Origin: Tritonibacter mobilis
GTDB taxonomy: Bacteria; Pseudomonadota; Alphaproteobacteria; Rhodobacterales; Rhodobacteraceae
Length of the DNA stretch: 64,000 bases
Assembly: GCF_001681715.1 (NCBI RefSeq)
Contig: NZ_LNWY01000005.1
Location: 1 to 64,000 of the forward strand
Reading direction: 5' to 3'
Part shown: piece after piece, positions 1-64,000 of the stretch
How the letters are laid out: every line of letters starts with the position of its first letter
How positions within the stretch are numbered: the stretch's first letter is position 1
Program-made: the position numbers and the translations under genes
Notes under the pieces: generated by a model
What the model was told of the DNA's origin: nothing
Seen by the model: the letters and a program-made list of their open reading frames with translations, nothing else
The model's database searches: none

Positions 1-489
1 TTTTGTCAACACGTCCTAGATGCAGCTTCTTCACTATTGGCGGGAGGAGCGTCAACAATATCTTTCAGTAAGGACGTTGGGTTGAAATCAGCGAGACGCA
101 ACTCGCCTTATTCGTATATTGCCTCGGTCCAAAGTGAACTCTTGTAGAAACTCAGTGGGCGCTCGAGCCGCTGTTTTGCTCCTCTCTGCGGAGCCGCATG
201 AATAACTGTCACGGCCGCGCGACACGGAAGTCTGTTCCGGGCTGCCTGCGGCCACCAACGGAAGCATCTTCAGCCGTCTAGGCAGGTGACCAGCCCCAAG
301 CCGACCTCCACCGGATTGGTCAAAGCTGCACCGCAGTTTCCGAAACTGGACATTCACCATAGTCGCGCTTGGCCGCGCCTTCTGCAGTGAACTAATCGAG
401 TGTTGACAGTGTATCCGACCGTCAGGATGATCATGGTGGCAACGCAGGGGTGGGGGCTATGCCATACTACAAACGTGTTCAAGAGCCGG
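1..489. other. No supported gene (left edge to IS element)
   Basis: I see no convincing gene here. Open frames are short, lack a ribosome binding site and match nothing I recognise. A run starting at the ATG at 459 is cut by the insertion sequence, so a small disrupted gene is possible but cannot be shown. Confidence 0.4.
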
Positions 490-515
490 TGAAGTGGTCC
501 CAGTTTTTCGGACAG
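490..515 (+). repeat. IS3 terminal inverted repeat, left copy
   Basis: Begins TGAAGTGGTCCCAG and pairs with 1719-1744. The inner 12 bp are conserved with a few mismatches (TCGGACAG shared). This is the end downstream of orfB. Confidence 0.9.
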
Positions 516-551
516 GTCAGCGGCTGATCTAAGGTGTATCCGGGTTGGTTT

Positions 552-1406
552 TCATGCCGCCAATTTCTCGTCTCGGTCGTGCCAGTATGCCTCTCTGGGT
601 GTTCTGCGTTCAAGGGAGGAGTGGGGCCGCTCGGTGTTATAGAACGTCATCCTGTTGCTGATCACCCGCCTGGCCTGGAAGCCGTCGGCGATTTCTTCGA
701 GATAGATCGCCTCCTGCTTGAGCGACCGCCAGAGCCTCTCGATGAAGATGTTGTCCATGTAGCGACTGCGCCCATCCATCGAGATGCGGATGCCCGCTTC
801 CTTCAGCGTTGCGATCCAGGCCGATCCGGTGAACTGTGACCCTTGATCTGTATTCATGATCTCGGGCGGCCCGAAGCGGGCAATGGCCTCATTCAGCGCC
901 TCGACGCAGAAGTCCGCATGCATCGTGTTCGACAGCCGCCAGCTCAGCATCTTGCGCGTGGCCCAGTCCATGATCGCCACCAGGTAGAGGAACCCGTGCC
1001 GGACAGGGATGAAGGTGATGTCGGCGCACCAGACCAGGTTGGGCCGGTCGATCACCATCTTTCTCAGCGGATACGGAAAGACAGGGTGCTGCGGATGCGG
1101 CTGGCTGGTTCTGGGCCGCTTGTAGATCGCCTCAAGGCCCATCTTCGCCATCAGACGGCGTACACGGTGCCGCCCGACCACGATCCCGTCACAGCGCAGA
1201 TAGGCCGCGATCTGGCGGCTGCCAAAGAACGGGTATTTGGTGAACGCCCGGTCGATGTGCTTCATCAGCGCCAGTGTCGCCGCATCGATGCCGACCGGCG
1301 TGTAGTAGAACGCTGACCGGCTCAGCCTCACCAGCCGACATTGCTGGCTGATGCTCAGCTCGGGATGGTTGCGTTGGATCATCGACCGTTTCTTTGCTGG
1401 GCTCAC
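552..1406 (-). CDS. IS3-family transposase OrfB (DDE integrase)
   Basis: Catalytic subunit of the IS3 transposase, which carries out strand cleavage and transfer. An N-terminal HTH_21-like part (about residues 1-100) is followed by an rve integrase core. The DDE residues are visible in WCADITFIP, MNTDQGSQF and the FIERLWRSLKQE segment. Length 284 aa is normal for the family. The start is the GTG at 1406, which overlaps the orfA TGA in a GTGA junction with GAAGGG upstream, so translational coupling is likely. A -1 slippage at the T6G run in the 3' part of orfA would hit a TGA at once, so I do not call a programmed frameshift there. Confidence 0.93.
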   Translation of the reverse strand: MSPAKKRSMIQRNHPELSISQQCRLVRLSRSAFYYTPVGIDAATLALMKHIDRAFTKYPFFGSRQIAAYLRCDGIVVGRHRVRRLMAKMGLEAIYKRPRTSQPHPQHPVFPYPLRKMVIDRPNLVWCADITFIPVRHGFLYLVAIMDWATRKMLSWRLSNTMHADFCVEALNEAIARFGPPEIMNTDQGSQFTGSAWIATLKEAGIRISMDGRSRYMDNIFIERLWRSLKQEAIYLEEIADGFQARRVISNRMTFYNTERPHSSLERRTPREAYWHDRDEKLAA

Positions 1407-1678
1407 TTCTTGAGCCCTTCAGACAAAAAATCGTTCTCGACCGCCAACCTCCCGATCTTGGCATGCAGTTCCCTGACCTCCGCCTCAGTCGGGCCAGCCT
1501 GCTTGCCACCGGAGAACACGTCCGCCATGCCTTCAATGGCTTGCCGCTTCCACGTGCTCACCTGGTTCGGGTGCAACTGATGCCTTGCCGCGATCTCCTG
1601 CACGGTTTTGTCGCCACGCAGCGCTTCTAACGCCACCTTGGCCTTGAACTGATCTGTAAAATTCCGGCGCTTCGCCAT
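1403..1678 (-). CDS. IS3-family transposase OrfA
   Basis: DNA-binding accessory protein of the IS, 91 aa. The N-terminus (KRRNFTDQFKAKVALEAL) is the typical HTH_8/Tnp_1 start, and the C-terminal third forms a leucine-rich helix (ELHAKIGRLAVENDFL) used for multimerisation with OrfB. It overlaps orfB by 4 nt and is the first gene of the element. It is expected to bind the terminal repeats and to act alone as a repressor or with OrfB as transposase. Confidence 0.92.
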   Translation of the reverse strand: MAKRRNFTDQFKAKVALEALRGDKTVQEIAARHQLHPNQVSTWKRQAIEGMADVFSGGKQAGPTEAEVRELHAKIGRLAVENDFLSEGLKK

Positions 1679-1718
1679 CTTCGTATCCTTCCACTGTGGT
1701 TGGATACACCTTTGACAA

Positions 1719-1744
1719 CTGTCCGATTTCCTGGGACCACTTCA
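1719..1744 (-). repeat. IS3 terminal inverted repeat, right copy
   Basis: Ends CTGGGACCACTTCA, the reverse complement of the left end. It lies about 40 bp upstream of the orfA start and probably overlaps the transposase promoter. Confidence 0.9.
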
Positions 1745-1965
1745 AGGTACGCCGCGCCGGAAAGATTGGGCGCAACATTCGGTTTACCTGCAACGCCGTC
1801 AAGGCGATGAGCGACATGAGCCGGTAGTCTTGACAACGGTCATGAGGGTTCTTTTTGCCGATGGCCAATAGTGCAACGCGCCACTTTTTTGCCTGAATAT
1901 GTGCGCACAACGGGCGCAATGATACTCAAAAGCTTACACAGGCTTTTCATTTTTTGGAGATTTCA

Positions 1966-2889
1966 GTGCGCCATCTGTTCCTCATAGTTGCGCTTGGCCT
2001 TTCGGCATGTTCTGCTTCGAATTCCGATGTTGATAGGAGTCCAGTCTTCGCCAAGACGCCCCTGCCTAACAATAGTGCTTTAAGCTACCATTTCTCTCCC
2101 TACACCGTAGGTGGCAACACTCAAAGCTTGACTCTTAAAATCGGATTTAGAGAAACCTCCAGGAGAGGTGGCAACCCTGTCATTCCTGTCTCCGCTTCCC
2201 GATTGGCAGCCTATACCGACGCACGTATATCGGGTCGAGGTATGGAGCATGCTTTGGCGGGTATCGCGACGGAGTTGGCGAGGCGAACTTATTGTCCGGA
2301 AGGCGCAATCCAGCTGGCACCCACCGGGGCACGAACACATTTCAACCCGGATCAATTTGCGGCGGTTCTTGGTTCTCAGGCGAATTACCCGAAGCCGAAA
2401 GGTCGCGTGGAGCAGGTGCCGCCAATCGAAGCAAACGCGACTGGTGGCACAGTTAGGCTCAAATGCGATAGTCCCAACCCCTACGTAACGCCTGTGGCTG
2501 CTCTGGAGCAGCAGCTGTCAGCTCCGCAACTTCGGGCGCTAGCGTCTGGCCGCACGCATCGCAGCTATTCGAAACAACATGGTACCCAAGTCGAATACCT
2601 AGCTCCGGATGGAAACGCATATCTTTGGTATCCTGGCAATACGCGCGTTGTTGCCGGCACATGGCGCGTTGAGCAGAATGACCAGAATCCCAAGGCGGGT
2701 GTGATTTGCTATGCGTATCGCAATTCCCACAATCCCGCGCTTGGGCTGCGCAGTGGGGAGCAGTGTATAACCGCGCGCAGCTTTAACAGCGGACAACACG
2801 ATGCTCGGAGTGGTGACTTGTTCAATCTGCGGACAGGGCACATTCCATATGTTCTACCCAAGCGCGACCTATCGTTTGAGGAGCTCTGA
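1966..2889 (+). CDS. Hypothetical lipoprotein
   Basis: A secreted lipoprotein of about 307 aa with no family I recognise. The start is set at GTG 1966 because TTGGAG sits 6-7 nt upstream; a TTG at 1954 is in frame but has no binding site. The signal peptide (RHLFLIVALGLSAC) ends in a clear LSAC lipobox, so the mature protein starts at the Cys and should be membrane-anchored. The body is rich in Asn, Ser and Gly, with four or five Cys and an aromatic patch (YLWYPGNTRVVAGTWRV). Base composition is visibly more AT-rich than the metabolic operons, and it sits between an IS and a tRNA gene, which suggests acquisition by transfer. Confidence 0.7.
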   Translation: MRHLFLIVALGLSACSASNSDVDRSPVFAKTPLPNNSALSYHFSPYTVGGNTQSLTLKIGFRETSRRGGNPVIPVSASRLAAYTDARISGRGMEHALAGIATELARRTYCPEGAIQLAPTGARTHFNPDQFAAVLGSQANYPKPKGRVEQVPPIEANATGGTVRLKCDSPNPYVTPVAALEQQLSAPQLRALASGRTHRSYSKQHGTQVEYLAPDGNAYLWYPGNTRVVAGTWRVEQNDQNPKAGVICYAYRNSHNPALGLRSGEQCITARSFNSGQHDARSGDLFNLRTGHIPYVLPKRDLSFEEL

Positions 2890-2974
2890 CTCGGTTACTT
2901 CTCAGAAAAGAGGCGGAGGTGCGTTGTGCGTGGTAAGAAACCAAGGGGCGCCGTTGGTAGCAAAGGAGACCCCA

Positions 2975-3175
2975 ATGGCAACTGAAAAACCGCTCGAACT
3001 TGAAGCCGCCGAGAAATGCTGCGCGATCAACGAAAGGCTGCAATGTGGAAGCTGCGCCGAGGCGTTCGAACACGCTTATGGCGACAACCAGGTGTGCTTT
3101 GCAGGAAACTGCATATTTCGCTTCCTGCGCTTCGCTGACCTTGAAGCAAAGCGCGGCATCCGCAGCGCCGGCTGA
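2975..3175 (+). CDS. Cys-rich small hypothetical protein
   Basis: A possible 66-aa protein. An AAAGGAG ribosome binding site lies 7-8 nt before the ATG at 2975; the frame is open further upstream but without a better start. It has six Cys residues arranged CC-x8-C-x2-C-x11-C-x5-C in the first 45 residues, which could bind a metal or an Fe-S cluster, followed by a basic C-terminus. No family is recognised. It starts 85 bp after the lipoprotein gene and could be co-transcribed. Coding status is uncertain. Confidence 0.4.
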   Translation: MATEKPLELEAAEKCCAINERLQCGSCAEAFEHAYGDNQVCFAGNCIFRFLRFADLEAKRGIRSAG

Positions 3176-3553
3176 GCAGTCTTGAAGGTCCGCTAACGGG
3201 AAGTTCTTTGCGCCCGCAGTAGAGTATTCGCCGCACCTTGTTCGAATGTCGCGATTGGGCTGGCTGCGGACATCGACGCCCGTTTCATGAATGGCAGTCC
3301 ATGTCCGCACTGCTGACCTTCAGGCACAATGCAGCGAAGAGCCGCCCGGGTAGCCCACCCGATCAGAGGCAAGGCTTCTGACGAAAAGAGCAGACCTATG
3401 TGGTGCTGTTCACCACGGGTTATGCTGAAAGACCGTTCTATCCCAGTGTGCTAGAAGAATCCTTCGATACGGCACCTCAAGTCTCTTGACAGGGGGTGTG
3501 CATGAAAAACGCCAAAACGTGCAAGCTTATGCTTCATTGGCAATGAAAGAACA
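3176..3553. other. Intergenic, no gene seen
   Basis: About 380 bp downstream of the 3' end of the tRNA gene. No ORF has a binding site or a family match. The sequence could be decayed remnants of inserted DNA, which often gather at tRNA 3' ends, but I see no repeat that proves it. Confidence 0.4.
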
Positions 3554-3631
3554 TGGCGAGCCGTGGAGGACTCGAACCCCCGACCTGAGAATTAGAAGTT
3601 CCCTGCTCTAATCCAGCTGAGCTAACGGCCC
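3554..3631 (-). tRNA. tRNA-Arg (anticodon UCU)
   Basis: Read on the minus strand, a full cloverleaf folds: acceptor GGGCCGT/ACGGCTC (one G-U pair), D arm GCTC...GAGC, anticodon stem GGGAA/TTCTC with the 7-nt loop CTTCTAA (anticodon TCT), and T arm GGGGG-TTCGAGT-CCTCC. The 3' CCA is encoded at 3554-3556. It reads AGA codons, which are rare in this GC-rich genome. Confidence 0.95.
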
Positions 3632-3786
3632 GTCTTAGAGAGGGTGTATCAGGGAATTTCCGAAGTATGTCAACTTAGGGTCGCGGGCCGAAAAACCTTT
3701 TTCCCAAGTGCGTTGGCAGACAGGCGGAGCAGGTGAGATCGTTTGTGCTGCGCGACCTTTTCACAAACCTCGTCGCCTGCGCGCGC

Positions 3787-4122
3787 TTATTCCTTGTCAC
3801 TTGGATCTGGCGTGGGGGCATCTGGGGTGTCATCGGGCGAAAGTTCCGCCAGCGCGTCAAGCGCCACCCCGTCCAGCAAATCGCCCTGACGCTCCGCGAG
3901 GAAGCGGGCGGTGTCGGCGGGGAATTTGTTCAGTTCACGTAAAAAGGTGACCTGTGCGCGCCGCAGCGCCGTGAGCGCTTGATCAAATGCACTCTGATCA
4001 CCCGAAGCGCGCGCGACTTGCAAGGCGGCGGCCTGCGTTTCCATCTGCTGAAAAGCCTGTTTCAGATTGGTGTCGTCCGGTTCTAACCGGTCCATGCCGT
4101 CGCCTGGAACGGACTCATCCAT
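3787..4122 (-). CDS. Small acidic hypothetical protein
   Basis: A 111-aa soluble protein of unknown function. The ATG at 4122 has CGGAG 6 nt upstream. The middle (about residues 18-80) is strongly helical, rich in Ala, Gln and Leu, and could form a coiled coil; the C-terminus is an acidic, Pro-rich tail (DDTPDAPTPDPSDKE). There is no signal peptide. It lies 417 bp downstream of the subtilisin-like protease on the same strand, so it may belong to that group, but the gap argues for its own promoter. Confidence 0.6.
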   Translation of the reverse strand: MDESVPGDGMDRLEPDDTNLKQAFQQMETQAAALQVARASGDQSAFDQALTALRRAQVTFLRELNKFPADTARFLAERQGDLLDGVALDALAELSPDDTPDAPTPDPSDKE

Positions 4123-4539
4123 CGACTACTCCGGGGCAGCATTGGGCCACTTGCACCGCCGCGCCGTTCTCCTCCATGAGGAGAATTTTGGCACGGCAAG
4201 CGCCCGAGAGATACCAACACATCACTCTTGAACCACGCTCTCGGAGGACACTCTCTTATTCCATCTTGGATCGCCGGCGGCCCCTCATGGGACTGGGGGC
4301 CGCCGAAACTGCGTAGCTTGCACAGCGCGATACACACCAACCATATCACTCTGTACGGAACCAGCTCACGCTTGCTTGGCGGAACTACTCAATACTCACA
4401 TCTACACTTTGGTACTAAAAAGGTCTTTTCACTCAACGGCATGTCCGCACTCACAAGACCAGTATGCCGCTGCCCGCCTCTCAATGCACCTGCTGGCGCG
4501 TGATGAATTCGTGAAAAAAGTGTAAACGCTGTGAAGCTT
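4123..4539. other. Intergenic between protease gene and small acidic gene
   Basis: No gene supported. An 8-bp perfect hairpin (TTCTCCTC-CAT-GAGGAGAA, 4167-4185) lies just upstream of the small gene and could be a terminator or operator. Otherwise nothing recognised. Confidence 0.4.
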
Positions 4540-6612
4540 CTAGTTAAAGGAGTGATCCAAACTAGCCTCATCCGGAGGCAGACCACCTACGCCGCTGCGC
4601 TCGGCAGGGTGGTGCGGTGCACGGCTGGCAAAGCTCTGTACCGGGGCAAACCCTGCGGGATCGTCTTTTGCGGACTGGTGCCATTTCGCCAGTTCCTGCG
4701 CCAGCCTGCGCGTCACCAAAGGCGCCGCAACGCTGGTGCCCGACATGCGCACCCGGCTGCCGCTTCGCGATCCTGCGCCAAGACGTCCGCGCAGGGCGGG
4801 GCCGTCGTCCGCGCAGGCATGAAGGCTCACAGTCGCCCCTTCAGCCAAAGGTCCCCCCGGACCGGCGGAGGAATAGTCCCCAAGCTGTTCACGCCGCACG
4901 AAAGACGCCGCCACGGTGACCAGCTGCGCGCCGCCAGAAAGCGCATTGAGCGTGCCTGCGCGGGTGATGCTGCATCCTGTGGTGTGAAGCTCTGTTTCGG
5001 GAAACCCATCATCATCAAAGCTGCGATACGCCGGGTCTACCAGCGTTGAGCGCTGACGCAGCGGATTGATCTGACGCGGCACATCATTGCGCAGCACCAG
5101 CAGTTCGATATCGCGCGCTTCGGTCTGGCCCGGAGCCAGCGCGATCTCGACGATCCAGTCGCCGCAAGGTGGCAGCGGGCGGTACGGGTCGGCCGCCGCA
5201 TTGGGCGGCAGAGCAACGGTGACGATCTCCACCCCGGTGCCCTCCACCGCCCCGTCGACCGGGGAGAAATCCCGCTGGAAGCCGTGATAGATCCCGAACT
5301 GGGCAAAGCCCTTATCCGTCGCACTGCTCTGATCCTTCTTCATGACCAATTGCAGGGCGGTATCGATGCGGATGGGCGCCTTGGGCATCGCGGGCGCAAA
5401 CACCCCGGCCCCGGTTGGCGGCGTCACCTTGACCGAGAGGGAGGAATAGTCCGGTTTCAAACCACGCTGGCTGACGGCGATTTCCATATAGGTGGAGCCG
5501 CGATTGTCGGGGGCGACACGCAGAACCGCGCGGTGCGGGCGACCCGGCGCGATATTGGCATGCGCCGCAAGACGCGATTGCAGCGTATTGCCCGCAGGCA
5601 ACACCACCCGCATCGGCACCTTATGCCTGCGATGCCAATACGCCATGGCCTGCTCCAGCGCGGAGGCCACCAGATGGCCACCGTTCTTGCCCACCCCACC
5701 CAGACCAAAGCTGAGGTTGATAATGAGCGGGAAGGCCGCATCCGCCGCACGCATCATGGCTTCGGTGCGGCGCATAATATCGTGAACGCCAAGGATCATG
5801 GCCCCGGCCATAAAGGTGGCTGCCGTATCGCTGACCATCGCCGTGGGCAGGTTCACCGCCACAATCGGGAATTTCTCTGGTGCGGCGTCCATCTCGTCTC
5901 CGCGCCCCGCGCCCGCCGCCAGATCCGCGACATGGGTGCCATGCAGGCGACGATAGCGAAACGGCCCGCTCCCCTTTTTGCCAATGGGGGGAAGGTTGCG
6001 ATAGAAACGGTCCTCGTCGTAACCCGCCTCTTGCAGGCGCTGTTCAATCTCGGCGCGGCTGAACACATGGCCAAAGGGGACATCCGCGCTGCCGGCCCGC
6101 AGGCATTGCGCGTCCTGTTGCCAGAGAGAGGCAAATCGGCTGCGTTGCCCCGCATCCATGCGAAACGCAGGATGCGCAAAGGCGATGCCATCGTCGATCA
6201 CCCCGATCACCGTGCTGTCTTTGGGCACTAAGGGCACCTCCGCCGCACCGGTGCCGGGCCCGGTTGCCAATGTGCAATCTGCAGCGTCGGGCAGAACAGG
6301 GGCGATCAGCGTACGATCCCGCAGCCCGTCGCGCATGCGGGCCATCAGGGTATCCAGTGGCCCCTCCTCCTCCTGATCCGGCAGCGGCAGTCCCTTGTGT
6401 AAGGCCTGCCCCTGATCCGTCGTCAGCAGCAAGGGCGGCAGGCCAGCCACGGCATCCGGTGCCTCAAGATCCAGCGCCAGAAGGCGGGTATTCAGGCCCT
6501 CCTCTCCGGCGGCGCGCAATTCGTCATCCAGCGTGTACCACCAATGCGCCGAAGGGTGCCGGGGCAGCGGGCGCAGTGGCCCGGCCCGGTCTTGTCGCCA
6601 AAAGAGCGTCAT
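4540..6612 (-). CDS. Subtilisin-like (S8) serine protease, no signal peptide
   Basis: A probable intracellular S8-family endopeptidase of about 690 aa. The catalytic triad is visible: Asp in TVIGVIDDGIAFAHP (about residue 140), His in LHGTHVADLAAG (about 226) and Ser in MSGTSVAAPLV (about 627). The large insertion between His and Ser is typical of big subtilases. There is no signal peptide and no clear pro-domain; the first 120 residues are a non-catalytic region. The start is ATG 6612, with AGGAGG 7 nt upstream; the in-frame GTG at 6618 lies too close to that site. It follows the haloperoxidase-like gene with a 2-bp gap, so the two are translated from one mRNA. The substrate is unknown. Confidence 0.88.
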   Translation of the reverse strand: MTLFWRQDRAGPLRPLPRHPSAHWWYTLDDELRAAGEEGLNTRLLALDLEAPDAVAGLPPLLLTTDQGQALHKGLPLPDQEEEGPLDTLMARMRDGLRDRTLIAPVLPDAADCTLATGPGTGAAEVPLVPKDSTVIGVIDDGIAFAHPAFRMDAGQRSRFASLWQQDAQCLRAGSADVPFGHVFSRAEIEQRLQEAGYDEDRFYRNLPPIGKKGSGPFRYRRLHGTHVADLAAGAGRGDEMDAAPEKFPIVAVNLPTAMVSDTAATFMAGAMILGVHDIMRRTEAMMRAADAAFPLIINLSFGLGGVGKNGGHLVASALEQAMAYWHRRHKVPMRVVLPAGNTLQSRLAAHANIAPGRPHRAVLRVAPDNRGSTYMEIAVSQRGLKPDYSSLSVKVTPPTGAGVFAPAMPKAPIRIDTALQLVMKKDQSSATDKGFAQFGIYHGFQRDFSPVDGAVEGTGVEIVTVALPPNAAADPYRPLPPCGDWIVEIALAPGQTEARDIELLVLRNDVPRQINPLRQRSTLVDPAYRSFDDDGFPETELHTTGCSITRAGTLNALSGGAQLVTVAASFVRREQLGDYSSAGPGGPLAEGATVSLHACADDGPALRGRLGAGSRSGSRVRMSGTSVAAPLVTRRLAQELAKWHQSAKDDPAGFAPVQSFASRAPHHPAERSGVGGLPPDEASLDHSFN

Positions 6613-6614
6613 GT

Positions 6615-7814
6615 TCACACCTCCTGCAGAGCTGCGCTGCGATGCAACTCATCGACACAGGTCTGCCAGAGCCAATGCAGTTGCGGACTATGACGCAGCG
6701 CTAGATCCACGGTGGTCAGTGTGGTCACGGTCTGATCGTTGATCGCGCAACCGGTGCGCAGCGCATCCAGCGTGTCGATGTTGTAATCCGCCGCGCCAAA
6801 GGCCTGCATCTGCGCGTCCAGTTGACGCCATTGCAGTGGCGCTGCTTCTGTCTCATTCGGAGCGTGCGTTTGAACGCGCGCCAGCACATACCGCGCCAGC
6901 GTATCGCCCAACACTGCACCAGCGGCGCTGTCGACCGGGAAATGCACCCCCGCCACCGTGCGACTGACGGCAATACGCACCGCGAGACGGTCACATTGGC
7001 TGCAGAATTGCGACAGCCAAGACTCGGCATCGCCTTGCAGAGTTGTCGCAAGCTCTTCGGCCATCGCCTTGAACAATGTCGCGAGAAAGATCGCCTCGGT
7101 CGCGTGGCCGCTGGGCAAAGTGCCGTGGTCCGGGGTCTGTATCATGGGCTGCACTTGCGCAGAAAAACTCGCCGGGCGCGGGCAGCCAAACCCGTGTTTG
7201 ATGCGAAACTGGACGGTTGCGCAAAAGCGCAGAGCCGCCGCAATGAACCGGAATATGGCCTTGCTGCGCGCCGGGTGAAAATGCGCCAGCGCCGAGAAGA
7301 AAGACGTCAAATCAGAGAGTTGAACATCGATCTCCTCCATCCGGTCCGCACGTAAGTCTGCATAGTGATGCAGGTAATCCAACTGCTGTTCAAAGATATC
7401 CGCCCCCGGCGCTGCAAGACGCATGAGGTCGACCTTTGACGCGCTGCCAAGGGCATCGGCGTGACAAAGATAAGCCACCCCATCGGGCGCATCCGTTTCT
7501 TGTGCCACCAGATTGATCACCACAGGTGCGATCAGCTCATAGTCGATCACCGCAGCCTGCGGCGTGCCCGCCAGATGTTCGAGGCTTGCGGTGTCAAAAC
7601 GGCTGACGGCCTTGGCAGCGGGCGGTTGCCAATTGCCGATGATGCCCTCGCGGCTGAGCATAAGCGCGGTCATCATGGCCGCACTATGGTTTGAGCCGGG
7701 AAACCCGGCCCCCGTTTGGCCGGTATGACCGGTGTGACCCGAAGGCCAAGCTACACCACTTTGTCCCGTGTGGCCTGTATGTCCTGTATGTCCAAATCGC
7801 GCCATTGTCCCCAT
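6615..7814 (-). CDS. PAP2 / vanadium-haloperoxidase-like protein
   Basis: Member of the superfamily that includes vanadium-dependent haloperoxidases and type 2 phosphatidic acid phosphatases. The three motifs are present: KHGFGCPRP (K-x6-RP), PSGHATEAIFLATLF, and SRTVAGVHFPVD (SR-x5-H-x3-D). The 399-aa size, soluble character and lack of membrane segments fit the haloperoxidase side better than lipid phosphatases. The activity (halide oxidation or phosphatase) cannot be decided by eye. The N-terminus carries Gly-His-Thr triplet repeats. The start is ATG 7814, with ATG 7805 as an alternative. It is the first gene of a pair with the S8 protease. Confidence 0.8.
   Translation of the reverse strand: MGTMARFGHTGHTGHTGQSGVAWPSGHTGHTGQTGAGFPGSNHSAAMMTALMLSREGIIGNWQPPAAKAVSRFDTASLEHLAGTPQAAVIDYELIAPVVINLVAQETDAPDGVAYLCHADALGSASKVDLMRLAAPGADIFEQQLDYLHHYADLRADRMEEIDVQLSDLTSFFSALAHFHPARSKAIFRFIAAALRFCATVQFRIKHGFGCPRPASFSAQVQPMIQTPDHGTLPSGHATEAIFLATLFKAMAEELATTLQGDAESWLSQFCSQCDRLAVRIAVSRTVAGVHFPVDSAAGAVLGDTLARYVLARVQTHAPNETEAAPLQWRQLDAQMQAFGAADYNIDTLDALRTGCAINDQTVTTLTTVDLALRHSPQLHWLWQTCVDELHRSAALQEV
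7713..7793 (-). repeat. Gly-X-Y triplet repeat in haloperoxidase-like gene
   Basis: Codons for residues 8-34 encode two blocks of collagen-like triplets: GHTGHTGHTGQS and GHTGHTGQT, split by GVAWPS. At DNA level these are near-identical 9-bp units, which can expand or contract by slippage. Confidence 0.85.
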
Positions 7815-7849
7815 CCCCCAGATGATTGATGCCGTGCCGATCCCACTGA

Positions 7850-7874
7850 GCAGCTGCTTTAGAAAAGCAGCTGC
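7850..7874. terminator. Perfect 11-bp hairpin between regulator and haloperoxidase-like gene
   Basis: GCAGCTGCTTT, a 3-nt loop (AGA), then AAAGCAGCTGC. It lies in the 150-bp gap between the SARP-type regulator and the gene pair it precedes. There is no long T-tract on either strand, so it may be an operator or an attenuator rather than a strong terminator. Confidence 0.55.
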
Positions 7875-7964
7875 CTCACTGCAGGTACCGTGAAAAGTTC
7901 GTGAGAACCGGCGGAGCCGCTGGCGGAAAAGCCTGCGCGCCCTAAAGGCAATTCGGGGCGTGGA

Positions 7965-9593
7965 TCAGGCGAGACCCGCGCGGCGCAAGTTCCCTGAGGG
8001 GTATTCCGGTTCGGACAGATCCGACATGTCGAAGCCGGGTTCGAGATCACGCATCCGATCCTTTAGCGTGTCCACCGCCTCGCCGTCGCCGCGCTGCTGT
8101 TCAAGGGCTGCGAGATAGCGCAAGGGGGGGCGGAAACTGGGCACCAGCGAATGGGCCATGCGGCTGTGTACGCGCGCCGCCTCGTAATTGCCGACCAGTG
8201 CTGCCGAGACCCCGGCCTGCATCTCCCACCAATGGCGAGAGCGCGAAAACCGACCGATTTGCAACGCCTTGCGGGAATATCCCGCCGCGGTTTCCAACTG
8301 CCCCATGGCGATCTCGGCATTGGCCCAAGAGGCCCAAGCCAGCGGGTTGGACGGGTTCAGCGCGGTGGCATCACGGGCCAGTTCTCCGGCGGCAATCGGA
8401 TCTTGTCCGGTCAGTAGGAACACATGTGACGCGGCCGCCTTGAGGGCTGCGTTTTCGGGTTCGGACTGCAACGCACGACGCGCGAGATTGGCCGACAGAT
8501 GCGCCTGATGGCCGGGGTCGAGATCGGTGCTTTCGACGATCAGATTGGCCTGAATAAAGGCCCGCCATGCGAGGAAGATACCTTTTGGCACACGTTCATA
8601 GGCCGCTTGCAGGTCGCTGTCCGCCTGATCCAGATCCGGGCGATCCATACTGAAGATATTGCGCAATGCACGAAACCCCAGAAGGCTCGCGCTGATCTTG
8701 TTCTTGCGGGTCTCACTGAGCGAGAGCGCATCCACCGCCGCCTCTTGTGCGCGGTAGGCCAGTTGCAGCAATTCATCGTCATCATAGAGCAGCAAATCCT
8801 GCTGCATGCCGCGCCAATGGGCGGTCCAGTTGCTCTGTCCGTTGGAATGGCCGGGCATCACCACGCGCAACAACGTCTCGCGTCCGGCCTCGAGGATCTG
8901 GGTTTTGACCAGCGTGTGATCTGCCGCGACGCTATCATCGGAGGTATACCGGAACTCCAGGGGCGCGAGATCAGCGAGACCTTTTTCGATCTGACACTGG
9001 AAGACCTCATTTGCAGTCTGCATGTCCAGTTGATCCGGAGAGGTCCGGTTGAAATAGACGATCGGCTCGCCGGTTGGTGGCTCGGGGGAGGTCCGTTCCG
9101 CACCGTCTTGGGGGGCGCATGGCGCACTCAAAGCCGCGCGTTGTTCCAAGAGCCAGCCATCAAAGGGCGCGGGCAGGTCCAGGCCTTCGAGAAATTCGCC
9201 AGACGTGGTGGCCAAAGGCTCTGCCGCATTCGTCGTGACCAAATCCGGATTGAGTGTGAGCGTGCCATGTTCCGACAGTATCACATCCGCCTGCGCAAAG
9301 GCCTTGCGGAGCAGACGCAACTCCTGCCGCAAACTGGCGGAGGCCTGCGCCTTGCCACGCCCCTGCCAGAGCAGGTCCTGCAACCAATCGCGGGTGCGCT
9401 GTCTTTTGCGACCGGTGGCAAGCGCCGCGATCAGCGCTCTGCCGCGTTTGCTGGGCAGATGCAGAACATCCCCCTCCGAAGTTGTCACCTCGAAGGGGCC
9501 GAACAAATTCACATGATATGTAATATGCTCTGGCACGTTGTCTGCCCGCATCCCAACCCGATCCCCAAAACCGAGTATCGGAAATCTGGCCAT
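7965..9593 (-). CDS. SARP/BTAD-type transcriptional regulator with TPR-like C-terminus
   Basis: A 542-aa regulator. Residues of about 25-115 look like the OmpR-type winged helix of SARP proteins (VNLFGPFEV start, RGRALIAALA, LRQELRLLRKAF), which binds direct repeats. A helical region of TPR-like repeats follows (about 330-520, with ARRALQSEPENAALKAA and ALNPSNPLAWASWANAEI). A predicted-periplasmic-like middle part (about 170-290) is reminiscent of the adenylate-cyclase-type TolB-N fold seen in related regulators. There is no membrane segment. It lies directly upstream of the haloperoxidase-protease pair on the same strand and is the obvious candidate to control it. An internal ATG at 9551 is an alternative start. 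Confidence 0.75.
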   Translation of the reverse strand: MARFPILGFGDRVGMRADNVPEHITYHVNLFGPFEVTTSEGDVLHLPSKRGRALIAALATGRKRQRTRDWLQDLLWQGRGKAQASASLRQELRLLRKAFAQADVILSEHGTLTLNPDLVTTNAAEPLATTSGEFLEGLDLPAPFDGWLLEQRAALSAPCAPQDGAERTSPEPPTGEPIVYFNRTSPDQLDMQTANEVFQCQIEKGLADLAPLEFRYTSDDSVAADHTLVKTQILEAGRETLLRVVMPGHSNGQSNWTAHWRGMQQDLLLYDDDELLQLAYRAQEAAVDALSLSETRKNKISASLLGFRALRNIFSMDRPDLDQADSDLQAAYERVPKGIFLAWRAFIQANLIVESTDLDPGHQAHLSANLARRALQSEPENAALKAAASHVFLLTGQDPIAAGELARDATALNPSNPLAWASWANAEIAMGQLETAAGYSRKALQIGRFSRSRHWWEMQAGVSAALVGNYEAARVHSRMAHSLVPSFRPPLRYLAALEQQRGDGEAVDTLKDRMRDLEPGFDMSDLSEPEYPSGNLRRAGLA

Positions 9594-9635
9594 GACCTGT
9601 CAACACATCTCAAAAGATGAATTTATGAGGCAGTT

Positions 9636-10601
9636 TTAATCTGTATCCGCCAGCGGGTGAAAGCAGGCCGCAGAAACCGAGTCTGACTGTACCTCAAGCG
9701 AGGGAACCGCCCCTGCGCAGACCTCGGTGGCGCGCGGACAGCGGGCGCGAAAGGCGCAGCCCTCGGGCGGGTTCAGCGGGTCGGGGAGTTCGGTCTCTTT
9801 GGCCTCGGGCGCGGCAAGGGCGCGGCCCACAACCGGCGCGCTGTCGGCCAAAAGCCGGGTATAGGGATGGCGCGGCGCGGCAAAGACCTGATCGGCGGGA
9901 CCGACCTCGACCACGGAACCAAAATAGAGCACCGCGACGCGATCACTGACCGCCTCCACCACCGCGAGATCATGGCTGATAAAGATATAGGTCAGGCCGA
10001 ATTTCTGTTTTAGATCAGCAAGAAGGTTCAACACCTGCGCCTGCACGGAGACATCCAGCGCGGACACAGGCTCATCCAGGATCAATATACGCGCATCCGC
10101 CGCCAAAGCACGCGCAATGCCGATCCGCTGCGCCTGTCCGCCGGAGAATTCATGCGGGTAGCGGTCGAGAAACTCCTCGCGCAGGTTCACCGCGGCAAAG
10201 ATCTCTGCAATGCGGGCGGTGCGCGCCTTGGCGTCCATGCCGTGCAGATGCCGCAGGGGCGCGTCCATGATCTGGCGAATGGTTTTGCGCGGGTTGAGGC
10301 TGCTGATCGGGTCCTGAAAGACATATTGAATCTTTTGCCCAAAGGTGGCCGGGTCCGCGTTATCAAGCGGTGCACCGTCGATCTCAATCTGGCCGGTGGT
10401 GGGCGGTAGCAAGCCCACCAGCATCCGCGCCAATGTGGATTTTCCACACCCCGACTCACCCACGATGCCGAGGGTTTCGCCCTGTTCCACCGTAAGGGAG
10501 AGCGGCTGCACCGCTTTGACGCCCGCCTTGGGTGCGCCAAACAGGCGTTTGCCCACCGGGAAGGTCTTGCTGAGGTCGGTGAGTTTCAGTGCCGCGCTCA
10601 T
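9636..10601 (-). CDS. ABC transporter ATP-binding protein (OppF/DppF type)
   Basis: Nucleotide-binding subunit of a peptide/opine/nickel-type importer, 321 aa. Walker A GESGCGKST (about 49-57), signature SGGQAQR, Walker B ILILDEP and the H-loop in FISHDLAVV are intact. The C-terminal oligopeptide-transporter extension with conserved Cys (GCAFRARCPRATEVC) is present; in this family it can bind a [4Fe-4S] cluster. Its ATG overlaps the stop of the upstream fusion gene by 4 nt. It is the last gene of the operon that begins with the binding protein at 15153. Confidence 0.95.
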   Translation of the reverse strand: MSAALKLTDLSKTFPVGKRLFGAPKAGVKAVQPLSLTVEQGETLGIVGESGCGKSTLARMLVGLLPPTTGQIEIDGAPLDNADPATFGQKIQYVFQDPISSLNPRKTIRQIMDAPLRHLHGMDAKARTARIAEIFAAVNLREEFLDRYPHEFSGGQAQRIGIARALAADARILILDEPVSALDVSVQAQVLNLLADLKQKFGLTYIFISHDLAVVEAVSDRVAVLYFGSVVEVGPADQVFAAPRHPYTRLLADSAPVVGRALAAPEAKETELPDPLNPPEGCAFRARCPRATEVCAGAVPSLEVQSDSVSAACFHPLADTD

Positions 10602-12481
10602 GCCGTGGCCTCCTGCACTGGGATTTCAGGGTCGATACAGCGGATCTTGCGCGCAGGCCCAAAGGGGCCAAGGTCAATGTCCCCGCTGCGACAGGCACTT
10701 GCGGCCTTGGGACAGCGGTCAGCAAAGGCGCAACCTGCGGGCAGTTTGTCCACCACTGGCGGCAGACCGGGAATGGCTGCCAATTGGCGTCTGCCTTGGC
10801 CAAGCTCCGGCACGCAGGCCATCAGCCGCGCGGTATAGGGATGGGCGGGCGCATTGAGGATGGCATCGGTGGGGCCTTCCTCGACAATGCGGCCCGCATA
10901 CATCACCGCCACCCGATCACAGAGCTGCGCCACCACGCCAAAATCATGGGTGATGAAGATGATCGCCAAGCCCCGCTCGCGCCGCAAATCATCCAGGAGC
11001 GCAAGGATCTGCGCCTGCACCGTCACGTCGAGCGCGGTTGTGGGTTCATCCGCGATGATCACCTCCGGGTCATTGGCCAGCGCCATGGCGATGCCGACCC
11101 GCTGGCGCATGCCGCCCGACATCTCATGCGGGTAATTGTCCACGCGGGCCTCGGCATTGGGGATGCGCACGGATTTCAAAAGCTCAATCGCGCGGGCACG
11201 CGCCTCGGAGGTGCTGGTGCGATGATGGCTCTGGATCGCCTCGATGAGCTGCGCGCCAACCGTATAGAGCGGGTGCAGTGTCGCCAGCGGATCTTGAAAG
11301 ATATAGGCCACACGGTCACCGCGCAGATGGCGCAGGGTCTCATAGGGGGCACCGATCAGATCCTCGCCCTTGTAATGCACCGCACCGCCGGTGATGACAC
11401 CGGGGGGCGAGGCCACCAGCCCCATGATTGACAGCGCCGTCACGGATTTTCCAGAGCCACTTTCACCAATGATCCCAAGGCATTCACCCGGCCTTACCGA
11501 GAGGTCAACTCCGCCCACGGCCTTGTAGATGCGATCCTTCACGTGGAACTGGGTTTGCAGGTTGCGCAGGCTCAAGATGCCGTCGCCTTCGGGCTGCGGC
11601 ACGGGGTCTGTGCGGCGCACCATGGTGGTCGGCATCGGGCGGCTGAGCGCGCCGGATTTCAGACGCGGATCAAGCGCGTCGCGCACGCCATCGCCCAGAA
11701 GATTGATCGCCATCACGATCACAAGGATCATCGCACCGGGCACCACGGAGGTATGCGGATTGGTAATCAGCGCCGAACGCGCCTCCCCCAGCATTGAGCC
11801 CAGATCCGCCTGCGGCGGTTGCGAGCCAAGACCGAGGAAGCTGAGGCCTGCCGTCTCAAGGATCATCCAGCCAATGGTGGTGGACATGGCGATCACGATC
11901 ACCGGGACCACATTCGGAACCACCTCCGTGATAATGATCCGCGCATTCGACATCCCGCAGAGCCGCGCCGCATCGACAAATTCCTTATGCGCAATACCGA
12001 CGGTGACACCGCGAATATTGCGAGCAAAGAAGGGGATGTTGACGGCGGCCACTGCGATCAGCGCGTTCAGCAGCCCCGGACCAAGTGCTGCGACGATCGC
12101 CAGCGCCAGCAGAATATAGGGAAAGCCCATCAGCATATCGACGCCGCGCATGATCACATTGTCCACGCGCCCGCCATAAAACCCGGCGATCACGCCGATG
12201 GCCGCCCCGATGGTGGCCGCCGCCACCGCCGCCGCAAAGCCCACCGCCAGCGACAGCCGCGTGCCCCACATCAGGCGGCTGGCGAGATCGCGACCAAGGT
12301 GATCGGTGCCCAGCAAGGCCCGCTCGCTAAAGGGTTTCTTGAACCGCTCTGCCGTGTTGGTCACATCCGGGTCGGGCAGCGGCAAAATGGGTGTCAGCAG
12401 CGCCAGCAGCACCACCACCGACATCACGATGAGCCCCGCCAGCGCGAGGCGGTTGCGGGACAAAAGACGCAGGAAGCTCAT
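10598..12481 (-). CDS. Fused ABC permease (DppC-like) and ATPase (DppD-like)
   Basis: A 627-aa natural fusion of two subunits normally encoded separately. Residues 1 to about 280 are a DppC-type inner-membrane permease with about six segments ([20 protein letters not shown] first) and the EAA loop region. A short linker (about 280-305) joins it to a full ATPase domain with Walker [10 protein letters not shown], signature SGGMRQR, Walker B VIIADEP and the C-terminal Cys motif ([15 protein letters not shown]). The frame runs uninterrupted with no internal start needed. It overlaps both neighbours by 4 nt, so the operon is tightly coupled. Its job is import of a peptide-like or carbamoyl-amino-acid ligand. 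Confidence 0.95.
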
Positions 12482-13425
12482 GCTTTGATCCTCGGGTCCA
12501 GAAGGCTTTGGGCGACATCGACGGCAATGTTAAAAAGCACGTAGCAGGCAGCGACAAAGACCACGCCGCCCTGCACCAACAGGATGTCACGTTTGAGGAT
12601 GGCATCGACCAGCATGCGCCCGACGCCGGGCCACTGGAACACCATTTCGATATAGACCGCGCCTGAGAGCACAAACCCGGCCTGAATGCCCAGCACCGGG
12701 ATGATCGACACCATCGCCGCGCGCAGACCATGGCGCCAGATCACGCTGCGCTCATGCACGCCTTTGGCGCGGGCGGTGCGGATGAAATCCTGCCGCAGAA
12801 CCTCCAGCATGGCGGAACGCGACAGGCGCGCGATGACGCCAGTGGCCACCACCGCCAGCGCAATGGCCGGAAGGGTCAGATGGCTGATAAGGGCCGAGAG
12901 ATCCCGCGCGCCGTAGATCGGCCACATGCCGGACACCGGGAACCAGCGCAGATTCACCGCAAATATCAGGATCATCATCATGCCGAGGAAAAACGACGGG
13001 ATCGAAATGCCCAAAAGCACCGCAAATGTGATCGCCTTATCCGCCAGCCCGTATTGGCGCGCCGCCGAGACGACACCTGCCGCAACACCAAGGATCGAAC
13101 AGATCACAAAAGATGTGCCCGCCAGCAACAGCGTTGCGTTGAACCGCTCCAGCACCTCATCCAGAACCGCACGATTGAGCGAGAAGCTGCGGCCAAAATC
13201 GCCCTGCAACATATTGCCAAGCCAGATAAAATACCGCTGCACCAAGGGCTTATCGAGGCCGAGATCGCGATTGAGCTTCTCCACATTCTCGGGCGTCGCA
13301 TAAGAGCCAAGGATCGCCGTGGCCGGGTCGCCCGGGATCATCGCCATGATCAGAAACACGATGACCGAGATCCCCAGAAGGACCGGCACCGCGGAGATGA
13401 GCCTTTTCACAATATAGCCAGTCAT
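12478..13425 (-). CDS. ABC transporter permease (DppB/OppB type)
   Basis: Inner-membrane permease, about 315 aa. It starts with the typical MTGYIVKRLISAVPVLLGIS and has about six membrane segments. The region DLGLDKPLVQRYFIWLGNMLQGDFGRS is the usual extracytoplasmic loop of the family, and the EAA-like motif is in FIRTARAKGVHERSV. The start is set at ATG 13425 (AGAAAGG upstream) rather than the longer frame to 13545, whose extra 40 residues are low-complexity and overlap the strong hairpins. Partner of the DppC-DppD fusion. Confidence 0.93.
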   Translation of the reverse strand: MTGYIVKRLISAVPVLLGISVIVFLIMAMIPGDPATAILGSYATPENVEKLNRDLGLDKPLVQRYFIWLGNMLQGDFGRSFSLNRAVLDEVLERFNATLLLAGTSFVICSILGVAAGVVSAARQYGLADKAITFAVLLGISIPSFFLGMMMILIFAVNLRWFPVSGMWPIYGARDLSALISHLTLPAIALAVVATGVIARLSRSAMLEVLRQDFIRTARAKGVHERSVIWRHGLRAAMVSIIPVLGIQAGFVLSGAVYIEMVFQWPGVGRMLVDAILKRDILLVQGGVVFVAACYVLFNIAVDVAQSLLDPRIKA

Positions 13426-13502
13426 GGCGTGCCTTTCTGCTCTGCCGATTGGGGGAGCGTGTTTCCGGGGAGACTTCAGCAGAAATTCCGGGGAAACGGG
13501 GG

Positions 13503-13556
13503 CCGCGCGCGCCCCGCAGGGGCGCGCGCGGGTCGGATCGGGCAAAGCCCGATCCG
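13503..13556. terminator. Two strong adjacent hairpins after the binding-protein gene
   Basis: Hairpin one: 13-bp stem around a 3-nt loop (13503-13531, GCGCGCGCCCC arms). Hairpin two: 10-bp stem with AAA loop (13534-13556, CGGATCGGGC arms). Neither has a T-tract. They sit just downstream of the binding-protein stop, where such structures usually protect the abundant binding-protein mRNA and reduce read-through to the permeases. Confidence 0.7.
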
Positions 13557-13566
13557 AAACCTCTCA

Positions 13567-15153
13567 TCAGTTCTTGGTCACATCATCGAGCAGCAGGAAG
13601 AACGAAGGCTGCAGGGCAAAATCCCCCACCCGGTCCGAGGTCACCGCGTTCTGCTTCCAGTTGGCGACAAAGACCCACGGCGCATCCTCCTGCACGATGG
13701 TCTGCATCTCCTGATAGAGCTTGGCACGCTCGTCCTGATCGGTCGCAACGCGGGCCGCTTCCAACAGCTCATCCACCTTCGGGTTGGAATAATAGCCTGA
13801 GTTGAAGCCACCCTTGTCAGGCCATGCATCCGTGCGCAGCGCAAGGAAGGGCAATGTGTCGGGGTCATTGGTCATCCATGCCATCTCAGCCATGTCGGCC
13901 TTGCCCTCCAGCCCCGGATTGACCTCGCCCAGGAACGTGTTCCACTCGTAGGTTTCGATCTTCACATCCAGCCCCACGGCATTGAGGTCCGCCTGAATGG
14001 CGGTGCCCATGGCGATAGGATCAAGCATACCAGAGCCGCCCTCGGTCACATAGAACGTCAGCTCCGCCCCTTCTGCCCCCGCCTCGGCCAAGAGTTCACG
14101 CGCCTTGTCGGGGTCATAGGGATAGGGTTCGAGCGATTCATTATACGCCCAGGCAAAGGCGGGCGGGGTTGGGCCTGCGGCCACCTCGGCGGTGCCCTCC
14201 AGCACATCGTTCACGATCGCGGATTTGTTGATCGCGTAGTTCGCCGCTTGGCGGACGCGCTTGTCGGCAAAGGGGCCTTCCTTGGCGTTGAGGATCAGGA
14301 ACCAGACATGCGGACCGGCCTGCTCATGCACGGTGAAGGCATCACCCTGGAATTCCGACAGCGCCACCGGCGGCACCTCGACCATCAGATCAATGCCACC
14401 GGCCAGCATTTCTGCCGTGCGGGTGTTGGCATCGGTGATCGGGCGGAAGACCACCGCGTCCAACTCTGCCGCGCCGTCCCAGTAGTCGGGGTTTTTCTCG
14501 ACCACCACGGCCTCGTTCGAGCGCCACTCGGCAAATTTGAATGCGCCGGTGCCGGAGGGGTTGCGGCCGAACTCCGCGCCATGGGTCTTGACCGCCTCGG
14601 GCGAGACAATCAGGCCCGTGGGATAGGCAAGGTTCGACAGGAACGGCGCATAGGGCGCGTTCAGCTTGAATTTCACCGTCAGGTCATCGACCGCCTCGAC
14701 GCTCTCCACGGCAGAGAAGAAGAAGGCCAGCGGGAAGGGGCCGGTGTTGTGGAAGGGGTGGTCCTCATTGAGCATCCGCTCGAAGTTGAACACCACTGCC
14801 TCGGCATTGAAGGCGCTGCCATCGTGGAAGGACACGCCCTCGCGCAGCGTGAATGTATATTCGGTGCCATCCTCGGAAATGCTCCAGTCGGTGGCCAGTG
14901 CGGGCTCCACCTCCAGAGTGCCGTCCTTGTAGCGCACAAGCCCGTCATAGACGTTCATCAGGATGCGGAAGTCATTCACCGCCGTCACCGCCGCCGGGTC
15001 AAGCGCCTTGGGTTCTGCGATCTGGCCGACGATCAACACGCCCGGCGGTGTCTGCGCCGCCGCGGGTGCCACGCCCATCGAAACCCCGGCCAGAGCCGTC
15101 GTCGCGAACATTGCAGCCAGTGCGCCGCGCCGCGTCATCTCAAGAAATTTCAT
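13567..15153 (-). CDS. ABC transporter periplasmic binding protein (SBP_bac_5)
   Basis: Family 5 extracellular solute-binding protein, about 528 aa. The start is ATG 15153 with AGAGGA upstream; a longer in-frame ATG at 15186 has no binding site. It has an Arg-Arg signal sequence (MTRRGALAAMFATTALAG), cleaved near AAAQ. The family signature region is near LVRYKDGTLEVEPALATDWS, and EYTFTLREGVSFHDGS is the typical beta segment. The ligand is a peptide-like compound; the linked carbamoylase suggests N-carbamoyl or similar amide ligands, but this is inference. It is the first gene of the ABC operon and is divergent from the DUF1028 gene. Confidence 0.95.
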   Translation of the reverse strand: MKFLEMTRRGALAAMFATTALAGVSMGVAPAAAQTPPGVLIVGQIAEPKALDPAAVTAVNDFRILMNVYDGLVRYKDGTLEVEPALATDWSISEDGTEYTFTLREGVSFHDGSAFNAEAVVFNFERMLNEDHPFHNTGPFPLAFFFSAVESVEAVDDLTVKFKLNAPYAPFLSNLAYPTGLIVSPEAVKTHGAEFGRNPSGTGAFKFAEWRSNEAVVVEKNPDYWDGAAELDAVVFRPITDANTRTAEMLAGGIDLMVEVPPVALSEFQGDAFTVHEQAGPHVWFLILNAKEGPFADKRVRQAANYAINKSAIVNDVLEGTAEVAAGPTPPAFAWAYNESLEPYPYDPDKARELLAEAGAEGAELTFYVTEGGSGMLDPIAMGTAIQADLNAVGLDVKIETYEWNTFLGEVNPGLEGKADMAEMAWMTNDPDTLPFLALRTDAWPDKGGFNSGYYSNPKVDELLEAARVATDQDERAKLYQEMQTIVQEDAPWVFVANWKQNAVTSDRVGDFALQPSFFLLLDDVTKN

Positions 15154-15205
15154 GTCGGATCCTCTCTGCTGAGATTTATTTTTCATGATTAATTGTATCC
15201 ACGCA

Positions 15206-15221
15206 AATTTTCATGATAAAT
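15206..15221. promoter_or_regulatory. Candidate GntR operator (binding-protein / DUF1028 promoter)
   Basis: AATTTTCATGATAAAT, an imperfect palindrome centred on TCATGA, in the divergent promoter region. A weaker relative (TTTCATGATTAAT) sits at 15181-15193. Both match the perfect palindrome next to the GntR gene. Confidence 0.6.
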
Positions 15222-15260
15222 ACAAGTCTAAACCTGCAAGACCCCCGTCCGGAGACCACA

Positions 15261-15935
15261 ATGACCTTTTCAATCCTGATGTATGACCGTGAGACAGGCA
15301 GTTTTGCAGCGGCGGCGGCCACTGGCAGCCTGTGCGTCGGCGGCTGGGTTTTGCGCGGAGATATCGAATCAGGGCTGGTGGCCTCGCAGGGGACCGCACC
15401 CAGCACATTCTGGCGCGATGACGTGCTGCGGCGGATGTATAGCGGAGACCGAGCAGAAGCGGCGGTGGCGCAGGTTACAGATGCAGATCCGGGGCGCGGA
15501 CATCGGCAATTGCTGGCGCTTGATCGTTGCGGCGGCACTGGCGGGTTCACCGGCATGCAGAGTGTAAACTACGCAGGCCATATGACAGATCGCGATCTGG
15601 CGATCGCTGGCAATATGTTGGCGGGACCACAGGTTTTGACGGCGATGCATGAGGCAGCACAGGGCGAGTATGCCACGTTATCTGACCGGATGCTGGCTGT
15701 TCTGGATGCCGCCGCAACGGTTGGGGGGGATGCGCGCGGGCTGCAATCCGCAGCCCTTTTGGTGCTGTCACCAGAGCGCCCGCCACTGGACCTGAGAATC
15801 GATTATAGCGACGACCCGCTACCCGCCTTGCGTGCCCTGTGCCTGCGGGCGCATCGCTCGCCTTATTATGACTGGCTTACAGAAGTTCCGGTGTTGAAGG
15901 ACCGCCACCGGGCGGTGCTGCCGGACGCCAGCTAA
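15261..15935 (+). CDS. DUF1028 family protein (Ntn-hydrolase-like)
   Basis: A 224-aa protein of the DUF1028 family, thought to have an Ntn-hydrolase fold and often found beside peptide ABC importers and amidohydrolases. The start is ATG 15261 with GGAG 7 nt upstream; the track-long frame to 15213 would include operator sequence. The N-terminus TFSILMYDRETGSFAAAAAT and the internal GLVASQGTAP are characteristic. Its stop overlaps the stop of the convergent GntR gene. The likely role is hydrolysis of an amide or related bond in the imported compound; the substrate is unknown. Confidence 0.88.
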   Translation: MTFSILMYDRETGSFAAAAATGSLCVGGWVLRGDIESGLVASQGTAPSTFWRDDVLRRMYSGDRAEAAVAQVTDADPGRGHRQLLALDRCGGTGGFTGMQSVNYAGHMTDRDLAIAGNMLAGPQVLTAMHEAAQGEYATLSDRMLAVLDAAATVGGDARGLQSAALLVLSPERPPLDLRIDYSDDPLPALRALCLRAHRSPYYDWLTEVPVLKDRHRAVLPDAS

Positions 15936-16699
15936 CGCTGCTCACCAATAAAGCGGCGCGCCAGTTGCGCTTCTTGCGATTGCATTTGCTCCTCTGCGCC
16001 CTGCATATGCGAGGCCATAATCTGCCGCGCAGCCTCCGCATCGCCATCGCGCAGGGCTGTCACCAATTGCATCTGATGCTCGCGCCCACGCCGCCAGAGT
16101 TCCGGGTTTGGTGGCTCGTAAAGTTTGCGATAGATGGTCATATCGGTGAGCACCCGCGCCATGAAGGAAATCACAAACCCCAACAGCGCATTGCCTGAAA
16201 ACTCCGCCAGCCGCGCGTGAAATTCGAGCGAGGAGATATGCTGCTCCTTCTCTTCCTCAGCCGACCGCGCCGGTTCTGGGTACCGGGCCGCGAGGGCTTC
16301 CATCTCAGCCAATTGCGCCTCATTCAGGCGGCCGGCAAGGCTCGCTGCAAGCTCAGGCTCCAGCGCGCGGCGCATCTGGTAGATGTCTGCAATCGACAGG
16401 TTCTGAAAGTAGAAATAATTCGCCAAGAGCGACCGGGCGCGGTTGGCAGAGACCTTGTCGACGAAACTGCCACCCCCCGGACCGGTTCGGGTGATGATCA
16501 GCCCCTGCGCCTCAAGGATGCGCATCGCCTCGCGCACGGTGCCCTTGGACACACCGAATTGCGCGATCATCTCCGTTTCATTGGGCAGCTTGTCGCCCTG
16601 CTGGAGGTCTCGCTCCACCACCCATGTTTTGATTTCATCCGCGACCCGCACAGGGCGGGAGCGCTTGGGTTGTTTAGGGCTATTGCTCTTACTACTCAT
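15932..16699 (-). CDS. GntR/FadR-type transcriptional regulator
   Basis: A 255-aa regulator with an N-terminal winged helix (about residues 20-85: PNETEMIAQFGVSKGTVREAMRILEAQGLI) and an FCD ligand-binding domain of the FadR group (about 95-235: MRRALEPELAASLAGR, then HISSLEFHARLAEFSGN with the metal-type Asp/His positions). The start is ATG 16699, since an upstream ATG at 16720 lies inside a perfect palindrome and has no binding site. It is divergent from the carbamoylase gene and most likely represses itself, the carbamoylase and the ABC/DUF1028 genes through the TCATGA palindromes. Confidence 0.92.
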   Translation of the reverse strand: MSSKSNSPKQPKRSRPVRVADEIKTWVVERDLQQGDKLPNETEMIAQFGVSKGTVREAMRILEAQGLIITRTGPGGGSFVDKVSANRARSLLANYFYFQNLSIADIYQMRRALEPELAASLAGRLNEAQLAEMEALAARYPEPARSAEEEKEQHISSLEFHARLAEFSGNALLGFVISFMARVLTDMTIYRKLYEPPNPELWRRGREHQMQLVTALRDGDAEAARQIMASHMQGAEEQMQSQEAQLARRFIGEQR

Positions 16700-16711
16700 C
16701 ACCCGCCGCTC

Positions 16712-16727
16712 TTTTATCATGATAAAA
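16712..16727. promoter_or_regulatory. Perfect 16-bp palindrome, candidate GntR operator
   Basis: TTTTATCATGATAAAA, fully symmetrical, 12 bp upstream of the GntR start. This is the best copy of the motif and probably the autoregulatory site. Confidence 0.75.
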
Positions 16728-16761
16728 ACATAGACGGGAAAGCGGCGGGGGTATAGACCTC

Positions 16762-16779
16762 AATTCATCATGATAAATT
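16762..16779. promoter_or_regulatory. 18-bp near-palindrome, candidate GntR operator
   Basis: AATTCATCATGATAAATT, one mismatch between half sites, 12 bp upstream of the carbamoylase start, where bound repressor would block transcription or initiation. Confidence 0.7.
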
Positions 16780-16791
16780 GGGGATTGGGCC

Positions 16792-18012
16792 ATGGATTGG
16801 GGACAGGAAGCACAACGACGCTTGGACAAGATTGCGACCTGCAGCAGCCCCGGCCCCGGCGTCACCCGCCTGCCCTATACACCCGAACACGCGGCCGCCA
16901 TAGAACAGATCAGCGACTGGATGTGCCGTGCGGGCCTTGAGCCAAGGCTGGACGCGGCCGCCACGCTGGTGGGGCGCAGTGCGTCACCCTCCAATGGCGC
17001 GGCGGTGCTGATCGGCTCGCACCAAGACAGCGTGGTAGAGGGGGGGCGTTACGATGGCATCATGGGGGTGCTGATCGGCTGCCTCGCGCTGGAACGGCTG
17101 GCGGCAGAGGGCACGGTGCTGCCTTTCCCTGTTGAGGTGCTTGCCTTTGCCGATGAGGAAGGTGTGCGCTTTCCAACTGCGCTGATTGGGCCGCGCGCCA
17201 TCGCAGGCAGCTTTGACCCAGAGGTGCTGGAGATGTGTGACGCCGATGGCTTGCGCCTGCGCGATGCGCTGGAGGATTTTGGCGGCAGACCGGATGATAT
17301 CGCCGCAGAGGCGCGCGGCAAGGACGCCGCCCGCGCCTATCTGGAACTTCATATCGAGCAAGGTCCGGTGCTGGAACAGAGCGACGCGGCGGTCGGAATC
17401 GTCACCGGCATCTGCGGCATCGAGCGCAACAGCGTGAGCTTTGGCGGCGAAACCGGTCATGCGGGAACCGTACCAATGGAAGGGCGGCGTGATGCGCTGG
17501 TCGCGGCATCTGAGTTCATCGTGAAGGTCCATGATGCAGCTCGCCGTATCGACGGGCTGCGCGCCACCATCGGCACGCTGGCGCTGAAACCGGATGTGGT
17601 GAACGCCATTGCGCGGGATGCGACGCTGACGCTGGAAATCCGCGCTCTGTCCGATGCGGCGCGGCTGGAGTTTGCCGCTGCCGCGCAGGTTTGGGGCACC
17701 GAGATCGCTGGGACACGCGATGTAAGCTTTGCAATGTCGAAAACCTACGAGCAAACCGCCGTGCCCTGCGTGCCAGACCTGATCCAGACCCTTGAACAGG
17801 CCGCTCAGGATGCGGGCCAAAATGCGCCGCTGCTGCCATCGGGCGCCACCCATGATGCCTCTGCGATGGCGGACCTTTGTGATATTTCGATGCTCTTTGT
17901 CCGCTGCAAAGACGGGCTGAGCCACCGCCCCGAAGAATTTGCCTCTGCCGAGGACATGGGGGCTGCGATTGACGTGACCTGTGCCTATCTGCGCCGATTG
18001 GCGAAAGGCTAA
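16792..18012 (+). CDS. M20-family carbamoylase / allantoate amidohydrolase-type enzyme
   Basis: A 406-aa zinc amidohydrolase of the hydantoinase/carbamoylase branch of peptidase family M20. Metal and catalytic motifs are visible: GSHQDSVVEGGRYDG (His and Asp ligands, about 82-96), FADEEGVRFP (catalytic Glu pair), ELHIEQGPVLE (His ligand), and GHAGTVPM in the dimerisation domain. Family members hydrolyse N-carbamoyl-L-amino acids, beta-ureidopropionate, allantoate or ureidoglycolate; the substrate here is not set by sequence. It is divergent from the GntR gene and close to a peptide-type importer and DUF1028, suggesting uptake and hydrolysis of a carbamoyl or amide compound as a nitrogen source. 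Confidence 0.9.
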   Translation: MDWGQEAQRRLDKIATCSSPGPGVTRLPYTPEHAAAIEQISDWMCRAGLEPRLDAAATLVGRSASPSNGAAVLIGSHQDSVVEGGRYDGIMGVLIGCLALERLAAEGTVLPFPVEVLAFADEEGVRFPTALIGPRAIAGSFDPEVLEMCDADGLRLRDALEDFGGRPDDIAAEARGKDAARAYLELHIEQGPVLEQSDAAVGIVTGICGIERNSVSFGGETGHAGTVPMEGRRDALVAASEFIVKVHDAARRIDGLRATIGTLALKPDVVNAIARDATLTLEIRALSDAARLEFAAAAQVWGTEIAGTRDVSFAMSKTYEQTAVPCVPDLIQTLEQAAQDAGQNAPLLPSGATHDASAMADLCDISMLFVRCKDGLSHRPEEFASAEDMGAAIDVTCAYLRRLAKG

Positions 18013-18018
18013 TCGGGG

Positions 18019-20244
18019 TTATGCGGCGAAACGCGCGCCCAGCGCCCGCAGATCGCGGCGTGTCAGATCGGTGCGCGCCAACTGGCAGTATTTGCTGGCG
18101 ACATAGCTGCGCCCCAATGATCCACTGAGACGGCGCGCCAAGAACAGGTCTGGGAACACATCGAACAATTCCCGGCGATCATCATCTGCGAGACCGCGCA
18201 ACGCCTCCGGGCCAGGCCAGAAGGTCTCTGTTGCGATCCCTTCGGCAAAGATGACCTGATGCGTTTCCGTCATCAGGTGGATGTAACTCACCCCTGTCTG
18301 CGGACTGCGGCGCGCGACACGGTCAGGCCGGAGCGCATGCAACAGCCGCGCGCGCACAAATGCCTCGTTCATATGACCGAGATCCCCCAGCCGCGGACGG
18401 TCCAACATAAATCGGTGCTGCGGCGAGATCATCAGGGGCCGGTCATTCGCAAAAAGGCCACCGGGGTGCAACACCAGCGGCATAAGGTGGGGTTGCGCGA
18501 TGAGGTCGTCACCGCTCAGATCGCGTCGTCCAGTCCAGATCACCGGCTGGAGCCCATTGTCCGCCGTCTGCAGCAAATCCCCTGTGCGGATCTGCTCCAC
18601 CGGGATTGCGCCGCGGGCCGTCGCGATGCGAATGCCCGGCGTAAAGCAAGGAATACCTGCCGCATAAAGCTGAGGTTGCGTGTTGATCATTGAGGGAGCA
18701 ACGCCCTTTAGCACCAACTGCTCACCATCGGGGAAGGTGAGAACCGCGCTCCCCGATCCATCGTCGGTGACAATAACATCAGAGGCTGTCACCAGCCCGC
18801 CTGCACCAGACCCGCCGCTCAGCCCACTGACATCGATCTGATCATTGTAGAACCCATCCAGATCATCATCCGTGAGATCAAAATCCGAGATTGTGTCGGC
18901 CCCACCGGAGGTGGTCATCACAAAACGGTCGTCGCCACCCCCACCGGTGAGACTGTCATCGCCCGCACTGCCCGTCAGCGTATCGGCCCCCGCGCCTGCG
19001 TCGACATTGACACCGGTGCTGGACGCGCTTGCATCCAGACTGTCGTCAAAATCCGTCAGCCGCAGCCGTTCGATTTCCTGAAAATAGGCGGTATCGCTGC
19101 CGCCTTCGATGATGCCGATTTCTGCACCCGTGAAATTGACCGAAGCCCCGCTGCTCCGACCGGAGAGATCAACGAGATCGTCATCAACGCCGCTCTCCCC
19201 CCCGATGATTGTATCGACGCCCGAATTGTCAAAGATCTGGAAGGTGTCGTCATCGGCGTCGCCCTTCAGTTCGTCATTGCCGGTGCCGCCGATCAGGGTA
19301 TCGGACCCCGCCCCGCCCTGAATGAGATCATCGCCCTCTTGGCCTGACAGATAGTCGTCCCCATCGCCGCCCTCGACTGTATCGGCGTCTGTGCCTGCCC
19401 AGATCGTGTCATCGCCATAGTCCCCATCAAGGGTGTCGGCGCCGGTTTCACCATATAGGACATCATCCCCATACATCCCGAGGACCAGATCATCGCCAGA
19501 GCCAGCAAAAACTGTGTCATTCAGGCCGGACGCGCCGAAACTCACGGTTGGGTTCGCGCCCCCTTGAATGGTGCCGAGGTACCAATCATCAGGGTGGCGC
19601 AATTCCCAGTTATACTCCTCATAAGTGCTCTGAGTCAGCGTGTCGCCCGGTTGGATGGTTGCGTAATATTGCAGCTGGCCAGCGCCATCTACCCACCACA
19701 GTTCAATCGGGCCGTCGGCAGAATTGGTGACGGTGAGCGACGTGGGTGTTGTGCCCGTTCCGGACGCTGCAGAAGAAAGGGTCGCCCACACATTGTCAGC
19801 ATAAACCGAGTCGTTTCCCGCTCCCGCTAAAATGCTGTCTTGCCCATCCCCGCCCGCAAGATTGTCATTGCCTTCGCCGCCATCGATGGTGTCGTCACCC
19901 TGATCACCCGAAAGCGTATCATCTCCTCCTGCACCGATCAGACTGTCATCGCCATCGGATGCTTCGATGTAGTCACTCGCGTCATTGCCGGTGATGATAT
20001 TGAAATCGTCCAAGCTGGTTGGGCTTCCCAAATTGGAATCAGTGCTGCCATTTCCATCTTCACCGACGCGATACCATGCCCCCCCGTCCCAGATTGAGAT
20101 GATACGTGCCTCTGCATCAATGTTTACATAGTAGGTGCTTGGGAGCGCACGAAAATCCAGCCAATGGCCGTCGCTGGATTCAGATATAGAAGACCAGAAT
20201 CCGGGGTCATTATAATTTGAGGACGTTACGCTATAGGTCGTCAT
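18019..20244 (-). CDS. RTX calcium-binding protein with C-terminal Hint domain
   Basis: A 741-aa secreted-type protein. Asp/Gly nonapeptide repeats (GGDDTLSGDQGDDTIDGG style) form RTX beta-rolls at about 85-150, 235-340 and 425-455; these bind calcium and usually signal type I secretion, though here the repeats are not C-terminal. From Cys533 (CFTPGIRIATARG) a Hint_2 domain follows, with PLMISPQHRFML as the later motif. Hint domains can self-cleave or splice; roseobacters often carry RTX-Hint proteins of unknown role. No signal peptide. A 6-bp gap separates it from the convergent carbamoylase gene, and no type I exporter is nearby. Confidence 0.9.
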   Translation of the reverse strand: MTTYSVTSSNYNDPGFWSSISESSDGHWLDFRALPSTYYVNIDAEARIISIWDGGAWYRVGEDGNGSTDSNLGSPTSLDDFNIITGNDASDYIEASDGDDSLIGAGGDDTLSGDQGDDTIDGGEGNDNLAGGDGQDSILAGAGNDSVYADNVWATLSSAASGTGTTPTSLTVTNSADGPIELWWVDGAGQLQYYATIQPGDTLTQSTYEEYNWELRHPDDWYLGTIQGGANPTVSFGASGLNDTVFAGSGDDLVLGMYGDDVLYGETGADTLDGDYGDDTIWAGTDADTVEGGDGDDYLSGQEGDDLIQGGAGSDTLIGGTGNDELKGDADDDTFQIFDNSGVDTIIGGESGVDDDLVDLSGRSSGASVNFTGAEIGIIEGGSDTAYFQEIERLRLTDFDDSLDASASSTGVNVDAGAGADTLTGSAGDDSLTGGGGDDRFVMTTSGGADTISDFDLTDDDLDGFYNDQIDVSGLSGGSGAGGLVTASDVIVTDDGSGSAVLTFPDGEQLVLKGVAPSMINTQPQLYAAGIPCFTPGIRIATARGAIPVEQIRTGDLLQTADNGLQPVIWTGRRDLSGDDLIAQPHLMPLVLHPGGLFANDRPLMISPQHRFMLDRPRLGDLGHMNEAFVRARLLHALRPDRVARRSPQTGVSYIHLMTETHQVIFAEGIATETFWPGPEALRGLADDDRRELFDVFPDLFLARRLSGSLGRSYVASKYCQLARTDLTRRDLRALGARFAA

Positions 20245-20506
20245 TTGCTTCCGAATTCACACCATCAACACCACATAGACCGGCCCCCAAAGCAAGAGAG
20301 CCTGTAACGCGCGCGTGCTGAAATCTGGCTTTCGCGCGATGCAATTGAACCTAGAAAAGATGAATTAATACCGGCTCAAACCGACCGCAAAATCACCGGT
20401 ATCATCATTAAATCAGCGCAAGGAATTGGTCTTTTCTTGAGGTGGGCAAACGGAAAACCGCCCACAGACATGCTGCGGGCGGCGCAATCGTGTTGAGGGG
20501 TTTGGA

Positions 20507-21880
20507 TCAGCCCAGCACGGATTTGACCGCGCGCAGGGTGCCTTCGACCACCTGATCGGCCTCGGCGCGGGTCAGGCAGAAGGGCGGCGCAAAGCCCAGG
20601 ATATCGCCCTGCGGCATGGCGCGCGCGATGATCTTGTCCTGTTCCAGCAGTTTCGCGGAAACCTGCGGGCCGATCTTGTCGGCGACGTCAAAGAAGGTGC
20701 GACTGTCGCGATCCTTCACAAATTCCACCGCGCAGAGCATGCCCTCGCCGCGTATATCGCCCACATTGGCGTGCGCGCCCAGCGCCTCGGCCATGGTGGC
20801 GTTGAGGTACGCCCCTACCTCGCCCGCGTTGCTGACAAGGTTCAGCTCGTCGATGAGTTTCAGGTTGGCCACACCCGCCGCCGCCCCGATGGGGTGCGCG
20901 GAGTAGGTCCAGCCGTGGCCGATGGGGCCGTTTTCATCGGTGCCTTGCTCCAGCACCTTCCAGACCTTGTCGCTGACAATGGAACCGGAAAGCGGCGCAT
21001 AGGCGGAGGTCAGACCCTTGGCGATGGTGATGATGTCGGGCTCCAGACCGTAGTGGTCAGAGCCGAACATGGTGCCCAGACGGCCGAAGCCGGTGACCAC
21101 CTCATCCGCAACCAGCAGAATGTCGTGTTTCTTCAGGACTGTCTGGATCGCCTCCCAATAGCCTGCGGGCGGCGGCACGATGCCCCCGGTGCCAAGGATC
21201 GGCTCACCGATGAAGGCCGCGATGGTGTCGGCACCTTCACGCTCGATCAGAGCTTCCAGCTCGGCCACGCAATGCGCGACGAACTGCTCTTCGGTCTGGT
21301 TCAGATCTTCGCGACGGAAATAGTAAGGCGCTTCGGTGTGGATCACCTGCTCGACGGGCAGGTCGAATTTCTTGTGGAACAGCTCAAGCCCCGTCAGGGA
21401 GCCGGTGACCAGCCCGGAGCCGTGATAGCCGCGCCAGCGCGAGATGATCTTTTTCTTCTCGGGGCGGCCAAGGATGTTGTTGTAATACCAGATCAGTTTG
21501 ACGTTGGTTTCATTGGCGTCCGAGCCACCAAGGCCGAAATAGACCTTTGACATGTTCTTGGGCGCGCGATCCAGGATCATCTTGGCCAGCGTGATCGAGG
21601 CCTCGGTGCCGTGGCCCACGTAAGAATGATAATAGGCCAGCTCGCGCGCCTGATCGACGATCGCCTCGGCAATCTCCTGACGGCCATAGCCGACGTTGAC
21701 GCAGTAGAGCCCGGCAAACGCATCCAAGAGCTTGGTGCCGTCGCGGTCCTCGATAAAGACGCCGGAGGCGGTCTTGATCACCCGGTTTGCGCTCTCACCG
21801 CGCGCGTGCTGCGCCAGATGGGTCGAGGGGTGAAAGAAGTTGTCGCGGTCCCATTGGTCCAGTTGATCGTTCTTCAGCAT
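20507..21880 (-). CDS. doeD: Class III aminotransferase (DoeD-like)
   Basis: PLP-dependent aminotransferase of class III, 457 aa. Cofactor motifs: GLGGSDANETNVKL, RWRGYHGSG, LLVADEVVTGFGRLG (Asp binding the pyridine N) and TIAKGLTSAYAPL (Lys Schiff base). Close relatives use diamines, beta-alanine or taurine as amino donors with pyruvate. Placed after an aldehyde dehydrogenase, a DoeX-type Lrp regulator and a DoeB-type deacetylase, it most likely converts L-2,4-diaminobutyrate to aspartate semialdehyde in ectoine breakdown. The doe label rests on the gene set; sequence alone would also allow a polyamine or omega-amino acid aminotransferase. Good ribosome binding site AGGAAGGA before ATG 21880. 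Confidence 0.8.
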   Translation of the reverse strand: MLKNDQLDQWDRDNFFHPSTHLAQHARGESANRVIKTASGVFIEDRDGTKLLDAFAGLYCVNVGYGRQEIAEAIVDQARELAYYHSYVGHGTEASITLAKMILDRAPKNMSKVYFGLGGSDANETNVKLIWYYNNILGRPEKKKIISRWRGYHGSGLVTGSLTGLELFHKKFDLPVEQVIHTEAPYYFRREDLNQTEEQFVAHCVAELEALIEREGADTIAAFIGEPILGTGGIVPPPAGYWEAIQTVLKKHDILLVADEVVTGFGRLGTMFGSDHYGLEPDIITIAKGLTSAYAPLSGSIVSDKVWKVLEQGTDENGPIGHGWTYSAHPIGAAAGVANLKLIDELNLVSNAGEVGAYLNATMAEALGAHANVGDIRGEGMLCAVEFVKDRDSRTFFDVADKIGPQVSAKLLEQDKIIARAMPQGDILGFAPPFCLTRAEADQVVEGTLRAVKSVLG

Positions 21881-21942
21881 GATCTGTCCTTCCTATTTCC
21901 GTGCTCCACCTGCGGGGTGGAAAATCTCATCTCACTCAAGGG

Positions 21943-23418
21943 TTAAGCCCAGTCGCGGCAGACGTATTTGACCTCGGTAAACTCTTCCATGCCCAGCCGT
22001 GCGCCCTCGCGCCCCATGCCGGATTGTTTGGTGCCGCCAAAGGGGATCGGCGCACCAGTGACCTTGGTGCGATTGACCGCCACCATACCAAACTGCAACG
22101 CGCGGCTCAGGCGATAGATCCGGCGCGGGTCGTGGCTGTGCACATAGGCAACGAGGCCATATTCGCTGTCATTGGCACGCTGGATCACCTCATCCTCGGT
22201 GTCAAACGGCGTGATCGGCGCCACCGGGCCAAAGGTCTCTTCGCGCAGGATGGCCGCATCTGCGGGCACATCGGTCAACACGGTGGGTTCATAAAACAGC
22301 GGCCCCAGCGCGTGGCGTTTGCCACCACAAGCGAGGGTTGCTCCCTTTTCCAGCGCGTCGGCCACGTGGTGTTCCTGTTTTTGCACCGCTTTTTCGTTCA
22401 TCAAGGGACCGATGTCGGGATCATCAATCCCCTTGCCCACAGTCAGCGCCTGCGTCGCTGCAACAAAGCGGGTGCAGAACTCGTCATAGATGGCGCGTTC
22501 AACAAAGATGCGGTTGGCCCCGAGGCAATCCTGCCCGGAGGTGGCAAATTTCGCCTTGATGGTCTCGGCCACCGCGCGGTCCAGATCGCAGTTCTTAAAG
22601 ACGATCACCGGGGCATGACCGCCCAGTTCCATCACCAGCCGTTTGACCGTCTCGGCGGACTGGCGATAGAGCAGCTTGCCCACCTCGGTCGAGCCGGTGA
22701 ACGACAAGGCCCGCACCCGCGCGTCCCGTGTCCATGGCTCAACCACCACTGGGGCCTTGCCCGTAACCACGTTGAACACGCCCTTGGGGATGCCCGCGCG
22801 TTCCGCAAGCTCGGCCAATGCCAGCGCGCTGAAAGGTGTTTCACCAGAAGGATGTGCCACAACGGTGCAGCCTGCCGCCAGCGCGGCTGCGGCCTTGCGG
22901 GTCAGCATCGCGGACGGAAAGTTCCACGGCGTGATCAATGCGGCCACGCCCACAGGCTCGCGCCACAGCTCCACCTCGGCATCGGGCAAATGGCTGGTGA
23001 CGCCCTCGATATTGGGGCGTTTGGATTCCTCGGCATAGAATTCGACAAAGGCCGCGCCATACTCGATCTCGCCGCGCGCCTCTGAGAGGGGCTTGCCCTG
23101 CTCCAGCACCATCAGGCGGGCGAGGTCTTCTTTGTGTTCGATCATCAATTCAAACCAGCGACGCAGGATGGCGCAACGGTCCTGCGGCAGCATCAATGCC
23201 CAGCTGGCAAAGGCGGCATGCGCCGCATCCACCGCAGCAGAGGAATCCTCTGCCGTCATTGCGGTCACATCACCGATGAAATCCCCGGTGGCCGGGTCGT
23301 TCACAGCGACAACCTCGCCATTGGATGAGGCACACCATTTCCCATTTATGTAGGAAAACGAGCGCACTAGCGATTTGTCACTGATCTCCGCACGCGCGGA
23401 CAGGGCCGATAACGACAT
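21943..23418 (-). CDS. doeC: NAD(P)-dependent aldehyde dehydrogenase (DoeC-like)
   Basis: Aldehyde dehydrogenase family protein, 491 aa, near succinate-semialdehyde dehydrogenases. Catalytic Cys298 (SGQDCLGANR) and Glu264 (MELGGHAP) are present, as is the ITPWNFP cofactor motif. The usual cofactor-binding Lys of the KP-x3-TP motif is replaced by His189 (VVAHPSGETP), which may change NAD versus NADP use. In the doe pathway it would oxidise aspartate semialdehyde to aspartate. It lies 62 bp upstream of the aminotransferase and 84 bp after the Lrp regulator, all on one strand. Confidence 0.82.
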   Translation of the reverse strand: MSLSALSARAEISDKSLVRSFSYINGKWCASSNGEVVAVNDPATGDFIGDVTAMTAEDSSAAVDAAHAAFASWALMLPQDRCAILRRWFELMIEHKEDLARLMVLEQGKPLSEARGEIEYGAAFVEFYAEESKRPNIEGVTSHLPDAEVELWREPVGVAALITPWNFPSAMLTRKAAAALAAGCTVVAHPSGETPFSALALAELAERAGIPKGVFNVVTGKAPVVVEPWTRDARVRALSFTGSTEVGKLLYRQSAETVKRLVMELGGHAPVIVFKNCDLDRAVAETIKAKFATSGQDCLGANRIFVERAIYDEFCTRFVAATQALTVGKGIDDPDIGPLMNEKAVQKQEHHVADALEKGATLACGGKRHALGPLFYEPTVLTDVPADAAILREETFGPVAPITPFDTEDEVIQRANDSEYGLVAYVHSHDPRRIYRLSRALQFGMVAVNRTKVTGAPIPFGGTKQSGMGREGARLGMEEFTEVKYVCRDWA

Positions 23419-23502
23419 ATCTGCTCCTCCTGAAAGTCTCAGGAAGAGTGTGCAGGGAGTTTTCAGAAGATGTGACTGAAGTTTGCCGGGTGGGCAGAGG
23501 AT

Positions 23503-23982
23503 TCAACTGCCCTGCAGCAGGATTTCGAGAGGCGGCACGCCCGCGCCCTTAACGGGTTTGGTCACAATATAGGTGAAATAGCGGCTTAGACCGATGCGCG
23601 CATCAAGCATCGCGTCGATCAGCCGCTGGTAAGCATCGATATCGCAAGTAACGATCTGCAACAGATAATCAAAGCCACCGCCCAGCGCCCAGCAGGCCAC
23701 CACCTCATCATAGCGCTGCATGGCGGCCTCAAAGGACTGAAAGCTTGCCGCCGTGTGATCCGCAAGTTCGGCCGCCACAAAGACGGTCACGTGCGGTGCG
23801 ATTTTCTTGAGGTTGATGCGGGCGTTATACCCCTCGATCAGCCCGGCCTTTTCCAGCTTCTTCAGGCGTTCCCAGCAAGGCGTGGACGACAGGCCCACCT
23901 GATCGGCCAGTGCTGCCTTGGTGATGCGGCCATCGCGGGACAGAATGCGGAGGATATCAAGGTCGCGCTGATCCAGATGCAT
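23503..23982 (-). CDS. doeX: Lrp/AsnC-type regulator (DoeX-like)
   Basis: A 159-aa Lrp-family regulator: helix-turn-helix at about 5-60 (LDQRDLDILRILSRDGRITK, LSSTPCWERLKKLEKAGLI) and a RAM/Lrp ligand domain to the C-terminus. The start is ATG 23982, one base after the TGA of the doeB-like gene (TGACATG), so the two are translationally linked. In Halomonas DoeX belongs to the ectoine-catabolic operon next to DoeB; the same doeB-doeX order is seen here. It likely senses a pathway amino acid such as a diaminobutyrate derivative. Confidence 0.85.
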   Translation of the reverse strand: MHLDQRDLDILRILSRDGRITKAALADQVGLSSTPCWERLKKLEKAGLIEGYNARINLKKIAPHVTVFVAAELADHTAASFQSFEAAMQRYDEVVACWALGGGFDYLLQIVTCDIDAYQRLIDAMLDARIGLSRYFTYIVTKPVKGAGVPPLEILLQGS

Positions 23983-23983
23983 G

Positions 23984-24976
23984 TCAGCCCTCGACCACAC
24001 CGATCACGGCGGCGCAGTCACCGGATTTTATCATGCCGGGGAAATGGCGGCTGATCAGCACGCCACTGCGGCGGGCGCGGTATTCCACGGGGGCCTGCCC
24101 GGTGCGGTCGGGCGACCAGACGCGGGCGACCACATCGCCCTTTTGCACATGATCGCCAAGGTCGAGCATGATCTCAAAAAGACCGTCGTGCTCGCTGAAC
24201 AGGAAACAATCCCCATCCGGCATATCGAGCGTCACACTCGGGTCAATCTGCATCTCACCCTGAAAAATTCCAAAGTGGATCAACACATTGCGCAGGCCTT
24301 TCTTGGCGATGGCATTGCTGCGCGCGGTGGACATGCCGCCGCCTCCCAACTCCGTGGTGACCAGAACCTTGCCCATGTCCTCAACAGCGGTGTCGTACAT
24401 GCCTTCGCTGTCGATCTCCAAAAGTTGCACGGAGTAAGGCGCGTTAAAGGCCTGCATCGCGGCGTAGCAGGCCTCCTGAAGGCCCTTGTCCTCAAGGATA
24501 TGCGCCGCAGCGAAGGGCACAAAATCCAGCGTTTTGCCGCCGGAGTGAAAATCCACCGCCACATCCGCCATCGGCAGGAGCGTGCGTTGGAAATAATCAG
24601 CAATCTTTTCAGTGACCGTGCCATCGGGGCGGCCCGGAAACGCGCGGTTCAGGTTGCCCCGATCAATGGGCGAGGTGCGCGCGCTGACGCGAAAGGCAGG
24701 ATAGTTGAAATAGGGCACGATGATCAGCCGCCCGGTGACATCCTCGGCGCGTGTGGTGGCGGCAAGCTCTTGCAGCGCCACGGGGCCTTCGTATTCGTCG
24801 CCGTGATTGGCTCCGGTCAACAGCGCGGTTTTACCCGTGCCGTTCTGGATCACCGTGATCGGGATCATCACGGACCCCCACGCGCTGTCATCCCGGCTGT
24901 AAGGCAGCTTTAGAAACCCATGGTGCACACCGTCCTGATCCAGTGGAATCGTCGGAGAGATCGGATTGTCTTTCAT
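23984..24976 (-). CDS. doeB: N-acetyl-diaminobutyrate deacetylase-like (DoeB, AstE/AspA family)
   Basis: Zinc-dependent deacylase of the succinylglutamate desuccinylase/aspartoacylase family, 330 aa. Zinc ligands are visible in GANHGDEYEG (His58, Glu61) and VDFHSGG (His144). DoeB removes the acetyl group of N-alpha-acetyl-L-2,4-diaminobutyrate after ectoine ring opening; that role is inferred from the doeB-X-C-D order. No ectoine hydrolase (DoeA) is adjacent; two M24-family proteins lie at 46.5 and 48.5 kb but do not look like clear DoeA. First gene of the operon. Confidence 0.82.
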   Translation of the reverse strand: MKDNPISPTIPLDQDGVHHGFLKLPYSRDDSAWGSVMIPITVIQNGTGKTALLTGANHGDEYEGPVALQELAATTRAEDVTGRLIIVPYFNYPAFRVSARTSPIDRGNLNRAFPGRPDGTVTEKIADYFQRTLLPMADVAVDFHSGGKTLDFVPFAAAHILEDKGLQEACYAAMQAFNAPYSVQLLEIDSEGMYDTAVEDMGKVLVTTELGGGGMSTARSNAIAKKGLRNVLIHFGIFQGEMQIDPSVTLDMPDGDCFLFSEHDGLFEIMLDLGDHVQKGDVVARVWSPDRTGQAPVEYRARRSGVLISRHFPGMIKSGDCAAVIGVVEG

Positions 24977-25119
24977 CGCCTTGTCCTTTTGCCTGTCGGG
25001 AATGAAGCACCCTTCGCCTCAATTGCGGGGCCTCTCTCTATGTCACCAATACGAAGGCTGAGCGGGAATTCAAAGCCTTGTGTGCGCTCGCGCCATTCGC
25101 GCAGGTTGTTGCGCTCTCG

Positions 25120-26139
25120 CTAGTCGGAGCGCAGCCCTGCCCCCGCACGGTCGCGCGCGCGCACCTGATAGGGGGTCATGTTGTACTCACGCCGATAGGC
25201 ACGAGAGAGCGATGTTGACGAGGCAAAGCCGCTGGCAAAGGCGATCTCTGCGATGGGAAGGTTCGTATCCGTGATGAGCTTGTTGGCCAGTTTCAGCCGC
25301 AACTGCATGTAGTGCTTGGCCGGGGTGGTGTTGAGATGCGTCAGGAACAACCGTTCCAGATGGCGCACAGAGATCCCGGCACGCTCGGCGATCTCAGCCG
25401 TCGGGAGCGGATGTTCGATGAACTCTTCCATGATGGCCATGGCACGTACCAAACGGGCCTCTAGGAGGTTGGTATTGCGGGCAGCCCCCTGGGGCTGTTC
25501 GCCAGAATAGCCCCGTGCGGTGTCGATCATCAGCACGCTTGCCAGTTCGGCGCAATGTTGCGGTGCGAGGATCTGCGACAGGTAGCGCACCACCAATTCG
25601 GCACTGTAACCGCCCCCGGCAGAGGTCAGGAGACCTGCGTTATCCTCCACCAAGCGATCTGTGAGCGTTGGGTATTCTCCGGCCTCCCGCAGCGCGCGCA
25701 AGTCTTGCCAATGGGTTGTGGCCGGACCCGACAAGGGCGCGGACCGGCGGATATAGGCGGTTGCCGCATCTGACAGCAAAAAGGCCGGGCGACGCAGCTT
25801 TTGCATTGCACGCGCACGCGCCAGCCAGCTGCCGCCGCTGCAGTTGCGCCCGCCGATGACAAAGAGCACATCTTGCAGATATTGCAGCCCAATTGCCGGT
25901 TCCGCCCGGATCATCATTCCCGCAGTGCCCGTCACGACACCCGGACTGTCAGAGGTGATCCGCCATGAAAACCATGTGCCTGCTTCCAGTGCATTTGCGG
26001 CCTCAAACACCGCAAGGATCGAGGACAGCTCGATATGCGAAAACCCCGGCTGCACAAAAATCTCAACCGTCAATCGCGGGTTTTCACCGCTGGCGTCAGG
26101 CGGTGCGCTGGGAGTTGAGGGCGTGGGATTTGCGTTCAT
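25120..26139 (-). CDS. GlxA-type AraC-family transcriptional regulator
   Basis: A 339-aa regulator with an N-terminal DJ-1/PfpI-like (class I glutamine amidotransferase-like) sensor domain (about 25-190, including VEIFVQPGFSHIELSS and FVIGGRNCSGG) and a C-terminal AraC double helix-turn-helix (about 230-330: TAEIAERAGISVRHLERLF, PIAEIAFASGFASSTSLSRA). Relatives often control catabolism of quaternary amines, arginine or other amino-acid derivatives. It is upstream of the doeB-like gene on the same strand (143-bp gap) and may activate that operon. Its own effector is unknown. Confidence 0.88.
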   Translation of the reverse strand: MNANPTPSTPSAPPDASGENPRLTVEIFVQPGFSHIELSSILAVFEAANALEAGTWFSWRITSDSPGVVTGTAGMMIRAEPAIGLQYLQDVLFVIGGRNCSGGSWLARARAMQKLRRPAFLLSDAATAYIRRSAPLSGPATTHWQDLRALREAGEYPTLTDRLVEDNAGLLTSAGGGYSAELVVRYLSQILAPQHCAELASVLMIDTARGYSGEQPQGAARNTNLLEARLVRAMAIMEEFIEHPLPTAEIAERAGISVRHLERLFLTHLNTTPAKHYMQLRLKLANKLITDTNLPIAEIAFASGFASSTSLSRAYRREYNMTPYQVRARDRAGAGLRSD

Positions 26140-26352
26140 ATTGGATCAAGACCCTATCCGGCTCGGAAGCACCTCCACAAGTCATCTCGAGCCGCTTTCT
26201 CGCAGCAATGCGTCACTTCAGGATCAAGCCGGTTCAGACACTCTCTCTGCTGGGCTGGCGACACGGCGGGATCTTTTTGGCGTGCGCTTGCCCCTGCCCG
26301 AGGGACGGTGGGAAAGGCTATTGCCGAACGCTAAGATCCCCCTTAACAATCG

Positions 26353-26520
26353 CGCGTCGGTTTCCATTTGGAAATAATAGGGAATCCGCCACCATTCTTT
26401 GGTGAACCGGAACTGCCCCCGCAACTGTAGGCGCGGAGCGTCGGCGAACTGCCACTGCAGCCTTGGCTGTGGGAAGGCCCGCCGACACGATGAAACGCCA
26501 GTCAGGAGACCTGCCGACAT
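26353..26520 (+). ncRNA. Cobalamin riboswitch
   Basis: Class-defining elements occur in order: AATAGGGAATCCG at 26376-26388, AACTGCCCCCGCAACTGTA at about 26410-26428, CCACTGCAG...GTGGGAAGGC at about 26450-26477, and the B12 box GCCAGTCAGGAGACCTGCC at 26497-26515. GTCGG (26356-26360) can pair with CCGAC (26514-26518) to close P1. It precedes an importer operon, as expected for repression by adenosylcobalamin or a related corrinoid. Confidence 0.95.
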
Positions 26521-26536
26521 CTGTTTTGCAACTTGG

Positions 26537-26559
26537 CTCGGACGGGGTGTCCGAGGAGG
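26537..26559 (+). promoter_or_regulatory. Hairpin overlapping a strong ribosome binding site (riboswitch platform)
   Basis: CTCGGAC-GGGGT-GTCCGAG (26537-26555) forms a 7-bp stem whose last bases are the start of the GAGGAGG site (26553-26559) of the following 44-codon ORF. The layout suggests that ligand-controlled folding hides or frees this site. The switch would then act on translation rather than only on termination. Confidence 0.65.
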
Positions 26560-26565
26560 TGTCGA

Positions 26566-26700
26566 ATGCACGTTGTCAGCAGCAAAGTTGACGCGGATCA
26601 TAGCCAGATCAGGGATACGGGCCATTGCCGTCCGGTCGGTGGTCCAGTTCTGAAGCGGCATATCCTCTCTTTCTCCGGGTCCATCACATACCGGAGTTGA
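26566..26700 (+). CDS. 44-aa leader ORF between riboswitch and importer
   Basis: Supported by a near-ideal GAGGAGG site 6 nt before the ATG, directly after the riboswitch hairpin, and by its stop codon lying only 3 bp before the ATG of the binding protein. The peptide begins MHVVSSKVDADHSQIRDTGH and has four His and one Cys (one CR motif), ending in a hydroxyl-rich stretch. No signal peptide or family known to me. It may act as a coupling cistron that passes riboswitch control on to the importer genes, as a metal/corrinoid-binding peptide, or both. Confidence 0.6.
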   Translation: MHVVSSKVDADHSQIRDTGHCRPVGGPVLKRHILSFSGSITYRS

Positions 26701-26703
26701 TCC

Positions 26704-27711
26704 ATGTATCCGAAATTCCTTCTGGCGAGCGCTCTTTGCGCCACCGGTCTTGGCGTTGCCGCGCAGGCTGACACCACCTATCCGCTCACGCTCGAAAATT
26801 GCGGATCGGAAGTCACCTTTGACAAAGCCCCCGAAACAACGGTGACCGTTGGTCAGGCCGCAACAGAGGTTCTGTACGCGCTGGGTCTGGGTGAAAAGGT
26901 CACCGGTACCTCGGTCTGGTTCACCAAGGTGCTCCCCGAATTTGAAGAACTGAACGCCGGGGTTGAGCGTCTTGCGGACAATGATCCCAGTTTTGAGAGC
27001 GTTGTGGCCAAGCGCCCCGGGCTGGTGAGCGTACAATATGAGTGGCATGTCGGCCCGCAGGGTATCGTTGCCACGCGCGAGCAGTTCTCTGACCTTGGCA
27101 TCCCGACCTACGTCCTGCCTGCCGATTGTGTGGGCAAAGACAACACCAAGGGGTCCGATGGCACCCGCCTTGAGATGTATGAAATGAGCAGCGTCTATCG
27201 CGGCATCGAAGAGATGGCGCAAATATTCAATGTTCCTGAGCGCGGCACAGAACTAGTGGCGAGCCTCAAAGCCCGCGAAACCGCCGCGATTGAAACCGCC
27301 AAGGCGCTTGATCTGACTGATAGCTCTGCGGTGTTCTGGTTCTCTTCGGCAGAGATGGACATCGACCCTTACGTCGCCGGGCAAGCTGGCGCACCCGCCT
27401 ATATGATGGAGGCCCTCGGCCTGCGGAACGTCATCGAAAGCAATGAGGAATGGCCGACCGTCAGCTGGGAAACCATCGCGCGCGCCAATCCGTCGGTGAT
27501 TGTGGTCGCCCGTATGGAACGCCGCCGTTTTGAGGCCGACGATGTTGAGAAAAAGCTGGAGTTCCTGCGCACGGACCCGGTTGCCAGCCAGATGGATGCG
27601 GTGAAAAACGACCGTATCGTGATCCTTGATGCCCATGCGATGGATCCCTCGATCCGCAATATCTCGGCGCTGGAAACCCTGGCCGAAGCACTGCCCGCAT
27701 TGGATCAGTGA
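26704..27711 (+). CDS. Periplasmic binding protein of a BtuF/FecB-type importer
   Basis: A 335-aa class III periplasmic binding protein. Signal peptide MYPKFLLASALCATGLGVAAQA with an AQA cleavage site. The two lobes are joined by a long helix, with typical blocks VGQAATEVLYALGLGEKVTGTS and ESVVAKRPGLVSVQYEW. Family members bind cobalamin, haem or ferric siderophores; the riboswitch favours a corrinoid. CCGGAG overlapping the end of the leader ORF is its ribosome site, so it should be translationally coupled. It overlaps the permease gene by 4 nt. Confidence 0.88.
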   Translation: MYPKFLLASALCATGLGVAAQADTTYPLTLENCGSEVTFDKAPETTVTVGQAATEVLYALGLGEKVTGTSVWFTKVLPEFEELNAGVERLADNDPSFESVVAKRPGLVSVQYEWHVGPQGIVATREQFSDLGIPTYVLPADCVGKDNTKGSDGTRLEMYEMSSVYRGIEEMAQIFNVPERGTELVASLKARETAAIETAKALDLTDSSAVFWFSSAEMDIDPYVAGQAGAPAYMMEALGLRNVIESNEEWPTVSWETIARANPSVIVVARMERRRFEADDVEKKLEFLRTDPVASQMDAVKNDRIVILDAHAMDPSIRNISALETLAEALPALDQ

Positions 27712-28751
27712 TGAGCGACGCGGCACTCACCCGCCCCCTGCATAGAGGTGTCACGCTGTGGGGCGTGCCGGGGATTGCCGTCTTGACGCTGGCCATTCTG
27801 GCCGGCGTCATTATTGGAGAGACGCCGCTGCCTATCCCCACGGTGGCGGCGGCGCTTGCCAATAACCTGTGGGATGCAGGCTATGTAATCGATCCCATTG
27901 ATGCCGGTATCATCTGGAGCTACCGGCTCCCCCGGACCTTGGTTGCGGCGGCCTGCGGCGCAGGGTTGGCGCTTTCGGGCGTGGTGCTGCAATCGCTGGT
28001 GCGCAATGCGCTGGCCGATCCTTATTTGCTCGGTGTCTCCGCCGGGGCTGGCGCCGGAGCGGTCACCGTGACTGTCTTGGGAGTCGGCGGCGGCCTCTTG
28101 GGGATCTCGACAGGTTCTTTTATCGGCGCGGCATTGGCCTTTGGTGTTGTATCATTGTTGGCGCGCGCCGCCGGGGGTGGCCCCGCACAACTGGTTTTGG
28201 CCGGGATTGCCGGGTCGCAATTATTCAATGCGGTCACATCTTTTCTGATCGCCAAATCGGCAAATGCCGAACAGGCGCGCGGGATCATGTTCTGGCTACT
28301 TGGGAACCTGTCCGGTGTGCGCTGGCCGGATGTGTCACTCGCGGTGCCTACAGCGGTTTTAGGTTTTTTCGTCTGCCTTTGGTTCGCCCGAGCCATGGAT
28401 GCGTTTTCCTTTGGTGCGACCTCGGCGGCCGCGTTGGGCATACCGGTGCGCCGGGTGCAAATCGCCCTGATCGGAGCTGTGACACTGATGACCGCCGCCA
28501 TGGTGAGCCTTGTTGGGTCCATCGGTTTTGTCGGTCTCGTGATCCCGCACGCCATGCGCTACGTTGTGGGACCGCGCCATGTGCGGCTGGTGCCAGCGAC
28601 CGCCCTTGCAGGTGCGGTGTTCCTGATCGCCGCCGATATCGCATCACGCGTGTTGATCCCCGGACAGGTGGTGCCCATCGGGGTGGTCACCGCATTGGTG
28701 GGCGCGCCCGGCTTTGCGCTGATCCTCATTCACAATCGGAGTCGGGTATGA
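27708..28751 (+). CDS. FecCD/BtuC-family ABC permease
   Basis: A 347-aa inner-membrane permease with about nine or ten membrane segments, typical of the BtuC/FecCD type. Conserved blocks: RLPRTLVAAACGAGLALSG, NALADPYLLGVSAGAGAGA, VSLVGSIGFVGLVIPHAMRY (the coupling region) and DIASRVLIPGQVVPIGVVTA near the C-terminus. It overlaps the binding-protein stop and the ATPase start. Role: passage of the corrinoid (or related chelate) across the inner membrane. Confidence 0.94.
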   Translation: MMSDAALTRPLHRGVTLWGVPGIAVLTLAILAGVIIGETPLPIPTVAAALANNLWDAGYVIDPIDAGIIWSYRLPRTLVAAACGAGLALSGVVLQSLVRNALADPYLLGVSAGAGAGAVTVTVLGVGGGLLGISTGSFIGAALAFGVVSLLARAAGGGPAQLVLAGIAGSQLFNAVTSFLIAKSANAEQARGIMFWLLGNLSGVRWPDVSLAVPTAVLGFFVCLWFARAMDAFSFGATSAAALGIPVRRVQIALIGAVTLMTAAMVSLVGSIGFVGLVIPHAMRYVVGPRHVRLVPATALAGAVFLIAADIASRVLIPGQVVPIGVVTALVGAPGFALILIHNRSRV

Positions 28752-29509
28752 AACTGACCGCCACATCACTGGGTTGGCGCGCAGGCTCCAGAGCAATCGT
28801 CGAAGATGTCTCTGTGCAGATTGAACCCGGAGAGACCTTTGGCCTGATCGGCCCGAACGGATCTGGAAAGTCGACTTTGCTAAAGCTGCTGGCGGGGCTT
28901 GCCAAGCGCGGCAAGGGCACGGTGCATCTGGACGACCGCCCCCTCGCGGATCTGTCCCGGCGCGAGATCGCGCAGAGCATCGCGTTTGTGGAGCAGATCG
29001 CGGACACCTCGGAGCGACTGACAGTCCGCGATGTTGTGGAATTGGGGCGCACGCCCTGGCTCTCGGCCCTCTCTCCGTTTGATGATCATGATCGCTCCAT
29101 CGTGATGGACGCACTGCAGGCCGTGGACATGGCGGATATGGTCGATCAGGCTTGGGCGACCCTTTCGGGCGGTGAACGCCAGAGGGTTCAGATCGCGCGC
29201 GCCCTTGCCCAGCGCCCGCGATTGCTGATCCTGGATGAGCCGACCAACCACCTCGACATCCATCACCAAATGACGCTCCTGCAATTGGTCAGCCGTCTTC
29301 CGATTACCATTGTGATGGCGCTTCATGATCTCAATCAAGCGATGAACTGTGATCGGGTCGGGGTAATGCAATCGGGGCGACTGATCGCCTGTGGCCCGCC
29401 CGCAGAGGTGTTGACGCCGGATCGGCTGGCTGAGGTTTTCCGCATCCGCGCAACGCCGCTCTTTGATCCAACCGATGACTCCACCGTTCTTCATTTTCAT
29501 TGCCTATAG
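28748..29509 (+). CDS. ABC transporter ATP-binding protein (BtuD/FecE type)
   Basis: A 253-aa ATPase. Walker A GPNGSGKST (about 37-45), signature LSGGERQRVQIARAL, Walker B LLILDEPTNHLD and H-loop MALHDLNQA are intact. The start is ATG 28748, overlapping the permease stop (ATGA); the longer open frame upstream is the permease shadow. It powers the importer encoded just before. A pseudoazurin gene follows after 11 bp. Confidence 0.94.
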   Translation: MKLTATSLGWRAGSRAIVEDVSVQIEPGETFGLIGPNGSGKSTLLKLLAGLAKRGKGTVHLDDRPLADLSRREIAQSIAFVEQIADTSERLTVRDVVELGRTPWLSALSPFDDHDRSIVMDALQAVDMADMVDQAWATLSGGERQRVQIARALAQRPRLLILDEPTNHLDIHHQMTLLQLVSRLPITIVMALHDLNQAMNCDRVGVMQSGRLIACGPPAEVLTPDRLAEVFRIRATPLFDPTDDSTVLHFHCL

Positions 29510-29520
29510 GACTTAACGAT

Positions 29521-29943
29521 ATGAAATTTCACATGGTTTTTGCAGCTGCAATGATGGCCTCGCCTCTGATTGCCGAGACCCACGAGGTGCAGATGTTCAA
29601 TCGCAACGAACAGGGTGCGATGATCTATCAGCCCGAGTATTTACAGATTGCCCCCGGCGACAGTGTGCGGTTCATCCCCACGCAACCCAGTCATAACGCG
29701 GCAACGATTGACGGAATGATCCCCGAGGGTGCAACACCTTTCAAAAGCAAGATCAACGAGGACTTCACCGTGACCCTGACCGAGAGCGGACGCTACGGCA
29801 TCAAATGTTCGCCGCATTTTGCGATGGGAATGGTGATGGTGATTGATGTGGGCGACGTGGACGTCGCACAGGAGTTGCCCGAGGATTTGCCAAAACGCGC
29901 GATGCAGCGATTCCGCGACATTCTCGCTGTGGACGCCCAGTGA
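29521..29943 (+). CDS. Pseudoazurin (blue copper protein)
   Basis: A 140-aa periplasmic type 1 copper protein. Signal peptide MKFHMVFAAAMMASPLIAET. Copper ligands fall at His58, Cys96, His99 and Met104; the spacing (38, 3 and 5 residues) is exactly that of characterised pseudoazurins. The end of the protein is the usual two-helix tail. Pseudoazurins donate electrons to nitrite or N2O reductase or cytochrome peroxidase, none of which is nearby. It follows the importer by 11 bp with no terminator between, so it is probably under the same riboswitch, an unusual partner. Confidence 0.92.
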   Translation: MKFHMVFAAAMMASPLIAETHEVQMFNRNEQGAMIYQPEYLQIAPGDSVRFIPTQPSHNAATIDGMIPEGATPFKSKINEDFTVTLTESGRYGIKCSPHFAMGMVMVIDVGDVDVAQELPEDLPKRAMQRFRDILAVDAQ

Positions 29944-29949
29944 TATTGA

Positions 29950-29980
29950 CACCCCTCTCGATACCAAGTCGGGAGGGGTG
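29950..29980 (+). terminator. Hairpin after pseudoazurin
   Basis: CACCCCTC (29950-29957) pairs with GAGGGGTG (29973-29980). No clear T-tract follows, so this is a weak terminator or an mRNA end stabiliser closing the riboswitch operon. Confidence 0.5.
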
Positions 29981-30112
29981 ACGAAATTGTTCCATGTTTT
30001 CTGAGTCATTGGCAAGAATCTGCCACCGCGCAACAGGCGTATTGGCACACACGGGTTTTTGACAGAATGTTACGGCGCTTCACGAACGTCAGAAACAACG
30101 CCAGAGATTCCC

Positions 30113-30655
30113 TTGCAGACCATTGCCCGCACCCTCCGCCTGAAATCGATTGTTAGTGGAATTCTTCTTATCGCGGCTCTGGGCCTGAGCGCCTGTGGCG
30201 AAGCGCCCGTTGGCGATGATAGTCAGATCGATCCAACCCGCCGTGCCTTTGCGATGCGCGAGGCGGAGAGCCTGCGATCCCGTGGGGCACGCGTCTGGTG
30301 TGTGCCTTTTGCGCGTAATCTCTCCGGTGTGGAAATTCGCGGCAATGCGCGGACATGGTGGAAACAGGCGCAGGGCCTGTTTGATGTTGGCAAATCTCCC
30401 TCTGTTGGCGCCGTCATGGCCTTCAGCGCCACGCCATCTATGCCGCTTGGCCATGTTGCGGTGGTCTCTGAAGTTGTTGATGACCGCATGCTGCGAGTCG
30501 ATCATGCCAACTGGCACCGCAACAAGGTATCGCTTGGGATGGCCGTGATTGACGTTTCCGACAAGAACGACTGGTCGCGTGTGCGTGTGGAAAGCAACCC
30601 CGGCTCATTTGGCAGCGTCTACCCGATCAACGGGTTCATCCGCCCCAATTCCTGA
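30113..30655 (+). CDS. CHAP-domain lipoprotein (putative peptidoglycan hydrolase)
   Basis: A lipoprotein of about 180 aa. The signal segment IVSGILLIAALGLSAC ends in a LSAC lipobox. The mature part is a CHAP domain: catalytic Cys in ARVWCVPFAR and His in LGHVAVVSEV, followed by the Asp/Asn partner (DHANWHRNK). CHAP amidases or endopeptidases cut peptidoglycan peptides. The start is uncertain: TTG 30113 gives a normal signal peptide, and an earlier TTG at 30059 adds 18 unlikely residues. A strong terminator follows. Confidence 0.82.
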   Translation: MQTIARTLRLKSIVSGILLIAALGLSACGEAPVGDDSQIDPTRRAFAMREAESLRSRGARVWCVPFARNLSGVEIRGNARTWWKQAQGLFDVGKSPSVGAVMAFSATPSMPLGHVAVVSEVVDDRMLRVDHANWHRNKVSLGMAVIDVSDKNDWSRVRVESNPGSFGSVYPINGFIRPNS

Positions 30656-30688
30656 TCGCTGGGCTATTATCCCGGCAGAACAGAGAGA

Positions 30689-30717
30689 AGGCCCGCCAAA
30701 GACTGGCGGGCCTTTTT
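30689..30717 (+). terminator. Rho-independent terminator
   Basis: GGCCCGCCA-AAGAC-TGGCGGGCC followed by TTTTT, 34 bp after the CHAP gene stop. Confidence 0.92.
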
Positions 30718-30767
30718 CGTCAACAGATGGCAAGGGCGCCATCACTACTCACTAACCAAGCGCGGGA

Positions 30768-31679
30768 TTACCCTTCGTAGGCATCCATGCCCTTCAGCTT
30801 ATCTTCGGTCATCGGTAGATAGACACGAACTTCGTCACCGCCGGTCTCATGCAGAACTTCGATCTGGTTCAGGTCCAGTTTTACCGGCTTTTCACCGATA
30901 CCGAGGAAACCGCCCACATCGACGATGGCGTGGGTGATCTCACCCTTGTCGTTCATCACGAGGTCAGACACCTCGCCCATCCATTCGTCCTTGGCATCAT
31001 AAGCGCGGGCACCGGTCAGCATTTCGGCGGTGAGCTTATCACCCTGCACGGTTTCAAAGCCCTCGCGCTGCATCTCGCCCATCTCGCTCTTGACCTCGGC
31101 AGTGGTCTCTTTGACCTCAGCGGTCGCATCGTTCACTGCTTCGCCAACATTGTCTGCTACGGCTTGGGCGGAGTTCTCAAGGTCCTCGGCTGTGTTTTCC
31201 ACTGCAGTCGCGGTGTTATCCGCCACCTGCTCTGCACGATTGCCGAGATCGTTCATCGCGGTGTGCTCATAAGCTGGTGCATTCTTCAACTCAGCCACTT
31301 CCGCCTGCATCACCAAGAAATAGTCCGCGTCATCTTCTGCGGTGGCGCTGTCCGACACCATTTTCAGAGCATCCATGTCGACAGCGACCTGACGTTCACC
31401 GATGCCGAGGAACCCCCCGATATCAACCAGAACGGACTGGATGTTGCCATCGCGGCTCAGCACGATGTCATGCACTTCGCCGATGTCTTCCCAATCTTGC
31501 TGCACACCTTCATAGCCCTCAGGGTTGACCTCGGTGCTGGTGGTGTAGATGCGCTGGCCAATGAACTCGGAGGCTTGGATCGCCATTGGATCAGCTTCGG
31601 CCATAAACTTGTGATCATCCGCAAACGCCATGGTAGAAGTGGCAGTCAGCAGGGCGGTAGAGATCAGAAGGTTTTTCAT
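30768..31679 (-). CDS. PRC-barrel domain periplasmic protein with helical linker
   Basis: A 303-aa exported protein with two PRC-barrel domains (about 35-110 and 220-290; each holds VDIGGFLGIGE or VDVGGFLGIGE). Between them lies an Ala/Glu/Asn/Thr-rich helical segment (about 140-200, NTATAVENTAEDLENSAQ) reminiscent of LEA-type stress proteins. Signal peptide MKNLLISTALLTATSTMAFA; the start is ATG 31679, with GAGGAGAG upstream. A shorter paralogue lacking the helical insert lies at 61044. An EcfG-type promoter upstream suggests stress induction. The molecular role is unknown. Confidence 0.85.
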   Translation of the reverse strand: MKNLLISTALLTATSTMAFADDHKFMAEADPMAIQASEFIGQRIYTTSTEVNPEGYEGVQQDWEDIGEVHDIVLSRDGNIQSVLVDIGGFLGIGERQVAVDMDALKMVSDSATAEDDADYFLVMQAEVAELKNAPAYEHTAMNDLGNRAEQVADNTATAVENTAEDLENSAQAVADNVGEAVNDATAEVKETTAEVKSEMGEMQREGFETVQGDKLTAEMLTGARAYDAKDEWMGEVSDLVMNDKGEITHAIVDVGGFLGIGEKPVKLDLNQIEVLHETGGDEVRVYLPMTEDKLKGMDAYEG

Positions 31680-31730
31680 CAGTACTCTCCTCATTTGAGT
31701 GTATTCAGTTGCGGCCGCTTACAGCCACAC

Positions 31731-31756
31731 AACGAGAGCACCGGAGAAATTGTTCC
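31731..31756 (-). promoter_or_regulatory. EcfG-type (general stress) promoter
   Basis: On the minus strand: GGAAC (31756-31752), 17-nt spacer, CGTT (31734-31731), 52 bp upstream of the PRC-barrel start. Matches the alphaproteobacterial EcfG consensus. Confidence 0.75.
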
Positions 31757-31873
31757 TGTGTTTTTTGAGGTTTGTCAGAAAATTCTTATCGCGCCCTTTG
31801 TGAAAGACCTGAATGATCGCGCCGTCATAGCCTCCGCTCTGCACCCCAACGGCACACGCGCAGGATGTGCCCC

Positions 31874-32713
31874 TCAGGAGGCAACATCTCCGCCAATGGC
31901 CAAGGTCAAGGCGTGCGCCGCCTCGATTACGGGGCGGCTCAACTGGGTGATTTCCTGCGCGCTGATCCGGCTGGTCGGACCAGAAACGGAGATCCCCGCG
32001 ATGGCCTCTCGGTTCATGTCGAAAACCGGTGCCGCAATACAGCGCATGCCCGCGTTCTTTTCCTCATTGTCGACCGCAAAACCCTGCGCACGGATCGCCG
32101 TCAGATCCTGTTTCAGCGCCTCATGATCGGTGATGGTGTGATCGGTAAAGACCTCCAGCCGGGTGGTCGCCAGTAGCCGGTCCAGGCGACCGACATCCAT
32201 CTGCGCCAAGAGCGCCTTGCCGATGCCCGATGCATGCATCTGCGACAGGGTACCGGGCGGAAAGAAAGCGCGAATGCTGGCGTGGGTCTCCACCTGACTG
32301 AGAAACAGCACATGGCCCTCCTTCTCGATCCCGAGGTTGGCGGTCTCGCCCGTTTCCTCCATCAGCTTTCGCAGGATCGGGCGCGCGCGATCCACCAGAC
32401 TGGTGCGGCGCAGGAACCGCGCACCGATCACAAAAGCCCGCGCGCCGATGTGCCAGAGCTGTTCTTCGGTGTCGAACTCCACCAGCCCGCGCCCTTCGAG
32501 CGTCACCAGGATGCGGTAGACGGTGGCAGGCGACTGGCCCATCTCCTCGGCGATCATGGTGAGCGGTTTGCCCTGCGCTTCGCTGAGAAATTCAAACACC
32601 TCCATCGCCCGGTCGAGTGACTTGATGGTGTTTTGCGCCGTTTTGTCATGCCAGTCGCGCGGGCGTCCACGCGCCCGCCGGGTGGCTTTAGGAGCATTTT
32701 CTTGCGAATCCAT
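31874..32713 (-). CDS. bhcR: IclR-family regulator BhcR
   Basis: A 279-aa IclR regulator, divergent from bhcA. An N-terminal winged helix (about 28-88: SLDRAMEVFEFLSEAQ, MGQSPATVYRILVTLEGRGL) precedes the IclR effector domain (about 100-270: TGETANLGIEKEGHVLFLSQ, GIGKALLAQM). In Paracoccus BhcR binds the bhc promoter and responds to glyoxylate; position and family match. Start ATG 32713 with GGAGGGAT upstream. It ends in a short GGDVAS tail. The basic stretch RRARGRPRDWHDK before the helix-turn-helix is typical of the group. Confidence 0.92.
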   Translation of the reverse strand: MDSQENAPKATRRARGRPRDWHDKTAQNTIKSLDRAMEVFEFLSEAQGKPLTMIAEEMGQSPATVYRILVTLEGRGLVEFDTEEQLWHIGARAFVIGARFLRRTSLVDRARPILRKLMEETGETANLGIEKEGHVLFLSQVETHASIRAFFPPGTLSQMHASGIGKALLAQMDVGRLDRLLATTRLEVFTDHTITDHEALKQDLTAIRAQGFAVDNEEKNAGMRCIAAPVFDMNREAIAGISVSGPTSRISAQEITQLSRPVIEAAHALTLAIGGDVAS

Positions 32714-32784
32714 AAGATCCCTCCGGCACTATGCGAAATTCAAATTCACGATATGAAAAACTCAAACCGCTGACAAGGAACGAT

Positions 32785-32811
32785 ATTTCCGGAAATTCCC
32801 ATTTTCGAAAA
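32785..32811. promoter_or_regulatory. Palindromes in the bhcR-bhcA promoter region
   Basis: ATTTCCGGAAAT (32785-32796) is a perfect 12-bp palindrome, and TTTTCGAAAA (32802-32811) a perfect 10-bp one, centres 16 bp apart. They lie in the AT-rich divergent region between bhcR and bhcA and are candidate BhcR sites. Confidence 0.55.
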
Positions 32812-32881
32812 ACGATTTCAAAAAAATTTCATCGCTGACGGGTCCGGACTAGGGTGTCTCAACGACGGAAGGAGACATTCC

Positions 32882-34072
32882 ATGAGCTTTCAAAATCCCG
32901 TTTTCATCCCGGGTCCGACCAACATCCCCGAAAGCCTGCGCAAGGCCTGCGACATGCCGACGATCGACCACCGCTCGCCGCTGTTCGGTCAGATCCTGCA
33001 TCCGGCCCGCGACGGCGTGCGCAAGGTTCTGAAAAGCGAAACCGCCGAAGTTTTCATCTTCCCCTCCTCCGGCACCGGCGGCTGGGAAACCGCGCTGAGC
33101 AACACGCTGTCGGCAGGCGATACCGTGCTGGCGGCACGCAACGGCATGTTCAGCCACCGCTGGATCGACATGTGCCAGCGCCACGGGCTTGATGTGCAGA
33201 TCGTCGAGACCCCCTGGGGCGCAGGCCTGCCCGCCGACCGCTATGAGGAGATCCTGAGCGCCGACAAGGACCACAAGATCAAGGCGGTGCTGGCCACCCA
33301 CAACGAGACCGCCACGGGCGTGAAATCCGACATCGCCGCTGTGCGCCGCGCGTTGGATGCTGCTGGCCACCCGGCGCTGCTGTTTGTTGATGGCGTCAGT
33401 TCCATCGCCTCGATGGATTTCCGCATGGACGAATGGGGCGTCGACGTGGCCGTCACCGGCTCGCAAAAGGGATTTATGCTGAGCGCGGGCCTCGCCATCG
33501 TTGGCTTCAGCCCCAAGGCGATGGAGGCGACAAAATCCGCCCAGCTGCCGCGCACATTCTTTGACGTGCATGACATGGCCAAGGGCTATGCCAACAACGC
33601 CTACCCCTATACGCCCGCCGTGGGGCTGATGAACGGGCTCAATGAATCCTGCAAGATGCTGCTGGCTGAGGGACTGGAGAACGTCTTTGCCCGCCACCAC
33701 CGCATCGCCGAAGGGGTGCGCGCCGCCGTGGGCGCCTGGGGGCTGGAGCTCTGCGCCGCCACGCCGGAGGTCTATTCCGACACTGTCAGCGCCATCCGCA
33801 CGCCCGAAGGGTTCAACGCCACCGATATCGTCACCCATGCCGCCGACAAATACGGCATCGCCTTTGGCGTGGGTCTGGGCGAGGTCGCGGGCAAAGTGTT
33901 CCGCATCGGCCACCTCGGCAGCCTGACCGATGTGATGGCGCTCTCCGGCATCGCCACCGCCGAGATGTGCATGGTCGACCTCGGCCTTGATATCCGGCTC
34001 GGCTCCGGTGTTGCGGCAGCGCAGGAGTATTATCGCGGCAATGCGGCCTCCGCGCAGCAGGACGCCGCGTGA
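32882..34072 (+). CDS. bhcA: Aspartate-glyoxylate aminotransferase BhcA
   Basis: PLP-dependent class V aminotransferase, 396 aa. In the beta-hydroxyaspartate cycle it transfers the amino group of aspartate to glyoxylate, giving oxaloacetate and glycine. The cofactor lysine is Lys196 in VTGSQKGFML; Asp170 (LFVDGVSSIAS) and PSSGTGGWE are the usual phosphate and ring contacts; FIPGPTNIP is the N-terminal substrate loop. Strong AAGGAG site before ATG 32882. First gene of bhcABCD, overlapping or abutting bhcB. By family alone it could be called a serine-glyoxylate aminotransferase; the cluster decides. Confidence 0.95.
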   Translation: MSFQNPVFIPGPTNIPESLRKACDMPTIDHRSPLFGQILHPARDGVRKVLKSETAEVFIFPSSGTGGWETALSNTLSAGDTVLAARNGMFSHRWIDMCQRHGLDVQIVETPWGAGLPADRYEEILSADKDHKIKAVLATHNETATGVKSDIAAVRRALDAAGHPALLFVDGVSSIASMDFRMDEWGVDVAVTGSQKGFMLSAGLAIVGFSPKAMEATKSAQLPRTFFDVHDMAKGYANNAYPYTPAVGLMNGLNESCKMLLAEGLENVFARHHRIAEGVRAAVGAWGLELCAATPEVYSDTVSAIRTPEGFNATDIVTHAADKYGIAFGVGLGEVAGKVFRIGHLGSLTDVMALSGIATAEMCMVDLGLDIRLGSGVAAAQEYYRGNAASAQQDAA

Positions 34073-34086
34073 TGAAGGACAGCGCG

Positions 34087-35037
34087 ATGTATATCCCCAC
34101 CTATGAGGACATGCTGGCGGCGCATGAGCGGATTGCGCCGCACATCCGCCGCACGCCGATCCGCACCTCGGCCTATCTGAACGAGCTGACCGGGGCGGAG
34201 CTGTTTTTTAAGTGTGAGAACTTTCAGGAGCCGGGCGCCTTCAAGGTGCGCGGTGCCAGCAACGCGGTGTTTGGTCTAGACGCAGCGCAGGCGGCCAAGG
34301 GCGTCGCGACGCATTCCAGCGGCAACCATGCCTCCTGCCTGTCCTATGCGGCGATGCTGCGGGGCATTCCCTGCAACGTGGTGATGCCGCGCACCGCGCC
34401 GCAAGCCAAGAAGGACACCGTGCGCCGCTATGGTGGCAAGATCACCGAATGCGAGCCCTCCACCTCGTCGCGCGAGGAGACCTTTGCCCGCGTGCAGGCC
34501 GAGACGGGCGGCGATTTTGTGCATCCCTACAACGACCCGCGTGTGATCGCGGGACAGGGCACCTGCGCGAAGGAGTTCGTGGAACAAACCGATGGGCTGG
34601 ACCTCGTGCTCGCGCCTATCGGCGGCGGTGGCATGATTTCGGGCACCTGTCTGACCCTGTCGACGCTGGCGCCGGAAACCCGGATCATCGCCGCCGAGCC
34701 CGAGCAGGCCGATGACGCCTACCGCAGCTTCAAAGCGGGCTACATCATCGCTGATGATGCGCCCAAGACCATCGCTGACGGGCTGCTGGTGCCGCTGAAG
34801 GATCTGACCTGGCATTTTGTGGCGAACCATGTGTCCGACATCCTGACCGCATCGGATCCCGAAATCATCGACGCGATGAAGCTCATTTGGAAGCACCTGC
34901 GCGTGGTGATGGAGCCCTCTTCGGCGGTGCCCCTCGCCACGATCCTGAAGAACCCTGAGACCTTTCGCGGCAAGCGCGTCGGTATCGTTTTGACCGGTGG
35001 CAATGTCGACCTCGACCGCCTGCCATGGACGCTTTGA
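34087..35037 (+). CDS. bhcB: beta-Hydroxyaspartate dehydratase BhcB
   Basis: PLP-dependent dehydratase of the threonine dehydratase/serine racemase fold, 316 aa. It removes water from erythro-beta-hydroxyaspartate to form iminosuccinate. Lys53 (EPGAFKVRGASN) holds PLP, SSGNHASCL binds the substrate carboxylate, and the glycine loop is APIGGGGMISG. The start is ATG 34087, with AAGGAC 6 nt upstream; ATG 34072 is an alternative that would overlap the bhcA stop. Such genes are often misnamed threonine dehydratase or EutB. Second gene of the operon. Confidence 0.94.
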   Translation: MYIPTYEDMLAAHERIAPHIRRTPIRTSAYLNELTGAELFFKCENFQEPGAFKVRGASNAVFGLDAAQAAKGVATHSSGNHASCLSYAAMLRGIPCNVVMPRTAPQAKKDTVRRYGGKITECEPSTSSREETFARVQAETGGDFVHPYNDPRVIAGQGTCAKEFVEQTDGLDLVLAPIGGGGMISGTCLTLSTLAPETRIIAAEPEQADDAYRSFKAGYIIADDAPKTIADGLLVPLKDLTWHFVANHVSDILTASDPEIIDAMKLIWKHLRVVMEPSSAVPLATILKNPETFRGKRVGIVLTGGNVDLDRLPWTL

Positions 35038-35082
35038 GACCCTGTGTGTCCCTAAATAGACTCTAATATGGGAGTAACCCCT

Positions 35083-36246
35083 ATGAATGCACCCGCAAAT
35101 TTCGAAAACCTTGAAGTGGGCTTTGACGTCCCAGCCCTGCCCGGCATGGACGAAGCCGATATTCAGACACCCTGCCTTGTGCTCGACCTTGACGCGCTCG
35201 AGCGCAACATCAAGAAGATGGGCGACTACGCCAAAGCGCATGGCATGCGGCATCGCGTGCACGGCAAGATGCATAAATCGGTGGATGTGGCCAAGCTGCA
35301 GGAATCGCTGGGTGGCGCAGTAGGTGTCTGCTGTCAGAAAGTGTCGGAGGCCGAAGTCTTCGCCCGTGGTGGCATAAAGGACATATTAGTCTCTAATCAG
35401 GTGCGGGATGCGGCCAAGATCGACCGTCTGGCCCGGCTGCCAAAGCTTGGCGCGCGCACGATCGTCTGCGTCGATGATCTGGCCAATGTGGCGGATCTGT
35501 CGGCGGGCGCACAAAAGCACGGCACCGAGATCGAGTGCTTTGTTGAGATCGACTGCGGCGCGGGGCGTTGCGGTGTCACCACCACCGAAGCCGTGGTCGA
35601 GATCGCACAGGCCATCGATGCGGCAGCGGGCCTGAAGTTCACCGGCATCCAAGCCTATCAGGGCGCCATGCAGCACATCGACAGCTACGAGGGCCGCAAA
35701 GAAAAACTCGACATCGCCATCGCACAGGTTGCGGATGCGGTCGAGGGTCTGAAAGCGGCAGGTCTCGCGCCTGAATTAGTCTCTGGTGGCGGTACAGGCT
35801 CTTATTATTTCGAGTCTAACTCGGGCGTTTATAACGAATTGCAGTGTGGTTCCTATGCGTTCATGGACGCCGACTATGGCCGTATCCTTGATCAGGATGG
35901 CAAACGGATCGATCAGGGCGAATGGGAAAACGCGTTCTTCATCCTCACCCAGGTGATGAGCCACGCAAAAGCCGACAAGGCGATCTGCGACGCGGGCCTA
36001 AAGGCGCAATCGGTGGACAGCGGGTTGCCCTTCATCTTTGGCCGAACCGATGTGGAATACGTCAAATGCTCTGACGAGCATGGCGTGATTGCCGACCCCG
36101 AGGGCGTGCTCAAGGTGGGCGAGAAGCTGAAGCTGGTGCCCGGCCACTGCGACCCCACCGCCAATGTGCACGACTGGTACGTCGGCGTGCGCGGCGGCAA
36201 GGTCGAGACCCTCTGGCCGGTATCTGCCCGCGGCAAGGCCTACTGA
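35083..36246 (+). CDS. bhcC: beta-Hydroxyaspartate aldolase BhcC
   Basis: PLP enzyme of the D-threonine aldolase / alanine-racemase-like TIM-barrel family, 387 aa. It condenses glycine and glyoxylate to (2R,3S)-beta-hydroxyaspartate. The PLP lysine is in VHGKMHKSVDVA (about residue 62), and a C-terminal His/Cys/Asp metal site (VPGHCDPTANVHDWYVG) is visible, as in metal-dependent D-threonine aldolases. Start ATG 35083 with GGGAG 8 nt upstream. Rare AT-rich codons appear locally (GAATTAGTCTCTGGTGG), unlike the rest. A terminator-like hairpin follows it before bhcD. Confidence 0.94.
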   Translation: MNAPANFENLEVGFDVPALPGMDEADIQTPCLVLDLDALERNIKKMGDYAKAHGMRHRVHGKMHKSVDVAKLQESLGGAVGVCCQKVSEAEVFARGGIKDILVSNQVRDAAKIDRLARLPKLGARTIVCVDDLANVADLSAGAQKHGTEIECFVEIDCGAGRCGVTTTEAVVEIAQAIDAAAGLKFTGIQAYQGAMQHIDSYEGRKEKLDIAIAQVADAVEGLKAAGLAPELVSGGGTGSYYFESNSGVYNELQCGSYAFMDADYGRILDQDGKRIDQGEWENAFFILTQVMSHAKADKAICDAGLKAQSVDSGLPFIFGRTDVEYVKCSDEHGVIADPEGVLKVGEKLKLVPGHCDPTANVHDWYVGVRGGKVETLWPVSARGKAY

Positions 36247-36260
36247 ACAAACCCCCAACT

Positions 36261-36297
36261 GGCGGAGGTGCGCATCGCCGCCCTCCGCCGGCTTTTT
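36261..36297 (+). terminator. Terminator-like hairpin between bhcC and bhcD
   Basis: GGCGGAGG (36261-36268) pairs with CCTCCGCC (36282-36289), followed by GGCTTTTT. It looks like a functional intrinsic terminator inside the operon, so bhcD may be expressed at a lower level or need its own promoter in the 53 bp that follow. Confidence 0.75.
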
Positions 36298-36349
36298 ATT
36301 TGCCTCGTGGTCCAGATGAATGGGCCGCGCCCGATCAATGGAGACACTG

Positions 36350-37315
36350 ATGTATATCGTACCCGAACGGGCGATTGCCGACCTGATGACGCGCGATGCT
36401 GCCTTTGATGCGGTGGAGAAGGTCTTTGCCGCTATGGCCGCCGGTGACGCCTATAACTTTCCGGTGGTGCGCGAGGCCATTGGCCATGAGGACGCGCTTT
36501 ATGGGTTTAAGGGCGGCTTTGACCGCGCGGGCCTGTCGCTGGGGCTGAAGGCCGGCGGCTACTGGCCCAACAACCTGGAAAAACGCGGGCTGATCAACCA
36601 CCAGTCCACCGTGTTCCTGTTTGACCCCGACACTGGCAAGGTGCGCGCCATGGTCGGAGGCAATCTCTTGACCGCGCTGCGCACGGCGGCAGCGTCTTCG
36701 GTGTCGATCAAGCACCTTGCGCGCGAGGACGCCAAGGTGATCGGCATGATTGGCGCGGGCCATCAGGCCAAGTTCCAGCTGCGCGCCGCGCTGGAGCAGC
36801 GTGACTTTGACAAGGTGATCGGCTGGAACCTGCATCCCGAGATGCTGTTGAACCTCGAAGAGGTCGCAACCGAGGCGGGCCTGCCGTTTGAGGCGGTTGA
36901 GCTGGACGGCATGCGTGCTGCGGATGTGATCATTTCCATCACCTCCTCCTTTGATGCGATCCTGAAGGCGGATCAGGTCAGCCCCGGCACTCACATTGCC
37001 TGCATGGGCACCGACACCAAAGGCAAGCAGGAGGTCGATCCCCAACTTCTGGTGCGCGCCACTGTCTTTACCGACGAGGTGGCGCAATCCACCTCGATCG
37101 GCGAGGCGCAGCATGCGGTGGCGCAGGGTCTGATTGGCGAGGCAGATGTGGCGCAGCTGGGTGCCGTTATTAACGGCGCGCATCCGGGCCGGACCTCGGC
37201 GGAGCAGATCACCCTGTTCGATGGCACCGGCGTTGGCCTTCAGGACCTTGCGGTAGCCGCCTCAGTGGTTGAGTTGGCGGTGAAAAAGGGCATCGCCATC
37301 GAAGTCGATTTTTAA
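36350..37315 (+). CDS. bhcD: Iminosuccinate reductase BhcD
   Basis: NAD(P)H-dependent imine reductase of the ornithine cyclodeaminase/mu-crystallin family, 321 aa. It reduces iminosuccinate to L-aspartate, which refuels BhcA. Rossmann motif GMIGAGHQAKFQLRA (about 128-142); substrate-binding region near GFKGGFDRAGLSLGLKAGGYW. Start ATG 36350 with GGAG 6 nt upstream (a longer in-frame ATG at 36320 has no good site). Often misannotated as EutC or ornithine cyclodeaminase. Last gene of the cluster, closed by a strong terminator. Confidence 0.94.
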   Translation: MYIVPERAIADLMTRDAAFDAVEKVFAAMAAGDAYNFPVVREAIGHEDALYGFKGGFDRAGLSLGLKAGGYWPNNLEKRGLINHQSTVFLFDPDTGKVRAMVGGNLLTALRTAAASSVSIKHLAREDAKVIGMIGAGHQAKFQLRAALEQRDFDKVIGWNLHPEMLLNLEEVATEAGLPFEAVELDGMRAADVIISITSSFDAILKADQVSPGTHIACMGTDTKGKQEVDPQLLVRATVFTDEVAQSTSIGEAQHAVAQGLIGEADVAQLGAVINGAHPGRTSAEQITLFDGTGVGLQDLAVAASVVELAVKKGIAIEVDF

Positions 37316-37345
37316 CCTCAAGACGCCATCACTCACGGCTGTTTG

Positions 37346-37376
37346 CGCCCCGGTTCATCGCCGGGGCGTTTTTTTT
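37346..37376 (+). terminator. Rho-independent terminator of the bhc operon
   Basis: CGCCCCGG (37346-37353) and CCGGGGCG (37361-37368) with a 7-nt loop, then an eight-T run. It sits between bhcD and the convergent LysR gene. Confidence 0.93.
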
Positions 37377-37378
37377 CG

Positions 37379-38287
37379 TCAGACGTGCGCGCCCAGATAG
37401 GCCTGACCGCGTTCGGTGATGAAATCCACCAACAGGCGCACCTTCGGGTCCTGCAGTTTTTTATGCGGATAAAGGCAGCCGAAGATCGCAGCCATAGGGT
37501 GCGCCTCCGGCAGGATCTCCACCAGTGCGCCCGTGCGGAGATGCTCGGCCACCTCAAATCGCGGTTTATTGACGATGCCCCGGTGATCCAGCGCCCAGTT
37601 CAGCAGCACCTCACTGTCATCGGCATCATATTTGCCGCTGACTTCGAATTTTCGAAATCCAGATTCTGTGTTCAAGGTCCAGAAATACTCTGGCGAACGT
37701 GGGTAGCGCAGCAGCAGGCAGTTGTGTTTGCCCATCAGATCCTGCGGCACACGCGGGGTGCCGTATCGGTCCAGATATGAGGGCGATGCGCATAGCACGC
37801 GCTCCACCCCAGCGATCTTGCGCATCTTCAGGCTCGAGTCGCTCGGCGTGCCGACAAAGAACGCCAGATCCAACCCATCGGCAAGGATATCGACACGGCG
37901 ATCCGACATCCGCATCTGCACATCAATTTCGGGGTGTACTTCGACAAAATCAGGCACTAACGGGGCAATTATGAGCCGTCCGGCCGCCAGAGGCGCGGTG
38001 ATTTTCAGGGTCCCGCGCGGGCGGCCAGAGAACTGCGCAACCACGCTCTCAGCTTCCTCTACCACCTCAAGGATACGCAGGGCTTCCTGGTAGAATCGCT
38101 TGCCTGCCTCTGTGGGCGTCAGCGACCGTGTGGTGCGATTGAACAGCCGCACACCGAGATGTTCTTCCAGTTCTTTGATCCGTTTGCTGGCCACAGCCGG
38201 GGTCAGACGCACGTCCCGCCCGCCTGATGTGATACTGCCCAGCTCCACCACGCGACAGAACAGACGCAGGCTCTCCATATAAGCCAT
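37379..38287 (-). CDS. LysR-family transcriptional regulator
   Basis: A 302-aa LysR regulator: winged helix at residues 1-65 (LFCRVVELGSITSGGRDVRLTPAVASKRIKELE is split over the helix-turn-helix) and a substrate-binding domain to the C-terminus. It is divergent from xdhA with a 164-bp gap, and convergent with bhcD. By position it most likely controls the xanthine dehydrogenase operon in response to a purine or a breakdown product. Start ATG 38287. Confidence 0.9.
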   Translation of the reverse strand: MAYMESLRLFCRVVELGSITSGGRDVRLTPAVASKRIKELEEHLGVRLFNRTTRSLTPTEAGKRFYQEALRILEVVEEAESVVAQFSGRPRGTLKITAPLAAGRLIIAPLVPDFVEVHPEIDVQMRMSDRRVDILADGLDLAFFVGTPSDSSLKMRKIAGVERVLCASPSYLDRYGTPRVPQDLMGKHNCLLLRYPRSPEYFWTLNTESGFRKFEVSGKYDADDSEVLLNWALDHRGIVNKPRFEVAEHLRTGALVEILPEAHPMAAIFGCLYPHKKLQDPKVRLLVDFITERGQAYLGAHV

Positions 38288-38451
38288 TCAAAAACCTCGA
38301 TTGCTGAGACTCTCCCGATATAGCCGAGCAAATCGCCTCTGATTATCAACACATCGTTGAAAGTATTTCGCAAAGCACGCCGTATTTCAATGCAGTCAGA
38401 GGGGTTACTCTGTGCCGCAGCTCTAGAGGCAGGGCAGAACAGGGAGGTTCA

Positions 38452-39915
38452 ATGGCTCAGGAACATCAAATCCGCTTTCTTCTGAACGGAGAGGAAAAGC
38501 GCATCGCTGACGTCAAAGCGACGCTGACCTTGCTGGATTACCTGCGCCTTGATCAGCGCCTGACGGGCAGCAAGGAGGGCTGTGCCGAGGGCGATTGCGG
38601 TGCCTGCACCGTGCTGGTCGGTCGCCTGCATCAGGGCCAGCTGCACTATGAGACGGTCAACGCCTGTATCCGCTTTCTGGCGTCCCTGAACGGGTGCCAC
38701 ATCGTCACCGTCGAGCATCTCTCTGGCCCAGAGGGTCGCCTACACCCGGTGCAACAGGCGATGGTGGATTATCACGGCAGCCAGTGCGGCTTTTGCACGC
38801 CGGGCTTTGTCATGTCGCTCTATGCGCTGTGGATGGGCAATCCGGAGCCGTCGATGCAGCAGGTCGAGACTGCGATCCAGGGCAACCTCTGCCGCTGCAC
38901 CGGGTATGAGCCGATCGTGAAGGCGGCGATGGCCGTCACCCAATACGGCACCCCGGCGCATGACCACCTCACCCGCGAGCGCCAAGCTGTGACCGCGCAG
39001 TTGATCGCGCTTCAGCCCAAAGCGCGCATCACTACAGGCCCCGAGGACGACCGTGCGATCCTGCCGAAGGATGTTGCCGACCTCGCACAGGTGTTGGCCG
39101 AAAACCCCAAGGCGACCATTGTGGCTGGTTCCACCGATGTGGGGCTGTGGGTCACCAAACTCATGCGCCCGATCTCTCCGGTGGTGTTCATCACCCATCT
39201 GGAAGAGTTGAAATCCGTCGCCCTTACGGATGACGCGCTGACCATTGGCGCTGGTGTTACCTATTCCGAGAGCGAGGCCGCGATCCGCGAGGCTTTCCCG
39301 CATCTTGGCGAATACTGGGACCGCATCGCCGGCTGGCAGGTGCGCAATATGGGCACCATCGGCGGCAATATCGCCAATGGCTCTCCGATTGGGGACACAC
39401 CGCCGGTGCTGATCGCCCTTGGCGCTGAGGTCATGCTGCAAAGCACCCGTGGTACCCGCATCCTGCCGCTGGAAGATTTCTTTATCGACTATGGCAAGCA
39501 GGACCGCGAGGCGGGCGATTTTGTCGCCGCCATTCGCATTCCGCGCAGCCAACCGGGCCAGATCGACGCGGCCTACAAGATCTCCAAACGCCGCGACGAG
39601 GATATTTCTTCGGTGGCCGCCGGGATCAGCGTCACCATCACTGATGGCATCGTCACCGCCGCCCGTCTGGCGTTTGGTGGCATGGCCGCGACGCCCAAAC
39701 GGGCCGCGCATGCCGAAGCGGCGCTGGTCGGACAGCCCTTTACAGCCGCAACCTTTGATGCGGCTGCAAAGGCGCTGACCCAAGATTTCACCCCGCTGAG
39801 CGATTGGCGCGCAAGTGCGGACTACCGGATCACCGTCACCGCCAACCTCTTGCGCCGGTTCTATCTGGAACAAGACAGCACACAGGACGCGCCGGTGCGT
39901 CTGGCCATCGCGTGA
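38452..39915 (+). CDS. xdhA: Xanthine dehydrogenase small subunit XdhA
   Basis: A 487-aa subunit with two [2Fe-2S] clusters and FAD. Plant-type cluster: CAEGDCGACTVLVG and the preceding Cys. Second cluster: CGFCTPGFVMSLYAL and NLCRCTGYEPI. FAD domain from about residue 195, with VAGSTDVGLWVTK and MGTIGGNIANGSPIGD. It passes electrons from the molybdenum subunit to NAD. AGGGAGG site before ATG 38452. First of xdhABC. Function: oxidation of hypoxanthine and xanthine to urate in the cytoplasm. Confidence 0.95.
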   Translation: MAQEHQIRFLLNGEEKRIADVKATLTLLDYLRLDQRLTGSKEGCAEGDCGACTVLVGRLHQGQLHYETVNACIRFLASLNGCHIVTVEHLSGPEGRLHPVQQAMVDYHGSQCGFCTPGFVMSLYALWMGNPEPSMQQVETAIQGNLCRCTGYEPIVKAAMAVTQYGTPAHDHLTRERQAVTAQLIALQPKARITTGPEDDRAILPKDVADLAQVLAENPKATIVAGSTDVGLWVTKLMRPISPVVFITHLEELKSVALTDDALTIGAGVTYSESEAAIREAFPHLGEYWDRIAGWQVRNMGTIGGNIANGSPIGDTPPVLIALGAEVMLQSTRGTRILPLEDFFIDYGKQDREAGDFVAAIRIPRSQPGQIDAAYKISKRRDEDISSVAAGISVTITDGIVTAARLAFGGMAATPKRAAHAEAALVGQPFTAATFDAAAKALTQDFTPLSDWRASADYRITVTANLLRRFYLEQDSTQDAPVRLAIA

Positions 39916-39929
39916 GGGAGGATAGAACC

Positions 39930-42263
39930 ATGAAAGATCTGAACACCACCGCCGAGATCAAGAGCGCCGCCCATCAGGACCTCAAGCACGACAGCGCCAT
40001 CAAGCAGGTGCAGGGCCGGGCCGATTACACCGATGACATTTTGGAACCCGCAGGCACCCTGCACGCCTATCTCGGGGTCTCCACCGTCGCACATGCCAAC
40101 ATCCGCGGCATGGATCTGTCCCGGGTGCGATCCGCACCGGGCGTGGTGGACGTGCTGACCGCCGACGACATCCCCGGCGTCAATGACGTCAGCCCCACCG
40201 GCAAACATGACGAGCCGGTGTTCCCGACCGAGAAGGTAGAATTCCACGGCCAGCCGCTCTTTGCGGTGATCGCCGAGAGCCGCGATGCGGCACGCCGCGC
40301 CGCGGAGCTGGCGGATATCGACTATGAGGTGCTGCCCCACGCGCTGGATGCGATTTCGGCCCGTGACGCTGGCATGCCCATGGTCACCGACCCGCTGAAA
40401 CTGGAGCGCGGCGATGTGGAGACTGGTCTGGCCGAAGCGCCGCACCGCGTGCAGGGCCGCGTCACTGTCGGCGGGCAGGATCACATGTATCTCGAGGGCC
40501 ATATCGCCTTTGCCATTCCCGGCGAGGATGACGATGTGATCGTGCATTGCTCCACCCAACACCCGAGCGAGGCGCAGCATATGGTGTCTCATGTGCTTGG
40601 CGTGCCGTCGAATGCGGTGGTGGTGAACGTGCGCCGCATGGGCGGTGGGTTTGGTGGCAAGGAAAGCCAGATGAACCTGTTCTGCGCCGTTGCGGCCCTT
40701 GGCGCCAAGAAGCTGAACCGCCCCGTCAAGATCCGTCCCGACCGCGATCAGGACATGACGGCGACCGGCAAGCGGCATGATTTTGTGATCGATTATGATC
40801 TCGGCTTTGACGGTGAAGGGCGCATTCAAGCTGTGGACAGCCAGTTTGCCGCGCGCTGCGGCTATTCCTCGGACCTCTCCGGCCCGGTGACGGATCGCGC
40901 GCTGTTTCATGCCGACAACGCTTATTTCTATCCTCACGTCCGCCTGACCTCCTGCCCACAGAAGACAAATACCGTCTCTAACACAGCGTTTAGAGGCTTT
41001 GGTGGGCCACAGGGTGTGGTTGCAGCGGAACGGATGATCGAGGAGATCGCCTATGCGCTGGGCAAAGACCCTCTGGAGGTGCGCAAGGCCAATTTCTATG
41101 GCCAACCCGGCGATGGCCGCACCCTCACCCCCTATCATCAGGAGGTCGAGGACAATGTGATCGGTCGCATCGTCGAGGAGCTGGAAGAGAGCAGCGACTA
41201 TCAGGCGCGCCGCGCGGCGATCATTGCCGACAATGCCAAGGGCGGCATCATCCGTCGTGGCATCGCGCTGACGCCGGTCAAATTCGGCATCTCCTTTACT
41301 GCCACATGGTACAATCAGGCCGGTGCGCTGATCCACATCTACAATGACGGCTCGATCCATCTGAACCATGGTGGCACCGAGATGGGACAGGGCCTGAACA
41401 CCAAGGTCGCGCAGGTGGTGGCCGAGGCGTTTCAGGTCGATTTCGACCGCATCAAGATCACCAAGACCACCACGGAGAAGGTTCCGAACACCTCTGCCAC
41501 GGCGGCCTCTTCCGGGTCCGACCTCAACGGCATGGCGGCGCTGGATGCCTGCGAACAGATCAAGACGCGGCTGGTCAAATTCGCCGCCGAGAGCCGGGGC
41601 GTGGCCGAAAGCGCGGTCAGCTTTGGCCCCAACCACATTCGCATCGGTGACGAGCTGGTGGAGTTCGCGACCTTCATCCGCGAGGCCTATATGGCGCGGG
41701 TGCATCTGTCGGCGGCAGGGTTCTACAAGACGCCCAAGATCCACTGGGATCGTGCAGCGGGCAAGGGACGGCCGTTCTACTATTACGCCTATGGCGCGTC
41801 TTGTTCCGAGGTCGCCATCGACACGCTCACCGGGGAATACCGGGTGGAGCGCACCGACATCCTGCATGACGTGGGTCGCTCGCTGAACCCGATCTTGGAC
41901 AAGGGCCAGGTTGAGGGCGCGTTTATTCAGGGCATGGGCTGGCTCACCACCGAGGAGCTGTGGTGGGATGACGCAGGGCGCCTGCGCACCCATGCGCCTT
42001 CGACCTACAAGATCCCGCTGGCCTCGGATCGGCCGCGCAGCTTCAACGTGAAGCTCGCGGATTGGTCGGAAAACCGCGAGATGACCATCAAACGCTCCAA
42101 AGCCGTGGGCGAGCCGCCCTTCATGCTGGGGATCTCGGTGCTGGAGGCGCTGTCGATGGCGGTGGCCTCGGTTGCCGACTATCGCGAGTGCCCGCGTCTT
42201 GAGGCACCCGCCACGCCCGAACGCGTGCTGATGGCGGTCGAACGGCTGAAGGCCGGAGGGTGA
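39930..42263 (+). CDS. xdhB: Xanthine dehydrogenase large subunit XdhB
   Basis: Molybdopterin subunit, 777 aa. The start is ATG 39930 with GGGAGGAT upstream, 14 bp after xdhA; the longer frame is a shadow of xdhA. Conserved blocks: VTVGGQDHMYLEGHIAF, RRMGGGFGGKESQ (a cofactor loop), AFRGFGGPQGVVAAE (substrate Arg), MGQGLNTKV and KAVGEPPFMLGISV with the catalytic Glu. All match active xanthine dehydrogenases, not the aldehyde oxidase branch. Operon with xdhA and xdhC. Confidence 0.95.
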   Translation: MKDLNTTAEIKSAAHQDLKHDSAIKQVQGRADYTDDILEPAGTLHAYLGVSTVAHANIRGMDLSRVRSAPGVVDVLTADDIPGVNDVSPTGKHDEPVFPTEKVEFHGQPLFAVIAESRDAARRAAELADIDYEVLPHALDAISARDAGMPMVTDPLKLERGDVETGLAEAPHRVQGRVTVGGQDHMYLEGHIAFAIPGEDDDVIVHCSTQHPSEAQHMVSHVLGVPSNAVVVNVRRMGGGFGGKESQMNLFCAVAALGAKKLNRPVKIRPDRDQDMTATGKRHDFVIDYDLGFDGEGRIQAVDSQFAARCGYSSDLSGPVTDRALFHADNAYFYPHVRLTSCPQKTNTVSNTAFRGFGGPQGVVAAERMIEEIAYALGKDPLEVRKANFYGQPGDGRTLTPYHQEVEDNVIGRIVEELEESSDYQARRAAIIADNAKGGIIRRGIALTPVKFGISFTATWYNQAGALIHIYNDGSIHLNHGGTEMGQGLNTKVAQVVAEAFQVDFDRIKITKTTTEKVPNTSATAASSGSDLNGMAALDACEQIKTRLVKFAAESRGVAESAVSFGPNHIRIGDELVEFATFIREAYMARVHLSAAGFYKTPKIHWDRAAGKGRPFYYYAYGASCSEVAIDTLTGEYRVERTDILHDVGRSLNPILDKGQVEGAFIQGMGWLTTEELWWDDAGRLRTHAPSTYKIPLASDRPRSFNVKLADWSENREMTIKRSKAVGEPPFMLGISVLEALSMAVASVADYRECPRLEAPATPERVLMAVERLKAGG

Positions 42264-42267
42264 GGCC

Positions 42268-43119
42268 ATGCAGGCAGAGCGGCTTCGCCAGTTTCTCGAT
42301 GCGCCCGGTCCGGTGGCCAGCCTACGGCTGACGCGGGTGCGGGGGTCCTCGCCGCGCAACATGGGCACAGAGATGTATGTGCGCGCAGAGAGCCTCTTTG
42401 GCACTATCGGCGGTGGCCAGCTGGAGCATCTTGCCATCGCGTCGGCGCGGGAATTGCTGGCGGCGGGAAACCTGTCGCACCATATGGATGTACCGCTTGG
42501 CCCCGAGATCGGCCAATGCTGCGGCGGGCGGGTGGAGATCGCCCTCACACGGATGAGCACCAGCGACAAGGAGGCCGCCCTGCGCGAAGCGGAGGCACAG
42601 GACGCGGCGTTGCCTGCTGTCTATATCCTCGGCGCAGGCCATGTAGGCCGCGCACTTGCGGATCTATTCCAGCACATGCCGGTGCGCGCGGTGCTGATTG
42701 ACCAACGCGAAGAGGAACTGGACCAGTCCCACGCGCAGGTTGAGCGCCGCCTAAGCGCGATCCCCGAAATCGACGTGATGAACGCGGCCCCCGGCAGCGC
42801 CTTCATCGTGCTGACCCATGACCACGGGCTGGATTTCCTGCTGACCTCAGCCGCCCTGCAACGGGGCGATGCCGCCTATGTCGGCATGATCGGCTCTGCC
42901 ACCAAGCGGGCGAAATTCGCTAGCTGGACCCAAGACCACTGCGACGGTCTCTCTGTCGCAGATCTGATCTGCCCCATCGGGGCAGGCGGTAGCCGCGACA
43001 AGCGGCCCGCCGTGATTGCCGCACAGGTTGCGGCAGAAGTGATCACGGCACTGACCTCTGAAACTGCCGCAGACCACCCCGCATATGGGGAGACTGCCCT
43101 GCATATCGCGGCGCAGTAG
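42268..43119 (+). CDS. xdhC: XdhC molybdenum cofactor insertion/sulfuration factor
   Basis: A 283-aa XdhC-family chaperone that binds Mo-cofactor and helps load it, sulfurated, into XdhB. N-terminal XdhC/CoxI part (RVRGSSPRNMGTEMYV, IGGGQLEH, GPEIGQCCGGRVEI) and a C-terminal Rossmann fold (YILGAGHVGRALADLF, then YVGMIGSATKRAKF). The ATG lies 4 bp after the xdhB stop. Essential partner of the dehydrogenase in Rhodobacter. Confidence 0.94.
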   Translation: MQAERLRQFLDAPGPVASLRLTRVRGSSPRNMGTEMYVRAESLFGTIGGGQLEHLAIASARELLAAGNLSHHMDVPLGPEIGQCCGGRVEIALTRMSTSDKEAALREAEAQDAALPAVYILGAGHVGRALADLFQHMPVRAVLIDQREEELDQSHAQVERRLSAIPEIDVMNAAPGSAFIVLTHDHGLDFLLTSAALQRGDAAYVGMIGSATKRAKFASWTQDHCDGLSVADLICPIGAGGSRDKRPAVIAAQVAAEVITALTSETAADHPAYGETALHIAAQ

Positions 43120-43188
43120 TAGACCGCCGCACCTGATTGGGGAGGGAGGAGAACCACCCCAAAGGTCGGCCATCAAAGGGAGGTCCCC

Positions 43189-44772
43189 ATGAGGGATGGG
43201 AGTTATACCTACAAGCTGTTTCACCGCAGCGATTTCAGCGCGTTCTGGGCGCTGTTTACCGACAATATCGTCAACCTGATGGTGCTTGCGGGCATCTGTC
43301 AGTTCGTCTTTCAGATGCCCGCCGAGATCGTCTATGGCCGCATTGTGCCGGGGGCAGGTGTTGCGATCCTTGCCGGGATCGTGGCCTATGTGGCGCTTGC
43401 CAAACGCGCCGCACACCAACACGGGCGGGACGTCACCGCCCTGCCCTACGGCATCTCGACGCCAGTGATGTTTGTCTATCTCTTTGGCGTGATCGGCCCG
43501 ATCTACTGGGCCACCAATGATCCGCTTTTGGCGTGGCAAGTGGGGATCGGGGCCGGCTTCATGGGCGGAATTGTTGCCGCCCTTGGTGCGGTTGTTGGCC
43601 CATGGCTCAAACGCGTGACACCACGCGCGGGTATGCTCGGCACGCTCTGCGGTATTGCCTTGGTGTTCATCGGTTCGGTGCCTCTGGCGACCGTGTTTGA
43701 GAACCCGTTCATCGGCTTTGCCTCCATGATCATCATTCTCTGGGGCCTCGTGGGGCGGTTTCGCCTGCCGTATAATATCCCTGCAGGTCTTCTGGCGCTG
43801 CTTGTTGGCACCGTGGTGGCGCTGATGCTGGGCACTTCGACCCTAAGCCTTGAGGGCATCGGGTTCTATCCGCCGCTGCCCTACATCGGGGATCTGATCG
43901 CGGGTATTCAGTACCTCTTTGCCAATCCCGAGCTGTTCTTGGTGCTGGTGCCAGTGCAAATCTACAACTTCATCGAGACGATGAACAACGTCGAGAGCGC
44001 CGAGGCGGCGGGCGATCACTACCCGGTGGCCACCTGCCAGATCACCGATGGCGTCGGAACCATGATCGGCGCGGTCTTTGGCTCTCCCTTCCCGACCACC
44101 GCCTATATCGGCCATCCGGCCTACAAACGCATGGGCGCGCATGCAGGCTATATCATCGGCGTCGGCACGGTGATCCCGCTGGCGGCGTTTTTTGGCCTGC
44201 TTGCCTTCCTCAACAACCTGATCCCGGTGGCCGCAGCAGCACCGGTGCTGGTGTTTGTGGCACTGAGCCTGATCACCAACACTGCCCATTCGGTCAAGAC
44301 CGAGCATATGGCGGCAGTGACCATCGCGATGATGCCGCATGTCTCGGCGTTTTTGATGGTGAAATGGGCGGCCCTGATCGGCGCGCTCGGAGCGGTCGGC
44401 GTCGCAGGCGTGCCGCAGTTGGGAGACGCCGCGCTGACCTCGGCGCTGCTACAACAGGGCGCGCATTTCAGCGGTCATCTGTCGCTTTCGCAAGGGGCCA
44501 TCCTGACCGGGCTGATCTGGGGGGCCATCGTTGCCTATGTGATTGACGGGAACTTTCGCAGCGCTGGCGGCTTTGCCATTGCTGCGGCAGCAATGTCGGC
44601 GCTTGGGATCATCCACGGGGCGAGCCTGCACTGGCCAGAACTGAACAGCGTGACTGGCGGCTATTTGATCGCGGCGGCGTTCCTCTTCATCTATCCGCTG
44701 TTTCACAAGGAAGATGATCTGGTGAATGCAAATGCGGTGTTGGAGGAAACCCCGCCACAAGCCGCAGAATAG
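43189..44772 (+). CDS. NCS2/AzgA-like purine permease
   Basis: A 527-aa inner-membrane transporter with about 12-14 hydrophobic segments, of the nucleobase NCS2/AzgA group. Family motifs include DVTALPYGISTPVMF near the N-terminus, NFIETMNNVESAEAAGD and GSPFPTTAYIGHPAYKRMGA (similar to the QN-x-G region). Located 69 bp after xdhC with a good AGGGAGGTC site, it likely imports hypoxanthine, xanthine or guanine for the dehydrogenase. Exact substrate not set. Confidence 0.85.
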   Translation: MRDGSYTYKLFHRSDFSAFWALFTDNIVNLMVLAGICQFVFQMPAEIVYGRIVPGAGVAILAGIVAYVALAKRAAHQHGRDVTALPYGISTPVMFVYLFGVIGPIYWATNDPLLAWQVGIGAGFMGGIVAALGAVVGPWLKRVTPRAGMLGTLCGIALVFIGSVPLATVFENPFIGFASMIIILWGLVGRFRLPYNIPAGLLALLVGTVVALMLGTSTLSLEGIGFYPPLPYIGDLIAGIQYLFANPELFLVLVPVQIYNFIETMNNVESAEAAGDHYPVATCQITDGVGTMIGAVFGSPFPTTAYIGHPAYKRMGAHAGYIIGVGTVIPLAAFFGLLAFLNNLIPVAAAAPVLVFVALSLITNTAHSVKTEHMAAVTIAMMPHVSAFLMVKWAALIGALGAVGVAGVPQLGDAALTSALLQQGAHFSGHLSLSQGAILTGLIWGAIVAYVIDGNFRSAGGFAIAAAAMSALGIIHGASLHWPELNSVTGGYLIAAAFLFIYPLFHKEDDLVNANAVLEETPPQAAE

Positions 44773-44798
44773 GCCACTTGTCCAAACCCTGAACCTAG

Positions 44799-44831
44799 AC
44801 CTGCGCGCTGAGTGGATACCAGCGCGCAGGT
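44799..44831. terminator. Perfect 12-bp hairpin between convergent genes
   Basis: ACCTGCGCGCTG (44799-44810), 9-nt loop, CAGCGCGCAGGT (44820-44831). It touches the stop codon of the Lrp gene on the other strand. The T-tract is weak, but position and strength suggest a shared terminator. Confidence 0.7.
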
Positions 44832-45319
44832 TATTGTGAGGTACGTCGGGACTGGTCGACCATATCAAGCACTGGCATTGAAAACCCTGTTTTAACCCGA
44901 TCCATCACCGCGCTGGTGCGAAACCGCAGTACGTTTTCTTCGGCAAAGAACTGACGACGGGTGAACTCATCATAATCGGCCATATCGCGCGCCGAGATGA
45001 TCAGCACAAAATCAGCGTTCCCCGTCACATAGTAGCACTGCATCACCTCCGGTGCGGCGCGCATCTGCGCCTTGAAGCGGTCCAGATCTTCCATCCGCTC
45101 GTTTTGCAATGTCACCTCGACAATCAGCAGCAACCCGCGTCCCACCTTGTCCGGGGCGAGCACGGTGATCTCAGATTCCACCACATTTGAGGCCCGCAAC
45201 CGTGCCAGGCGTTTGCGGCAGGCATCCGGCGACAGCCCCACCTGCTTGGAGAGCGCCTCGGCGGTCATGCGGGCGTCGGACTGGATGGCCTCCAGTATCA
45301 AGGCGTCGAATCTATCCAT
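44831..45319 (-). CDS. Lrp/AsnC-type transcriptional regulator
   Basis: A 162-aa Lrp-family protein. Winged helix at about 1-55 (MDRFDALILEAIQSDARM, LSPDACRKRLARLRASNVVES) and a C-terminal Lrp ligand domain (YYVTGNADFVLIISARDMADY). The start is ATG 45319; the longer frame begins with a TTG. It is divergent (174-bp gap) from the ammonia-lyase-like gene and is the likely regulator of that three-gene operon, sensing an amino acid. An unrelated copy of the family (DoeX) is at 23.5 kb. Confidence 0.9.
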   Translation of the reverse strand: MDRFDALILEAIQSDARMTAEALSKQVGLSPDACRKRLARLRASNVVESEITVLAPDKVGRGLLLIVEVTLQNERMEDLDRFKAQMRAAPEVMQCYYVTGNADFVLIISARDMADYDEFTRRQFFAEENVLRFRTSAVMDRVKTGFSMPVLDMVDQSRRTSQ

Positions 45320-45493
45320 ACCGGCAGAATGGCGGAAATTCGGCCTCTGGGTAAGACGCAACGGTTCTGCCGGACGGTATTCGGATCATTATAGCTCGGT
45401 TAGTACGATTTTCGGCCAGATCCGATCCAAGAAATCCGGGATACGTCACCGCAAGAGCGCTAGGCTGAGCATCAAAGAACAGGAGCCCGCTTT

Positions 45494-46540
45494 ATGCCCG
45501 TGACATTTGCCAACCCCCACCGTGGTCGGGGTCTCGCCCTCGACGCGCCGTTTCCTTGCGATGATGCAAAAGGGGTCGCCGATTTGCTGGGGCAATGCCC
45601 TGCGCATCAGGAAACACCGCTCCTGTCTTTGCCCACATTGGCCGCGCACTGTGGCGTTGCTCAGATCCACCTCAAGGACGAGCGCAACCGCATGGGGCTA
45701 GGCAGTTTCAAGGCACTCGGGGCCGCGCACGCCATTGCCCGCGCCGCCTGGGACGTGGTTGAGGGCGGCGATTGGTCAAAGGCGCTGGCAGGGCGCACAT
45801 TCGTCACCGCAAGCGCAGGCAACCACGGACTGTCCGTTGCCACCGGGGCGGCGCTGTTTGGGGCGCAGGCGGTGATCTACCTTGCCGAAACCGTGCCCGA
45901 GAGTTTTGCCGCGCGCTTGCGTGCCAAAGGTGCCGAGGTGGTGCGCGAGGGAACCGATTACGAGGCCAGCATGGATGCGGCAGAGACGGCGGCAGTGCGC
46001 AACGGCTGGACGTTGCTCTCTGACAGCTCTTGGCCCGGATATACCGCACTCCCTTATCTGGTGATGGAGGGATACCTGCAACTCGCGGCGGAGGCTGCTC
46101 AGCAGATCCCCGCGCCACCAACACATATCCTGCTGCAAGCCGGGGTGGGCGGGTTGGCGGCTGCGGTCGCCGCCCATGCGCGCAAGGTCTGGGGCGACGC
46201 CCCGCAGATCATTGTCGTTGAGCCAGAGGCTGCCCCTGCCCTCATGGAAAGCATCCGGGCTGGCAACGTGGTCGACACCCAAGGGCCGGTCTCTGCGATG
46301 GGGCGGCTGGATTGCAAAACGCCGTCGATGATCGCGCTTCAGGGATTGGCGCGCGATGCGGATCTGTTTGTCATCCTCACCGAAGAGGAGGCCGCTGCCG
46401 CCGTGGTCACACTCCAAAACGAAGGACTGGCCACAACCCCCTCTGGCGGGGCCGGGATCGGTGCCTTGATCGCCGGGCTTGATCTGCCCGAAGACGCCCG
46501 CGTTTTCGCAATCTTGAGCGAAGGGCCAGAGGATGCCTGA
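45494..46540 (+). CDS. Diaminopropionate ammonia-lyase-like PLP enzyme
   Basis: A 348-aa fold-type II PLP enzyme. Lys in LGSFKALGAAHAI holds PLP; SAGNHGLSVA binds the substrate carboxylate; LQAGVGGLAAAVAA is the phosphate loop; LLSDSSWPGYT matches the diaminopropionate ammonia-lyase segment more than threonine dehydratase. Expected to split 2,3-diaminopropionate or a related hydroxy/amino acid to a keto acid and ammonia. It overlaps the M24 gene by 8 nt. The context (M24 hydrolase, racemase-like enzyme, Lrp regulator) suggests breakdown of a modified amino acid. Confidence 0.8.
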   Translation: MPVTFANPHRGRGLALDAPFPCDDAKGVADLLGQCPAHQETPLLSLPTLAAHCGVAQIHLKDERNRMGLGSFKALGAAHAIARAAWDVVEGGDWSKALAGRTFVTASAGNHGLSVATGAALFGAQAVIYLAETVPESFAARLRAKGAEVVREGTDYEASMDAAETAAVRNGWTLLSDSSWPGYTALPYLVMEGYLQLAAEAAQQIPAPPTHILLQAGVGGLAAAVAAHARKVWGDAPQIIVVEPEAAPALMESIRAGNVVDTQGPVSAMGRLDCKTPSMIALQGLARDADLFVILTEEEAAAAVVTLQNEGLATTPSGGAGIGALIAGLDLPEDARVFAILSEGPEDA

Positions 46541-47696
46541 GACGTCGCTGATCTTTCCCGCGCGTGAATATCAAAACCGCATCACCCGGTTACAGGACCG
46601 TATGGCAACAGCCGGGGCCGATGCGCTGCTGCTGACCACGGCGGCGGATGTGTTTTACGTGACTGGGTTCCTGACCCGGTTCTGGGAAAGCCCCGCCCGG
46701 CCCTGGTTCATCGTGTTGCCCGTCTCTGGCGATCCGGTGGCGGTCATCCCCTCGATCGGTGCCGCCTTGATGCAGCGCACATGGATCACGCAGGTCCGGA
46801 CGTGGGATGCGCCTGACCCTGCGGATGACGGACTGAGCCTCTTGGTCGACACGCTGGCGTCATTGGTCCCAGAGCAGGGAAAAATTGCTGCCCCCATGGG
46901 ATTTGAGACACATTTGCGGATGCCGCTTGCAGATTATCACGCCCTCTGCGCGCAGCTGGCCCCGCGACAGGTGATGGATGGCACTGATATTGTCCAACGG
47001 GTGCGTGAGATCAAATCCGAGGCCGAAATTGCCAAGATCCGCACCACCTGCGCCATCGCCGGGCGCGCTTTTGATCGGGTGTCAGAGATCGCGGGCGTGG
47101 ACCGCCCGCTTGATCAGGTGTTTCGCGCATTTCAGGCTCTGTTACTGGGCGAGGGGGCCGATTGGGTGAGCTATCTCGCCGGCGGCGCGGGCGCAGATGG
47201 TTACGGCGATGTGATCTCTCCGGCCACCGCGCAGCCGCTGGAGCGCGGCGATATTTTGATGCTCGACACTGGTGCGGTCCGCGAGGGGTATTTCTGCGAC
47301 TTTGACCGCAACTATGCCATCGGTCCGGCCTCGGATCTGGCTAAACGCGCGCATTCCGCGCTCTGGTCTGCGACGGAGACCTGTCTTGAGGCGCTGCGTC
47401 CGGGGATGCTGGCGCGGGATGTGCATCAGATCCTGCGCGATGCGCTGATCGCACAAGGGGCCACACCCGGTGCTGGACGGCTGGGCCATGGGCTGGGCGT
47501 GACGCTGACGGAATGGCCGTCGTTCACCCCGAAGGACACCACGCCCCTGCGCGCGGGCATGGTGCTGACGCTCGAACCCGGCGCACTGGTGGGGCCGGAT
47601 CGCATCATGGTGCATGAGGAAAACATCGTTTTACGCGAAAGTGGTGCTGAGCTTTTGTCGCCCCGTGCCCCCTCTGACCTGCCGGAGATTGGGTGA
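46533..47696 (+). CDS. M24-family metallopeptidase-like hydrolase
   Basis: A 387-aa protein of the creatinase/aminopeptidase P fold: N-terminal creatinase domain (about 15-150) and C-terminal pita-bread domain. Metal ligands appear in LMLDTGAVREGYFCDFDRNYA (two Asp, split over about 20 residues), RLGHGLGVTLTEWP (His), LTLEPGAL (Glu) and MVHEENIVL (Glu). Relatives include proline dipeptidases, creatinase and ectoine hydrolase (DoeA/EutD). Given an ammonia-lyase and a EutA-like enzyme beside it, a ring- or amide-opening hydrolase is possible, but the substrate is open. Confidence 0.8.
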   Translation: MPETSLIFPAREYQNRITRLQDRMATAGADALLLTTAADVFYVTGFLTRFWESPARPWFIVLPVSGDPVAVIPSIGAALMQRTWITQVRTWDAPDPADDGLSLLVDTLASLVPEQGKIAAPMGFETHLRMPLADYHALCAQLAPRQVMDGTDIVQRVREIKSEAEIAKIRTTCAIAGRAFDRVSEIAGVDRPLDQVFRAFQALLLGEGADWVSYLAGGAGADGYGDVISPATAQPLERGDILMLDTGAVREGYFCDFDRNYAIGPASDLAKRAHSALWSATETCLEALRPGMLARDVHQILRDALIAQGATPGAGRLGHGLGVTLTEWPSFTPKDTTPLRAGMVLTLEPGALVGPDRIMVHEENIVLRESGAELLSPRAPSDLPEIG

Positions 47697-48451
47697 TGAC
47701 ATCCTTTCCGTATGAGATCGCGGAAGACCCGCGCCTGCGTCTCGGGCTGATTGCCTTGCAGGTGGATGAAACCATCGAAGAGGACTTCCGCCAGATGTTT
47801 CCTCAGCCTGCCGCACGGCTACACATCAGTCGCGTTCCTTCCGGTGCGGAGCTGACGCCCGACACCATCGCCGCCATGGAAGAGGATTTGCCACAGGCCG
47901 CGCGTCTGCTGCCGCCTGCCGCCCGGTTTGAGGTCATCGCCTATGGCTGCACCTCCGGTACCAGCCTGATCGGCGCAGGTCGCGTGAGAGAACTGGTCCG
48001 TGCCAATGCTACAACACACGCCGTCAGTGACCCGCTCAGTGCCGCGATTGCCGCGCTCCGGGCACTGAATATGACGCGTGTCGGGATCGTCTCGCCCTAT
48101 ATCGCCTCCGTGGCCGCCCCGATCCGCGCAGGATTTGAAGCGGCGGATCTTGTGGTGCCCGACATGCTTGGCTTTGGCGAGGAGATTGAGGCCCGTGTCG
48201 CGCGGATCGCACCTGCCTCCATCTGTGCCGCGGCCCGTGCGCTTGCATCACGGGCTGAACTGGATGCGATATTCCTGTCCTGCACCAACCTGCGCACACT
48301 TGAGGTCATTCCGACGCTCGAAGCGGAATTGGACCTGCCGGTGCTGAGTTCCAACCAAGTCCTCGGCTGGCACATGGCAAGCCTCGCGGGCCTTGCGCTG
48401 CGGGATCTGGCGGTGCCGGGACAGCTTGGAAAACAGGCGGCGCAGCTCTGA
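47696..48451 (+). CDS. Asp/Glu racemase-superfamily protein (maleate isomerase/EutA-like)
   Basis: A 251-aa member of the aspartate/glutamate racemase superfamily, closest in look to maleate cis-trans isomerase, arylmalonate decarboxylase and EutA. The two active-site Cys motifs are IAYGCTSGTSLIG and IFLSCTNLRTLE; the middle block RVGIVSPYIASVAAPI is typical. The start is ATG 47696, overlapping the M24 stop by one base. Third gene of the operon controlled by the Lrp regulator. Could racemise, isomerise or decarboxylate the pathway intermediate. Confidence 0.82.
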   Translation: MTSFPYEIAEDPRLRLGLIALQVDETIEEDFRQMFPQPAARLHISRVPSGAELTPDTIAAMEEDLPQAARLLPPAARFEVIAYGCTSGTSLIGAGRVRELVRANATTHAVSDPLSAAIAALRALNMTRVGIVSPYIASVAAPIRAGFEAADLVVPDMLGFGEEIEARVARIAPASICAAARALASRAELDAIFLSCTNLRTLEVIPTLEAELDLPVLSSNQVLGWHMASLAGLALRDLAVPGQLGKQAAQL

Positions 48452-48467
48452 GCCACGCCGCCTGTTT
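48431..48467 (+). terminator. 11-bp hairpin at operon end
   Basis: AAACAGGCGGC (48431-48441) pairs with GCCGCCTGTTT (48457-48467). It spans the stop codon of the racemase-like gene and separates it from the convergent M24 peptidase gene. Confidence 0.7.
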
Positions 48468-48493
48468 GTCCTTAGCCCTGAGGGGCTGTGTGC

Positions 48494-49597
48494 TTAGACG
48501 CGCACCATGTCGCGTGGCATCTCGGAAAAGATCTCCGCACCGTCTTCGCGCAGGATGACGATTTCCTCCAGACGGATGCCGAACTTACCCTCTATGTAGA
48601 TGCCCGGCTCGATCGAGAACACATTGCCCTCCGCCAGCACCACGTCGGAATTGGCGGCGATATAGGGCGGTTCGTGAATGTCGATACCGAGACCATGGCC
48701 GGTGCGATGCAGGAAGCGATCCCCATAGCCTGCGGCGGTGATCACATCGCGCGCGGCCTTGTCGATATCGCTGGCCACAACACCGGGTTTAGCCACCGCG
48801 AGTGCGGCCTGAACGGCCTTCTCGACCACGTCAAAGACCTCCTCGTAATCCTCTTCGGGCGTACCAAAGTAGCCGCAGCGGGTCATATCGGACGGGTAGC
48901 CATCCAGACGGCAGCCTGTGTCAATCAGCACAGCAGAGTTGCGGGTCAACTGGGTGTCACCGGGCGTGTGATGCGGGAAGGCCCCAGACGCGCCAAAGCA
49001 CACGGAACAGAACTCCAGCGTCGCTCCGGCAGCAACATATTCAGTTTTGATCAGTTCAACGATCTCGCGCTCGGTGACGCCTTCTTTGAGGGCAGCAAAC
49101 GCGGCTTTGACGGCCTTGTCATTGGTCAGATGCGCGGCTTTGATCGCGTGGTACTCGCTGTCGTCCTTGGAGGCCCGCAACAGGCTCACGGTGTCATCGG
49201 CAAAGCGACGGCGCGGCGTCTCCAGCGCGTCCAGAAGGCGCAGCGAGAAATCGGTGCGCATGGTCTCATCCAGAACCACCGACAGATTCGGGCGCGTCGC
49301 GCCGCAGGCCTCAAGAAGTGCGGCCAGAGCGGCATCCGGGCCTTCGTCATCACGCCATGGGTAGAACGGCAGGTCCGTGTCCTTGCGCGCGGCGGCGGCA
49401 TTCAGCGCCGGCATCAAAAAGCCCGCATAAGACTGGCTCACCAAGAGCATCACCGGGCGCTCATCGCCATGGGGATGCACACCAGACAGCCACGCCATAT
49501 GGCTGGAAGGGCCGAGGGCGACAAGGTCGGTGCCTGTCAGCTCCATACGGGCACGCAGAGCAGCGAGGCGGGCGGCGGTCAGCGGGAATTCGGTCAT
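48494..49597 (-). CDS. M24-family peptidase (Xaa-Pro dipeptidase-like)
   Basis: A 367-aa pita-bread metallopeptidase. N-terminal creatinase domain (about 5-140; LGPSSHMAWLSGVHPHGDER), then the metal domain: VLIDTGCRLDGYPSDMTRC (two Asp), HRTGHGLGIDIHEPPYI (His), SIEPGIYI (Glu) and IRLEEIVIL (Glu). All five ligands are present, as in active Xaa-Pro peptidases. It is on the same strand as the peptide binding protein and 72 bp after it, so it likely hydrolyses imported dipeptides. It is not closely similar to the M24 protein at 46.5 kb. Confidence 0.88.
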   Translation of the reverse strand: MTEFPLTAARLAALRARMELTGTDLVALGPSSHMAWLSGVHPHGDERPVMLLVSQSYAGFLMPALNAAAARKDTDLPFYPWRDDEGPDAALAALLEACGATRPNLSVVLDETMRTDFSLRLLDALETPRRRFADDTVSLLRASKDDSEYHAIKAAHLTNDKAVKAAFAALKEGVTEREIVELIKTEYVAAGATLEFCSVCFGASGAFPHHTPGDTQLTRNSAVLIDTGCRLDGYPSDMTRCGYFGTPEEDYEEVFDVVEKAVQAALAVAKPGVVASDIDKAARDVITAAGYGDRFLHRTGHGLGIDIHEPPYIAANSDVVLAEGNVFSIEPGIYIEGKFGIRLEEIVILREDGAEIFSEMPRDMVRV

Positions 49598-49631
49598 CGA
49601 AGGCTCCGGGATTATAGCGAGAGATAGGGGA

Positions 49632-49659
49632 ATCGGGCCACCAGCGCGGGCGGCCCGAT
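49632..49659 (-). terminator. Hairpin between binding-protein gene and M24 gene
   Basis: ATCGGGCC (49632-49639) pairs with GGCCCGAT (49652-49659). There is no T-tract; it is probably a 3' stabiliser of the binding-protein mRNA or a weak attenuator. Confidence 0.5.
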
Positions 49660-49669
49660 CAGTTCACGG

Positions 49670-51259
49670 TTACTCTTTTTCCACCAGACGGTAGAACACA
49701 AAGTCAGAGGTCGCGCCGTTGACGTAACCCGAAACCGCCTCGTTCATGGCGACCTGATAGGCGGCCTGGAACATGATCACGATGGGCGACTCGGCTTGCA
49801 CCTCTTTTTGCAGCTCGCGGTACATGTCGAGACGGGCATCCGCGTCGCTCTCGGACAGCGCTGCCATGGTTTTCTTGTTCATCTCTTCCGGCACGGCCCA
49901 TGCGTTGCGCCAGGTGGTGGTCGCTGCATAATTGTCGTCAGAGTTGTCGGAATTATAGGCGAAGGCCTTGGCGTTGGAGTGCGGATCCATGAAGTCCGGG
50001 CCCCAATACAGCAGCATCGCCTCATGGCTGCGCTCGCGGTATTTGGTGATCACCTGGCTCCCGGTGCCCGGCAGGATCTCAAAGTTGATGCCCGCATCGG
50101 CAAAGCTCGCTTGCAGCGACTGCGCCATATCGGTGAAGGGGGCCGCATTGATCACATCCAGAGAAACGGTGATCGGGGTCTCGATGCCGGCCTCGGACAG
50201 GATGCTCTTGGCCTTTTCCGGGTCATAAGAGAACGGGGTCTCATCATAAGAACCGGGGAAGCCCTTGGGCCAGAAGGCCTGATGCACTTCCATCTGACCT
50301 TTGATGATCGTGTCGGTCATGCCTTTGTAGTCGACCAGATAGCGTGCCGCTTCCCAAACTGCCGGGGGCGTCAGGCTCTCGGTTTTCTGGTTGAACGACA
50401 GGAAGTGGACAGCCGCCTGCGGGAAGGTCTCAACCTTAATCTCGCCACTGTCGAGCGAAGCCACCTGATCCGGCGTCATATTGCGCGCCAGATCCACGTC
50501 GCCTTGCTCCAGCAGCAGCTGCTGGGTCGCGCTTTCGGCAACGTGACGGATGATCACGCTGTCGATCTTGGGCGCACCGTTGAAATAGGTCGGGTTCGCC
50601 TGCATGCGAACCATCTGACCCGCAGAATAGCGTTGCAGCGTGAAGGGACCGGAACCGGCTGCATTGGCGTTGAGCCACGCATTGCCCATGTCGCCGTCAA
50701 CTTCGTTTTCCTGCACCAGCTTGCTGTCGACGATGGATGCGGGGCGCGCAGCCAAAACGTTCAGCACAAATGCCGGAGAGAAATCGCCCGCGTATTTCAC
50801 GGTGACGGTGTTGCCCTCGCCCGTGACCATTTCGCCGATATTATCCGCAGTCCAGCCCAGTTGGGTCAGGATGAACGCCGGGGTCAGGTTCAGCTTCACC
50901 ACGCGGGAGAAGGAATAGACCACGTCTTCTGCGGTTACAGGGTTGCCAGAGGCAAACGTCGCGCCATCGCGCAGGGTGAAGGTGATGGTCTTGGCGTCGG
51001 GATCGGTGACCCATTCCGAGGCCAGACCTGCCGCCAGAACGGTGGTGTCTTCGGCATCGTATTGAACCAGACGGTCATAGAGGTTGGTGACCAGCTCGCC
51101 AGAGGTGAACTCATAGGCCTGCGCGGGGTCGATGGCGACGATATCGTCGATGTTCTGTGCCACCACCAGCACGCCCTCGGGCGTGTCGGCCAAGACGGCA
51201 GGTGCCGCAAGCGGCAACAGCAGCGCGCTGGCCAGCAATGTTGTCTTCAGATGTTTCAC
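49670..51259 (-). CDS. ABC transporter periplasmic binding protein (SBP_bac_5)
   Basis: Family 5 solute-binding protein, 529 aa. Signal peptide MKHLKTTLLASALLLPLAAPAVLA. Lobe motifs: AYEFTSGELVTNLYDRLVQY, KTITFTLRDGATFASGNPVT and DFMDPHSNAKAF. It binds peptides or peptide-like compounds for the importer encoded divergently at 52.2-55.7 kb. It is 46 bp downstream of the XRE-cupin gene on the same strand, so the two may be one transcript. About 30% or less visual similarity to the other binding protein at 13.6 kb; not a recent duplicate. Confidence 0.94.
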   Translation of the reverse strand: MKHLKTTLLASALLLPLAAPAVLADTPEGVLVVAQNIDDIVAIDPAQAYEFTSGELVTNLYDRLVQYDAEDTTVLAAGLASEWVTDPDAKTITFTLRDGATFASGNPVTAEDVVYSFSRVVKLNLTPAFILTQLGWTADNIGEMVTGEGNTVTVKYAGDFSPAFVLNVLAARPASIVDSKLVQENEVDGDMGNAWLNANAAGSGPFTLQRYSAGQMVRMQANPTYFNGAPKIDSVIIRHVAESATQQLLLEQGDVDLARNMTPDQVASLDSGEIKVETFPQAAVHFLSFNQKTESLTPPAVWEAARYLVDYKGMTDTIIKGQMEVHQAFWPKGFPGSYDETPFSYDPEKAKSILSEAGIETPITVSLDVINAAPFTDMAQSLQASFADAGINFEILPGTGSQVITKYRERSHEAMLLYWGPDFMDPHSNAKAFAYNSDNSDDNYAATTTWRNAWAVPEEMNKKTMAALSESDADARLDMYRELQKEVQAESPIVIMFQAAYQVAMNEAVSGYVNGATSDFVFYRLVEKE

Positions 51260-51305
51260 GGGAGGTCTCCTTGTTGGATGAAACTTCTAGTCAGTCTGTC
51301 GCGGT

Positions 51306-51920
51306 TTACGCGTTCTGTTTGTGGGACAGTTCCGGAAGCTCGATGGCGCCTTTGCGATTGAGAACTGTCAGCGTCCCGGTCCAGAGGATTCGGGCGGTGT
51401 GATCGGTTGGATTGCTCCATGCGTGCGGGGTATTGCCGCTGTAGTGCAGGCTATCGCCTGCGGTCATGGCGAAGGACTGGCCGTCCAGCGTTTGCTGGAT
51501 TTCCCCCTCAAGGACAAAGATGATCTCTTCGCCCTCATGGCTCACGGTTTCCGATACATAGCCAGACGGGATGTGCAGGATATAGGACGACATCTCAGAG
51601 CCGGGAAAATCCGCGCCCAGCGCCTCATAGCGCAGAGAGGAATCATCCAGTGCAAACAGCGGTCGTGTTCCCGCACGGGTCAAACCATCCGAAGGCTTCG
51701 ATGCCGAAATGAAATAATCCAGCCCAACATCCAGCGCCGCCGAAATCTGCGCCAACGTCCCAAGCGAAGGCGTTGCGTTGTCGCGCTCAACCTGACTGAG
51801 ATAGCCGACCGACACACCGGATTTGTCGCAGAGCGCCTGCAAGGTCAGTTTCAACTGCTTGCGGCGCTTGCGGATCGCGGGGCCGACATTGGGCTCTTGT
51901 GGTGGTTTTTCACGCGGCAT
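51306..51920 (-). CDS. XRE-family regulator with cupin domain
   Basis: A 204-aa regulator: XRE helix-turn-helix at about 12-68 (IRKRRKQLKLTLQALCDKSG, SVGYLSQVERDNATPSLGTL) and a C-terminal cupin_2 domain (about 110-185; SHEGEEIIFVLEGE and GDSLHYSGNTPHAWSNP). In this family (PuuR-like) the cupin senses a small ligand. It is divergent from the ABC operon and likely controls both sides through the A/T palindromes at 52.0 kb. Confidence 0.92.
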   Translation of the reverse strand: MPREKPPQEPNVGPAIRKRRKQLKLTLQALCDKSGVSVGYLSQVERDNATPSLGTLAQISAALDVGLDYFISASKPSDGLTRAGTRPLFALDDSSLRYEALGADFPGSEMSSYILHIPSGYVSETVSHEGEEIIFVLEGEIQQTLDGQSFAMTAGDSLHYSGNTPHAWSNPTDHTARILWTGTLTVLNRKGAIELPELSHKQNA

Positions 51921-52003
51921 TTTTGTTCTTCACACTTTGGGTTGGACCCTGCGTCTGTAGCATCAGACAGGGTCACATTCCTGGATGTTGTCTCGCTCAC
52001 GCT

Positions 52004-52040
52004 ACAAAAAAAATTTTTGTCAGGCAAAAATTTTTTTGCA
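52004..52040. promoter_or_regulatory. Tandem A/T palindromes, candidate XRE-cupin operator
   Basis: Two palindromic blocks lie side by side: ACAAAAAAAATTTTTGT (52004-52020) and GCAAAAATTTTTTTGC (52024-52039), centres about 18 bp apart. They sit in the 248-bp gap between the divergent XRE-cupin and permease genes, a stiff A-tract region suited to dimer or tetramer binding. Confidence 0.65.
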
Positions 52041-52168
52041 CATTTCGAAAATTGTTTTATGCCTGATGCACCAACCACCGCGTCAGGGGCCTCTCTGGCG
52101 CAGAGTTTTCACGATGCCAGATCTCCCGGCTGCCGGGGGTTTTGGGAGGAGAAAAGGGGACCAGACCC

Positions 52169-53212
52169 TTGAATACAGCCGCGCCTTCACACGCCGGGCT
52201 GAGGAAAACCGCCAGCGCATTTGGTGGCTTTGTCATCGTCACTTTCCTGACGTTTGTCGGATTGATGGCGATCACTTTCTTCATCGGCCGCGTGATCCCG
52301 ATTGACCCGGTTCTGGCCGTGGTCGGAGATCGCGCCACGCAAGAACAATACGACGCCGCCCGCATCGCCATGGGGCTGGATCAGCCACTGGTGGTACAGT
52401 TCATCACCTATGTGGGCGATGTGTTTCAGGGTGATCTCGGCCATTCGGTGTCCACCAACCGCCCCGTCGCAGAGGATCTGGCGCGTGTCTTCCCGGCAAC
52501 CCTGGAGATGGCAACGCTTGGGATCATCATCGGCGTCGGCATGGGCGTTCCGCTGGGTGTCTGGGCCGCAGCAAGGCAAGGCACATGGGTGGATCAGTTG
52601 ATCCGCGTCTTTGCACTGCTGGGTTACTCTGTTCCTGCCTTCTGGCTTGGTCTTGTGGGGCTGGTCGTATTTTACGCGGGCCTTGGCTGGGTCGGTGGTC
52701 CGGGACGTGTCGATATCTTCTACGAGGGTCTGGTCGAGCCGCACACCGGCCTGCTGCTGGTCGATGCCCTCATTGCAGGCGACATGGATGTGTTCCGAAG
52801 CGCATTGGATCACCTGGTCCTGCCCGCCACCATCCTTGGGTTCTTCTCCCTCGCCTATATCGCGCGGATGACCCGCAGCTTCATGCTGGATCAACTCGGC
52901 CAAGAGTACATCACCACCGCCCGTGTCAAAGGCGTGTCGGAATGGCGGGTGATCTGGACCCACGGCTTCCGCCCGATCCGGGTGCCTCTGATCACGGTGA
53001 TCGGCCTTTCCTATGCGGCACTGCTGGAAGGTTCGGTGATGATCGAGACGGTCTTTAGCTGGCCGGGCATCGGCAACTATCTGACCGTGGCGCTGCTCAA
53101 TGCCGATATGAACGCCGTCCTTGGCGCAACCTTGGTGATCGGTTCGGTCTTCATTCTCATCAACAAGCTGTCGGATGTGCTCTACCGCATTCTCGACCCG
53201 CGCAGCCGATAG
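52169..53212 (+). CDS. ABC transporter permease (DppB type)
   Basis: A 347-aa inner-membrane permease with about six segments. Family blocks: MGLDQPLVVQFITYVGDVFQGDLGHS is the usual extracytoplasmic loop (split), and FSLAYIARMTRSFML then EYITTARVKGVSEWRV is the EAA coupling loop. An insertion near GGPGRVDIFYEGLVEPHTG is seen in Dpp-type relatives. The start is uncertain: TTG 52169 has GGGGA upstream; TTG 52142 is a longer option. First gene of the importer operon with the GAF protein at its end. Confidence 0.9.
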   Translation: MNTAAPSHAGLRKTASAFGGFVIVTFLTFVGLMAITFFIGRVIPIDPVLAVVGDRATQEQYDAARIAMGLDQPLVVQFITYVGDVFQGDLGHSVSTNRPVAEDLARVFPATLEMATLGIIIGVGMGVPLGVWAAARQGTWVDQLIRVFALLGYSVPAFWLGLVGLVVFYAGLGWVGGPGRVDIFYEGLVEPHTGLLLVDALIAGDMDVFRSALDHLVLPATILGFFSLAYIARMTRSFMLDQLGQEYITTARVKGVSEWRVIWTHGFRPIRVPLITVIGLSYAALLEGSVMIETVFSWPGIGNYLTVALLNADMNAVLGATLVIGSVFILINKLSDVLYRILDPRSR

Positions 53213-53221
53213 GAGGGTGCC

Positions 53222-54127
53222 ATGACAACGATGACAAACTGGCTGCTCGACGACTCCCCCAGCTCCCGCCTGCAGGCCTCCTTGGGTCACAGCTACCGTG
53301 TGACACGGATGCTGATGCGCAATCCGCTCGCTGTGGTCGGGGCGCTGATCCTCTTGGTGTTGATCTTGGCGGCCATCTTTGCGCCGTGGATCGCACCGCA
53401 TAGCCCGCTGGGACAAAACCTCGGTCAACGCCTGCTGCCGCCCTCTGCCGCGCATTGGATGGGCACCGATGAGCTGGGCCGCGACATCTTTAGCCGCGTC
53501 ATTTACGGCGCGCGTATCACCCTGTTGATCGTGGCGCTGGTGGCGGTGATCTCGGCACCGCTTGGACTGCTCATCGGGGCTGTGTCTGGCTATTTCGGTG
53601 GCTGGACGGACAAGATCATCATGGGCGTGACGGATGTTTTCCTGTCGATGCCAAAGCTGATCCTCGCGCTCGCCTTTGTCGCGGCACTTGGGCCGGGGAT
53701 TGAAAACGCGATCATCGCCATCGCCATTACATCCTGGCCTGCCTATGCGCGTATCGCACGGGCCGAAACACTGACCTTCCGCAACTCGGAATTCATCTCG
53801 GCTATGCGCCTGCTTGGCGCATCACACACGCGGATCATCACCGGCCATGTGCTGCCGCTGTGTACCTCGTCGATGATCGTGCGGGTCACGCTGGATATGG
53901 CAGGTATCATCCTCACCGCAGCTGGTCTGGGCTTCCTCGGCCTTGGCGCACAGCCGCCGCTGCCCGAATGGGGCGCGATGATCTCGCGCGGTCGGGCCTT
54001 TATCCTCGATCAGTGGTGGGTCGCCACCATGCCCGGCTTTGCCATCATCATCGTTTCGCTCGGTTTCTGTTTCCTCGGTGACGGCCTGCGCGATGTGCTG
54101 GACCCCAAACAGGGGGGCAAATCATGA
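53222..54127 (+). CDS. ABC transporter permease (DppC type)
   Basis: A 301-aa permease with an N-terminal cytoplasmic stretch, then about six membrane segments (NPLAVVGALILLVLILAAIF first). HWMGTDELGRDIFSRVIYGA is the family landmark; the EAA loop is RNSEFISAMRLLGASHTRI; the C-terminal segment is GFCFLGDGLRDVLDPK. AGGAGG site before the ATG, 9 bp after dppB-like. It overlaps the next ATPase gene by 4 nt. Unlike the 10.6-kb system, permease and ATPase are separate here. Confidence 0.94.
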   Translation: MTTMTNWLLDDSPSSRLQASLGHSYRVTRMLMRNPLAVVGALILLVLILAAIFAPWIAPHSPLGQNLGQRLLPPSAAHWMGTDELGRDIFSRVIYGARITLLIVALVAVISAPLGLLIGAVSGYFGGWTDKIIMGVTDVFLSMPKLILALAFVAALGPGIENAIIAIAITSWPAYARIARAETLTFRNSEFISAMRLLGASHTRIITGHVLPLCTSSMIVRVTLDMAGIILTAAGLGFLGLGAQPPLPEWGAMISRGRAFILDQWWVATMPGFAIIIVSLGFCFLGDGLRDVLDPKQGGKS

Positions 54128-54963
54128 GCGATATGCCACTTTTGGAACTGGAAAACCTGCGCGTGAGCTTCCCCACGCCGCAAGGGCGCGTCGAGGTGGT
54201 CAAAGGCCTGTCCTTCACCTTGGGTCGCGAACGGCTCGGCATCGTCGGCGAAAGCGGGTCGGGCAAATCCATGACGGGCCGCGCGATCCTGCGGCTTGTG
54301 CGTAAACCGGGACGCCAGCAGGCTGATCGCATGATCTTTGACGGCATCGACCTGCAAGGATTGTCGGAACGCAAGATGCGCGACCTGCGCGGCGCGCGGA
54401 TCTCGATGATCATGCAAGACCCGAAGTTCTCGCTCAATCCGGTGATGACCATCGGCGCGCAGATTGCCGAGGCGCTCAAGACCCACGAGAACCTTGCCCG
54501 CAGCGAGGTCAAATCCCGCGTGCTGGAGATGCTGCATTCCGTGCGCATCAACGATCCCGAACGGGTGGTGAACCTTTACCCGCATGAGGTTTCGGGCGGT
54601 ATGGGCCAGCGTATCATGATCGCCATGATGCTGATCCCGCGCCCGGATCTGCTGATCGCGGATGAGCCAACCTCAGCGCTGGATGTCTCGGTGCAGGCGC
54701 AGGTTCTGGACCTCATCGACGAGCTGGTGCGCGACAAGGGCATGGGGCTGATCCTGATCTCGCATGACCTCAATCTGGTGGCGCGCTACTGCGACCGTAT
54801 TCTGGTGATGCACGCGGGCGAAGTGGTCGAAAGCTGCGCGGCAGAGGACCTGCACAAAGCGACGCACCCCTATACCCAAGGCCTGCTGGCGGCGGTGCCA
54901 CGGATGGAAGAAACGCGCGAGGAACTCCCCGTCCTCGACCGCAGCGCATGGAGCGGCACATGA
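54124..54963 (+). CDS. ABC transporter ATP-binding protein (DppD type)
   Basis: A 279-aa ATPase. Walker [10 protein letters not shown] (about 40-48; the Thr/Ser after K is Ser-Met as in DppD), signature SGGMGQRIMIAMML, Walker B LLIADEP, and H-loop LISHDLNLV. The C-terminus is short: the Cys-rich oligopeptide extension is missing, unlike the ATPases at 9.6-12.5 kb. It overlaps the DppC-type gene and the next ATPase by 4 nt. Confidence 0.94.
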   Translation: MSDMPLLELENLRVSFPTPQGRVEVVKGLSFTLGRERLGIVGESGSGKSMTGRAILRLVRKPGRQQADRMIFDGIDLQGLSERKMRDLRGARISMIMQDPKFSLNPVMTIGAQIAEALKTHENLARSEVKSRVLEMLHSVRINDPERVVNLYPHEVSGGMGQRIMIAMMLIPRPDLLIADEPTSALDVSVQAQVLDLIDELVRDKGMGLILISHDLNLVARYCDRILVMHAGEVVESCAAEDLHKATHPYTQGLLAAVPRMEETREELPVLDRSAWSGT

Positions 54964-55709
54964 GCGCGATCATTTTGAAAAATCTCGACATTTCCTATGG
55001 TCACACCAAGGTGGTAGAGGGCGTGAATATCGAGGTCGCCGAGGGCGAGAGCTTTGCTCTGGTCGGTGAAAGCGGATCGGGCAAATCCACGATCCTGAAG
55101 GCCATCGCAGGCCTTGCTCCGGATTGGAGTGGCGAGATCTCGGTCCTGGGACAGCCCCGCGGGCGCAACGTGGATCAAGGCTTTGCCACCCGTTGTCAGA
55201 TGGTGTTTCAGGACCCTTATGGATCGCTGCATCCGCGCAAATCTGTGGACACGGTGCTGAGCGAGCCGCTCAAGATCCATGGGCTGGGAAATCGCGATGC
55301 TCGCGTGATCGAGATGCTCGCAGCCGTGGGCCTCGATCAGCGGTTTCGGTTTCGCTATCCACACCAGCTTTCGGGCGGGCAACGCCAGCGGGTCGCCATC
55401 GCGCGCGCCCTGATGCTGGAACCCAAGGTGATGCTGCTTGATGAGCCCACATCGGCGCTGGATGTCTCGGTACAGGCGGAGATCCTCAACCTGCTGAAGA
55501 AACTGCGCCGCGAGCAGGGGCTGACCTATCTGATGGTGACCCACAACCTGCCTGTCGTCAGCTTCATGTGCGACCGCATGGCTGTGATGAACAAGGGCCG
55601 CATCGTCGAGATCGCGCCCGCAACAGCGCTCCACGATGGCAGTTTCACCGACCCTTACACGCAATCCCTTTACGCCGCATCGGGCGGCAATCCAGACCGC
55701 AAGGACTAA
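54960..55709 (+). CDS. ABC transporter ATP-binding protein (DppF type)
   Basis: A 249-aa ATPase, second nucleotide-binding subunit. Walker [10 protein letters not shown], signature SGGQRQRVAIARAL, Walker B VMLLDEPTSALD, H-loop MVTHNLPVV (the usual Asp is Asn here). It starts at ATG 54960 overlapping the upstream stop (ATGA). It lacks the C-terminal Cys extension. Three bases separate it from the GAF gene. Confidence 0.94.
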   Translation: MSAIILKNLDISYGHTKVVEGVNIEVAEGESFALVGESGSGKSTILKAIAGLAPDWSGEISVLGQPRGRNVDQGFATRCQMVFQDPYGSLHPRKSVDTVLSEPLKIHGLGNRDARVIEMLAAVGLDQRFRFRYPHQLSGGQRQRVAIARALMLEPKVMLLDEPTSALDVSVQAEILNLLKKLRREQGLTYLMVTHNLPVVSFMCDRMAVMNKGRIVEIAPATALHDGSFTDPYTQSLYAASGGNPDRKD

Positions 55710-55712
55710 GAC

Positions 55713-56201
55713 ATGACGGACACAAACACGGCGCGCCACGATTTTGAAAAAGCGCTGTCAGAGGCCACCACCGAAGAGCAGGCTTATGACGCGCTTTGCA
55801 CGCTGACCAAGGCCACGGTGGGGGCAAAGCTGTTTACTGTTATGACCGCTGACATGGACGCTATGCTCGCCCGTCGCGTCTACACGGATGATGCGGAAAA
55901 TTACCCCACAACAGGCACCAAGGAAATCGAGATGAACCGCTGGTTCGAGCAGGTTCATGGCCGTCACGAGACCTTTGTCTCCAACACATTGGCCGACATC
56001 GACACCGTGTTCCCCGATGCGGAGCTGATCGGCAAACTGGGCTGCGGATCGGTGATCAACCTGCCGGTGATCCTTGGCGGCAAGATGGTGGCCACGGTCA
56101 ACATCCTGCACGAAGAGGGTTATTACACGCCCGAGCGTGTCGCACAGGCGCATGAGTTGCTTCGCCTGCCCTCCATGGCAGTGCTTGCTCTCGCCTCTTG
56201 A
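55713..56201 (+). CDS. GAF-domain protein
   Basis: A 162-aa single GAF domain without an output domain. The fold blocks are seen: VGAKLFTVMTADMDAMLARRVY, and CGSVINLPVILGGKMVATVNILHEEG near the end. GAF domains bind small ligands. It follows the ATPase by 3 bp and is clearly part of the importer operon, so it may sense the imported compound or be an enzyme of the free-methionine-sulfoxide-reductase type, though I do not see that family's full Cys set. Function unknown. Confidence 0.8.
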   Translation: MTDTNTARHDFEKALSEATTEEQAYDALCTLTKATVGAKLFTVMTADMDAMLARRVYTDDAENYPTTGTKEIEMNRWFEQVHGRHETFVSNTLADIDTVFPDAELIGKLGCGSVINLPVILGGKMVATVNILHEEGYYTPERVAQAHELLRLPSMAVLALAS

Positions 56202-56349
56202 TCTGTTGCGGGTATCCAGACCATCGCGTCTGGATGCCCGCCCACACTTTGTCGCGCTCAAACCCGTGCTGGGCCCTGCGCACATCCTCCGAAAAACCAA
56301 GGCTCTGTTGTCGCCAACCGGCGAATACGGCAGAGATTGAGAATTTCGC

Positions 56350-56374
56350 GGAACAAAATCTGCCCTCTGCCGTT
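56350..56374 (+). promoter_or_regulatory. EcfG-type promoter (DUF1328-dps)
   Basis: GGAAC (56350-56354), 16-nt spacer, CGTT (56371-56374), 56 bp upstream of the DUF1328 ATG. It probably also serves dps, 48 bp beyond. Confidence 0.85.
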
Positions 56375-56429
56375 GTCTCCCCGAAGCCCACAGAGGGTGG
56401 GCATTGAAACACGGCAAAGGAGACACCCC

Positions 56430-56591
56430 ATGCTTGGTTGGGCACTGACATTCCTAGTGATCGCGCTGATCGCGGCCGTCTTTGGCTTTGGCGGCATCGC
56501 CAGCGCCTCGGCCGGGATCGCGCAGATCCTCTTCTTCATCTTCCTGGTGATGTTTATCGCCGCGCTGATCTTTCGTGCTGTGCGTCGCTGA
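56430..56591 (+). CDS. DUF1328 small membrane protein (YtjA family)
   Basis: A 53-aa protein with two hydrophobic segments ([20 protein letters not shown] and [16 protein letters not shown]) and an RRAVRR-like basic end. The [11 protein letters not shown] link between them is the family signature. AAAGGAG site before ATG 56430. These proteins are commonly stress-induced with unknown function; the EcfG promoter supports that. Confidence 0.9.
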
Positions 56592-56639
56592 CGCACAGAC
56601 ACGACCCATCACGCAAACTCCCTTCGGAAAGGAGATATT

Positions 56640-57137
56640 ATGACGACTGCATTGAACGTGAAACCACAACTGGCCCCCGTCGAGACAGGCGTTCGCGACA
56701 CCGAGGCAATCGCCGAAGGTCTGAGCGACGTGCTCGCGGACACTTACCGCCTCACGCTAAAAACCCATATTTATCATTGGAATGTCGAGGGCCCGTTGTT
56801 CTTCTCGCTGCACAACCTCACCGAGGAGCAGTATCAGAACATGTTCGCGGCTGCAGACGAGTTGGCAGAGCGCATCCGCGCCTTGGGCCACCTGACGCCG
56901 GGCAAGATCAATGGCGTGCTGTCTGACAGCATCGTAGATGATCTGGGCCAAATGCCGAGCGCGGGCGAAATGTGCAAAGACCTTGAGAAAGATCACATGC
57001 GTTTGGCGCACCGACTGCACGCGCTGATCGAACTTGCGGAGGCGCGCAAGGATATGGTGACCGGCGACTTGGCAACCGAACGCGCGGCCTTCCACGAAAA
57101 AGCGGCTTGGATGCTGCGTGCTTTGTCTGCCTCGTAA
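56640..57137 (+). CDS. dps: Dps-family DNA-binding ferritin-like protein
   Basis: A 165-aa Dps protein that stores iron, consumes peroxide and protects DNA in stress. Ferroxidase-site residues lie in KTHIYHWNVEGP (two His), FFSLHNLTEEQY and ADELAERIRALG (Glu/Asp). The four-helix length is normal. GAAAGGAG site before the ATG. Likely co-transcribed with DUF1328 from the EcfG promoter; terminated by a strong hairpin. Confidence 0.93.
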   Translation: MTTALNVKPQLAPVETGVRDTEAIAEGLSDVLADTYRLTLKTHIYHWNVEGPLFFSLHNLTEEQYQNMFAAADELAERIRALGHLTPGKINGVLSDSIVDDLGQMPSAGEMCKDLEKDHMRLAHRLHALIELAEARKDMVTGDLATERAAFHEKAAWMLRALSAS

Positions 57138-57154
57138 GCACGCACTCATCCATT

Positions 57155-57196
57155 AAGAAGCCCTGCACACCCATCGGTTTGCAGGGCTTCTTTATT
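57155..57196 (+). terminator. Rho-independent terminator after dps
   Basis: AAGAAGCCCTGC (57155-57166) pairs perfectly with GCAGGGCTTCTT (57181-57192), followed by TATTTT. Confidence 0.9.
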
Positions 57197-57233
57197 TTCA
57201 AACTTTAAAAACTGATTTGATATCTGTGCGCAC

Positions 57234-57269
57234 AAAAAGACCCCGCACAAGCAAATGTACGGGGTCTTT
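57234..57269 (-). terminator. Rho-independent terminator of phyR
   Basis: On the minus strand AAAGACCCCG pairs with CGGGGTCTTT (57260-57269 with 57236-57245), then TTTTG. It closes the phyR transcript 22 bp after its stop. Confidence 0.85.
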
Positions 57270-57290
57270 GGCGAGGGATGGTCGCGTTGG

Positions 57291-58112
57291 TTAGCTGGTC
57301 AACGTATCGGTAGAGGAGAAGAACATCGCCTGACTGATCGCCGAGATTACCTGATCCGGGACATAGGGCTTTGCAATCATGAAGGCAGGTTCATGACGTT
57401 CGCCAGTGAGGAGACGCTCAGGGAAGGCCGTGATGAAGATCACGGGCACATCACCCAGCTCTTCAAGCAGGTCCGCCACGGCATCAATACCGCTGGAGTT
57501 ATCGGCAAGCTGAATGTCAGCCAGGATAAGGTCCGGCTTTTCCTCAAGGCCAAGTTTCACCGCCGCCTTGTGAGTGCGTGCAATACCCGTGACCTCGTGC
57601 CCCATCATGGAACAGATACCTTCAAGATCCATCGCGATAATCGCTTCATCCTCGATGATCATGATCTTGCCGCTCACGGATTGCTGCATTTCATCGCGTG
57701 CAAGCTGGATCAGTCGCGCCGCTTCATCGGCAGAGATTTCCATGACGTCGGCAACTTCGCTCACCGAAAACGCCTCTACTGTGTTGAGCAAGAGCGCCTC
57801 GCGGGTATTGGCGGTCAGAGAGGCCAGATGTTGCAGCGCGCGGGCCCGTGGGCCGTCATCCAGCTCTGCCACAGGCTGGCCAGAACTGCTCCAGAGTTTG
57901 TGGAACACTTTGAAAAGCGCCACTTTTCCACCGACGCTCTCCGCATTAAAGCAGGACGGATCGGCAAGGATCGCCTCCAGCGTCGAGGCCGCATATGTGT
58001 CGCCCGATTGCTGAGCACCGGTGAGCGCACGCGCATAGCGGCGCAGGTATGGCAAATGCGGAGCGATAAGGTCAGACAGAGTCAGCGCTTGTCCTGTTGT
58101 AGGGGTCGACAA
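57291..58112 (-). CDS. phyR: PhyR anti-anti-sigma response regulator
   Basis: A 273-aa PhyR: an N-terminal sigma-like domain (about 10-140; HLPYLRRYARALTGAQQSGD, LLNTVEAFSVSEVADVME) and a C-terminal receiver (about 148-265) with phospho-acceptor Asp199 (LILADIQLAD) and Lys in FMIAKPYV. When phosphorylated it binds NepR and releases EcfG. The start is TTG 58112, with AGGAG about 8 nt upstream. Divergent from nepR-ecfG; the shared promoter makes it EcfG-dependent, a positive feedback loop. Confidence 0.96.
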   Translation of the reverse strand: MSTPTTGQALTLSDLIAPHLPYLRRYARALTGAQQSGDTYAASTLEAILADPSCFNAESVGGKVALFKVFHKLWSSSGQPVAELDDGPRARALQHLASLTANTREALLLNTVEAFSVSEVADVMEISADEAARLIQLARDEMQQSVSGKIMIIEDEAIIAMDLEGICSMMGHEVTGIARTHKAAVKLGLEEKPDLILADIQLADNSSGIDAVADLLEELGDVPVIFITAFPERLLTGERHEPAFMIAKPYVPDQVISAISQAMFFSSTDTLTS

Positions 58113-58140
58113 TTTTTTTCTCCTGTCACCAATATTTCTC

Positions 58141-58171
58141 GGAACAAACGCACGATTGGGGCGTTTGTTCC
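58141..58171. promoter_or_regulatory. Bidirectional EcfG promoter (phyR / nepR-ecfG)
   Basis: Perfect 11-bp arms (GGAACAAACGC and GCGTTTGTTCC) flank 9 nt. Each strand therefore reads GGAAC, 16-nt spacer, CGTT: plus strand 58141-58165, minus strand 58171-58147. One symmetrical element can fire both ways. TSS for phyR would fall near 58140 and for nepR near 58172. Confidence 0.9.
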
Positions 58172-58225
58172 ATGGAAATGGATATTATTTGCGCCTGAAA
58201 GTTAAAGGTGTTGCGGGAGAGATGA

Positions 58226-58423
58226 ATGGCAAACAAACTTTCACAACAGCCATGGGACACTCTGATCGACGAAAACCTTAAGCGGGTTTTTGACGAAGAT
58301 GCGAATGCGGATTTGCCGCCGCATCTGATGGACCTACTTGATCGTCTGGACAAGATTCCGGTCGCGGATGGGTCAGGGAGCGCATCCGGCGCTCCCTCCC
58401 ACTCCCAGGAGGAGGCCGAGTAA
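58226..58423 (+). CDS. nepR: NepR anti-sigma factor
   Basis: A 65-aa anti-sigma factor. Two helices typical of NepR are seen (PWDTLIDENLKRVFDED and LPPHLMDLLDRLDKI), with an acidic Ser-rich tail. It holds EcfG inactive until PhyR~P captures it. The stop codon is directly followed by the ecfG ATG, so translation of the two is coupled. GAGAGATG-type site before ATG 58226. Confidence 0.93.
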   Translation: MANKLSQQPWDTLIDENLKRVFDEDANADLPPHLMDLLDRLDKIPVADGSGSASGAPSHSQEEAE

Positions 58424-58981
58424 ATGGATAGACAAGGTGCGAAGGCTGAATTGACAAGCCATATGAAGGTGCTGCGCGCTTTCGCCATGAGCTTGACCCG
58501 CAACGATGCGGCAGCAGATGACCTCGTGCAGGACACAATCCTGAAAGCATGGACCAATCTGGACAAGTTTCAGGAAGGGACTAACATGCGGGCATGGCTT
58601 TTTACCATCCTGCGCAACACGTTTTATTCAGGCCGTCGCAAGGCGATGCGCGAAGTGGAAGATTCCACCGGCAGCATCACCGAAAGCATCTCTGTGAAGC
58701 CAGCCCATGACGGCCGCCTGCAACTGGCAGAGTTCCGTCGCGCGCTGAGCGAGTTGCCAGCTGAACAACGCGAGGTTCTGACGCTGATCGGCGTTTTGCA
58801 ATATTCCTATGAAGAGGCCGCCGAGGTCTGCGGCGTGAAGGTCGGCACGGTCAAAAGCCGCCTTAACCGTGGTCGCGAGGCCCTCTCCATCAAGATGCAG
58901 CTAAAGGCTGACGAACAGCTGGAACTGACAGATGCAGCCACCCATGCGGTCGTCGCTGCAAGTGGTGGAACCGCCGCGTGA
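58424..58981 (+). CDS. ecfG: ECF sigma factor EcfG
   Basis: A 185-aa ECF15-type sigma factor. Region 2: MKVLRAFAMSLTRNDAAADD, LVQDTILKAWTNLDKFQEGT; region 4: RALSELPAEQREVLTLIGVL, YEEAAEVCGVKVGTVKSRLN. It directs RNA polymerase to GGAAC-N16/17-CGTT promoters of the general stress response, six of which are seen in this window. The ATG abuts the nepR stop; its own stop overlaps the kinase start by 4 nt. Confidence 0.96.
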   Translation: MDRQGAKAELTSHMKVLRAFAMSLTRNDAAADDLVQDTILKAWTNLDKFQEGTNMRAWLFTILRNTFYSGRRKAMREVEDSTGSITESISVKPAHDGRLQLAEFRRALSELPAEQREVLTLIGVLQYSYEEAAEVCGVKVGTVKSRLNRGREALSIKMQLKADEQLELTDAATHAVVAASGGTAA

Positions 58982-60828
58982 ACAGAATGAACTTTCCGTC
59001 CCTCGCCCTGCTTCGGGGTGGGGGCGCCCGCAATCGCGCCTCATCCATTTCTGACAATTCACCCGACGCGCCCCGGCCCTTCGCCTGGGCGCGGGGTCTG
59101 TCGGTGCGCCTTGCCGTTATGCTCTCTGTCGCGATGGTGCCGCTGGGCCTCATCGCAGTGGATCAAACCGTGCGGCTGCAACAAGAGGTCACCGCCTCCA
59201 ACAACCTGAGCCTAAAAGCACTCACCGCAGAATTTGCGCAAGAAGAGCGTGAGATCATCAAATCCGCCTTCGCCTCTGCCGAGGCACTTGCGCTTTCAGT
59301 GCCCGATCTGACCCAAGATCTGGATCGCTGCCGGGCGTTGATGGAGCGTTTCATCGACACCGCCCAAGAGCGCTACAGCTTTGCAGGTTTTCTGCCCAAA
59401 GACGGCGTCATGTCCTGCGCCTCCACCGGGCTGACAATCGACTATTCTGAGAATCCGAACTTCCCAGATTGGATGCGTCGCCCGAAGCGTGAAATCAGGG
59501 TGAACTCCTTTGGCCCCGTTGCAGGCAGCGCGGTCCTGATCATTTCCGAACCCGTCTATGATCCGAACGGCACCTTTATCGGCAATCAGATCATTCACGT
59601 CCCGCACGAACGCATCGACAAGAAATTTCAGACCAAGCTTGGCGAGCGCCCGCTTGATCTGGTGACACTGAGTGCCGAGGGCGACATCCTGAGTGCCTCT
59701 GGTGCGCGCGAGACGGCGTTGGATCGCCTCCCCGCCAACATGAGCATCAAGGAGCTGATCTCGCTTAATCCGCGTCACATCGAGGCAGAGAATGCAGCAG
59801 GAGAGATGCGACTGTTCTCCATCGTCCCGATCCTGAGCGATGCGTTCTACGTGGTCGGAAGCTGGGACCCGGAGGGCATACACGCCCCGACAGAAACCAA
59901 CGCGTTGCAGCATCTCTTTTTGACGCCTGCGCTGTTTCCGATGCTGATGTGGCTTGTCAGTCTGGTCCTGATCTACGTGGCGCTGGATCATCAGGTTGTC
60001 AGGCACCTTCGCATCATCGGTATGCAGATGCGCCAATTTGCCCGCTCCCGCGTGCTGCCCAGCCCTCCAAAAAGCGGACTGATGCCGCATGAGCTTGAGG
60101 TCATCTATAACCAATTCACGCAAGTCTCCGAAAAGCTGTTGCATGACGAGGCACATCTGTTTGATGCCATGCACGACAAGGATGTGCTGCTGAAAGAGCT
60201 GCATCATCGGGTCAAAAATAACCTGCAATTGATCTCTTCGATCATCTCGATGCAGATCCGCAGAACACGCAATCAGGTGACGGCAGCCGCGCTAAAGACC
60301 GTGAACCAACGGGTGACCAGCATGGCGACGGTACACCAGACGCTGTATCAGGCGTCAGAGCTTGGTCGCGTTCAGGCCAATGACCTATTGCGTGACGTGG
60401 TTAAACCGCTGACCGAATTGGCCCCGACCACCGCGCCTATACCCAAGATCGACATCGATCTGGAGCCGGTTGTCCTCTATCCGGATCAGGCCGTCCCGCT
60501 GGCACTGCTGACCGTCGAGGCCGCAACAAATGCGCTGAAGTATCTTGGCGTCGACAAGGCTGGCAATCGCTGGGTCCGCGTTTCACTCAAAGTTCTGCAA
60601 GAGGGTGAAGTCTGTCTGACCATCGCCAATTCGACCTCCGATGAGGCAGAATTTGAAGACGAAGGCACCGGGCTTGGCAGCCAGTTGATCCGCGGCTTTG
60701 CCCGCCAGTTGGAGTGCAGTCCAAAGATCACCGAGGGCGAAGACAGCTACGCCATGAGCGTGACCTTTGAGACATTGCCCTTTGACCACGAAGACAGAGC
60801 GCTCGCCGGCGTCGATCACGACAACTAA
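58978..60828 (+). CDS. HWE/HisKA_2 sensor histidine kinase (PhyK-type)
   Basis: A 616-aa membrane sensor kinase. Membrane segments at about 43-65 and 315-337 flank a periplasmic sensing region of about 250 residues. The cytoplasmic HisKA_2 motif KELHHRVKNNLQLISSI holds the phospho-His (His409 or His410), followed by an ATPase domain (VEAATNALKYLG, GTGLGSQLIRGF). Kinases of this type at this locus phosphorylate PhyR. Starts GTG 58978 overlapping the ecfG stop. The signal sensed is unknown. Confidence 0.92.
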   Translation: MNRMNFPSLALLRGGGARNRASSISDNSPDAPRPFAWARGLSVRLAVMLSVAMVPLGLIAVDQTVRLQQEVTASNNLSLKALTAEFAQEEREIIKSAFASAEALALSVPDLTQDLDRCRALMERFIDTAQERYSFAGFLPKDGVMSCASTGLTIDYSENPNFPDWMRRPKREIRVNSFGPVAGSAVLIISEPVYDPNGTFIGNQIIHVPHERIDKKFQTKLGERPLDLVTLSAEGDILSASGARETALDRLPANMSIKELISLNPRHIEAENAAGEMRLFSIVPILSDAFYVVGSWDPEGIHAPTETNALQHLFLTPALFPMLMWLVSLVLIYVALDHQVVRHLRIIGMQMRQFARSRVLPSPPKSGLMPHELEVIYNQFTQVSEKLLHDEAHLFDAMHDKDVLLKELHHRVKNNLQLISSIISMQIRRTRNQVTAAALKTVNQRVTSMATVHQTLYQASELGRVQANDLLRDVVKPLTELAPTTAPIPKIDIDLEPVVLYPDQAVPLALLTVEAATNALKYLGVDKAGNRWVRVSLKVLQEGEVCLTIANSTSDEAEFEDEGTGLGSQLIRGFARQLECSPKITEGEDSYAMSVTFETLPFDHEDRALAGVDHDN

Positions 60829-60845
60829 CACGATCATCATGCACC

Positions 60846-60882
60846 ATAGGGGCCGTTCTGTTTCGCAGGGCGGCCCTATTTT
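60846..60882 (+). terminator. Terminator-like hairpin after kinase gene
   Basis: TAGGGGCCG pairs with CGGCCCTA (one bulged G), followed by TTTTCG. Ends the nepR-ecfG-kinase transcript. Confidence 0.65.
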
Positions 60883-60963
60883 CGTGACGGGTTCACAACA
60901 TGGATCTCGGCAAACTCTTGCGCGCCAATTCTTGCCGATGCGACGTACAGCATTTTTGGGCGC

Positions 60964-60988
60964 GGAACATTGAGTGGCGCTTTGCGTT
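60964..60988 (+). promoter_or_regulatory. EcfG-type promoter (PRC-barrel gene 2)
   Basis: GGAAC (60964-60968), 16-nt spacer, CGTT (60985-60988), 55 bp before the ATG at 61044. Confidence 0.85.
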
Positions 60989-61043
60989 TTGATTATGCCT
61001 GCATGCACATGCGGGCGCGTCTCACCGAATAGGAGTTAAGACG

Positions 61044-61853
61044 ATGAAAAAGCTGTTGATTTCCACGTCTCTGATCATCGCGATGGGTTTGCCCGCTGTT
61101 GCAGCAGAGACCAGTGACATGTTCCGCAGCGAAGCCGGTCCCGCAGAGTTCCATGCCTCGTCTTTTGTGGGAAAGCGCATTTACCAGACCGAAAATGATG
61201 CGCTCAAGGATGTGATGGACGGCGTTCAGGACGGCTGGGCTGACATCGGTGAGGTCAATGATGTGATCCTCAGCCGCGATGGCACAGCAGAGGCGGTTTT
61301 GGTCGATATTGGCGGTTTTCTCGGGGTCGGAGAGAACCAGATTGCCGTTGATATGGACGCGCTGAAGTTTGTGCGCAACGGCAATTCAGACGGGGGTGCG
61401 GATGGCTATTTCCTCGTCCTGAATGCCCCGGCTGATGCCCTGGAAGCCGCCCCACGCTACGAGACCGCCAAGCAGCCCGCCATTGCAGAACCAACGCTCA
61501 AGGAACCCAAACGCAGCGATGCTCCGGCGGATCGGGTGGAGAGCGCATTTGGCATCAATGAAACCACCGAAGCCTCGGTTCACATGGCAGAGCTGACCGC
61601 AGAAGAACTGCTCAGCGCGACCGCCTTTGATGCCAATGACGAAATGATCGGACAGGTGGCTGATATCGTGATGGACGGTGAGGGCAACGTAAACGCCGTT
61701 GTGGTCGACGTCGGCGGTTTCCTCGGCCTTGGGGCCAAGCCGGTCGAACTGGAACTGGCGGACCTCAGCATTGAGGATGAATCCGGCACCATTCGCATCT
61801 ACACGATGTTGACCAAATCCCAGATGGAAGAGCTGCCCGAATACAAGGGCTGA
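61044..61853 (+). CDS. PRC-barrel domain periplasmic protein
   Basis: A 269-aa exported paralogue of the protein at 30768. Signal peptide MKKLLISTSLIIAMGLPAVAAE. Two PRC-barrel domains (about 35-115 and 185-255), both with VD(I/V)GGFLG(V/L)G(E/A). The helical Ala/Glu linker of the paralogue is replaced by a shorter Pro/Ala-rich stretch. TAGGAG site before the ATG. Directly behind an EcfG promoter. Probably an envelope stress protein; ligand or partner unknown. Confidence 0.87.
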   Translation: MKKLLISTSLIIAMGLPAVAAETSDMFRSEAGPAEFHASSFVGKRIYQTENDALKDVMDGVQDGWADIGEVNDVILSRDGTAEAVLVDIGGFLGVGENQIAVDMDALKFVRNGNSDGGADGYFLVLNAPADALEAAPRYETAKQPAIAEPTLKEPKRSDAPADRVESAFGINETTEASVHMAELTAEELLSATAFDANDEMIGQVADIVMDGEGNVNAVVVDVGGFLGLGAKPVELELADLSIEDESGTIRIYTMLTKSQMEELPEYKG

Positions 61854-61892
61854 CATAATCTGGAAGATCACGCCGTATCTTTGACATCTACC

Positions 61893-61923
61893 GGCCGGGC
61901 CTGACCACAGGTCCGGCCCTTTT
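61893..61923 (+). terminator. Rho-independent terminator
   Basis: GCCGGGCCT pairs with AGGTCCGGC (one G-U), followed by CCTTTT, about 40 bp after the PRC-barrel stop and before the convergent ExoD gene. Confidence 0.8.
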
Positions 61924-61952
61924 GTTGGGCCGGACGCACCGCGACACTGCCC

Positions 61953-62540
61953 CTAAAAGAGATGGATCGCCGCCCCGCCGATCGCAAGGGTCAAGCCCGT
62001 GACGGTCACCAGCGCGATCAGCCCATCTCCGGTCAGCATCGACAGCGCCAGCAAAGCAACAACGCCGCCGAGGATCGACGAAGTAAATGGCAAGATTTCA
62101 AGGAAGGGCATGATCAAACCGCACAACAGGCAAATGCCCTGAAGCACCCGCAAGAACGGCGGTGTCAGCAGCGATTGCAAACGGCGTTTAAATCTGCGGT
62201 CCATCCAAGCCGCAAGCGATCGCAGCGTGCGGGTTGCTTTTTGCGTATTGCGCGCAGGCAGTGAGCGTTTCGACAAGAATGAGGGCAACCACAGGTGATT
62301 GCGTCCCATCAACATCTGCGCTGAAATCAACGCAATGGTGATGCCACACGCCGAGGAAAACAGCGGGATACCACTCAATGGTGACACCAATGCCAGCGAT
62401 GGGGCCAACAACACTGCGGCAATGGATTTGACCCCCAGTTCATCCATCAGTTCGGATACTTGCAAACCATCCTTGCCGTCTTCTAACAGCTGGTCGGTCG
62501 TATCTAATACATCTTCGACTGGGTGGCTCGACTGGGTCAT
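61953..62540 (-). CDS. ExoD-family membrane protein
   Basis: A 195-aa protein of the exopolysaccharide synthesis ExoD family, with four or five membrane segments (SIAAVLLAPSLALVSPLSGIP; VLQGICLLCGLIMPFLEILPF; then LGGVVALLALSM and ALVTVTGLTLAIGG). The start is ATG 62540 (MTQSSHPVEDV); the longer frame to 62687 runs through the EcfG promoter. In Sinorhizobium ExoD is needed for alkaline tolerance and EPS production; the precise activity is unknown. Stress control fits. Confidence 0.88.
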   Translation of the reverse strand: MTQSSHPVEDVLDTTDQLLEDGKDGLQVSELMDELGVKSIAAVLLAPSLALVSPLSGIPLFSSACGITIALISAQMLMGRNHLWLPSFLSKRSLPARNTQKATRTLRSLAAWMDRRFKRRLQSLLTPPFLRVLQGICLLCGLIMPFLEILPFTSSILGGVVALLALSMLTGDGLIALVTVTGLTLAIGGAAIHLF

Positions 62541-62580
62541 GGGGTCCGTTTTCCAAAAAAGGGGCTTGGCTCGAATTCTG

Positions 62581-62605
62581 AACGCCTCAGGCGGGGCAAA
62601 GTTCC
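62581..62605 (-). promoter_or_regulatory. EcfG-type promoter (ExoD gene)
   Basis: On the minus strand GGAAC (62605-62601), 16-nt spacer, CGTT (62584-62581), 41 bp upstream of ATG 62540. Confidence 0.85.
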
Positions 62606-62756
62606 CTTTGATTTCACCGTTATTCAATTGGCCATTATAAGGTCGGAACAAAATAGGCGGAAAATTTCCTTTAAAAATCAGGAACATTCTGCCGCCTCTG
62701 CGTGTTGATAGTGCAGATCCCGCGGGGATATGAGCACTATATCAAGGAGCTAAACG

Positions 62757-63245
62757 ATGACACATCTGATCCGTACAACCGCTCTCGTTGCAACCATGGC
62801 GACCGCCGCTGGCGCGTCCACGATGGTACAGGAAATCGAAGTCACCGCCGACGCCAGCGCGCTTAAGAACAGCGAAGCCGTATCGGTCTGGAGCGAACTC
62901 GAAACCGACCTTGAGACCGCATTGGCGGCGCAGTTGGTGGATCAGATCGCCGACAAAGAGATGGAGGATGCCGCCGAGATCGACATTGAGATCGACACCG
63001 TGGCGCTGGCTTCCAGCCTTGAGGCCGAAATGGGGATCGCCGATTCCGTCCTCGAAGGGGACGTCTCTGTTGACCTGCCGGGGAGCCAGTACGACCAGCG
63101 CTACACCCTGACCGTGAGTGCCGAGCAGGCGAATGTCTACTACCCCGAGGGCACCGACGTGACCACGCTCAACGTGGGCAGTGAAGTCTTCTACACCGCG
63201 ATGGTTGACGCCTTTGCAACCCATGTTGCCGAGAAACTGAAATAA
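62757..63245 (+). CDS. Exported hypothetical protein
   Basis: A 162-aa acidic protein with a signal peptide (MTHLIRTTALVATMATAAGAS) and no family I know. The mature part is Glu/Asp/Ala-rich, with a first helical half (ELETDLETALAAQLVDQIAD) and a beta-rich second half (QYDQRYTLTVSAEQANVYYPE). CAAGGAG site before the ATG. It is 13 bp upstream of a small lipoprotein gene and likely co-transcribed. A partial EcfG match (GGAAC at 62681, then CGTG after 15 nt) is not good enough to call. Confidence 0.8.
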   Translation: MTHLIRTTALVATMATAAGASTMVQEIEVTADASALKNSEAVSVWSELETDLETALAAQLVDQIADKEMEDAAEIDIEIDTVALASSLEAEMGIADSVLEGDVSVDLPGSQYDQRYTLTVSAEQANVYYPEGTDVTTLNVGSEVFYTAMVDAFATHVAEKLK

Positions 63246-63258
63246 CAGGAGGCCCGCC

Positions 63259-63387
63259 ATGCGCATGATCTACCTGTCACTGGTGGCCGTTCTTGGTCTG
63301 ACCGCCTGCGAGGCCACCGAGGGACTGGGCCGCGATGTGTCCAACCTTGGCAATGAAATCGAAGAAGAGGCGCAGGAAGCGCAATAA
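63259..63387 (+). CDS. Small entericidin-like lipoprotein
   Basis: A 42-aa lipoprotein. The signal part MRMIYLSLVAVLGLTAC ends in an LTAC lipobox; the mature 26 residues are acidic (GRDVSNLGNEIEEEAQEAQ), like EcnA/B entericidins. ACAGGAGG site before ATG 63259. Such proteins are stress-related envelope peptides, and entericidin B is bacteriolytic in E. coli; no partner antidote is seen. Confidence 0.8.
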   Translation: MRMIYLSLVAVLGLTACEATEGLGRDVSNLGNEIEEEAQEAQ

Positions 63388-63400
63388 CCTCACTGTGCAT

Positions 63401-63431
63401 AGCCCCGGCGTCAGTAGCGCCGGGGCTTTTT
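63401..63431 (+). terminator. Rho-independent terminator
   Basis: AGCCCCGGC pairs with GCCGGGGCT over a short loop, followed by TTTTT. Lies between the small lipoprotein and the convergent AbrB gene. Confidence 0.92.
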
Positions 63432-64000
63432 CAGGTGGGTCTGGCCCTGCTGAGCGCCAGCGGCATCAGCACCGTCAGGATCATCAGCCGCATCACGTGA
63501 TGCGCCGCGACAAAGGCGGGATCGAGCCCGAGTGTGACGGCAATCGCCGCCATGGCCTCTACCCCGCCGGGCGCAAAGGCCACGATCAGCAGCGCGGGCG
63601 ACAGGCCCATGATCTGCATGCTGACCCCGATGGCGATCAAGGTGATCACAACATTGACGCCCGTGACCCACAGCCCCGCCAGAAAATCGAGTTTCAGATC
63701 CGCGAGCTTTTGCCCGACAAAACGCGAGCCGATCAGGGTGCCCATCACCAGAAACGCGACAAAGGTCGCCTCTTCTGGTGGGCGTCCGGGTGTGAGCGCA
63801 AAAATATGTCCGGCGGCGCTGCAAAAAATACCAGCCAGCAAATAGGCGGCGGGCACGTTCAGGCGATCAAACACCGCACCGACCGCAAGCGTGACCCCCA
63901 CCAAAAGCGCCAGTTGCCACAGGGCCAGAGGATGCTCTGGCATCAGCTCCACACCCGTCGCCCCAAAGACCGTCGAGACCAGCACCGGCACACAGAGCGT
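63431..64000 (-). CDS. AbrB-family membrane protein (partial, C-terminal part)
   Basis: The frame runs off the right edge of the window; about 189 C-terminal residues are present of an expected 350 or so. Several membrane segments (LALLVGVTLAVGAVFDRLNV, AAYLLAGIFCSAAGHIF) and the block LIVAFAPGGVEAMAAIAVTLG are typical of the AbrB/aidB-regulator-type membrane family, thought to be transporters of ammonia-related or organic compounds. The name recalls ammonia regulation, but function is not established. Confidence 0.82.
   Translation of the reverse strand, partial: TLCVPVLVSTVFGATGVELMPEHPLALWQLALLVGVTLAVGAVFDRLNVPAAYLLAGIFCSAAGHIFALTPGRPPEEATFVAFLVMGTLIGSRFVGQKLADLKLDFLAGLWVTGVNVVITLIAIGVSMQIMGLSPALLIVAFAPGGVEAMAAIAVTLGLDPAFVAAHHVMRLMILTVLMPLALSRARPT

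Follow-up and report, generated by a model that had tools for sequence, protein, structure and literature searches.

In the Tritonibacter mobilis window analysed here, a continuous stretch of 64 kb, the core genes of the general stress response are arranged divergently. The gene phyR (57291..58112, minus strand) encodes the response regulator and anti-anti-sigma factor (NF006623, 351.8 bits against a cut-off of 240; PF22029, PF22233, and PF00072), and it starts with a TTG codon preceded by AGGAG. In the opposite direction, the anti-sigma factor gene nepR (58226..58423, plus strand; PF18557, 34.7 bits against a cut-off of 25.7, with no NCBIfam match) is followed by ecfG (58424..58981, plus strand), which codes for the ECF sigma factor of the general stress response (NF009198, 314.1 bits against a cut-off of 270). 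This is the sole copy above the 270-bit cut-off in the 4.7-Mb genome, where a second ECF gene reaches 130 bits. The ecfG gene overlaps by 4 bp a gene for an HWE/HisKA_2 sensor histidine kinase (58978..60828, plus strand; PF07568, PF07536). This protein scores 201 bits with the PhyK model NF051872, under the cut-off of 750, and is possibly the kinase of PhyR.

The gap between phyR and nepR-ecfG holds the element described here, whose sequence at 58141-58171 is GGAACAAACGC ACGATTGGG GCGTTTGTTCC. The original prediction had placed there an inverted repeat with perfect 11-bp arms and 9 nt between them, and a repeat search recovers exactly this: the arms 58141-58151 and 58161-58171 are 100% complementary, they flank a 9-nt centre, and no other inverted repeat of 8 nt or longer occurs within 58100-58240. 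It had also read GGAAC-N16-CGTT, the EcfG consensus, on each strand. A pattern scan locates this motif at 58141-58165 (plus) and 58147-58171 (minus), and the consensus is the one given in PMC7083833. The putative nepR-ecfG promoter (58141..58165, plus strand) has its -35 GGAAC at 58141-58145 and, after N16, its -10 CGTT at 58162-58165. The putative phyR promoter (58147..58171, minus strand) has its -35 GGAAC at 58171-58167 and, again after N16, its -10 CGTT at 58150-58147. The -10 of either promoter is separated by a single base from the -35 of the opposing one, so the predicted side-by-side placement of these elements holds at the level of coordinates, and both start sites would lie just outside the palindrome. 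On both strands, then, a GGAAC -35 and a CGTT -10 with a spacer in the 16-17 range are linked to the core general stress genes phyR, nepR, and ecfG, as in promoters of the EcfG (ECF15) type. From the repeat, the motif scan, and the comparisons given below, we describe the 31 bp at 58141..58171, which have no strand of their own, as a candidate symmetric bidirectional EcfG-type promoter in its interleaved form.

Taken alone, the promoter motif is only mildly unusual, because the six matches to GGAAC-N15-18-CGTT in the 64-kb window (1.8 expected) are also reached in 2 of 100 shuffles. Four further sites of this pattern are present in the window, each upstream of a likely gene start and in the right orientation. 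One (31731-31756, minus strand) lies ahead of 30768-31694, which is PRC-barrel-like by eye, and another (60964-60988, plus strand) precedes a PRC-barrel protein gene (61044-61853, PF05239). A third (56350-56374, plus strand) goes with the ORF 56337-56591, which encodes a small membrane protein and probably starts around 56430; a Dps-like ferritin (56640-57137) comes next. The fourth (62581-62605, minus strand) is associated with a membrane protein ORF (61953-62687, likely start around 62540), which may be ExoD-like. For two of the four, the longest listed ORF includes the site, and an internal ATG follows downstream. These sites are possible members of the EcfG regulon. On contig C9 of the same genome, at least five GGAAC-N15-18-CGTT sites are grouped within about 4 kb (18144-22209) and adjoin an ECF sigma gene (C9:22339-22785) that scores 130 bits with the EcfG model, under the cut-off. 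This region is possibly a second stress-sigma locus.

The symmetric combination of two such motifs was searched for with the total length left free. A strict pattern (inner gap 1/1, length 28-34) has a single match in the 4.7-Mb genome of T. mobilis. Of 295 family genomes, 6 contain it, each with one match that is always 31 bp long, and all six sit between divergent phyR and ecfG; the reversed-pattern control gives none. When the pattern is relaxed (inner gap 2/2, GTT alone required, length 28-36 bp), it is found in 74 of the 295 genomes, again once in each, against 3 of 295 for the reversed control. These 74 matches are 32 bp (45) or 33 bp (29) long and have no other length, and the 30 whose location was looked up all lie between divergent phyR and ecfG. 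Lengths of exactly 32 or 33 bp imply spacers of 16 or 17 bp in both directions. Since the locus classifier used below demanded 16 or 17, the free-length search provides independent evidence for these spacers. The idea that the symmetric element serves at other places too was considered and rejected: among the 35 GGAAC-N15-24-GTTCC sites of T. mobilis, the window site alone has interleaved -10s, and the patterns give one site per genome. Five of the other sites, 27 or 28 bp long, have NGTT at N16/N17 both ways and fit the definition of the coincident form described below. A site of that length yields the double NGTT by construction, and five is the number predicted by the length spread, that is, the chance level.

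The arrangement was then followed across 221 PhyR loci from three sources: 80 named genome contigs, a sample at order level, in which 86 of 121 genomes have PhyR above cut-off, and a sample at class level, in which 42 of 241 do. The named set holds the best 80 of at least 471 PhyR relatives, and its query was built from four symmetric-form loci; the order sample, with 91 loci, is less biased. A divergent NepR-like ORF was present in 200 loci, which were kept, and the 21 others were dropped before counting. Locus L066 was one of these, hence 79 rather than 80 named loci. Five classes of locus were distinguished, namely interleaved (31-33 bp), coincident (27 bp), separate, with a promoter on the nepR side alone, and with none; spacers of 16 and 17 alone were accepted, and at most one core mismatch. 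By "family" we mean the broad Rhodobacteraceae, inferred from named relatives and corresponding at NCBI to Roseobacteraceae and Paracoccaceae (L085 is titled only Alphaproteobacteria). The class set includes four family loci that the order search turned up (the window genome, two of G294, and one of G055).

In the named set (n=79), 77 loci are interleaved, one is separate, and one has neither promoter; a first pass allowing up to one mismatch per promoter had given 77 overlapping loci out of 80. The order set (n=91) contains 63 interleaved, 10 coincident, 0 separate, 16 nepR-only, and 2 empty loci, and the class set (n=30) contains 7 interleaved, 5 coincident, 11 separate, 2 nepR-only, and 5 empty ones. 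Grouped by kinship, the 174 family loci (some species being present twice) comprise 143 interleaved, 10 coincident, 1 separate, 17 nepR-only, and 3 empty loci, while the 26 outside the family comprise 4 interleaved, 5 coincident, 11 separate, 1 nepR-only, and 5 empty. Locus L106 of the class set was called coincident by the script, with one mismatch in a -35 and at 196 bp from phyR, and this call is probably due to chance. Dinucleotide-preserving shuffles of the same regions produce the interleaved form in 0-0.04% of cases and the coincident form in 0.3-0.9%. Overlap at phyR/nepR loci exceeds chance. The comparison across Rhodobacteraceae proposed with the original prediction thus confirms overlapping opposed EcfG-type promoters in 153 of 174 family loci, although 17 of the 174 have the nepR-side promoter only. 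Two other layouts were also seen. In L075, a Vannielia MAG, separate back-to-back promoters (60 bp) are present inside an interleaved clade that includes L079, L159, and L171, apparently as a recent change. Outside the family, L087, L091, L094, and L107 have back-to-back divergent EcfG-type promoters with adjacent -35s and a total length of 57-59 bp, a layout that mirrors the interleaved form.

Because some species are in two sets, the 147 interleaved loci represent 140 distinct ones. Their -35 is an exact GGAAC on 279 of 280 sides (140/140 on the phyR side), an exactness that was not forced, as the classifier tolerated one mismatch. The spacers combine as 16/16 in 56 loci, 17/17 in 35, 16/17 in 34, and 17/16 in 15. 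The inner gaps are unequal in 49 of the 140, and no conservation is seen in the centre. The phyR side has CGTT in 104 loci and the nepR side in 82; 62 loci have it on both sides and 16 on neither. At least one -10 therefore departs from CGTT in 78 of the 140 (58 on the nepR side, 36 on the phyR side), so that in many species one of the two promoters may be weak. The accessible text of PMC7083833 describes the AAC of the -35 as almost invariant and the -10 as flexible, which fits this variation, and the motif GGAAC-N16-17-C/GGTT in the available part of PMC12148442 supports accepting GGTT as a -10. The two -10s of a locus are identical in 68 of the 140, against 64.5 expected from shuffled pairings. 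In six loci (L048, L151, L156, L181, L208, and L211) the same altered -10 (TGTT, GGTT, AGTT, or CATT) is found on both sides. These are six of the 16 loci without CGTT on either side, and the matches may reflect chance or a clade-specific preference. At some positions outside the -35, left-right agreement of the arms is slightly above shuffles (96 of 140 at position 5, 85 expected). Concerted evolution of the arms was considered because of this slight excess, yet it was rejected, as the -10s agree no more than shuffled ones do.

The two sides also differ in their surroundings and in their losses. Positions 3-8 beyond the palindrome on the phyR side are A-rich, with 64% A in interleaved loci, 67% in coincident loci, and 32% in nepR-only loci (all classified loci, kinship ignored). 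This A-rich right flank was examined as an upstream A/T tract of the nepR promoter and discarded as such: it is missing in loci showing the nepR promoter only, so it goes with phyR. One-sided family loci always lack the phyR side (17 nepR-only against 0 phyR-only among 174). In two of them, L166 and L192, the phyR-side GGAAC is still in register and the -10 is spoilt, and they look like decayed interleaved sites.

In the coincident form, GGAAC-N17-GTTCC, the element is 27 bp long and each -35 contains the GTT of the -10 that faces it. It is found in ten family loci (L157, L179, L183, L190, L197, L198, L207, L218, L219, and L222). On an EcfG tree of 183 distinct rows, these ten and four interleaved loci make up one group of 14 with a support of 94. 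The arrangement labels change 19 times on this tree, against a shuffled mean of 44.8; it was computed with FastTree, 70 of its 180 inner branches are unsupported, and its outgroup is not one clade. Between the 32/33-bp and 27-bp forms the arms are shifted by 5-6 bp, roughly half a turn of the helix, with both spacers still at 16. The AAC of an EcfG -35 complements the GTT of its -10, and an EcfG promoter is thus already half symmetric. By sequence reasoning, the addition of CC after the -10 would be enough to create the coincident form. This complementarity suggests that promoter fusion is easy to evolve, and the 27-bp form is an illustration. The median length of the phyR-to-nepR region in the family is 177 bp for interleaved and 159 bp for coincident loci, as compared with 255 bp for separate pairs outside the family and 251 bp in the single family locus with separate promoters.

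We consider it highly probable, from the pattern and its conservation, that EcfG, the general-stress sigma factor, uses the element as a promoter in both directions. The same observations bear on its rivals. Perfect 11-bp arms are what the operator of a dimeric transcription factor would look like, the promoter match then being secondary, and the left-right agreement above shuffles at some positions outside the -35 would suit such a site, though kinship could cause the excess. A dimeric operator has fixed half-sites in a fixed helical phase. Here the inner gaps of a single site's two arms differ in more than a third of the interleaved loci (the 49 noted above), and the arm separation moves by half a turn between the two forms; on these two grounds the operator was rejected. 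Under free length, only those lengths that give 16/17 spacers occur, the -10 pairs are identical hardly more often than expected, and 11 of the 26 loci outside the family have separate, non-overlapping promoter pairs. We thus regard an operator as very improbable. The restriction to 32/33 bp, the unconserved centre, and the half-turn shift with spacers of 16 are what favour a promoter. Another explanation is that only the nepR-ecfG direction works and that the half-symmetric consensus produces the phyR-side match incidentally. It would account for the phyR side always being the one missing, and this bias also fits R. sphaeroides, a species not identified among the loci, where the available text of PMC5830050 reports that membrane stress alters ecfG mRNA and not phyR mRNA. 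However, the phyR-side -35 of the interleaved form shares no bases with the nepR-side -10 and is nonetheless exact in every distinct locus, CGTT is commoner on the phyR side than on the nepR side, and in the 11 separate loci outside the family phyR has a promoter of its own. A single working direction is accordingly improbable, and EcfG driving both directions is a well-supported prediction.

Whether the overlap has any effect is a separate matter, and it is quite conceivable that both promoters are real and that their overlap merely reflects a compact intergenic region, with no regulatory consequence. Overlapping family loci do have the shorter phyR-to-nepR regions, and the lone family locus with separate promoters is one of the long ones. 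In the accessible text of PMC12825309, moreover, all five E. coli sigma70 bidirectional promoters tested are without competition at basal activity, being too weak for it; competition appears upon strong activation of one direction, and noise is lowered at the promoter studied for it. Space does not force overlap, though, because 57-59 bp are enough for the four back-to-back pairs outside the family, and overlap survives the change of register to the 27-bp form. As to the claim that the two polymerases must compete for the same 31 bp, geometry excludes simultaneous binding, and so this part stands, while the E. coli cases at basal activity count against competition as a necessity.

For the preferred reading of a bidirectional EcfG promoter, the following mechanism can be proposed. 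EcfG-RNA polymerase would bind the element in either orientation, transcribing nepR-ecfG rightward, and probably the kinase gene with it, or phyR leftward. Two holoenzymes cannot fit on 31 bp, so exclusion would act at the binding step, with one polymerase at a time on the element, and if one promoter melted at its -10, the opposing -35 would be perturbed. Release of EcfG under stress would raise the two arms of the partner switch in concert. With s as the sigma level, the two orientations would be occupied with probabilities KR*s/(1+KR*s+KL*s) and KL*s/(1+KR*s+KL*s). The ratio KR/KL would be independent of s. Since both outputs would be alternatives of one site read by one sigma factor, the ratio of phyR to nepR-ecfG initiation would be set by the two half-sites and stay constant as EcfG rises, whereas separate promoters would approach a ratio of 1 at saturation. 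The positive feedback originally proposed is too simple a description and has to be qualified, because transcription on the nepR side would also yield more of the anti-sigma factor NepR. The partner switch rests on the balance between PhyR, NepR, and EcfG, and how this balance is held during self-amplification is a natural question. Tentatively, and with rather low confidence, we suggest that selection keeps the promoters fused because exclusion makes the element a fixed-ratio splitter, which would cap total output at a single polymerase at any moment and both stabilise and de-noise the partner switch. If this is true, a single site of about 31 bp that divides EcfG polymerase between the two arms would be a concrete mechanism.

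The genes, their divergent order, EcfG control, and the consensus are all familiar. EcfG-dependent promoters are stated for both the phyR and the nepR-ecfG units of Alphaproteobacteria (PMC8103513; PMC4814048), and the consensus is documented in PMC7083833; in the portions of these three papers that are available, overlap or symmetry of the divergent promoters is not described. The same applies to the accessible part of PMC12148442, where the promoters predicted at the stress loci of Rubellimicrobium thermophilum come with no mention of overlap or symmetry. In R. sphaeroides, the nepR-ecfG promoter is placed opposite the phyR coding region (PMC5830050, in its available text). A literature search, mostly of papers outside subscription, found no description of the fused symmetric form. 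Divergent EcfG promoters at phyR/nepR-ecfG are thus already known, and the fused form appears new as far as we have found. What is added here is that two promoters, each predicted to depend on EcfG, are one element in this family.

The closest known systems also include the sigma70 bidirectional promoters (Warman et al., 2026; PMC12825309), in which pseudo-symmetric DNA is bound in two orientations, opposed binding is mutually exclusive, and divergent transcripts result. The element at 58141-58171 is likewise a single pseudo-symmetric element with motifs on both strands too close, by geometry, for simultaneous binding, and exclusion and divergent transcripts are predicted for it. In the sigma70 type, as described in the accessible text, a shared -10 carries the symmetry, and the distance between divergent starts is commonly 10, 18, or 23 bp. 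The present element has separate -10s (58147-58150 and 58162-58165), and its -35s and -10s are those of two complete ECF promoters, which across the loci are either interleaved (31-33 bp) or coincident (27 bp). The element would therefore work like a bidirectional promoter and would not be of the shared -10 type. If this is true, bidirectional promoters extend beyond the shared -10 of sigma70 and include fully interleaved elements read by a stress sigma factor, where one sigma factor, itself encoded by one of the two outputs, would drive both directions.
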